Source: Chlorobiaceae bacterium
GTDB taxonomy: Bacteria > Bacteroidota > Chlorobiia > Chlorobiales > Chlorobiaceae
Direction: 5' to 3'
Length of the DNA stretch: 32,770 nucleotides
NCBI GenBank assembly: GCA_013334925.1
Contig: JAAXWP010000003.1
Location: 1 to 32,770, forward strand
The position numbers and the translations under genes are program-made. Below, piece by piece: positions 1-32,770 of this stretch (within the stretch, counting starts at the first letter, position 1; every line of letters starts with the position of its first letter). The notes beneath the pieces are model-generated. The model was not told the DNA's origin. It did no database searches and saw nothing but the letters and a program-made list of their open reading frames with translations.

Positions 1-791
1 AGATCAATTTCACCAAAATGTCAGGTGCGGGAAACGACTTCATAGTCATCGATAACCGCCTCGGACAGGTCAGCCTGACGCACGACGGGATACGGGAGAT
101 GTGTACCCGCCGAACCGGTATCGGAGCTGACGGACTGATCCTCATCGAATCGTCGGAACTCTGCGACTTCAGGATGAATTATCATAATGCGGACGGGTAT
201 CCCGGCTCGATGTGCGGCAATGGAGGACGTTGCGCAGTGTACTTCGCCTGGTCGATCGGTATCCTCCCTGCAGGAGAGCGCTACGTGTTCGAGGCGGGTC
301 CGGGCAGATATGAGGCTGAAGTTACCGCCAGGGAGGCGGTGCGTCTGCATATGCTGCCTCCCGCAGATTTCAGGGACGGCCTGCAGGCCGGATCGTGGAA
401 TTGTCATTATGTCAACACAGGATCGCCACATGCCATCGTATTTACGGATGATGTCGATCATATCGATGTCTTCGGCGAGGGCCGCGCCATCCGCCACCGT
501 AAGGATCTGTTTCCCGAAGGCACGAACGTGAATTTCCTCGAAGTCACTTCAGACAGCAGCATCAGCGTCCGTACCTTCGAACGGGGTGTCGAGGATGAAA
601 CCCTTGCCTGTGGCACCGGCGCCGTAGCGTCTGCCCTCATGAGCTTCAGGTTGGGCAGGGTCAAAGCATCGCCAGTGCGGGTGAAAGTTCACAGCGGAGA
701 CATCCTTGAGGTCGGCTTCAGCGATGACATGCAGCAGATCTACCTGGAAGGACCAGCCAAAATCGTCTACCAGGGAACCATGACCATTTAG
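1..791 (+). CDS. dapF: Diaminopimelate epimerase, 5' truncated by window edge
   Basis: Converts LL- to meso-diaminopimelate in the cytoplasm, the last step before lysine and a peptidoglycan precursor. The reading frame is open from base 3, and the codons before the Met at 18 read INFTKM, which matches the conserved DapF N-terminus (FxKMxGxGNDF). The Met at 18 is therefore internal and the true start lies upstream of the window. The two catalytic cysteines are visible: one in SMCGNGGRC (residue 66 counted from the internal Met) and one in LACGTGA (residue 198). The C-terminus is complete. The gene ends 11 bases before the AmrS-type gene on the same strand, so co-transcription is possible, although no functional link is known to me. 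Identification is secure. Confidence 0.96.
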   Translation, partial: INFTKMSGAGNDFIVIDNRLGQVSLTHDGIREMCTRRTGIGADGLILIESSELCDFRMNYHNADGYPGSMCGNGGRCAVYFAWSIGILPAGERYVFEAGPGRYEAEVTAREAVRLHMLPPADFRDGLQAGSWNCHYVNTGSPHAIVFTDDVDHIDVFGEGRAIRHRKDLFPEGTNVNFLEVTSDSSISVRTFERGVEDETLACGTGAVASALMSFRLGRVKASPVRVKVHSGDILEVGFSDDMQQIYLEGPAKIVYQGTMTI

Positions 792-802
792 GGAGATCGC
801 TT

Positions 803-1810
803 ATGCGAGCGGCGGATTTCTGCCACGAGACCCCTGACGGAAAAATCCAGTGCGACCTCTGCCGGCATTTCTGCAGACTGTTGCCGGCCAGAAGCGGCAT
901 CTGCAGGGTCAGGCGCAATATCGACGGGCGGCTTTTTTCGCTGAATTACGGTGCCGCCGTCTCGCAATCGGCCGACCCTGTAGAAAAGAAGCCCCTGCAC
1001 CATTTCATGCCGGGAAGCCGCACCTGGTCGTTCGGTGCTCCCGGCTGCAACTTCACCTGCGCCAACTGCCAGAACTGGCAGATCAGCCAGATGACTTCCG
1101 ATTTGACCGACCTTCCGTTCACCGCACCGGACACACTGGTCGACAATGCGCTGCACTCCGGTTGTCCGTCGATCTCATGCACCTATACCGAGCCGACCAT
1201 CTTCGCAGAATATGCAATCGAGGTAATGAAGCTGGCCCGGGCCGCGGGACTCAAAACCATCTGGGTCAGCAACGGCTACATGTCGCCGCTGTGCCTGGAC
1301 ACGATTGGCCCCTGGCTTGACGCCATCAACGTCGATCTCAAGTCCATGGATGATGCCTTTTACCGTAGGCTCTGCTGTGCACGAGTCGAGCCTGTGCTCG
1401 ACAACCTGCGACGGATATCCCGGAGCGGCATACACCTCGAGATTACGACGCTGCTCATCCCGGGCCACTCGGACTCACCCGCAATGCTTGAACGGCTGAC
1501 CGGATTCATAGCTGGCGAACTCGGGCATTCAATACCCTGGCACGCCACTCCTTTCTATCCTAACATCTCCTGGAAAATGCAGGACACGCCGGCAACCCCG
1601 GCATCGAGCATCGAAAGGGCCTGGACGATTGGCAGAAAGGCAGGATTGTACTATATATATTGCAGGCCCGGACACAACGATACCATCTGCCCTCATTGCG
1701 GCAAGACCGTCATCGAGCGCACGTCATGGTCGTCAGGACCTGAAACCATGAGACTCGACGTCAACGGAAACTGCGAGTACTGCCACACACCATTATCCAT
1801 CAAGTTGTAA
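803..1810 (+). CDS. amrS: AmmeMemoRadiSam-system radical SAM enzyme (AmrS family)
   Basis: A 335-residue radical SAM protein. The cluster motif CNFTCANC (Cys82, Cys86, Cys89) fits the CxxxCxxC signature. The N-terminus carries four further cysteines (C17, C20, C24, C34) in the pattern typical of the AmrS family. The C-terminus has a zinc-ribbon-like pair of motifs, CPHC (296-299) and CEYC (324-327). The start at 803 is preceded by GGGAG at a good distance. The next gene, a Memo-family protein, begins 10 bases downstream. This pairing is the hallmark of the AmmeMemoRadiSam group, whose third partner (AMMECR1) is not in this window. The chemistry and substrate of the system are not established to my knowledge. 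The family call is firm and the reaction is unknown. Confidence 0.9.
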   Translation: MRAADFCHETPDGKIQCDLCRHFCRLLPARSGICRVRRNIDGRLFSLNYGAAVSQSADPVEKKPLHHFMPGSRTWSFGAPGCNFTCANCQNWQISQMTSDLTDLPFTAPDTLVDNALHSGCPSISCTYTEPTIFAEYAIEVMKLARAAGLKTIWVSNGYMSPLCLDTIGPWLDAINVDLKSMDDAFYRRLCCARVEPVLDNLRRISRSGIHLEITTLLIPGHSDSPAMLERLTGFIAGELGHSIPWHATPFYPNISWKMQDTPATPASSIERAWTIGRKAGLYYIYCRPGHNDTICPHCGKTVIERTSWSSGPETMRLDVNGNCEYCHTPLSIKL

Positions 1811-1820
1811 ACTGCCAGAA

Positions 1821-2675
1821 ATGCAGCCGAACATCCGATATCCTGCCGTTGCCGAAGAGTTCTACCCTTCAGAAACTCATGAACTCGAGGCGCTGCTCGA
1901 AACACTTTTCCGGGACAAGCCAGCTCCGGACAAGGGCAATAAGGTGCGGGGACTCATCGTTCCTCATGCCGCCTATCGATACTGCGGCCAGGTGTCGGCA
2001 AAAGCGTTCTCGTCAGCCGCCGGTAGAGCATATCGAACGGTCTTTCTCATGGGAAACGCACATGCTTACCTGTTCGACGGCATCGCCATCGACCCTCATG
2101 AAGCATGGAGTTCACCCATAGGAAAGGTTCCCGTCAACAGGAAACTGAGCCGCAAACTGACGAAAGCTGCTCCCGGGCTCTTCCATGAGCTCGACATCGC
2201 TCACCACTGCGACCATGTGCTCGAAGTGCAGATACCTTTTCTCCAGCACGCACTCGCACCGGGCTTCACGATCCTGCCGATGCTGTTCGGCGAAAACAGC
2301 CCGGATATCTATCGCAAAGCCGCTGATTCTATCATGTCGGTCATGAGCGATGAGGACCTGATCGTCGCGAGCACGGACCTCTCCCATTATCCGTCATACC
2401 GGGATGCAGGAAAAATCGACCATGTCACGCTCGAACACATGACGAACAGGGACGTCGAAAACCTCGAACGCCATGAATCGGAGGTCATGCAGCGGATCAT
2501 CCCCGGAGCGACCTCGGCGTTCTGCAGTCCGGACGCAGTCAAGACGCTCCTTGAAATAGCTCGTCGAAAAGGGTGGACACCGGGAGAACCCACCTACCTG
2601 AACAGCGGTGATACCGCACACGATGACCGGCTTGCCGTAGTAGGCTATGGATCGGTCAGTTTCTCCGAAACCTGA
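1821..2675 (+). CDS. amrB: Memo-family protein (AmrB), AmmeMemoRadiSam system
   Basis: A 284-residue homologue of eukaryotic MEMO1, a fold related to class III extradiol dioxygenases. The putative metal-ligand positions are kept: His49 in IVPHAAY, His81 in GNAHAYL, His189 in STDLSHY and Cys235 in AFCSPD, lining up with human His49, His81, His192 and Cys244 as I recall them. The start at 1821 lacks a clear Shine-Dalgarno sequence, but the N-terminus ([13 protein letters not shown]) matches family starts. It follows amrS by 10 bases and is almost certainly co-transcribed with it. The molecular role of bacterial Memo proteins is unknown; redox or copper-related functions have been proposed for MEMO1. 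Confidence 0.9.
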
Positions 2676-2704
2676 ACCTGTTCCAAACATCAGTCATTAC
2701 CTCC

Positions 2705-4036
2705 ATGCAAGAGAGCATACCTCCGGAAACCTCACCGTCGAATCCGGCACAGGAACCATTTGATCTCGGCTCCTGCACTCTGGATTCCGGAGATCATGAC
2801 ACTCCGTTCAGCAACGCCCTCAGACAGCTTGATGAGGCGGCAGCCGTCATCGGGCTCGACCCGGCCGTGCTCGAACTGCTTCGATGGCCGATGCGGGAAC
2901 TCCATGTCACCATGCCGGTCCGTATGGACGACGGCAAGACACGTATCTTTCATGGTTTTCGTGTGCAATACAACGATGCCAGGGGTCCGAACAAGGGCGG
3001 AATCCGTTTTCACCCCGAAGAGACCATCGATACGGTCAGGGCCCTGGCTGCATGGATGACCTGGAAAACGGCCGTACTCGACATTCCTCTCGGTGGAGGA
3101 AAAGGGGGTGTGGTCTGTGATCCGAAATCGATGTCGACCGGCGAACTCGAACGTCTTTCCAGAAGCTATATCCGCCAGGTGGGCAGGATTCTGGGGATCG
3201 AAAAGGATGTTCCGGCTCCCGACGTTTACACAACCCCCCAGATCATGGCCTGGATGGCCGACGAATACTCATTCATGCAGGGGTACAACGATTTCGGGGT
3301 GACCACGGGTAAGCCTGTGGCCATAGGAGGATCGCTCGGACGCGGGGACGCTACGGCCAGAGGCGGAATCATCTGCATCCGTGAAGCCGCACGGACACTC
3401 GGCATCGATCTGCATGGTGCTACGGCAGCAATCAACGGCTACGGCAATGCCGGCTCGTTCGCACACAAACTCTCGGTCGAACTGCTCGGCATGAAGGTTG
3501 TCGCCGTCTCCGACTCCAGAGGCGGAATCTTCAATGCCGATGGACTCGATCACGCAGCCGTCACTGAATACAAGCAGCGAACAGGTTCGGTAACCGGTTT
3601 CCCCGGATCGAAGCCGCTGACGAATGGCGATCTGCTCGAGCTCGACGTCACCGCCCTGATTCCCGCTGCCCTGGAAGGGGAGATTTCATGCAGAAATGCC
3701 TCAAAAATCAGAGCCCGCATTGTCGCCGAACTGGCCAATGGACCGACCACTCCGGATGCCGACCAGGTCCTCAGGAAAAAAGGCATCTATATGATCCCGG
3801 ATCTGCTCTGCAATGCAGGCGGGGTGACCGTATCCTATTTCGAAATGGTTCAGAACACCAGCGGCTGGTACTGGGAAGAAGAGGCGGTACACCGGCAGCT
3901 CGAAAAAAAGATGACGGCAGCCTTCAAGGCAGTGCACGAAACCGCACTCCGACACGATGTGGGCAACCGCGTGGCAGCCATGATCGTGGCCGTACGCCGT
4001 GTCGAAGAAGCCATACGGCTCCGCGGCTGGGTGTAG
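2705..4036 (+). CDS. gdhA: Glutamate dehydrogenase (Glu/Leu/Phe/Val dehydrogenase family)
   Basis: Reversible reductive amination of 2-oxoglutarate with ammonia. The 443 residues contain the substrate lysines in NKGGIRFHP (Lys97), WKTAVLD (Lys121) and PLGGGKGGV (Lys133), and the catalytic Asp173 in VPAPDV. The Rossmann dinucleotide loop is NGYGNAG (about 244-250). The length fits the hexameric class. The first 35 residues are Ser/Pro/Asp-rich and poorly conserved in type, and no Shine-Dalgarno is visible before 2705, so the start is the least certain part. I favour glutamate over leucine as substrate from overall similarity only; cofactor preference (NAD or NADP) cannot be read here. It lies 29 bases after amrB and ends in a hairpin shared with the convergent ribB. 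Confidence 0.88.
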
Positions 4037-4040
4037 GCGG

Positions 4041-4069
4041 TGCAGGGTCACGGCGTACCGTGCCCTGCA
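4041..4069. terminator. Hairpin between convergent gdhA and ribB
   Basis: TGCAGGGTCACGG (4041-4053) pairs with CCGTGCCCTGCA (4058-4069) with one bulged base and a 4-base loop. It sits in the 57-base gap between two convergent genes, so it could end transcription of both. No T-run follows on either strand, so it is not a classical intrinsic terminator. Confidence 0.5.
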
Positions 4070-4093
4070 TACATCTAAACTCACCCACGCTGT

Positions 4094-4753
4094 TCACGCC
4101 ACGCGCTCTTCGGCCCCTTCGCGAAGAAGCCAGGCGGTCAGATCGTCAATGGTCAGGATCGGATACCCATGCTGCAGGGAAAACCCTACAGCCTCTTCAA
4201 GCGTTGCCATCGAGCCGTCCGGATTGGTGAGCTCGCAAAGCACACCACTGGGCTTCAGGCCGGCAAGCCGCATGAGATCGACGGTCGCCTCGGTATGGCC
4301 GGGACGCTCGAGCACCCCTCCCGGCCGGGCACGAAGCGGGAAGATATGTCCGGGACGCCTGAGATCGGAAGGACGGGCGTCATCCGCGGTAGCGGTCTTC
4401 ACGGTCATGACCCTGTCGGCTGCAGACACTCCGGTCGTCACACCTTCGGCAGCTTCGATCGAAACGGTGAACGCCGTCTGGAATCCGCTGGTGTTGTTGG
4501 TGACCATCATCGGAAGATCGAGCGCCTGCACCTTTTCAGGCGTCAGGCAGAGGCAGACGATACCGCTGCACTCGCGGATAAGCAGCGCCATCTGCCCGAC
4601 CGTTATCGTTTCAGCAGGAAAAATGAGATCGACTTCGTTTTCACGATCGAAGGCATCTGCCACAAGGACGCCTCGCCCTTCGCGTAACGCGGCAAGGCCG
4701 TTCTCCACCCTTTCGAAGGGATCACTGGAAATAGCGGATAAATACTGATTCAT
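4094..4753 (-). CDS. ribB: 3,4-dihydroxy-2-butanone-4-phosphate synthase (monofunctional RibB)
   Basis: Makes the four-carbon unit of riboflavin from ribulose 5-phosphate. The 219 residues contain only the RibB domain, with no GTP cyclohydrolase II part. The acidic loop DRENEVD with FPAE, the motif [11 protein letters not shown], and [10 protein letters not shown] with HTEATVDL are the expected Mg and substrate residues. The start [10 protein letters not shown]...PFERVEN closely parallels E. coli RibB, which fixes the start at 4753. One oddity: the normally conserved NEGD reads NEVD. An FMN riboswitch lies in the leader, so expression should fall when FMN is plentiful. The partner gene ribH is about 15 kb away. 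The similarity to enterobacterial-type RibB is noticeable and may reflect transfer. Confidence 0.95.
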
Positions 4754-4819
4754 GTATGCGATGATTGGATTTGCTGAAATGCATGAATCAGGGCGCAGCA
4801 GCGCAACAGGAGGTGCACT

Positions 4820-4966
4820 AAGATCTCTTTCATCCGGACTCTGACCGTCGGCTTTGGCATTTCACCAAATCTGCTGACCTTTCGCCTGGGGCGAAAGCGC
4901 TCGCGGGCTCTCCGGTCAATGACCGGAATACCGCCGGTGGGGAATTTCACCCCGCCCTGAGAACAG
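4820..4966 (-). promoter_or_regulatory. FMN riboswitch (RFN element) upstream of ribB
   Basis: Read on the minus strand, the leader contains the RFN core in order: GGGCGGGGTGAAATTCCCC, then ACCGGCGGTA, then AGCCCGCGAGCG, then GATTTGGTGAAATGCC, then AAAGCCGACGGTCAGAGT, ending CCGGATGAAAGAGA. These are the conserved helices and junction bases of the FMN aptamer. About 66 bases separate its 3' end from the ribB ATG; they include CCTCCTG, which could mask a ribosome site. There is no obvious T-run terminator, so translational control is more likely than attenuation (inference). Confidence 0.94.
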
Positions 4967-4994
4967 GCTTCCGAAACGGGTCGGAAGCATCGGA

Positions 4995-5022
4995 AAGATA
5001 GGAACGGAACCATTCAGATCAA
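4995..5022 (-). promoter_or_regulatory. Candidate promoter for the riboswitch-ribB transcript
   Basis: On the minus strand TTGATC (5017-5022) and TATCTT (4995-5000) are separated by 16 bases. This would start RNA near 4988, about 20 bases before the aptamer. Consensus match is moderate. The rest of the 4967-5197 gap shows no gene. Confidence 0.38.
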
Positions 5023-5197
5023 AACGTGCTGCATACGATAACTCATGATGACACCGAATCATATTTCGGAAGCTCTTCGATGAACTTTTTGATGCTGTCA
5101 CCGTTTTACATAGTTACGCAACGTCAGCGAAGCAGATGAGTTTGTATTGTTCTCTCATCCATGACCATCAACCATAACCTTTCCAGGAGATTGACTT

Positions 5198-5359
5198 ATG
5201 CAGAAATGGGTTTGTGTCCCTTGCGGCTATGAATATGATCCGGCAGACGGCGATCCGGATAACGGCATCGAGCCAGGCACGGCTTTCGAGGATCTGCCCG
5301 ATGACTGGGTATGCCCGGTTTGCGGTGTGGACAAATCGTTCTTCGAGCCGGTCAAGTAA
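5198..5359 (+). CDS. rub: Rubredoxin
   Basis: A 53-residue one-electron carrier with an Fe(Cys)4 centre. The two iron-binding knuckles are CVPCGY near the N-terminus and CPVCGV near residue 40. The aromatic and acidic residues expected of rubredoxins ([17 protein letters not shown]) are all present. The start at 5198 has AGGAGA seven bases upstream, one of the better ribosome sites in the window. The gene stands alone and is followed directly by a strong hairpin terminator. Green sulfur bacteria often carry more than one rubredoxin, so the partner enzyme cannot be named. It was identified from direct translation; it is too short for most automatic ORF cutoffs. Confidence 0.96.
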
Positions 5360-5379
5360 CCGGAAAACGCCCACCTTAA

Positions 5380-5418
5380 AAACAGCAGCACCGTTGATCA
5401 CGGTGCTGCTGTTTTTTT
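5380..5418. terminator. Bidirectional intrinsic terminator between rubredoxin and mtgA
   Basis: A perfect 11-bp stem, CAGCAGCACCG (5383-5393) with CGGTGCTGCTG (5401-5411), encloses a 7-base loop. It is followed by T7 on the plus strand and, reading the other way, by T5 on the minus strand. It can therefore end both convergent genes. Confidence 0.92.
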
Positions 5419-5446
5419 ATTCCTTCTGCAATCTGCTCATGCGGCC

Positions 5447-6358
5447 TTATTTGACCGCCCCGGCATCCGGATCGGGAAGAGGAGCTTCGTGATCTGTACG
5501 GGATGGCGAATTCTGCCCGTTACCTCCATTATGTTCCGGCACCGCCGTTTTCGTGGTATCGGGCTTTACCGCCTGCTCGATAAGATACTGCGGAATACCG
5601 ATCGTCACCGAGTCCGGAGAGACCCCCTGGGTATCTGCCGGAGGCGTCATGACCTCCTGGAAGTCTGGCACGACGATGCCTCTTCTGACCATGATCGCGT
5701 AGATGCGTTTCGAACGATTCCTGATGAACGACGACGAACCGTCAGGCTTGTATTTTATCGGATTGGGCAGCGCTGCAGCGAGTTTCGAGGCCTGTACTGC
5801 CGTGAGGCCCGCCGCGCTGGTTCCGTAATACTTATGAGCGGCCTCCTCGATACCGAAAATACCATCCCCCCATTCGGCGACATTCACATAGAGTTCGAGA
5901 ATCCGGCGTTTTGACAGCGAACGTTCGATCCTCCAGGTCAGAAGCGCCTCCTTGAGCTTTCTGACCGGGTTTTTCGACGGTGAAAGAAAGAGATTCTTGA
6001 CCAGCTGCTGGCTTATCGTACTTGCACCGAACCTGAACTCACCAGCCTCGACGTTACGCTCCACGGCCTTTTCAATCGCCTCGTAATCGAAGCCTTCATG
6101 TTTCCAGAAGTTGTTATCCTCGGAGATGAGCACCGCCTTGATCAGCGCCGGAGAGACTTTTTTCAGAGGCACCCACCGCTGCCTGATCTTCAAGTCGCGC
6201 CCCTCGCGCCTCCATTCGGCCTCCCGGTACTCCATGAATGCCGTATTACCGGGGTTGCTTACAGCCAGTTTCGAAATATCCGGATACACTGCATATCGCC
6301 CCACATCGACGACAAGAAACAGCAGGATGAGCAGAAAGGCGTTTCTGAGAAATTTCAT
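5447..6358 (-). CDS. mtgA: Monofunctional peptidoglycan glycosyltransferase (GT51)
   Basis: Polymerises lipid II into glycan strands at the outer face of the inner membrane. One N-terminal membrane helix (FLRNAFLLILLFLVVDVGRY region) anchors the protein. The GT51 motifs follow: SEDNNFWKHEGFD with the catalytic Glu, RFGASTISQQLVKNLFL, RKLKEALLTWRIE, and LELYVNVAEWGDGIFGIEEA. There is no transpeptidase domain. About 60 C-terminal residues are Pro/Asp/Gly-rich and look disordered, longer than the usual MtgA. I chose the ATG at 6358 (303 residues). A TTG at 6397 would add 13 residues but lies against a perfect TATAAT box, so it is probably upstream of, or at, the transcription start. Confidence 0.92.
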   Translation of the reverse strand: MKFLRNAFLLILLFLVVDVGRYAVYPDISKLAVSNPGNTAFMEYREAEWRREGRDLKIRQRWVPLKKVSPALIKAVLISEDNNFWKHEGFDYEAIEKAVERNVEAGEFRFGASTISQQLVKNLFLSPSKNPVRKLKEALLTWRIERSLSKRRILELYVNVAEWGDGIFGIEEAAHKYYGTSAAGLTAVQASKLAAALPNPIKYKPDGSSSFIRNRSKRIYAIMVRRGIVVPDFQEVMTPPADTQGVSPDSVTIGIPQYLIEQAVKPDTTKTAVPEHNGGNGQNSPSRTDHEAPLPDPDAGAVK

Positions 6359-6397
6359 TGGGCGGATGTTGAGTTCCTGAAATCTTTTGGCAATCAA

Positions 6398-6426
6398 ATT
6401 ATAGCGTTTTGAGCTCCTTCATGAAA
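6398..6426 (-). promoter_or_regulatory. Candidate promoter for mtgA
   Basis: On the minus strand a perfect TATAAT occupies 6398-6403. The matching -35 position (TTTCAT, 6421-6426, spacer 17) is weak. Transcription would begin near 6391, leaving a leader of about 30 bases with AGGAA before the ATG at 6358. Confidence 0.4.
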
Positions 6427-6582
6427 GAGTTTTTGTGCCGGAATCCGACCAAAAGCGACGTCATATTGAAAAGCAGAGCCGATAATGACCAATTGCAGGG
6501 TACAACAGGTTTTTCCTACCTTGATTACAAAAGATATCCAGCCGGCCTGCCCGGTTTTACGTGAACACAAGATCATCCAGCC

Positions 6583-7029
6583 ATGAAACATCTCAAAAGT
6601 CTGACCTCGGCAGGGCTTGCCCTGGGTATGTCGGGCCTCTTCACGGCGTTGTCATCCATGCCTGCCATTGCTGCGGTACCGGATGGCAAAGCCGTATTTG
6701 ACAGGAATTGCAGCGTCTGTCACTCGGTCATGCCTCCACCCAAGTCAGCCCCGCCGATCGTGCCCATTGCTTCGCGCTACCGTCAGCAGTATCCATCGAG
6801 ATCACAGGGCGTGGCCCGTATGGTTTCGTTCCTGAAATCACCGTCGAAAGAGAAGGTTCTTGCCGATCCGCAGGCAATCACCCGCTTCGGTCTCATGCCG
6901 CCAATGCAACTGAGCAATGCTGAACTGAACGCCGTGGCAGGTTGGGTATGGGATCAGGGAAACGCAAAGGGTTGGGGACCCGGGTCCGGAGCCGGCAAGG
7001 GCAAAGGGGGATGCATCCAGCAACAGTGA
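6583..7029 (+). CDS. Periplasmic mono-haem cytochrome c
   Basis: A 148-residue electron carrier exported by a Sec signal peptide (basic start MKHLK, hydrophobic stretch to about residue 30, likely cleavage after AIA). The haem site is CSVCH (Cys43, Cys46, His47), and Met105 or Met108 in GLMPPMQL is the probable sixth ligand. This is the class I small cytochrome layout. The last 20 residues are Gly/Lys-rich with an isolated Cys144, which is unusual and could serve attachment or metal binding. It resembles small c-type cytochromes of green sulfur bacteria used in sulfur-compound oxidation or reaction-centre donation, but its partner cannot be assigned from the neighbours. It is flanked by a terminator and transcribed alone. 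Confidence 0.87.
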   Translation: MKHLKSLTSAGLALGMSGLFTALSSMPAIAAVPDGKAVFDRNCSVCHSVMPPPKSAPPIVPIASRYRQQYPSRSQGVARMVSFLKSPSKEKVLADPQAITRFGLMPPMQLSNAELNAVAGWVWDQGNAKGWGPGSGAGKGKGGCIQQQ

Positions 7030-7053
7030 CGCCGGCAGTCAGGCTGAGCCTGA

Positions 7054-7090
7054 AACAAAAACAGCAGGGATGCCCCTGCTGTTTTTGTGT
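7054..7090. terminator. Strong intrinsic terminator after the cytochrome gene
   Basis: A perfect 15-bp inverted repeat, ACAAAAACAGCAGGG (7055-7069) with CCCTGCTGTTTTTGT (7074-7088), has a 4-base loop. The stem itself contains the A/T runs, so it should act on both strands. It separates the cytochrome gene from the tRNA transcribed towards it. Confidence 0.9.
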
Positions 7091-7123
7091 ACCATAACTA
7101 CTGCCTACTTGAGTGGTAAGGCG

Positions 7124-7196
7124 TACCCTTGGGCAGACTCGAACTGCCGACCAACAGTTTAGGAAACTGCTGCTCTATCCTCTGAGCTACAAGGGT
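7124..7196 (-). tRNA. tRNA-Arg (anticodon CCU)
   Basis: On the minus strand the 73 bases fold into a full cloverleaf. The acceptor ACCCTTG pairs with CAAGGGT perfectly, the discriminator is A, and the CCA end is not encoded. The D stem is GCTC/GAGC, the anticodon stem GCAGT/ACTGT with loop TTCCTAA, the variable loop TGGTC, and the T arm GGCAG-TTCGAGT-CTGCC. The anticodon CCT reads AGG. Confidence 0.95.
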
Positions 7197-7262
7197 ATGT
7201 ATTGCTCTGGCGGTAAATGTACGAATTACTCCGAAAAGAAACAAGAGTCAAACCTGGAATGA

Positions 7263-7380
7263 AGAGATGGACGGAATGGACAAAGAGTTCATGGACGACA
7301 TGGACGCTATGGACCCTGAAAGAGCAAAATACCAGGTAATGCGCGAATAGTGTCCATTCCGTCCATTAAGTCCATCCTCT
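7263..7380. repeat. TGGAC-rich intergenic element with 15-bp inverted repeat
   Basis: ATGGACGGAATGGAC (7267-7281) is an exact inverted copy of GTCCATTCCGTCCAT (7352-7366). Between them are further ATGGAC copies. The first 20 bases recur with one mismatch at 19715-19734. No believable gene is present. With the tRNA and the heptamers below, this accounts for the 7030-7451 gap. Confidence 0.8.
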
Positions 7381-7393
7381 CGCAAACCCACTT

Positions 7394-7413
7394 GGGCACG
7401 GCACGCCGTGCCC
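7394..7413. repeat. GC-rich palindrome near mutL 3' end
   Basis: GGGCACGGC (7394-7402) pairs perfectly with GCCGTGCCC (7405-7413) around a 2-base loop. No T-run follows. A similar 9-bp palindrome with a different sequence lies at 19756-19775, also just beyond TGGAC repeats. Confidence 0.75.
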
Positions 7414-7426
7414 CTACCATTTTCCC

Positions 7427-7445
7427 GTCACTTGTCACTTGTCAC
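7427..7445. repeat. Heptamer tandem repeat beside the mutL stop
   Basis: Two copies of GTCACTT and a partial third run up to 7 bases from the mutL stop codon. The same 7-bp unit recurs at the end of sdhE (22564-22596). Confidence 0.8.
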
Positions 7446-7451
7446 GCTCCC

Positions 7452-9332
7452 CTACTTCCTTCCGAACATCCGGTCGAGCTCATCGAGCGAGAGCCTGATG
7501 ATAACCGGGCGACCATGAGGACAGACATAGGGCATACGCGTGGCGAAAAGGCGGTCGATCAGCATCCTCATCTCCTCGAGACTCAGTTTCTGACCGGTCA
7601 TGATGGCATTGCGGCATGAATAGGACTTGGCCAGGTTGTCGCGCTTCTCGAGCTTGAGCTTCGAGGCATTCTCCTGGTATTCTGCGATCATGTCCTGCAG
7701 AATGGTCGCCTCGGTGCCGTCCCTGACATCTGGCGGAACACCCTCGATCATGACACTCATCCCGCCGAAGGTCCTGATATTGAATCCCAGACGATACAGC
7801 TCCTCCCTGATCTCTTCGTACACTTCGTACTGCCATGGTTTGAGATCGATCTTCTGCGGAAACAGAAGCTGCTGCGAGTTCGGAACCGCTTCGTTCATCA
7901 CATCGACAGCGCGTTCGTACAGAACCCGCTCGTGGGCAACGTGCTGGTCGATGATCATGAGGCCGGTCTTTATCTGGCAGACAATGTATTTGTTATGAAG
8001 CTGCCAGATCTTCGGTTCACGATCCGTGATCACCGATGGGGCATCTTCCACCAGCGGAAGCCCACTCTGGGCAGAGCCCATGTCGGCAGCCTCATGCACG
8101 GTATATCGCTCCTCACGGGAGGCCGGTTCCGGTACCGGCGCAACCGGCGCCGCAAATGACTTGGCCCCGCCATAAGCAGGAAAATCGAATGCGCCTTCCC
8201 GGTAATTCCTGTACAGGTCGCCGGTCGTCGATGTCCGTCCCGAAGCCGGTGAAAACCCGAGCTTCCGGTCCGATTCACCGGATGGCGAAGAACCGGTCGA
8301 CTGAAAGAGACCGCCCGATGGTTCGGCCTTGACTTCGGGAGAAAAATCGTGCATCTGGACAGCTCGCCTGATGACGGGATAGACCATGTTCCTTACGCTC
8401 TTCTCATCCTCGAAGCGCACTTCGAGCTTTGCCGGGTGAACGTTGACATCGACCTTCGATGGATCGATGCCGAGAAAGAGCAGGGCAAATGCCGCCTGGC
8501 GCTCTTCGAGCAGATCGCCATAAGCCTGCTGGACAGCCTGTGAGAGCATGCGGTTCTGGATGATGCGCCGGTTGATGTAGAAGTACTGGTCATACTTCTG
8601 CCGAACCATCATGCCGGGACGGCCGAGATAACCGCCGATGCTGAGGAAATCGTTGTCCTCGGTCACTTCGATGAGGCTGTCGCCGAACCCTTCACCATAG
8701 AAATGGCTCAGGCGTTCGCGCACGTCGGAGTTCCTGAAGTGGAAAAGCTCCTCGTCATCGTTCAGCATCCGCCACTCGATTTCAGGATAGGCAAGGACAA
8801 GCGTCTTGACCGCTTCATGAATATGCCTGAACTCGGTGGGATTTGATTTCAGGAACTTGCGACGGGCAGGAACATTGAAGAACAGGTTCCTGACCGAAAT
8901 CGTCGTACCGGTCTCACACTGCGCGGGTTGAACTCCTTCGATCACCCCGCCGTCGCTCTTCAGCAGCGAACCAAGGCGGTCTGATTCTCGCCGAGTCTTC
9001 AGTTCGAAATGCGAAACCGAGGAGATGCTCGCAAGCGCTTCCCCCCTGAACCCGAGGGTGGTCAGGGCATCAAGATCATCGACTTCGGTGATCTTGCTCG
9101 TCGCAAAACGCTCGACGCTGAGCAGTGCGTCGTCGCTGCCCATCCCGCAACCGTTATCGACGATCTGGATGAGCTGTTTACCGGCGTCCCTGATCGAAAT
9201 CGTAATGCGGGAAGCACCCGAATCTATGGAGTTTTCAAGCAGTTCCTTGACAACCGAGGAGGGTCGCTGCACTACCTCGCCTGCTGAAATTTTGTTGGCA
9301 ACGATATCTGGGAGTTTGACAATGGAGGCCAT
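7452..9332 (-). CDS. mutL: DNA mismatch repair protein MutL, endonuclease type
   Basis: A 626-residue mismatch repair coordinator. The N-terminal GHKL ATPase is intact: KELLENSIDSGA (about 29-40), IVDNGCGM (57-64), and ERFATSKI with LGFRGEALASI. A Pro/Ser/Gly-rich linker spans about 340-440. The C-terminal dimerisation domain holds the metal-binding endonuclease motif as DQHVAHERVLYE (from residue 462), with supporting motifs SCRNAI (572) and CPHGRP (604). This indicates a nicking MutL of the kind found in bacteria without MutH. The usual DQHA reads DQHV, a mild change. No strong ribosome site precedes 9332, but the start MASIVKLPDIVANKISAGEV fits the family exactly. It is transcribed alone; heptamer repeats lie at both ends. 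Confidence 0.97.
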   Translation of the reverse strand: MASIVKLPDIVANKISAGEVVQRPSSVVKELLENSIDSGASRITISIRDAGKQLIQIVDNGCGMGSDDALLSVERFATSKITEVDDLDALTTLGFRGEALASISSVSHFELKTRRESDRLGSLLKSDGGVIEGVQPAQCETGTTISVRNLFFNVPARRKFLKSNPTEFRHIHEAVKTLVLAYPEIEWRMLNDDEELFHFRNSDVRERLSHFYGEGFGDSLIEVTEDNDFLSIGGYLGRPGMMVRQKYDQYFYINRRIIQNRMLSQAVQQAYGDLLEERQAAFALLFLGIDPSKVDVNVHPAKLEVRFEDEKSVRNMVYPVIRRAVQMHDFSPEVKAEPSGGLFQSTGSSPSGESDRKLGFSPASGRTSTTGDLYRNYREGAFDFPAYGGAKSFAAPVAPVPEPASREERYTVHEAADMGSAQSGLPLVEDAPSVITDREPKIWQLHNKYIVCQIKTGLMIIDQHVAHERVLYERAVDVMNEAVPNSQQLLFPQKIDLKPWQYEVYEEIREELYRLGFNIRTFGGMSVMIEGVPPDVRDGTEATILQDMIAEYQENASKLKLEKRDNLAKSYSCRNAIMTGQKLSLEEMRMLIDRLFATRMPYVCPHGRPVIIRLSLDELDRMFGRK

Positions 9333-9481
9333 AAAACATACGCACGGGTTTCATTGAGAGGCATCTGTCTGTGACAGGTCGCTACATGCACTACATGGAA
9401 AATAGCGATGAGTTTTGAATGATGAAGGATGAAATCCACTCTGATAATTCACCATCGAACCATCATCACCAAGCATCTAAC

Positions 9482-9544
9482 CACTCAGCACTCATCACTC
9501 ACAATTCAGCATTCATCACTCAGCATTCATCACTCAGCACTCAC
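9482..9544. repeat. Nine heptamers (CAYTCAN) running into the cinA stop codon
   Basis: From 9482 the sequence runs as nine consecutive 7-base units such as CACTCAG, CACTCAT and CATTCAT. The last unit contains TCA at 9541-9543, which read on the minus strand is the TGA stop of cinA. The wider gap 9333-9481 holds looser versions of the same words and no gene. Confidence 0.85.
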
Positions 9545-10806
9545 CCTTCGCGAAGCCGTTCGAGCAGAGCCCGCAAAGCTGCTTCACTGAAGCGGATCTT
9601 GTTCTGGCTGCGATCACCGTGCATGGAAAAGGTCAAGGCATCCGCCCCGACCGAACCATCGCCCATCCGCAATGCCACGGCAAGACACAACATGCCGACC
9701 GGTTTTTCGGCGGTCCCCCCGCCTGGGCCGGCTATCCCGGTGGTAGCAACGGCAATGTCCGCTCCGCTCCGCTCGAGACATCCTCTGGCCATCTCAAGAG
9801 CAACATGTTCACTGACGGCCCCATGCCGTTCGAGCGTCCCCGGTGAAACCCCGAGCAGCGACTGTTTGGCTTCGTTGCTGTAGGTGACCATCCCCTGGAG
9901 AAAGCAGGCCGAAGAGCCGGGAACATCGGTCAGACGACTGGCAATGAGCCCCCCCGTGCACGATTCGGCGACCGCCACCGTCAGGCCCCGTTCGATCAGC
10001 AGGTGAACGAGTACCTCTTCAAGAGAAGCGTCCGAGGTGGCATACACGAACTCACGTGCTTTCGAGACGATAGCTTCGATCACCTGCCTGTTCTCCCGTT
10101 CCACTGCTTCGCGTGCGGTACCGTACGTGCTCACCATAAGGCTCACCCCTGCCGCGTGGGGCAGATACGAGAGGGTCGTGTGCTCCGGCAGGTGGTCCTC
10201 CACATCGGCGATCCTCCTTGCAAGCATGCTTTCGCCGATCCCCATGGTCATGACCGGGGTATGCCGGATGAAGCTCCCCGCAAGCGGTTCGAAAAAGGGG
10301 ATGACGGTAAGGTTCATCATGGCCTCCATCTCCGTGGGCACGCCGGGCATAAGCACGAGATACCGGTTACCGAAACGCGGAGCGCAGTCGATGATCATCC
10401 CCGGAGCGGTCCCCTTCGTGTTGGGCACCGGCACCGATCCTTCGATCACCATAGCCTGGTCACGCATATCGTCAGTGATCTCACGTCCCCGTCGCCGGAA
10501 GAACTCGGCGATCCGGTCATACGCATCCTGATAGAAGGTGAGCCTGCGTCCGAGCAGCTCCTGAACGCTCCTCCGGGTACGGTCGTCCTTTGTGGGCCCC
10601 AGTCCACCGGTCACCAGCACCAGGTCTGCCGTCTCGAGAGAAGCCACAATCGTGCTTCTGATAGACTCGGGATCGTCTGAACAGGTGACGATGCGCTCTA
10701 CGGGAATGCCAATCGAACCAAGGGCCTTTGCGATGAATGGCGCATTGGTGTTGACCCGGTGTCCCTTGAGCAGCTCGTCGCCGATGGAGATGATATCCGC
10801 TTTCAT
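9541..10806 (-). CDS. cinA: CinA-family protein (MoaB-like domain plus nicotinamide-nucleotide amidase)
   Basis: 421 residues. The N-terminal half is a MoaB/molybdopterin-binding-like domain ([20 protein letters not shown], then [13 protein letters not shown] and LMPGVPTEM). The C-terminal half is the CinA domain, which in several bacteria deamidates NMN in pyridine nucleotide recycling ([38 protein letters not shown]). I chose the ATG at 10806, which follows thrA by 13 bases and has GGGA upstream; an upstream in-frame codon at 10884 would overlap thrA and lacks family similarity. It is probably co-transcribed with thrA, with no obvious functional link. The stop codon lies inside a heptamer repeat array. 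Confidence 0.93.
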
Positions 10807-10819
10807 GATTCCCAGTGTT

Positions 10820-13297
10820 TTATACCAGGTACCCGGCGATTCTGAGAATGTCGGCAAACACGCCGCCGGCCGTAACTTCACCACCAGCCCCCGGTCCCTT
10901 GACCACGAGCGGTGTTTTGAGGTAACGGTCCGTGGTGAACACCACCAGGTTCTCGGTACCGTTCAACCCTGCGACGGGACTGTCGACCGGCACCCGCTTG
11001 AGGCCGACGTTCGCCTTGCCCTCCTTGAGTTCGCCGGTGAACGCGATGGTCATACCTTCCGCTGCTGCATGCCCGATCTCCTTCGCGTACCAGTCGTCAA
11101 CCTCCGCAAGACGGTCGAGGAACTCCTCGGGGCTCATCTCCCCCCTGCACGACTCGGGAACCAGGCTCTCGCACGCCACATCGGCATACTCGAGGTGATA
11201 GCCCAGTTCGCGACCGAGGATAAGCAGCTTCCTGGCAAAATCGGCGCCGGAAAGGTCATCACGGGGATCGGGCTCGGTATACCCGGCTGCTTTGGCTTTT
11301 CTGACCACTTCGCTGAAACGGCCGCCCTTGCGCAGCTCGTTGAAGATGAAGCTCAGTGTACCGGACAGCACACCCTCGATACAGATGATCTTGTCACCGC
11401 TGTTCTTCAGGTCGCTGAGCGTGTTGATGATCGGCAGACCGGCACCGACGTTGGTTTCATAGAGAAACTTCGCATTGCTCTTGCGGCGTGCGTCCGTGAT
11501 GCGGCGATAGAGTTCCCAGGGACCTGCCATGCCGAGCTTGTTGGCCGTCGCGACCGAAATGTTCGCCTGCAGGAGGCCGGGATAAGCATCTGCAACCTTC
11601 GAACTCGCCGTGCAGTCAACCACGATGGTGTTGTGCAGGTTCATCTCTTTGATCTGACGGACGTATTCATCAAAACTAGCGCCTCCCTCAAGTTTAGATC
11701 TTTCATGCATTTCATGTATAACATCATGCCAGCGATCCAACTCAATACCTTCACTATTGACCACAATAACTCGGGTATTGGCAAGTCCGCAGACCACCAC
11801 ATCGAGATCCATCTCCTCCTGAAGCGTGGCACGATGCGCGGCGATCTGACTGATCAGGCTTTTGGCAATGGTGCCGGTACCGGCAATGAACACGTGAACT
11901 TTCCGTCTCGACAGGAAAAACGACTCGTGGATGCAGTTGAGCGCCTTGTCCTCGTCGCTGCTGTCGACAACCAGCGAAATGTTCATCTCGTTGGCACCCT
12001 GGGCCACCGCGATCACGTTGATACCGTTCTTGCCGAGCGTCTCGAAAAGCTGGGCCGATACGCCCGGATGCCCGGACATCTTGTTGCCGACGACCGCCAC
12101 CATGCAGAGGTTGCGACGGACATGGATCGGCTCGATCCTCCGGGCCTCGATCTCCCGCGAAAACTCCTCCTCGAGCACCTTTTTGGCCATCGAGGCCTGC
12201 GCAGGGCTGATGGCAAGGCTGATCGACTGCTCGGACGAAGCCTGCGAGATGAAGATGATATTGACGCTGTGACGTGCCAGGCAGCTGAACAGACGCGACG
12301 CGGTCCCCGGTACCCCAGCCATGCCACTTCCGGCAAGGTTGAGCAGAACGACGCGATTGATCGAGGTGAGTCCGGTGACCGGCCTGGGCAGCTCGGTATC
12401 GGCCAGCTTCAAGTGTTCGATCCTCGTGCCGGGAGCATCCGGATTGAAGGAATTTTTGATGATCACCGGTATGCCTGCCCTCATGGCCGGCTGGACTGCC
12501 AGCGGATGCAGGACTTTGGCCCCGGCATGGGAGAGCTCCATGGCTTCGGCATAGCTGATGTCCGGAAGCACCCTTGCATCGGGCACACGCCTCGGATCGG
12601 CGCTGAAAAAGCCATCCACGTCGGTCCAGATCCAGACCTCATCTGCTTGCAGCGAGGCACCGAGAATCGTGGCGGTGTAGTCGGAACCGCCTCTGCCAAG
12701 GTTCGTGGTCGAACCATCCGCAGCAGCGGCAATGAATCCGGTCACCACCGGAACGGACGCCTTGGGATGAATCTTCTCTCGTACCCGACGATCGGTTTCG
12801 TGCACGTCCACCTTCGCATTGCAATGGTTGGCGTCGGTCGCAATGATATCGCGGGCATCAACGACCGTTGCCGGAGTGCCGGAGAGCGAAAGGTAGCGTC
12901 CCACGATCGATGATGACAACCGTTCTCCATAGCTCAGTACAAGAGCGAGGCTCTTGTCGGAGAGATCACGAAGCAGGAACACGCCGTGTACGACATCTTC
13001 GAGTTCGGAGAGCATCGACTCCAGTTGGGCTGCGGCTTCGGATTGGCCGTTCTCTTCGAAAAGTTCGGCGACGATGGCCTGGTGCAGGGCAGTGATGTCA
13101 CCCAGGGTATCACGGTAAGATGCGTCGCCCCTGCCGGCAAGCGTGGCGGTTTCGGCGAGCATGTCGGTCACCTTCTGGATCGCTGAAACGACAACAACTA
13201 TACGTGTTTCGTCAAGGGCGTTCCTGATGATGCCTGCGATGTGCCTGATCCTGGAGGCGGATCCGATTGACGAACCTCCGAACTTGTATACTCTCAT
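10820..13297 (-). CDS. thrA: Bifunctional aspartokinase / homoserine dehydrogenase
   Basis: 825 residues catalysing the first and third steps from aspartate to threonine, methionine and lysine. The kinase domain begins with [11 protein letters not shown] (4-14) and holds the [10 protein letters not shown] motif. Two ACT-like regulatory repeats follow (about 300-460), suggesting feedback inhibition by threonine. The dehydrogenase starts near 466 with the Rossmann loop [10 protein letters not shown] (472-481) and continues with [35 protein letters not shown] and [16 protein letters not shown]. Length and order match the E. coli ThrA type. Bases around 11680-11780 (residues 506-540) are clearly richer in A+T than the rest of the gene. 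thrB and thrC lie 3.3 kb away on the other side of atpAG. Confidence 0.97.
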
Positions 13298-13420
13298 GCT
13301 GGAGAAGACTGCGTTACGATAAATGAAAGTCCCCGTAATTTCTCACGACCGGGTGAAATATACAAGCCGGAGGGGATTTCTTTTTGTATCTCTGTCCGGA
13401 TATTGGTGATTGGGAGCTAT

Positions 13421-13471
13421 GGGTGGGTTCAATGGACCTATAGGTCTTATGGGTCCTATGGGTCCCATAAG
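13421..13471. repeat. GGGTCCTAT intergenic element with hairpin
   Basis: CTTATGGG (13446-13453) pairs with CCCATAAG (13464-13471). The word TATGGGTCCTAT (13448-13459) recurs exactly at 22438-22449, and both copies lead into runs of CCATCTGACC-like sequence. Confidence 0.7.
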
Positions 13472-13472
13472 A

Positions 13473-13815
13473 CTCATCCGTCACATCTGACCCATCCGGC
13501 CCATCCGACCCATCTAACTCATCCGTCACATCCGTCACATCCGACCCCTCTGACCCATCCGTCACATCTGACCCATCCGTCCCATCTGACCCATCCGTCA
13601 CATCCGACCCATCTGTCACATCTGACCCATCTGTCACATCCGACCCATCTGACTCATCCGACTCATCCGACCCATCCGACTCATCCGACCCATCCGTCAC
13701 ATCCGACTCATCCGACTCATCCGACTCATCCGACCCATCCGACTCATCCGACTCATCCGACTCATCCGACCCATCTGACCCATCCGTCCCATCCGTCACA
13801 TCCGTCACATCCGAC
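13473..13815. repeat. Nonamer tandem array, about 38 units
   Basis: A degenerate 9-bp repeat (units such as CATCCGACT, CATCCGACC, CATCCGTCA, CATCTGACC) fills most of the gap between thrA and atpG. Because 9 is a multiple of 3, both strands stay open over long stretches and would encode (S/T)D(E/G/V) or THPSHP tripeptide repeats. No ribosome site or start supports a gene. The remainder of 13298-13893 holds the thrA leader and the atpG terminator. Confidence 0.92.
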
Positions 13816-13834
13816 CCATCTCCCCTTCCCCCCC

Positions 13835-13870
13835 TAAAAAAAGAAAGCGCCCGAACCTGCGGGCGCTTTC
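13835..13870 (-). terminator. Intrinsic terminator of atpA-atpG
   Basis: On the minus strand GAAAGCGCCCG and CGGGCGCTTTC form an 11-bp stem with a 6-base loop, followed by a T-run (plus-strand A-run at 13836-13842). It lies 24 bases beyond the atpG stop. Confidence 0.93.
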
Positions 13871-13893
13871 CATGTTCTCTGTCAGGAGTTCGA

Positions 13894-14769
13894 TCACTGC
13901 TTGAGTGCATCGGCGCCAGCGACGATTTCGCTGAGCTCCTTGGTGATGGCGGCCTGACGGGCCCTGTTGTAGCTGATGTTCAGCACCCTGATGAGCTCCT
14001 TGGCGTTTTCGGTCGCGGAGTCCATGGCAGCCATTCGGGCTGCCTGCTCGGCGGCGTTCGACTCGAGCATCACCCTCCACATCTGCGTGTTCAGATGCTT
14101 GGGAACCAGCACGTCGATGATTGCCGACGGTGACGGTTCGTAGATATACTCGCTTCCGCTCTCGGCCGCGCCCTGCTCCGGTGTGATCGGCAGCAGCTGC
14201 TCGGTCTTGAGGTTCGGTGCGAGCACCGACTTGAACTCGTTGTACACCAGTACGACACGATCGACCTCACCAGCGAGATACATCTTCGCTGCAGTTTCGG
14301 CGATCTCTTTGGCCGTGCTGAAATCGAGGTTGTTGAAGACGCCGGGATAGGTGGCCGTAAGATTGTAGTTCCTCTTGCGGAAGAAGTCACTGCCCTTGGA
14401 GCCGGCACAGATCATGGTCACGTTGCCTTTGGCGTGCAGATCGGCGTAATCCTCATGAATCACCCTCTGGGCGACCTTGATGATATTGGTATTGAAACCA
14501 CCGCAAAGACCCCTGTCGGAAGTGACCAGAATCACCAGGACCTTCTTCACCTCTTCACGGGGAGAAAGCAGCGGATTGAGCGACGTATCGACCTTGGTCG
14601 ACAGCGACGCCAGCATCTCCTTGAGCTTACCGGCATAGGGACGTGCCGCGATGGCCCGGTCCTGCGCCCTTCTCAGCTTCGCGGCGGCGACCATCTTCAT
14701 GGCCTTGGTCACCTGCTGCGTGGATTTGACACCCTTGAGACGTATGCGTATGTCCTTTAACGTTGGCAT
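13894..14769 (-). CDS. atpG: ATP synthase F1 subunit gamma
   Basis: The rotating central stalk of F1. It has 291 residues, the usual length. The N-terminal helix [20 protein letters not shown] with [13 protein letters not shown] and the C-terminal helix with [20 protein letters not shown] and [12 protein letters not shown] are the conserved coiled-coil that runs through the alpha3beta3 ring. The middle motif [11 protein letters not shown] is also typical. It follows atpA by 92 bases that contain a stable hairpin, and it ends at a strong terminator. Only atpA and atpG are here: the other F1Fo genes are absent from this window, in keeping with the split arrangement I recall for green sulfur bacteria. 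Confidence 0.97.
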
Positions 14770-14813
14770 GTATTCCGGTACATTGTTTGATTGCTGATAG
14801 ACCTTTCATGGAT

Positions 14814-14855
14814 CGGGCGTCCCTGCAGGCCTTGCGGCTGGAGCAGGAACGCCCG
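14814..14855 (-). promoter_or_regulatory. Hairpin between atpA and atpG
   Basis: CGGGCGTCCCTGC (14814-14826) and GCAGGAACGCCCG (14843-14855) form a 13-bp stem with at most one G-U pair. It has no T-run. It could be an mRNA-processing or stability element that lowers gamma output relative to alpha (3:1 in the enzyme), but that role is inference. Confidence 0.6.
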
Positions 14856-14861
14856 GTTTGA

Positions 14862-16442
14862 TCATGCCTTCGTCTTTTCCTTGAATGCGGCGACGAACCT
14901 GACAGCAGCATCTTTCAGCTTGGCAGCCGTATCGTCTGCCAGTGCACCGCTGGTTGCGATCGACGACAGGATGTCGGGATGCTTCTGCTCGAGCATGGCG
15001 AGGAACTCTTCCTCGAAACGGCGCACATACTTCGTGTCGACGGTGTCGAGAAGACCCTGGGTACCGACGTAGATGATGGCGACCTGCTTTTCGACCTGCA
15101 TCGGGATGTACTGACCCTGTTTCAGGATTTCAACCAGGCGGGCACCCCTGTCGAGCTGAGCCTTGGTGGCCTTGTCGAGGTCGGAACCGAACTTGGAGAA
15201 GGCCTCGAGCTCACGGAACTGTGCGAGATCGAGACGGAGCGTACCGGCAACTTTCTTCATCGCCTTGATCTGCGCTGCGCCACCGACTCGGGAAACCGAG
15301 ATACCGACGTTGATAGCAGGCCTCTGACCCGAGTTGAACAGGTTCGACTCGAGGAAGATCTGGCCATCGGTGATCGAGATCACGTTGGTCGGGATGTATG
15401 CGGAAACGTCACCTGCCTGGGTCTCGATGACCGGAAGAGCCGTGAGGCTGCCGCCACCCTTGACCATCGGCTTGATGGCATCCGGAAGATCGTTCATCTG
15501 CTTTGCCACCTCGATATCGTCGGTGATCTTCGCAGCTCTTTCGAGCAGGCGGGAGTGCAGATAGAACACGTCGCCGGGGTAGGCTTCACGTCCCGGGGGA
15601 CGGCGGAGGAGCAGGGAAAGCTGGCGGTAAGCCACAGCCTGCTTGGAAAGATCATCATAGACGACCAGCGCGTGACGGCCGGTGTCGCGGAAGAACTCAC
15701 CGATGGTAGCGCCGGCGAACGGAGCGATAAACTGAAGCGGAGCCGGGTCGGAGGCGGTAGCCGAAACAACCGTGGTGTACTCCATGGCGCCATACTTCTC
15801 GAGGGTGTTGACCACCTGGGCGACAGTCGAACCTTTCAGACCGACGGCGACATAGATGCAGTAGACACCCTTGCCTTTCTGGTTGATGATGGTGTCGAGC
15901 GCGACAGCGGTCTTGCCGGTCTGGCGGTCACCGATGATGAGCTCACGCTGGCCGCGGCCGATCGGAATCATGGCGTCGATAGCCTTCAGACCGGTCTGGA
16001 GCGGTTCGTGCACCGACTTACGGAAGATAACACCGGGAGCCCTGCGCTCGAGCGGCAGACGGATGTCGGTGTTGATCGGGCCCTTGCCGTCGATCGGCTC
16101 GCCGAGCGGGTTGATGACCCTGCCAAGCATAGCCTCGCCGACCGGAATCGAAGCGAGAATGTTGGTCCTCTTAACCGTATCGCCTTCCTTTACCGCGTTG
16201 GCCTCGCCAAAAAGCACGGCACCGACGTTGTCCTCTTCGAGGTTCAGCGCCATACCCATGACCTTGTGCGGGAATTCGAGAAGCTCACCGGCAGCGACTT
16301 TCGACAGGCCATAGATACGGGCGATACCGTCACCGACCTGCAGCACTGTTCCGACATCATAAATGTCCGCTTCCGACTCGAAACCCGCGAGCTGCTTGCG
16401 GAGTATAGACGACACCTCATCGGGTCTGACTGTAGTTGACAT
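14862..16442 (-). CDS. atpA: ATP synthase F1 subunit alpha
   Basis: The non-catalytic nucleotide-binding subunit of F1, 526 residues. The Walker A motif is GDRQTGKT (171-178). The Walker B region is [11 protein letters not shown], and the arginine-finger segment [11 protein letters not shown] is present. The N-terminus ([19 protein letters not shown]) matches the family helix that contacts the delta subunit, supporting the start at 16442. There is no clear Shine-Dalgarno, and the leader is A+T-rich. It is first in the atpA-atpG pair and divergent from thrB; the 209-base gap holds both promoters. Confidence 0.98.
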
Positions 16443-16539
16443 ATGGAATTCGATAGGTTATTGTTAAGAAAAGAAAAAGTTTCTCCGTACCTTCTCTTGG
16501 AATCGGCTACGGCCTGTACCCTCCGAAAAATAAAAGCCA

Positions 16540-16568
16540 AATTTAATGAAAAGCTTTTAGTTATTCAA
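16540..16568 (-). promoter_or_regulatory. Candidate promoter for atpA
   Basis: On the minus strand TTGAAT (16563-16568) and TAAATT (16540-16545) are 17 bases apart, each matching four of six consensus bases, in an A+T-rich stretch of the atpA-thrB divergent gap. Confidence 0.35.
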
Positions 16569-16651
16569 ATGCTCAGGACAATTTGGATAAAGGGCCTTTT
16601 CTTCGACACGCAATACCATACCGATTCAGGAATCTTGCTCCCGAACACATT

Positions 16652-17626
16652 ATGAAAACCGTCACTGGATTTGCTTCTGCGACTGTCGGCAACGTCGCCT
16701 GCGGTTTTGACGTTCTCGGTTTCGCCATTACCGAACCCGGTGATGAAGTGATTCTGACACTCCAGGAAGAACCCCGGGGCGACTGTCCAGTCTCCATTGC
16801 CGCCATCATCGGCGACGGTGGAGCATTACCGCTCGACCCCAGAAAAAACACATCGAGCTTCGTCGTACTGAAATTTCTTGAATATATACGCACGACCAAG
16901 GGCGTGCCGTTCAACGGCCACATCGACCTGACGCTCAAAAAAAACCTGCCCCTCTCAAGCGGCATGGGCAGCAGCGCCGCCAGTGCGGCAGCCGCGCTGG
17001 TCGCAGCCAATGAGCTTCTCGGGTCGCCCTGCACAAAAATGGAACTCGTGCATTTCGCCATCGAGGGCGAGCGGGTCGCCTGCGGATCGGCACATGCCGA
17101 TAACGCCGCTCCGGCCATGCTGGGCAATTTCATCCTGATAAGGAGCTATCAGCCACTGGACCTGATCACCATCAGGCCTCCGGAAGACCTCTACTGCACC
17201 CTGGTACACCCGCACACCGAGCTCAAGACCTCGTTCGCCCGGTCGGTGCTCCCGAAAAGCATCCCGCTGTCGACCGCCATCCAGCAGTGGGGCAACGTCG
17301 GCGCGCTCGTTTCCGGTCTCCTGACCAGCGATTACGAACTCATCGGCCGTTCACTGGTTGATGTCGTCGCCGAACCGAAACGGGCACCGCTCATTCCCGG
17401 TTTCACCGAGGTAAAACAGGCCGCACTCGAAACCGGAGCCCTTGGTTGCAGTATCGCCGGTTCCGGACCGTCGGTATTCGCATTCTCGTCGTCACGAGAC
17501 AAAGCGCTCGCCGTCGGCGATGCCATGCAGGAGGCATTCCTGCACTCGAAAGCCGCCCTCAGATCTGATATGTGGGTTTCACCAATCTGCAGCGAGGGGG
17601 CCAGGATTCTCAGCTCAACTCCTTGA
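16652..17626 (+). CDS. thrB: Homoserine kinase (GHMP family)
   Basis: Phosphorylates homoserine for threonine synthesis. 324 residues with the GHMP ATP-binding loop LPLSSGMGSSAAS (about 99-111), the N-terminal ASATVGNVACGFDVLG motif, and the C-terminal GALGCSIAGSGPSVFA motif. I place the start at the ATG at 16652, where the family-like sequence begins. An in-frame TTG at 16583 would add 23 unlike residues. No Shine-Dalgarno is evident. thrC follows after 14 bases. Together with thrA (transcribed the other way beyond atpAG) it forms a split threonine cluster. Confidence 0.96.
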   Translation: MKTVTGFASATVGNVACGFDVLGFAITEPGDEVILTLQEEPRGDCPVSIAAIIGDGGALPLDPRKNTSSFVVLKFLEYIRTTKGVPFNGHIDLTLKKNLPLSSGMGSSAASAAAALVAANELLGSPCTKMELVHFAIEGERVACGSAHADNAAPAMLGNFILIRSYQPLDLITIRPPEDLYCTLVHPHTELKTSFARSVLPKSIPLSTAIQQWGNVGALVSGLLTSDYELIGRSLVDVVAEPKRAPLIPGFTEVKQAALETGALGCSIAGSGPSVFAFSSSRDKALAVGDAMQEAFLHSKAALRSDMWVSPICSEGARILSSTP

Positions 17627-17640
17627 ACCGTTCGATTCCA

Positions 17641-18957
17641 ATGATCTTTTTCAGTACCAGCAAATCGTCCGCTCCGGTTTCCATAAAAAAAGCCACGCTC
17701 GAAGGACTCGCCCCCGATGGCGGCCTGTACGTTCCATCCGAGGTACCACGCTTCTCGGCCGAAGAGCTCGAACTGCTTGAAAACGGAACCTTCAGCAATA
17801 TTGCCTTCGCTATCGCGAAAAAATTCGCCGGAGCAGAAGTGCCTCTCGATATCCTGTCGAAACTGATCGACGACTGCTTCAATTTCGACACACCTCTGCA
17901 GGAGCTCGCCGAAGGCACGTTTGTCGAAGAGCTGTTCCATGGCCCGACGCTTGCATTCAAGGATTACGGGGCAAGGTTCCTGGCCCGAATGACCGGCTTC
18001 TTCGCGGCCGAAGACCAGCAGATGATCACTGTTCTGGTGGCGACCTCCGGCGATACGGGCAGCGCCGTCGCTTATGGTTTCAACGGCATCCCGAACACCA
18101 GAGTCGTGCTGCTCTACCCATCCGGAAAGGTCAGCCGTCTGCAGGAGCAGCAGCTCACCACCGCTGGAGACAATGTGTTCGCCCTGGAAGTGCAGGGTGA
18201 TTTCGACGACTGCCAGCGCCTGGTAAAACAGGCTTTTGTCGACCCCGATCTGAAACGGGCACTGACACTGACCTCGGCCAACTCGATCAACATATCGCGA
18301 CTGATCCCTCAGTCATTCTATTATGCCTGGGCCTCCCTGCAGCTCAGCAAACGCTACCCGGGCAAACTCCCGGTCTTTTCGGTACCGAGCGGCAACTACG
18401 GGAACCTGACCGCCGGTATCCTGGCAAAAATGATGGGCTTCCCTATCGGCCATTTCGTAGCTGCCTCGAACGCCAACGACAGCGTCACCCGCTACCTCGA
18501 AGAGGGTCGCTTCGAACCGAAACCCACGGTCAGAACGCTCACCACGGCGATGGATGTCGGCAATCCGAGCAACTTCGCGAGGTTGCTCCACTTCTTCGAC
18601 CATGATTACCGGAAAATGGGAGTGGAGATCACCGGCATCTCGGTCACCGACGAAGAGACCGAAGCCACCATCCGTTCTGTCCATGAACGTTACGGCTACG
18701 TCATGGATCCGCATACCGCTGTCGGATACCGGGCACTCGAGGAGTTCAGGAACGAGCACGCTGGCACAGGCTATCCGGGCGTGGTACTCTCGACCGCCCA
18801 CCCGGTTAAGTTCGATGAAGCGATCATGTCGGCGATCGGTAAAGAGGTTCCGATCCCCGAGTCAATGAAGGAAATCATGGAAAAGCCGAAAAGGGCAACC
18901 CTGATCAGCAATGCCTACCAGGATTTGTCCCGTTTTCTCCAGAACCTGGATCGGTAA
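17641..18957 (+). CDS. thrC: Threonine synthase (PLP enzyme)
   Basis: Converts O-phosphohomoserine to threonine. 438 residues of the long, E. coli-like class. The PLP-binding lysine is Lys107 in GPTLAFKDYGARF, the same number as in E. coli ThrC. The phosphate-binding segment ATSGDTGSAVAYGF and the motif SVPSGNYGNLTAGI are intact. The C-terminal part ends in STAHPVKFDEAI. The ATG at 17641 begins MIFFSTSKSSAPVSIKKATLEGLAPDGG-type sequence typical of the family; a GTG at 17572 would overlap thrB by 55 bases and is unlikely. It is probably in one transcript with thrB and plsC. Confidence 0.97.
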   Translation: MIFFSTSKSSAPVSIKKATLEGLAPDGGLYVPSEVPRFSAEELELLENGTFSNIAFAIAKKFAGAEVPLDILSKLIDDCFNFDTPLQELAEGTFVEELFHGPTLAFKDYGARFLARMTGFFAAEDQQMITVLVATSGDTGSAVAYGFNGIPNTRVVLLYPSGKVSRLQEQQLTTAGDNVFALEVQGDFDDCQRLVKQAFVDPDLKRALTLTSANSINISRLIPQSFYYAWASLQLSKRYPGKLPVFSVPSGNYGNLTAGILAKMMGFPIGHFVAASNANDSVTRYLEEGRFEPKPTVRTLTTAMDVGNPSNFARLLHFFDHDYRKMGVEITGISVTDEETEATIRSVHERYGYVMDPHTAVGYRALEEFRNEHAGTGYPGVVLSTAHPVKFDEAIMSAIGKEVPIPESMKEIMEKPKRATLISNAYQDLSRFLQNLDR

Positions 18958-18972
18958 CCTGCCCGACGAGCC

Positions 18973-19686
18973 ATGAACCTCCAGACGCTGCTTTTTTTTC
19001 TGGTAATCCTGCCGGTGATGATCATCGGCATGTCGATCGGGCTTCTGCTCAACCTCATCGACCCTTCCGGAAATCTGTTTTACCCGATGACTGCATGGTG
19101 GGGCCGTTTTGCGGCCCGCATCCTCGGCATCAAGGTCGAGGTGACAGGTCAGGAGCGCTACGATAATAAAAAAGCTTATCTCATCGTCAGCAATCATGCC
19201 GGCATGGCCGATATTCCGCTGATCCTCGGAGCGATCCGCCTGAACCTGCGATTCGTCGCCAAAGAGGAGCTAGGCCGGATTCCGATCTTCGGCTGGGCGC
19301 TGAAAGGGGCCGGTTATGTGCTGATCAAACGGGGGCAGAATCGGGAGGCCCTGCAAAGCCTGCTGGATGCGGCGAACCGGATCAGGGAAGGAAAATCGAT
19401 CCATATCTTCCCGGAAGGGACCAGGTCGGAAGATGGCAGGCTGCTGCCATTCAAACGTGGAGCGTTCATGATCGCATGGAAGTCCGGAGCACCCGTACTG
19501 CCAGTAACCATCGTCGGCAGTAACCTCATCACCCCGAAAAAAAGCCTCAAGATCCGAAAGGGCAAGATCCGAGTGATCATCGGTGACCCTATCGACCCCA
19601 CCAGTTTTTCGAACATCGAGGAGCTGCAGCAGGCTGCTTACGACGTCATCAGCAAAAATCTCGAGAAGCACTCACAGGCGGCGTGA
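18973..19686 (+). CDS. plsC: 1-acyl-sn-glycerol-3-phosphate acyltransferase family
   Basis: 237 residues, making phosphatidic acid or acylating a related lipid at the inner membrane. A long N-terminal hydrophobic helix pair (LLFFLVILPVMIIGMSIGLLL region) precedes the catalytic HX4D box (His75, Asp80 in NHAGMADI). The glycerol-phosphate-binding block FPEGTRS (Glu148) is present, as is the block GWALKGAGYVLIKRG. It starts 15 bases after thrC, so it likely rides on the threonine transcript. The exact acyl acceptor cannot be read from sequence. Confidence 0.9.
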   Translation: MNLQTLLFFLVILPVMIIGMSIGLLLNLIDPSGNLFYPMTAWWGRFAARILGIKVEVTGQERYDNKKAYLIVSNHAGMADIPLILGAIRLNLRFVAKEELGRIPIFGWALKGAGYVLIKRGQNREALQSLLDAANRIREGKSIHIFPEGTRSEDGRLLPFKRGAFMIAWKSGAPVLPVTIVGSNLITPKKSLKIRKGKIRVIIGDPIDPTSFSNIEELQQAAYDVISKNLEKHSQAA

Positions 19687-19700
19687 GGGAAAGGGAAGAG

Positions 19701-19775
19701 AATGGACGAATGTAAGAGATGGACGTAATGGACATAACGCCCTGCCCCACCCTCACCCCGGGCTTGAGCCCGGGG
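19701..19775. repeat. TGGAC element and 9-bp palindrome between plsC and ribH
   Basis: AGAGATGGACGTAATGGACA (19715-19734) matches 7263-7282 with a single mismatch. It is followed by a perfect palindrome, CCCCGGGCT (19756-19764) with AGCCCGGGG (19767-19775). The convergent genes may use the hairpin as a terminator, but no T-run follows. Confidence 0.75.
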
Positions 19776-19790
19776 AGGACCTGGCCAGCT

Positions 19791-20258
19791 TCAGAGCTGT
19801 TTGTACAGATTCACCATTTCGATCGCGCCCATCGCGGCGTCGAAGCCCTTGTTGCCCGCTTTGGTGCCGGCACGCTCGATGGCCTGTTCGAGGTTCTCGG
19901 TCGTCAGCACACCGAAGGTCACCGGAATCATGCTCTCCATACCAACCTGGGCGATACCTTTGGTCGCCTCGGCTGCGATCACGTCGAAGTGCGGGGTCGA
20001 TCCCCTGATGATGACACCAAGGGTCACAATGGCGTCGAACTTACCGGAAAGAGCTGCCTTACGTGATACCGAGGGCAGTTCGAAAGCGCCGGGGCAGCGG
20101 ATGATGGTGATGTTGTCAGCTGACCCTCCATGGCGGACGATGCAGTCAATGGCGCCCTCGACGAGCTTCTGACCGATGAAATCGTTGAAACGCGAAATCA
20201 CCAGGCCGAACCTGATCCCCTGGGCTGAAAGATTGCCCTCGATGTTCTGTATCTGCAT
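19791..20258 (-). CDS. ribH: 6,7-dimethyl-8-ribityllumazine synthase
   Basis: Joins the RibB product with the pyrimidine intermediate in the penultimate step of riboflavin synthesis, usually in 60-mer or pentamer shells. 155 residues. The conserved blocks are all visible: VISRFNDFIGQKLVEGA, PGAFELP, TLGVIIRGSTPHFDVI with the catalytic His, PVTFGVLTTENLEQA, and NKGFDAA. The start at 20258 is the only one that fits. Unlike ribB it has no FMN riboswitch in its leader; instead a repeat element occupies the gap to gmhA. Confidence 0.97.
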   Translation of the reverse strand: MQIQNIEGNLSAQGIRFGLVISRFNDFIGQKLVEGAIDCIVRHGGSADNITIIRCPGAFELPSVSRKAALSGKFDAIVTLGVIIRGSTPHFDVIAAEATKGIAQVGMESMIPVTFGVLTTENLEQAIERAGTKAGNKGFDAAMGAIEMVNLYKQL

Positions 20259-20299
20259 AATTATCTGGTTGAGTTATGTTTGAATACCCTCGATGCAGG

Positions 20300-20430
20300 A
20301 TTAAAAATCGTCGTGAGCGGGCCGAGTGCAAGGCGGACGGAGCGGAGAAACCGGAGTGTACACAGAGTACATGAGGATTTCAAGCACCGACCAACGCAGC
20401 AATCGGTTCGCGCAACAGATTTTTATCCAG
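20300..20430. repeat. Dispersed-type intergenic element with AAAAATC/GATTTTT ends
   Basis: The ends TTAAAAATC (20300-20309) and GATTTTTAT (20419-20425) are imperfect inverted copies. Inside lies CGGAGTGTAC-N6-GTACATGAG-type sequence, which I recognise as a kind of intergenic repeat seen in many bacterial genomes but cannot name. It abuts gmhA, whose TAA stop is formed by the right end. No ORF of note. Confidence 0.6.
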
Positions 20431-21055
20431 CAAACCCCATCATCTTTTCGACCAGCTCGATGATCACGTGACCGAGGGCGATATGACACTCCTGGACACG
20501 ATCGGCGGAGCCGGTGTGCGGCACGACGATCGACAGGTCTGCGTGCGGCCTGATCGCGCCTCCGTCGCCTCCGAGCAGCGCAATGGTCCTGAGCCCCCTG
20601 CTGCGGGCGACCTGAAGAGCCTTCAGGACATTCGGGCTGTTGCCGCTGGTCGAGAGTCCGAGAAGCAGATCCCCTTTCCGGCCATAGGCTTCAACGAGCC
20701 GGGCGAACACTTCGTCGAATCCGAGATCGTTGCCGCCGGCGGTCAGCGCCGAGGTATCCGTCGACAGGGCGATAGCGGGCAGTGCGGGCCTCCTGACGCT
20801 GCTCCGGTAGCGGATGGTCAGCTCAGCGGCCAGATGCTGGGCATCGGCAGCACTTCCGCCGTTACCACAGATGAGCAGTTGCCCACCCTCTTCGAACGTA
20901 TCGGCGATCATGCGGGCCATGGCCACCACGGTATGGCTGTTCTGGCGGGCGACCGTCTCCTTCAGACGGGCACTGTACAGCAGCGTATCGAGGACAATCT
21001 CCTCGTAACGTGTTCCGCCTCTACCCCCTTCCGAACAATTGCACTGCCTCGACAT
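20423..21055 (-). CDS. gmhA: Phosphoheptose isomerase / SIS-domain protein
   Basis: Likely converts sedoheptulose 7-phosphate to heptose 7-phosphate for the LPS core. 210 residues with a single SIS domain. Motifs: [57 protein letters not shown], and the C-terminal [16 protein letters not shown] with the metal or catalytic His/Glu/Gln. I chose the ATG at 21055. The frame is open further upstream to 21148, but that part is A+T-rich and looks like leader. The first 15 residues include three Cys/Gly-rich positions and are not typical. Its stop codon lies in a repeat element. DiaA-like function is an alternative, but the length and motifs fit GmhA better. Confidence 0.88.
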
Positions 21056-21154
21056 GAAACGATATCCCGATTGTAGATCTGTTGTTGAATATTCCTGTAT
21101 GTAAATAAATATAAGGAAAAATGGTGTCGGCACGATTTCCGCCTGCAAGGGGGC

Positions 21155-21195
21155 AAAAAAAACTCCGCTTCACTGTTCATGCAGCGAAGCGGAGC
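21155..21195 (-). terminator. Intrinsic terminator of hemE
   Basis: On the minus strand GCTCCGCTTC and GAAGCGGAG form a 9-bp stem, followed by a T-run (plus-strand A8 at 21155-21162). It lies between the hemE stop and the gmhA leader. Confidence 0.9.
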
Positions 21196-21222
21196 AAAGA
21201 TTGCAGCCCTTTACAGAGTCGC

Positions 21223-22281
21223 TCAGCAGTGGTACTTGGCGCTCTCTTCCTTGACGAATTCGACGAGGCACTTCAGGTTTGCCGGGTCGACGTCCGGAAG
21301 GATGCCGTGACCGAGGTTGAACACATGGCCGGAGTTGGCGGTGTGCTGGCCGAACTGCTTGAGGATCTTTGCAGCTTCGGACTTGATCTTGTCCTGCGTG
21401 CCGTAAAGAACCGTCGGGTCCATGTTGCCCTGGAGGCAGACGCGATCGCCGAGCTCCTTGCGGGCTTTGGCAATGTCGATGTTCCAGCCGAGGCCGACTG
21501 CATCGGCGCCGGAGTCTGCGATATCGGAGAGGATGGTGTTCATGTCCTTGGCGAAGACGATGACCGGGATCTCCGGGTATGCAGCCTTCACGGCGGCGAC
21601 GTTCTGCTTGATGTACGGCAGAGCGAATTCGCGGTAGTCATCCTCGGAAAGCGCGCTTGCCCAGGAGTCGAAAATCTGGATGGCGTCGGCGCCGGCTTCG
21701 ACCTGCTTGATCAGGTATGCGCTGATGCAGGTAGTGATCTTCTGGAGCAGCTGGTGGGCCATCTTCGGCTCGCGGTACATCATCTTCTTTGCAAATGCGT
21801 AGTTCTTCGAACCGCCGCCTTCGACAGCGTAGGTGAAGAGCGTCCATGCAGCACCGGAGAAACCGATCAGCGGCACACGGTTGTCAAGCTCTTTCTTGGT
21901 CAGACGGATTGCGTCGAGAACGTAACCGAGCTTTTCGTCTACATCGGGATCGATCAGCTTGTCGATGTCGGCCTGAGAACGGATCGGAGGCGTGAGCTTG
22001 ATGCCCTTGGTCTCGATGATCTCGACGTTCATACCCATGGCCTCGTTGACCACGAGGATATCGGAGAAGATGATGGCAGCGTCCACGCCCATCAGATCTA
22101 CCGGCTGGATGGTGACTTCACAAGCCAGCTCCGGGGTTTTGCAAAGGGTCAGGAAGTCGGTTTTTTCCCTGACGGCCCGGTACTCTGGCAGATAACGGCC
22201 TGCCTGGCGCATGACCCAGATAGGAGTACGGGGGGTAGCCTGCCTCTTCAACGCCCGGATAAAAAGATCATTTTTGAGCAT
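21223..22281 (-). CDS. hemE: Uroporphyrinogen decarboxylase
   Basis: Removes four carboxyl groups from uroporphyrinogen III to give coproporphyrinogen III, feeding haem and (bacterio)chlorophyll synthesis. 352 residues, the standard length. The N-terminal signature PIWVMRQAGRYLPEYR (about 19-34) carries the substrate-binding arginines, and the second signature appears as PLIGFSGAAWTLFTY. FDSWASAL and GHGILPDVDP are also conserved. The ATG at 22281 starts MLKNDLFIRALKRQ as in homologues, whereas the open frame upstream to 22359 is unlike the family. Transcribed alone, with a terminator at its end. In a phototroph this step carries most tetrapyrrole flux. Confidence 0.97.
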   Translation of the reverse strand: MLKNDLFIRALKRQATPRTPIWVMRQAGRYLPEYRAVREKTDFLTLCKTPELACEVTIQPVDLMGVDAAIIFSDILVVNEAMGMNVEIIETKGIKLTPPIRSQADIDKLIDPDVDEKLGYVLDAIRLTKKELDNRVPLIGFSGAAWTLFTYAVEGGGSKNYAFAKKMMYREPKMAHQLLQKITTCISAYLIKQVEAGADAIQIFDSWASALSEDDYREFALPYIKQNVAAVKAAYPEIPVIVFAKDMNTILSDIADSGADAVGLGWNIDIAKARKELGDRVCLQGNMDPTVLYGTQDKIKSEAAKILKQFGQHTANSGHVFNLGHGILPDVDPANLKCLVEFVKEESAKYHC

Positions 22282-22426
22282 GGAATGCAATGATTTAAAG
22301 ATGTTGAGAAATGAGCTGCCCCCATGGCCCGGCCGGTCGGCCTGCTCCCCTGTGGGCAATGAAATCGAAAGTGCAAACTTACACTTTTTCGGCGTCTTTT
22401 TAAAACGCTCTCTTCAGAGAATAGCT

Positions 22427-22510
22427 CCCATGGATCGTATGGGTCCTATAAGACGTATGAGACCCATCTGACCTATCTGACCCATAGGACATGTATGACC
22501 TGTATGACTG
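22427..22510. repeat. GGGTCCTAT intergenic element between hemE and sdhE
   Basis: Contains TATGGGTCCTAT (22438-22449), identical to 13448-13459, followed by CCCATCTGACCTATCTGACC-like units of about 10 bases. The 22282-22578 gap has no gene; it also includes the hemE leader and the heptamer array below. Confidence 0.7.
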
Positions 22511-22563
22511 GATTTTCAGATGGAGAAAGGCCTGCCGCCTTCAAGGATTCTCACGATCAGGCC

Positions 22564-22596
22564 GTCACTCGTCACTCGTCACTTGTTACTCGTCAC
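22564..22596. repeat. Heptamer array overlapping the sdhE 3' end
   Basis: GTCACTC, GTCACTC, GTCACTT, GTTACTC and GTCAC follow one another without gaps. The sdhE stop (22579-22581) and its last five codons lie inside the array. Confidence 0.88.
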
Positions 22597-23436
22597 GATA
22601 TGCCGTTTGATGCCAAGCTGGCGATCGGAATAGCCGAGTGCAAGTCCTACGATTTCGGAAAGATGGAAAACGGGGATCGAGCCACGCAAGCCGTTTTTCT
22701 TCAGGGCTTTCGACTGATAACCGTCAAGCACGGTATGGCAGAGCGGACAAGGGGTGACGATGCAGTCCGCTTTTTCGTCCATGGCCTCCTTCAGAGCCTC
22801 TGCAGCAACGTTGAGAGACTCCTCTTCGGCAACGAGGAGCGTATGGAATCCGCAGCACCGGTTTTTATGCTCATAAGCGATGGTGCTCCCGCCAAGAGCA
22901 TCGAGCAGCTGGTCAAGTGAGGTAGGTTCAAGGGGATTGTCCTTTCCGAGTACCGTGGAGGGCCTGAGAATATGACACCCGTAAAACGGCGCAATACGTA
23001 ATCTGCCGAGCGGCGTTTTGACCTTCGCGCGAATGGCGCCGAGCCCGACATCATCGATCAGCACCCAGAGCAGGTGACGCACTTCCGATGTGCCCCGATA
23101 CTCGAGCCCCTCCTTTTTCAGCAGCTCGTTCACCTCGTCCCTGAGCTCCTTCGATTCATCCAGCTTTTTCTTGGCGCTGCGGATGGTCATGAGGCAGGTG
23201 TTGCAGGAGACCACCAGGTCCAGGCCCAGCTTCTCGGCTGCCGCGATATTGCGAGCATTGACCAGGGCGAAATGCTTGGGGCTCACGTAGTCGAGGTTGC
23301 TGCCTCCGCAGCAGGTGCTCTCATGCAGCTTGACCATCTCTATGCCGAGATCGTGCTGCCAGAGCTGGATCGACCGGTCGACCTCTTTGGTCATCGATTC
23401 GTTGATACAGCTCTGGTAATAAGCGTAACGCTTCAT
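22579..23436 (-). CDS. sdhE: SdhE-type subunit with two CCG domains (HdrB-like)
   Basis: The quinone-side subunit of E-type succinate:quinone reductases and methylmenaquinol:fumarate reductases, replacing transmembrane cytochrome b anchors. 285 residues with no membrane helix. Two cysteine-rich CCG modules are plain: Cys10, Cys42-Cys43, Cys78, Cys81, and Cys154, Cys194-Cys195, Cys230, Cys233. The first fits the CX31-38CCGX33-38CX2C consensus exactly; the second has a slightly longer first spacer (39). It starts 4 bases after sdhB in the order sdhA-sdhB-sdhE. In a green sulfur bacterium the enzyme would reduce fumarate in the reductive TCA cycle. The last five residues (VTSNK) come from a heptamer repeat. 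Confidence 0.88.
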   Translation of the reverse strand: MKRYAYYQSCINESMTKEVDRSIQLWQHDLGIEMVKLHESTCCGGSNLDYVSPKHFALVNARNIAAAEKLGLDLVVSCNTCLMTIRSAKKKLDESKELRDEVNELLKKEGLEYRGTSEVRHLLWVLIDDVGLGAIRAKVKTPLGRLRIAPFYGCHILRPSTVLGKDNPLEPTSLDQLLDALGGSTIAYEHKNRCCGFHTLLVAEEESLNVAAEALKEAMDEKADCIVTPCPLCHTVLDGYQSKALKKNGLRGSIPVFHLSEIVGLALGYSDRQLGIKRHIVTSNK

Positions 23437-23440
23437 AAAG

Positions 23441-24478
23441 CTATTCTCCGGATTTTTTTTGATGATCCTTCGCCACGTGCCCGCTCATCTCGCGGAACTC
23501 CTCCCTGAACTTTTCGATATCCTTGGTGGACCTGACCAGCGGGGGCGGTGGAGGTGTCCGGCGCTTGACCACCATCTTGAAGGCCATGGGCAGCAGATTC
23601 TTCATGGTCCAGGCCATACCGTTGGTCCTGATCGGCAGGGTGGCCTCGACGAGCTTGCCCTTCTTTTCGATATCCTCCATGAAAGCCTCGGCGTGGCGGG
23701 CCCCGCTCGTATCCTTCGTTCCGCGGCGCTCGATCGCGTCCTCGCGGATACCGTGGATGGCATCCATGATCGGAATGTGCTTGACACAGGTCTCCTGGCA
23801 ACGGTAGCAGTGGGTGCAATCCCAGACGCCATGGTCCTTGACCAGTTCGGCAAGGCGCTGGTCATGGTGACCGTCACGGCTGTCGACGTTCATCCTGTAG
23901 GATTTGAGCAGCACGGCCGGAGAGACATACTCCTTATGCGCCCTGAGAATCGTGCACTCCGAAACGCATGAAGCGCAGAGAATGCAGTCGGTCGCCTTGT
24001 CGTATTTCTGGAACTCCTCCTCGGAGACCAGGAACTCCTTGCGCCCCCACTGCTCTTCGGGCATGGTCGAATCGACCCAGTTCTCGTAATGCTGCATCTT
24101 TCCGACCAGGGGATCCATCTCGACCACCAGGTCCTTGATCAGAGGAAGGTTACGCAACGGCTCCACCTTGATGACGTCCGGCTCGCGCGTCTTTCCCAGC
24201 TCGTCCCAGACCTGGGTCGTGCAGGCCAGTTTGGACATATTGTTGATCCTCATGGCGCAGGAGCCGCAGATGCCAGCCTGGCAGAACGCCCTGAAGGTCA
24301 GTGACGGGTCGACATGCTCCTTGATATAGTTCAGGGCCCTGAGTACGGTGATACCCTTTTCGAGCTTGATCGTGTAATCGTCGAAATAGGGCTTGCTGTC
24401 TACCTGCGGATTGAAGCGATGTACCCTGAAGGTCACATCCCTCTTGTCCTCGGTATGCTGTATGGTTGAATCGGTCAT
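23441..24478 (-). CDS. sdhB: Succinate dehydrogenase/fumarate reductase iron-sulfur subunit
   Basis: Carries electrons between flavin and the SdhE side. 345 residues, longer than the usual 230-260. The [2Fe-2S] ligands are Cys66, Cys71, Cys74 and Cys86. A ferredoxin-like part follows with CILCASCVSEC (165, 168, 171, 175) and CTHCYRCQETC (221, 224, 227, 231). Cys224 sits where classical enzymes have a hydrophobic residue beside the [3Fe-4S] centre, so a second [4Fe-4S] cluster is likely, as reported for archaeal E-type enzymes. The C-terminal 90 residues extend beyond the cluster domain and are basic. The gene begins 15 bases after sdhA. Confidence 0.94.
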   Translation of the reverse strand: MTDSTIQHTEDKRDVTFRVHRFNPQVDSKPYFDDYTIKLEKGITVLRALNYIKEHVDPSLTFRAFCQAGICGSCAMRINNMSKLACTTQVWDELGKTREPDVIKVEPLRNLPLIKDLVVEMDPLVGKMQHYENWVDSTMPEEQWGRKEFLVSEEEFQKYDKATDCILCASCVSECTILRAHKEYVSPAVLLKSYRMNVDSRDGHHDQRLAELVKDHGVWDCTHCYRCQETCVKHIPIMDAIHGIREDAIERRGTKDTSGARHAEAFMEDIEKKGKLVEATLPIRTNGMAWTMKNLLPMAFKMVVKRRTPPPPPLVRSTKDIEKFREEFREMSGHVAKDHQKKSGE

Positions 24479-24493
24479 GGGAAATTCCTGTGC

Positions 24494-26197
24494 TTAATAG
24501 GTTCGTTCCTGGAGTTCATACCTGCCCATCGTCACCGGCTTGAACCCGAGATGGGGCCGGCCTTTCTCGAGCGTGTAGGTGGTATGCTTGTGCCAGTTTT
24601 CGTCGTCGCGAACCGGGAAGTCGGTTCTGGTATGAGAACCTCTGCTCTCCTCGCGGACAAGCGCGCCGGCAGCCACGGTATCGGCCAGATCGAGCATGTT
24701 CCTGAGCTCGAGCACCTGGATAAGGTTCGTATTGTAGACATCGCTGGTATCGAACACCCTCACGTGCGAGAACCGCTCCTTGAGTATGGAGATCTGCTCG
24801 ATCCCCTTCTCGATTTTCGATGCTTCGCGGAAAATGCCGACGTTCTGGGCAAGGGCCTGGCCAAGCTCCTCCCTCAGGGTGCCATAACGTTCGTAATGAC
24901 CCGATGGTCTCATGAAACTTCTTATCTCATGCTCCTTGTCGGCGATTTCAGCATCCGTGATCGGCGATGGATTGAACTTTCCGGCCTCTTCGGCGGCAGC
25001 ACGTCCGGTAATCCTTCCGAAAACAAGGATATCGAGCAGTGAATTACCGCCAAGACGGTTGGCACCGTGCACCGACACGCATCCGCACTCACCGGCAGCA
25101 TAGACGCCCTCCATGATCGTGCGGCCGAAGTTGTCGGTATCGATGCCCCCCATGGAGTAGTGAGCGGTCGGTCTGACCGGAATCGGCTCGTCGATCGGAT
25201 CGACACCTTCAAAGTACATGCACATTTCACGGATCTGCGGCAGCCTCGATTTGATCAGATCGGCACCGAGATGCCTGAGATCGAGATGGAGATATTTACC
25301 GGCAGGGCTGTCAAATCCCCTTCCTTCGAGGATCTCCGTCTCGAGCGATCGGGAAACCAGGTCCCGGGGACCGAGCTCCATCTTCTCCGGAGCATATCTC
25401 GACATGAAACGTTCGCCGAGCGCATTGACCAGGTAACCTCCCTCGCCGCGGGCGCCTTCAGTCACCAGGAGTCCGCTCTTGCGAAGCCCGGTCGGATGGA
25501 ACTGGACAAACTCCATGTCCTTGAGCGGAATGCCCGCACGATAAGCGATAGCCTGTCCGTCTCCGGTATTGCCAGCGGCATTGCTGGAGCGGTTCCAGTA
25601 CATCTTGGCGTAGCCTCCGGTGGCGAATACGACGGTCCTCGAGTGAAATGCTTCGATTTTGCCGGTCTTGATGTTCAGGGCGATGAGCCCTTTCGAACGG
25701 CTCCCGTCGAGGGCAATATCGAGTGCGAAATATTCGTTGAAGAACTGCACCCCTTTCCTGAGGCACTGTTCATACAGCGTCTGAAGAATGGTGTGGCCGG
25801 TCTTGTCGGCACAGTAACAGCACCGGGGACGTCCCGCGCCGCCGAACGGACGCTGGGCGATGGTCTTGTCCTCCATCCTCGACCATGGAGTGCCCATGTT
25901 CTCGAGTTCCCGGATAATCTTTGGAGCTTCGGAACAGAGAACCTCCACGGCATCCTGATCGGCGAGATAGTCGCTGCCCTTGATGGTATCGAAAATGTGC
26001 ATCTCGACCGTATCGTCCTTGGCCTTGTTTGCCAGGGCCGCGTTGGCGCCGCCTTGCGCTGCCGACGTGTGCGAACGGTTGGGATAGATTTTCGAAATAA
26101 CGGCGATATTCAGGCCCGGATTGGTTTTCATGGCTTCCATGGCCGCGTAGAGACCCGCACCGCCGCCACCGACGATGACAATATCGAATAGTTTCAT
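24494..26197 (-). CDS. sdhA: Succinate dehydrogenase/fumarate reductase flavoprotein subunit
   Basis: Interconverts succinate and fumarate. 567 residues. The FAD-binding loop is [12 protein letters not shown] (8-19). His43 in [10 protein letters not shown] is the position of covalent flavin attachment. Substrate and active-site motifs are [24 protein letters not shown] and the His in [12 protein letters not shown]-binding is completed by [13 protein letters not shown] chose the ATG at 26197; an in-frame GTG at 26221 would add eight unlike residues. The CBS gene upstream ends at a terminator, so sdhA should have its own promoter within about 50 bases, though I see no clear one. It heads the sdhA-sdhB-sdhE operon. 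Direction of catalysis (fumarate reduction) is inferred from the presumed organism. Confidence 0.96.
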
Positions 26198-26246
26198 AAA
26201 CAGTCGGAAATCCGTGCACACTCCACCCAGGGCCGGTGTGCTGGTT

Positions 26247-26278
26247 TGAAAAAGGGCCTGCCGGGAACGGCAGGACCC
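26247..26278 (-). terminator. Intrinsic terminator after the CBS-domain gene
   Basis: On the minus strand CCTGCCG and CGGCAGG pair around a short loop, extended by flanking GGG/CCC, then T5. It lies between the CBS stop and sdhA. Confidence 0.8.
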
Positions 26279-26333
26279 GCAATGAATTGTCTAGATACGG
26301 TCCGGAATCGCCAAGGTTCAGCGCCCGGTGGGA

Positions 26334-26780
26334 TTACAATGCGATATGGTCGTCATGAACGGGGAGTTCCTCGACAGCATGGAGAACGTCGGACATGCTG
26401 AGCATACCGATGATCCTGTTGTTGTCCATGATCGTGAGCCTCCTGATATTGGTCCGCTTCATCAGGCGGAGCGCATACTTGATCCTCATGCTGGGATTGA
26501 CACTGATCACCGGCTTGCTCATGATCTGGAAAACCGGTGTATTCCAGGGATCACGGTGAATATCCTCTCCGGGATCGATCACCTTCTCGAGAATATCCTT
26601 CTCGGTGACGATGCCGTAGCAATCATCCTCATTGCGTGGCTCGACAATGATGCCGCTTTCACCTGTTTTTTTCATGAGCTGCAGCGCTTCGGCTACCGTC
26701 GAACTTCCCTTGATGGTCTGAAACTCTTTCTTCATCAGGGCTGAAACCGGCAGAGTACGCAGAGTTATGAGCTGATCCAT
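26334..26780 (-). CDS. Protein of two CBS domains
   Basis: 148 residues made only of a CBS pair. The first unit is centred on [20 protein letters not shown] and the second on [42 protein letters not shown] pairs usually bind adenosine nucleotides (AMP, ATP, SAM) and sense energy state; the partner of this free-standing copy is unknown. The start at 26780 has GAGGGGAA as ribosome site. It lies immediately upstream of the sdh operon in the same direction, separated by a terminator. A short hairpin with a T-run precedes the ribosome site. Confidence 0.88.
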
Positions 26781-26796
26781 GGCAATTCCCCTCGTT

Positions 26797-26816
26797 TAAA
26801 AAAGGACGGGCTGTCC
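26797..26816 (-). terminator. Weak hairpin plus T7 in the leader of the CBS gene
   Basis: On the minus strand GGAC-AGCCC-GTCC (26804-26816) is followed by TTTTTTT just before the CBS ribosome site. The stem is only 4 bp. It may end the transcript from the metallo-hydrolase gene upstream, or act as a leader element. The rest of 26817-27008 is A+T-rich and shows no gene. Confidence 0.3.
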
Positions 26817-27008
26817 CCTTACTTATTGTTGAAGTAATAGCGTCGTGCTATGTCAGACTGTAAAGACGAAAGGTAGGATTCGGGATCTGCGGAAACCGGA
26901 TGATCTCCTTGAGAAACCCGTCTGCTTCAGCCGCCAGAACGAGCGCGGAAAAGCATAATTATATAAGTAAATGAATGCAGACTCAAAAAACAAGCGTCTG
27001 CCAGAAAA

Positions 27009-27656
27009 TCAGTCGATCCCGTGCGCTTTTTTATAGGCCGCCCAGTTGCGTTTCAGGTCGATGAAGGCATCGGCATCCGGCTGCAGCAGGAACGGATTGG
27101 TGCGCTTTTCATGGCCGATCGTCGACACCGGACTGGAGCCGTAATCGTGACCGGGATAGACCTTCGTACCTTCGGCGAGGCACATCAGGCGTTCGTGCAG
27201 CGACCGGTACTCCCGGCGGGCATCGTCGTCACTCCAGGTGCCGCCGATCTTGCCGACAAACAGGGTATCGCCGGTAAAAAGAGCTTCCTCGCACAGAATG
27301 CACATCGAGTCATCGGTGTGGCCCGGGGTGTGAATAATCTTCAGTACTGATTCGCCAAGCGGGAAAACGGCGCCGTCGGAGACCGGCGAACCGGTCTCCG
27401 GGCAGTTGTCGCCGAACAGCAGCACTTTCGTGCCGGTCAGTCGCTCGAATTCGCCGTTACCATTGCAATGATCCTGGTGGCCATGAGTGGAAAATGCGTA
27501 GCGTATCTTCCATCCTCGCTCCTCCGCAAATCTGACAGGCATTGCGGGAGAGTTGGAGGGATCGACGGCAAACGCCACGCCAGTCGGTTCATCGACGCAG
27601 AGGTAGCCAAAATTGCGGTCACCCCCGGTCCGAAACTGCTCGACATGTATTGCCAT
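27009..27656 (-). CDS. Metallo-beta-lactamase-fold hydrolase (glyoxalase II-like)
   Basis: 215 residues. Metal ligands: STHGHQDHCNGN (the HxHxDH motif), IHTPGHTDDSM, and the bridging Asp in FTGDTLFVG, with the last His in YPGHDYG. The layout is that of the hydroxyacylglutathione hydrolase group, but the C-terminal glutathione-binding region is short, so the thiol-ester substrate is uncertain. The ETHE1 persulfide dioxygenase branch is less likely because its motif after GD differs. The ribosome site GGAGGG lies before 27656. It begins 15 bases after the PII-like gene and is last in the efflux operon. Confidence 0.8.
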   Translation of the reverse strand: MAIHVEQFRTGGDRNFGYLCVDEPTGVAFAVDPSNSPAMPVRFAEERGWKIRYAFSTHGHQDHCNGNGEFERLTGTKVLLFGDNCPETGSPVSDGAVFPLGESVLKIIHTPGHTDDSMCILCEEALFTGDTLFVGKIGGTWSDDDARREYRSLHERLMCLAEGTKVYPGHDYGSSPVSTIGHEKRTNPFLLQPDADAFIDLKRNWAAYKKAHGID

Positions 27657-27671
27657 GGTGCCCTCCCCCGT

Positions 27672-27977
27672 TCAGAGCATCTGATCGACGCTCATCACGA
27701 ATGCCCTTGAGGGAAAAGCCGGATCGGTCGCGATCGGATTTTTCCGGAGCTCATCCATGATCACCTCTGCCTTGCCATCATCGAGGATGGCAAAACAGAG
27801 CGACGAGTAGGTACTCATGTTCTGGTCCCCCGGCCACCAGGCCGGAGGTTGTTTGACGGCGTCGCAGGAGCAACCCCTGATGGCCACGTTGCTGAACATA
27901 TGCACACCGTGCGACATAAAGAGTTTGCGAACCTGTGGCCGGGTCTCCTCGTCTCCGATGATGGCAAGAAATTTCAT
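27672..27977 (-). CDS. Small PII-like protein downstream of the RND pump
   Basis: 101 residues, starting 12 bases after the RND permease gene. The pattern of short hydrophobic strands (KFLAIIGDE, VHMFSNVAIRGC, STYSSLCFAILDD, SRAFVMSVD) with two helices suits a ferredoxin-like PII/CutA fold. A CSC motif near residue 36 and the WWPGDQN loop are distinctive and could bind a metal or ligand. Classical GlnB uridylylation (Tyr51) and T-loop signatures are missing. Small PII-like proteins occur beside RND pumps and other transporters, which suggests regulation of the pump, but this is inference. Fold assignment is tentative. Confidence 0.5.
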   Translation of the reverse strand: MKFLAIIGDEETRPQVRKLFMSHGVHMFSNVAIRGCSCDAVKQPPAWWPGDQNMSTYSSLCFAILDDGKAEVIMDELRKNPIATDPAFPSRAFVMSVDQML

Positions 27978-27989
27978 GAATCTCTCGTG

Positions 27990-30900
27990 TTAGGGTTTTG
28001 CCGCCAGTCTCTTCTTCTCGCCCTTCTTCTCACTTATGTAATAAACGAGCGGGACGACTACAAGTGTCAGGATCGTAGAAAGTACCGATCCCCAGATAAG
28101 CGAAATGGCCAGGCCCTGGAAAATCGGGTCGAAGAGCATGACTACGGAACCGATAACCACGGCGCCGGAGGTCAGGATGATCGGACGGGTACGAACCGCG
28201 GCCGACTCGATGACCGACTGCTTCAGGCCGATGCCCTCCTCCCTTCTGATCTGGATGAAGTCGATGAGCAGCACCGAGTTCCTTACCATGATACCCGCAA
28301 GGGCGATCATGCCGATCATGCTCGTTGCCGTAAAGAACGCATGATGGATGAAGTGGCCCGGAATGATACCCACCAGACTGAGCGGAATCGAGATCATCAT
28401 GATCAGCGGGGTCTTGAACGACTGGAACCAGCCGATGATCAGGAGATAGATGATGACCAGCACCACGGCGAAGGCCGTGCCGAGATCCCTGAACACCTCG
28501 AAGGTGATCTGCCACTCGCCGTCCCACTTCATCGACAGCTTGTCGTCGGATTTCGGAGGTGCCGTGTAGAGCGGATTGACCGAATAGCCGCGAGGAACCT
28601 TGATCTGGGCAATTTTTTTGTCAAGTTCGAGCATTGCGTAAACCGGGCTTTCGGTCACACCGGCCACATCGGCGGTCACGTAGACCACGCGATGCAGATC
28701 CTTGCGGTAGATGCTCTTGTCCTGGATCTTCTCCTGAACGGTAACCAGTTCGGAGAGCGGGATCATCTGACCCGGACGAAGCCTGGTGGTCAGCGTGCCC
28801 ATGCCCTGGGACTGGACGAAGATGTTCGACAGATCCTTGATCGACCGGCGATCGGCCTTTGGCAGCCTGAGCTGGATGGTGACCGGCTCGAGTTCATCCG
28901 GCAGATGCACCAGTCCTACGTCGACACCGGCAAGCGACATGCGCAGGGTCTGGGCGATCTGCTCCGGGGTAACGCCACGGAACGCCGCACGCTCCTTGTT
29001 GATGACCAGGTCATACACCTTCTGGTCATCCTCGACCAGCCAGTCGACATCGACCACACCGGGAGTCGAGGCAAACGCCTTCTTGACCTCTTTTGCCAGA
29101 GCGATCTGCGACTTCATGTCAGGCCCGTAGATTTCGGCCACGATGGTCGACAGCACCGGCGGTCCCGGCGGAATCTCGACAATCTTGGCATTGGCACCGT
29201 AACGATTGGCGATCTCCTGTACACCAGCCCTGACGCGTTTGGCGATATCGTGGCTCTGTGCCTTGCGCTCGCCCTTGTGCACCAGGTTCACCTGGATGTC
29301 AGCCATGTTCTCGCCACGGCGCAGATAGTAGTGACGCACCAGACCATTGAAGTTGATCGGGGCATTGATTCCGACATAATACTGGCTGCTTGCCACCTCC
29401 GGAACGGTCTTGAGGTAAGCTGAGATCTCTCTGGTCACCTGTTCGGTGCGCTCGAGGACCGTGCCTTCCGGCATGTCGACGATGACCTGGAACTCGTTCT
29501 TGTTGTCGAACGGCAGCATCTTCATCTCCACCATCTTGAGCGGGATCATGGCGATGGCGCCGGCCAGCATGAGACCGACCACGCCAAAAGCGATCCAGGT
29601 CTTGAATCCGCTCTCGATGAACGGGGTGAGCACCTTGTCGAACAGCTTGTAATAGCCGGTGTTCTTGATGTCGTACTCTTCATGATGACCTTCATCCGAC
29701 TTCAGGAGGCGGTAAGAGAGCCACGGGGTGGCGATCAGCGCAACGAGCAGCGAGAAGATCATGGCGAGCGAGGCGCCGATCGGCATCGGGCTCATGTAAG
29801 GACCCATCAGGCCGGAGACGAAAACCATCGGCAGAACGGCCGCGATAACCGTGAAGGTTGCCAGAATGGTCGGGTTGCCGACCTCGCTGATGGCCGTGAT
29901 GGCCGCCTGCAGCCTCGGCTGCCGTTTCATGGCGAAGTGGCGGTGAATGTTCTCGGCGATGATGATCGAGTCGTCGACGACGATACCGGTCACGAAGATG
30001 AGCGCGAAGAGCGTCACCCTGTTGAGCGTGTAATGGAGCAGGTAGTAGACGAGCAGTGTCAGTGCGAAGGTGACCGGCACCGACATGAACACCACGAGCG
30101 CGCCCCTCCAGCCGAGGAAGAAGCCCACGACGATCGTGACGGCCACAACCGCCATCATCAGATGCTCGAGGAGGGTGAACACCTTCTCCGAAGCGGTCTC
30201 ACCATAGTTTCTGGTCTGGGTAACGGTGATGTTCGAAGGAATGACCGAGCCCTTCATGCCATCGATGCGGGAAACGACCTTGTCGGCCAGTGCCGTGGCA
30301 TCGGTTCCCTGGCGTTTGGCTACGGTAAGGGTGACCGAGGGGTAGTCGACCCTGTCCTTCTTGCCAGAGCCGGCGCCCCAGCCGAAATAGGCGTAATTGT
30401 TCACCTCTTCAGGGCCATCGGTGATCTGTGCGACCTCTTTCAGGAATACCGGAGAAGCCCCATAGAGTCCGACAACGACGTTGCCGACATCGTCAGAGCT
30501 CTGGAAGAAGTTGCCGGTTTTCACGACAATCTGCTGATCGGCGTTCTTGAAGTCGCCGGAGGTCATCTGCGAGTTCGTTGCCTGGAGCTGCCTTGCGATC
30601 TGGAGCGGCGTAATGTTGAACCGCTGGAGCTTCGCTTTGTCGAGCTGCACGCGAACCTGACGTTTCAGGCCACCCTTGACCTCAACGTCGCCGATATTCT
30701 CGACCTTCTTCAACTCATCGGCCGCCTTGAGTGCGACACGGCGCAGCTCGTAGGGGTTGCTGTTCTTGCTCCAGAAGGTGAGATTGAGCACCGGCACGTC
30801 ATCGATGGAGACCTTTTTCATAAGGGGCATCTGGACACCGGGGGGCATCTTGTCCATGTTCTTCATGAGCGTCGACCAGAGCTTGACCATGCTCTCCTCG

Positions 30901-31217
30901 GTGTTGTCACCGACATTGTACCTGACCGTGACCAGGGCGAAGTCCGGCATGGAGGTCGAATAGACGTAATTGACGCCTTTGATTTCGGTAAGCGATCTTT
31001 CGAAGGGTTTGGCGACACGCTCTTCCACTTCGGCAGCCGTAGCTCCCGGGTAAGGAATATAGATGTCGACGAGCGGCACACTGATCTGCGGCTCCTCTTC
31101 CCTCGGCGTCATGAACGTGGCCATGATGCCGACGAGAAGCGACGCCACCATCAGCAGCGGCGTGATCTTCGAGTTGATGAATTGCTTTGCAAGCCTTCCG
31201 GCAATACCTTCATTCAT
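27990..31217 (-). CDS. RND-family efflux permease (AcrB/CusA superfamily)
   Basis: A 1075-residue proton-driven inner-membrane pump with about twelve membrane helices in two repeats and two large periplasmic loops. Helix 1 (LLMVASLLVGIMATFM) is followed by the porter domain with PGATAAEVEERVAKP. The proton-relay pair Asp415-Asp416 lies in TM4 (VTGIVVDDSIIIAENI), aligning with AcrB Asp407-Asp408. The second half has the equivalent TM cluster, in which IPLSLVGIIPG and RNSVLLIDFI are recognisable. No Cus-type metal-relay methionines can be claimed by eye, so the substrate is unknown. tolC lies 90 bases upstream, but no membrane fusion protein gene separates them. A PII-like gene and a hydrolase follow. 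Confidence 0.93.
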   Translation of the reverse strand: MNEGIAGRLAKQFINSKITPLLMVASLLVGIMATFMTPREEEPQISVPLVDIYIPYPGATAAEVEERVAKPFERSLTEIKGVNYVYSTSMPDFALVTVRYNVGDNTEESMVKLWSTLMKNMDKMPPGVQMPLMKKVSIDDVPVLNLTFWSKNSNPYELRRVALKAADELKKVENIGDVEVKGGLKRQVRVQLDKAKLQRFNITPLQIARQLQATNSQMTSGDFKNADQQIVVKTGNFFQSSDDVGNVVVGLYGASPVFLKEVAQITDGPEEVNNYAYFGWGAGSGKKDRVDYPSVTLTVAKRQGTDATALADKVVSRIDGMKGSVIPSNITVTQTRNYGETASEKVFTLLEHLMMAVVAVTIVVGFFLGWRGALVVFMSVPVTFALTLLVYYLLHYTLNRVTLFALIFVTGIVVDDSIIIAENIHRHFAMKRQPRLQAAITAISEVGNPTILATFTVIAAVLPMVFVSGLMGPYMSPMPIGASLAMIFSLLVALIATPWLSYRLLKSDEGHHEEYDIKNTGYYKLFDKVLTPFIESGFKTWIAFGVVGLMLAGAIAMIPLKMVEMKMLPFDNKNEFQVIVDMPEGTVLERTEQVTREISAYLKTVPEVASSQYYVGINAPINFNGLVRHYYLRRGENMADIQVNLVHKGERKAQSHDIAKRVRAGVQEIANRYGANAKIVEIPPGPPVLSTIVAEIYGPDMKSQIALAKEVKKAFASTPGVVDVDWLVEDDQKVYDLVINKERAAFRGVTPEQIAQTLRMSLAGVDVGLVHLPDELEPVTIQLRLPKADRRSIKDLSNIFVQSQGMGTLTTRLRPGQMIPLSELVTVQEKIQDKSIYRKDLHRVVYVTADVAGVTESPVYAMLELDKKIAQIKVPRGYSVNPLYTAPPKSDDKLSMKWDGEWQITFEVFRDLGTAFAVVLVIIYLLIIGWFQSFKTPLIMMISIPLSLVGIIPGHFIHHAFFTATSMIGMIALAGIMVRNSVLLIDFIQIRREEGIGLKQSVIESAAVRTRPIILTSGAVVIGSVVMLFDPIFQGLAISLIWGSVLSTILTLVVVPLVYYISEKKGEKKRLAAKP

Positions 31218-31223
31218 TGGTCA

Positions 31224-31240
31224 CGAGCCTCCTCCGCTCG
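31224..31240 (-). promoter_or_regulatory. Hairpin presenting the ribosome site of the RND gene
   Basis: On the minus strand CGAGC-GGAGGAG-GCTCG forms a 5-bp stem whose 7-base loop is the Shine-Dalgarno sequence, about 11 bases from the ATG. It could tune translation of the pump relative to tolC. The remainder of 31218-31307 shows no gene. Confidence 0.45.
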
Positions 31241-31307
31241 GGGTTGCATATCTGAATTATATCTCGTTTCTGCTCGTGCGTCACCATCGGACGCTCTTGC
31301 GGCAAGA

Positions 31308-32630
31308 TCACTTGCCACCGTAATATTCGAGTTCGCTCTTGGCGACACAGTAATCGTACTTGGCCTGGTTGATGCGCATTTTGGCCCAGGTGAAGGCCTG
31401 CTCACGCATCAGCAGCTCGAAGGTCATGGCCATGCCGGTCCTGAACTGCTCGCCGATGAAATCGAGGCTGACCTTGGCCTCGTCGAGCGACTTGCGAGAA
31501 ACTTCGATACGCTCTTTCGAGGTCGCCATCGCCCTGCGCGCCTTGTTGACCTCCATATCACTCTGCTCTTTGGCAGCCTCGTAATTGTATCGCGCCTCGA
31601 TCTGCTTTGCCTTTGCCTCCTGAACCTTGCCTCTGGTGGCCATGCCGTCGAAGATGTTCCACTGCATGTTCAGACCGACCGTCCAGCTCGACCCCTCGGT
31701 GCCGAACAGATCGGCATCGTGCCAGTTCTGCTGGGCGAAGGCGTTGAGCCTCGGCAGGTACTGTGCCTTGGCCATATCGTGCTGGTAAGCGGTCACCTCC
31801 TGATAAGCTTCGAGAGCTTTCAGGTCGCTGCGGTTAGCTGTGGCATCCTTGCTTTTCACCGCTGGAACCATTCTGTCGACCACCAGATCACCGGTCGGAA
31901 TGATCGAGTCATCGGGCCCGAGCTTCAGCATGGTCCTGAGCGCGTCCTCCGCATTTTTCATTTCGTTCTGCATCATGAGCTTCTGCTCCCTGAGTTCGGC
32001 CAGGCGAACTTCGGTCGAAAGCTTGTCCGACTTGGTCAGGATGCCGACGTTGTAGGCTTTGGCCGCTTCGGAGCTGTAGCCCCGCATGATGATGATCGAC
32101 TGCTCGATGGCAGCGACATTCTTTCTTGCGAGAATGAGTCCGTAGTAGGCCTTCTTGATATGCAGATCGATGGTTTCGACCGCCCGATCCGACATGAACA
32201 CCTGGGCTTTTTTAGCGCTGTTGGCCACAGACCTTCCGATCATGGCATCAACGTTGATAAGCGGCTGAAGAATCTGGATGGAGGTATTGAAATCGCTGAT
32301 GGCCGGAGGATGGTTGAGCGCATCAGGAGCGAAATCGGTCATCGGATTGGCGATCTCCTGCTGGAGCTTGAACACAAGGTTCGCCCCGGGATCGTTGGTG
32401 TGCGTAAAGGTTTCCGAAAGCTGAACCTTGGGCAGGTAGGCCTGACGGCTCTGCACGATCATGGCATCAGCCTGGTCGATCCTTGCCTTGGCTGCCTTGA
32501 GCGAGGAGTTCCGCTCGTGCGCCATTCTGAGGGCATCTTCGAGCGAAAGCTTCATGGTTGCGGCCTCGGCATGTGCGGAAATCGCAAGACCTGCCGCGAG
32601 CAGGGCGAAGACCCTTCTGGTAAGCTTCAT
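31308..32630 (-). CDS. tolC: TolC-family outer membrane efflux protein
   Basis: 440 residues forming, as a trimer, the outer-membrane and periplasmic exit duct. A Sec signal peptide (MKLTRRVFALLAAGLAISAHA) precedes two repeats of long coiled-coil helices: LEDALRMAHERNSSLKAAKARIDQAD and KSKDATANRSDLKALEAYQEV-type segments, with beta-strand regions such as LPKVQLSETFTHTND. The final part (EQFRTGMAMTFELLMREQAF) is a family hallmark. It starts 6 bases after the stop of an upstream partial gene and is followed, after 90 bases, by the RND permease, so all probably share one transcript. Confidence 0.93.
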   Translation of the reverse strand: MKLTRRVFALLAAGLAISAHAEAATMKLSLEDALRMAHERNSSLKAAKARIDQADAMIVQSRQAYLPKVQLSETFTHTNDPGANLVFKLQQEIANPMTDFAPDALNHPPAISDFNTSIQILQPLINVDAMIGRSVANSAKKAQVFMSDRAVETIDLHIKKAYYGLILARKNVAAIEQSIIIMRGYSSEAAKAYNVGILTKSDKLSTEVRLAELREQKLMMQNEMKNAEDALRTMLKLGPDDSIIPTGDLVVDRMVPAVKSKDATANRSDLKALEAYQEVTAYQHDMAKAQYLPRLNAFAQQNWHDADLFGTEGSSWTVGLNMQWNIFDGMATRGKVQEAKAKQIEARYNYEAAKEQSDMEVNKARRAMATSKERIEVSRKSLDEAKVSLDFIGEQFRTGMAMTFELLMREQAFTWAKMRINQAKYDYCVAKSELEYYGGK

Positions 32631-32636
32631 CGTCGT

Positions 32637-32770
32637 TTACTTTTTTGAAATCAGTTTGAGAATCTTTTCCACACTTTCCGAATCCTGCCGGCTCAGACAA
32701 TGCTGAAGATTCCGGTTCAGGACCAGGGAATAGGTGTTGTCAAGGGCGGCTTTGGCTGCCTGGAACTGGG
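32637..32770 (-). CDS. C-terminal 43 residues of an unidentified gene, cut by the window edge
   Basis: On the minus strand an open frame enters from the window end and stops with TAA at 32637-32639. The visible part is helical and charged (KAALDNTYSLVLNRN, then SVEKILKLISKK). The close coupling to tolC (6 bases) suggests the same operon. A TetR-type regulator is common in this position, but nothing in these 43 residues proves it. It is not the C-terminus of a typical membrane fusion protein as far as I can tell. Confidence 0.6.
   Translation of the reverse strand, partial: QFQAAKAALDNTYSLVLNRNLQHCLSRQDSESVEKILKLISKK

Follow-up and report, generated by a model that had tools for sequence, protein, structure and literature searches.

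A heptamer repeat of a genome-wide family probably displaced the native stop codon of an sdhE-like gene in a Chlorobaculum-related bacterium

Results

The gene described here lies in a 32,770-nt stretch of DNA (the window, by which we mean that whole stretch) from a draft assembly of 2.73 Mb in 101 contigs, whose genome we judged, going by its nearest named relatives, to fall within or near the genus Chlorobaculum. On the minus strand, positions 22579-23436 encode an SdhE/HdrB-like protein of 285 aa that carries Pfam CCG domains and whose gene is preceded by SdhA-like and SdhB-like genes. The SdhE of 8-methylmenaquinol:fumarate reductase and HdrB (PDB 8rvu and 5odc) have this CCG-domain subunit in common with it, alignable over residues 3-284. 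The best NCBIfam model was the MFR anchor SdhE (NF042965; full-length match, 254 bits) and the second best HdrB (TIGR03288; 211 bits), but the window protein scores under the equivalog cutoff of both (500 and 345, respectively). With these matches and this gene neighbourhood, sdhE is a fair name for it.

A tandem array of the 7-mer CGTCACT (4.9 copies, TRF score 54) spans positions 22563-22596 of the plus strand, across the end of sdhE. On the coding strand the region reads CATATC, followed by the units GTGACGA, GTAACAA, GTGACGA and GTGACGA, then by GTGACG and GCCTGA. The four complete units (22569-22596, minus strand; 4 x 7 = 28 bp) represent the added sequence, which shifts the frame by +1, and the third of them contains the new stop codon, TGA, at 22579-22581. 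The open reading frame thereby ends in HIVTSNK-stop, the codons V-T-S-N-K occupying 22596-22582 and the stop 22581-22579; the last 18 nt of the gene (22596-22579) are all array sequence. This confirms the initial annotation in that the array overlaps the coding region and supplies its final codons and stop.

To place this ending among its relatives, 80 homologous loci were retrieved, and a partly overlapping set of 29 from genomes within the family was compared. Homologues in Chlorobaculum end in HIVT-stop or HIVT(A/V/G)-stop, and those in Chlorobium mostly in HIV(S/T/C/G)-stop, and no heptamer array was found at the sdhE coding end in any of the 29 other Chlorobiaceae loci. Since array-free relatives end in this manner, the V and T of VTSNK are ancestral; all five residues are indeed encoded by the repeat, as first proposed, but only S-N-K are new. 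The C-terminal comparison yielded no array-free homologue with an identical VTSNK tail, as expected if the array supplied it. A homologue without an array from Chloroherpetonaceae (L099) ends in HIVSLSK-stop, which is superficially similar.

It had also been suggested that the original end of sdhE was replaced by the array. We found instead that it was displaced: the native end GTG ACG GCC TGA (GTGACGGCCTGA, V-T-A-stop) persists out of frame at 22568-22557 (minus strand), shifted 28 bp downstream, with its stop now at 22559-22557, and matches the end of the L128 orthologue. The sequence immediately following the array, GTGACGGCCTGATCG, also closes the gene in this array-free relative (CATATCGTGACGGCCTGATCG), and GCCTGATCG is found in L121 and L123 as well. 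When the four units were removed in silico, the gene ended in HIVTA-stop and encoded 283 aa. Because the relic matches the L128 end and removal of the units restores HIVTA-stop, the 28 bp were gained inside or beside GTGACG. Loss of the native end by replacement or recombination was ruled out, as that end is still there. The weak point of the parallel is that the GCCTGA relic fits other Chlorobaculum better than the nearest relative: the three relatives studied in most detail (G006, G018 and G010) terminate in GCATAA, ACCTGA and GCGTAA, respectively. The identity of the relic spans only 15-16 nt, six of which are common to the repeat.

The altered tail is predicted to lie outside the conserved fold. 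In a fold model of SdhE built on a 26-sequence alignment (mean pLDDT 88), no segment but residues 280-285 falls below a pLDDT of 50, and H279 is the last nearly invariant residue of the protein.

The heptamer at sdhE belongs to a family, with the unit variants GTGACGA, GTGACAA and GTGATGA, that is expanded in this genome. A three-unit pattern, with up to 2 mismatches allowed, gave 288 matches, as compared with none for the reversed control, so the sdhE array is not a chance occurrence; in a survey across the family, three-unit matches numbered 268 here and 0-12 in each of 85 other Chlorobiaceae. Two further heptamer arrays of the window have the polarity of the gene they follow: a (GTGACAA)n array 6 nt past the mutL stop (7425-7445, minus strand), followed by a GTAGGGGCACGGCGTGCCGTGCCC palindrome, and a GTGCTGA/GTGATGA array that starts at the cinA stop codon (9482-9543, minus strand). 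Arrays vary between species, and the orthologous genes are mostly without them.

Other repeats were seen in the same settings. A nonamer array between sdhE and hemE (22445-22508, minus strand) belongs to a separate repeat family; it and further nonamer arrays of the window (13437-13820 and 7290-7375), of the GGATGGGTC / ATGGACNNN type, lie behind genes with coding-strand polarity, and the one behind an atpG-like gene (end 13894) comes after an intrinsic-terminator-like hairpin. A palindrome starting with GTAGGGGCACGGC occurs some 10-20 nt past several heptamer arrays (window 7417-7393, minus strand; L148, L149, L152 and L188); the 13 bases of GTAGGGGCACGGC are present in 11 copies in 565 kb, and the palindrome may be a REP-like or other small mobile element. 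In the sister species, orthologue ends carry other units at or near the stop, namely TAGTTGA (L221, L230) and TGGATAA (L210), all in G010, and ATGGACNNN in G018 (L216, L226); some sister-species arrays, at these same loci, supply the stop codon.

We consider it very likely that the heptamer family put four units into the GTGACG of V281-T282, displacing the native stop at the price of a near-neutral change in the tail. The genome-wide family, GTGAYRA on the coding strand, would have placed these units two codons before the native stop, converting CATATC-GTGACG-GCC-TGA into CATATC-(heptamer)4-GTGACG-GCC-TGA. The 28-bp gain would shift the frame, and the TGA of the unit would come into frame within 18 nt; SdhE would drop Ala283, acquire Ser-Asn-Lys and then terminate, outside the conserved fold. 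The S-N-K tail is probably close to neutral, while these residues could alternatively be mildly harmful or useful. Array-encoded tails occur at other genes of the same genome, too (SDK at L142, ESDE at L143, QSDE at L150, ADDE at L154 and TSDE at L156).

As to where the units came from, copying from other genomic arrays by way of the GTGACG microhomology seems likelier than slippage confined to the native sequence, given that the unit's A at position 7 is absent natively and the arrays share one consensus. The usual account for such repeats is purely local: the native GTGACG would be duplicated in place, stepwise, its seventh base having mutated to A before the expansion, with no part played by outside arrays, and a gain that divides exactly by 7, bordered on either side by GTGACG, is what this account would predict. 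Yet the native base 7 is G (GTGACGG), all four units have A, like most arrays genome-wide, and one consensus recurs across arrays at unrelated genes whose native ends differ; we therefore find local slippage unlikely, though it is the strongest of the alternatives.

We queried G006, G018 and G010 with the joined C-terminal segments of 20 array-bearing genes. GTGAC was present near the stop in 21/60 orthologues of array-bearing genes as compared with 5/101 other genes (p = 1e-6), a test that is partly dependent in that some orthologues may hold one or two units by descent. Antisense GTGAC near the stop showed no difference (3 and 3, among the 60 and 101 genes). Genes ending in GTGA were also commoner among array genes (7/17 versus 27/194; p = 0.009). 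From these two enrichments, and from the other arrays found at the same place, we infer growth at pre-existing words near stops. The TGA stop in itself was rejected as the target, being no more frequent in array genes than in others (12/17 versus 131/194; p = 1).

In loci picked around arrays, the majority start no more than 18 nt to either side of the stop codon of a gene on the same strand. To depend less on loci picked for their arrays, the position of arrays relative to genes was examined in 565 kb of stretches that include the window and lie on contigs known from array matches, a choice that biases density upward and leaves position and polarity unbiased; genes were called by a simple codon score, which missed some real genes (cinA). 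Period-7 arrays were found in 19/228 3' flanks versus 1/232 5' flanks (p = 1.3e-5), and period-9 arrays in 9 versus 0 (p = 0.0017). In convergent spacers, the G-rich strand of every heptamer (10/10) and nonamer (7/7) array coincided with the coding strand of whichever gene lay nearer, and none of the 43 divergent gaps in the 565 kb held a heptamer array. Tandem gaps were less uniform, with 4 of 11 heptamer arrays antisense, three of these at a distance of 82-113 nt from the stop, the fourth weak and of another unit. Convergent spacers frequently hold two opposed arrays, one per gene end (L144, L160, L161, L143 and L184). A general strand skew of 3' flanks was rejected as the cause of the polarity, as array-free flanks have a mean skew of 0.00-0.01.

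Such non-random placement and polarity, in flanks that lack GC skew when no array is present, would be expected if arrays were selected at the 3' ends of genes for a function in RNA or transcription, sdhE being one served site. The polarity of the nonamers is not explained by stop content, because they have no obligatory stops. Against this stands the species-specificity of the arrays, usually missing from orthologues, and their unremarkable RNA fold: neither sense nor antisense arrays were clearly more stable than shuffled sequences as terminator-like structures (z -1.5 to +1.2). We hold selection for such a function to be rather improbable, slightly more so than local slippage. Less probable again, and offered as speculation, is a joint reading in which the Chlorobaculum 7-mers RTGAYRA and the unrelated 9-mers ATGGACNNN/ATGGGTCNN are both kept behind genes, G-rich strand coding, for a putative role. 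One candidate role, only an idea, is that the C-rich, weakly folded antisense transcript resembles a Rho utilisation site and would halt backward transcription into the gene; a Rho gene is present.

The initial annotation further proposed that changes in array length would alter the protein tail, which implies a phase-variable (contingency) repeat switching SdhE through changes of frame. A 7-bp unit that is no multiple of 3 and overlaps a coding region might suggest as much. Because 7 and 3 have no common factor, however, the unit in sense orientation brings TGA into all three frames within 21 nt, and arrays of at least two units therefore reach the same stop codon. In silico deletions, duplications and arrays of 0-8 pure units bore this out: with at least two units the product always ended in VTS(D/N)(E/K)-stop at 285 aa, whereas a single unit gave a 299-aa read-through and zero units the native 283 aa. 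Array length thus affects the tail for one or zero units and through small N/D and K/E swaps, but protein length stays constant from two units on. This enumeration ruled out array length as a frame switch for SdhE; the product did not switch with copy number in silico, the conserved part was truncated in no state, and sdhE encodes a core respiratory subunit, all of which leaves phase variation highly improbable. An assembly artefact is equally hard to credit: although the draft has 101 contigs and several longer arrays sit at contig ends or beside runs of N, the sdhE array has ordered unit variants and a consistent native relic, and ordinary reads should span it, as it covers 34 bp only, between unique flanks.

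Discussion

Heptamer direct repeats with comparable properties are known. Repeats of TAACTGA have been described in marine Beggiatoaceae, cyanobacteria and Bacteroidetes (MacGregor 2015, PMC4679880); they contain stops in three forward frames, and in one genome 13 sets overlap the stop of the upstream gene, with a limit of 18 nt and the tail LITDN-stop (PMC4679880). The arrays described here are likewise dispersed 7-bp direct repeats with three-frame stops, and they keep to the same 18-nt limit: the overlap is exactly 18 nt at sdhE (VTSNK-stop, as compared with LITDN-stop) and 11, 4 and 1 nt at other genes. They differ in the unit, which is GTGACGA/GTGACAA/GTGATGA and not TAACTGA. They also differ in position, since the BOGUAY TAACTGA sets are mostly found just upstream of start codons (PMC4679880), whereas the present arrays lie just past stops on the coding strand, convergent spacers included, and none occurs in the divergent spacers sampled.

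Among prokaryotes, heptanucleotide long simple sequence repeats (LSSRs) have been reported (Mrazek and co-workers, cited in PMC4679880), as have (GATAGRA)n satellites in Chloroflexus (PMC6749651). As far as the available parts of these accounts go, they too concern a lineage-specific heptamer expansion scattered genome-wide, and with many arrays of one 7-bp unit, restricted to a lineage, the present family belongs to the dispersed heptanucleotide LSSR class; gene-end polarity and displaced native stops are not described in those parts. With the contingency repeats of Haemophilus influenzae (PMC2651432), to judge from the available portion of that account, the sdhE array shares a short tandem repeat whose unit length is indivisible by 3 and which touches coding sequence, but it is self-terminating, lies at a dispensable tail and does not switch the protein with copy number. 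A search of the open-licence literature found no papers on Chlorobaculum tandem arrays of this kind. The gene-end polarity seen here is a variant on the known heptamer-repeat kind.

The sdhE array offers a snapshot of a frameshifting repeat entering a core gene with little effect, the old stop still legible beside the new one. The gene-end polarity of the two families is more interesting than this local event. That two repeat families share this polarity behind genes, and that related species show it with different units, is a regularity in want of a cause, which would be either a copying process steered by words located at stop codons or a role at the ends of transcripts.
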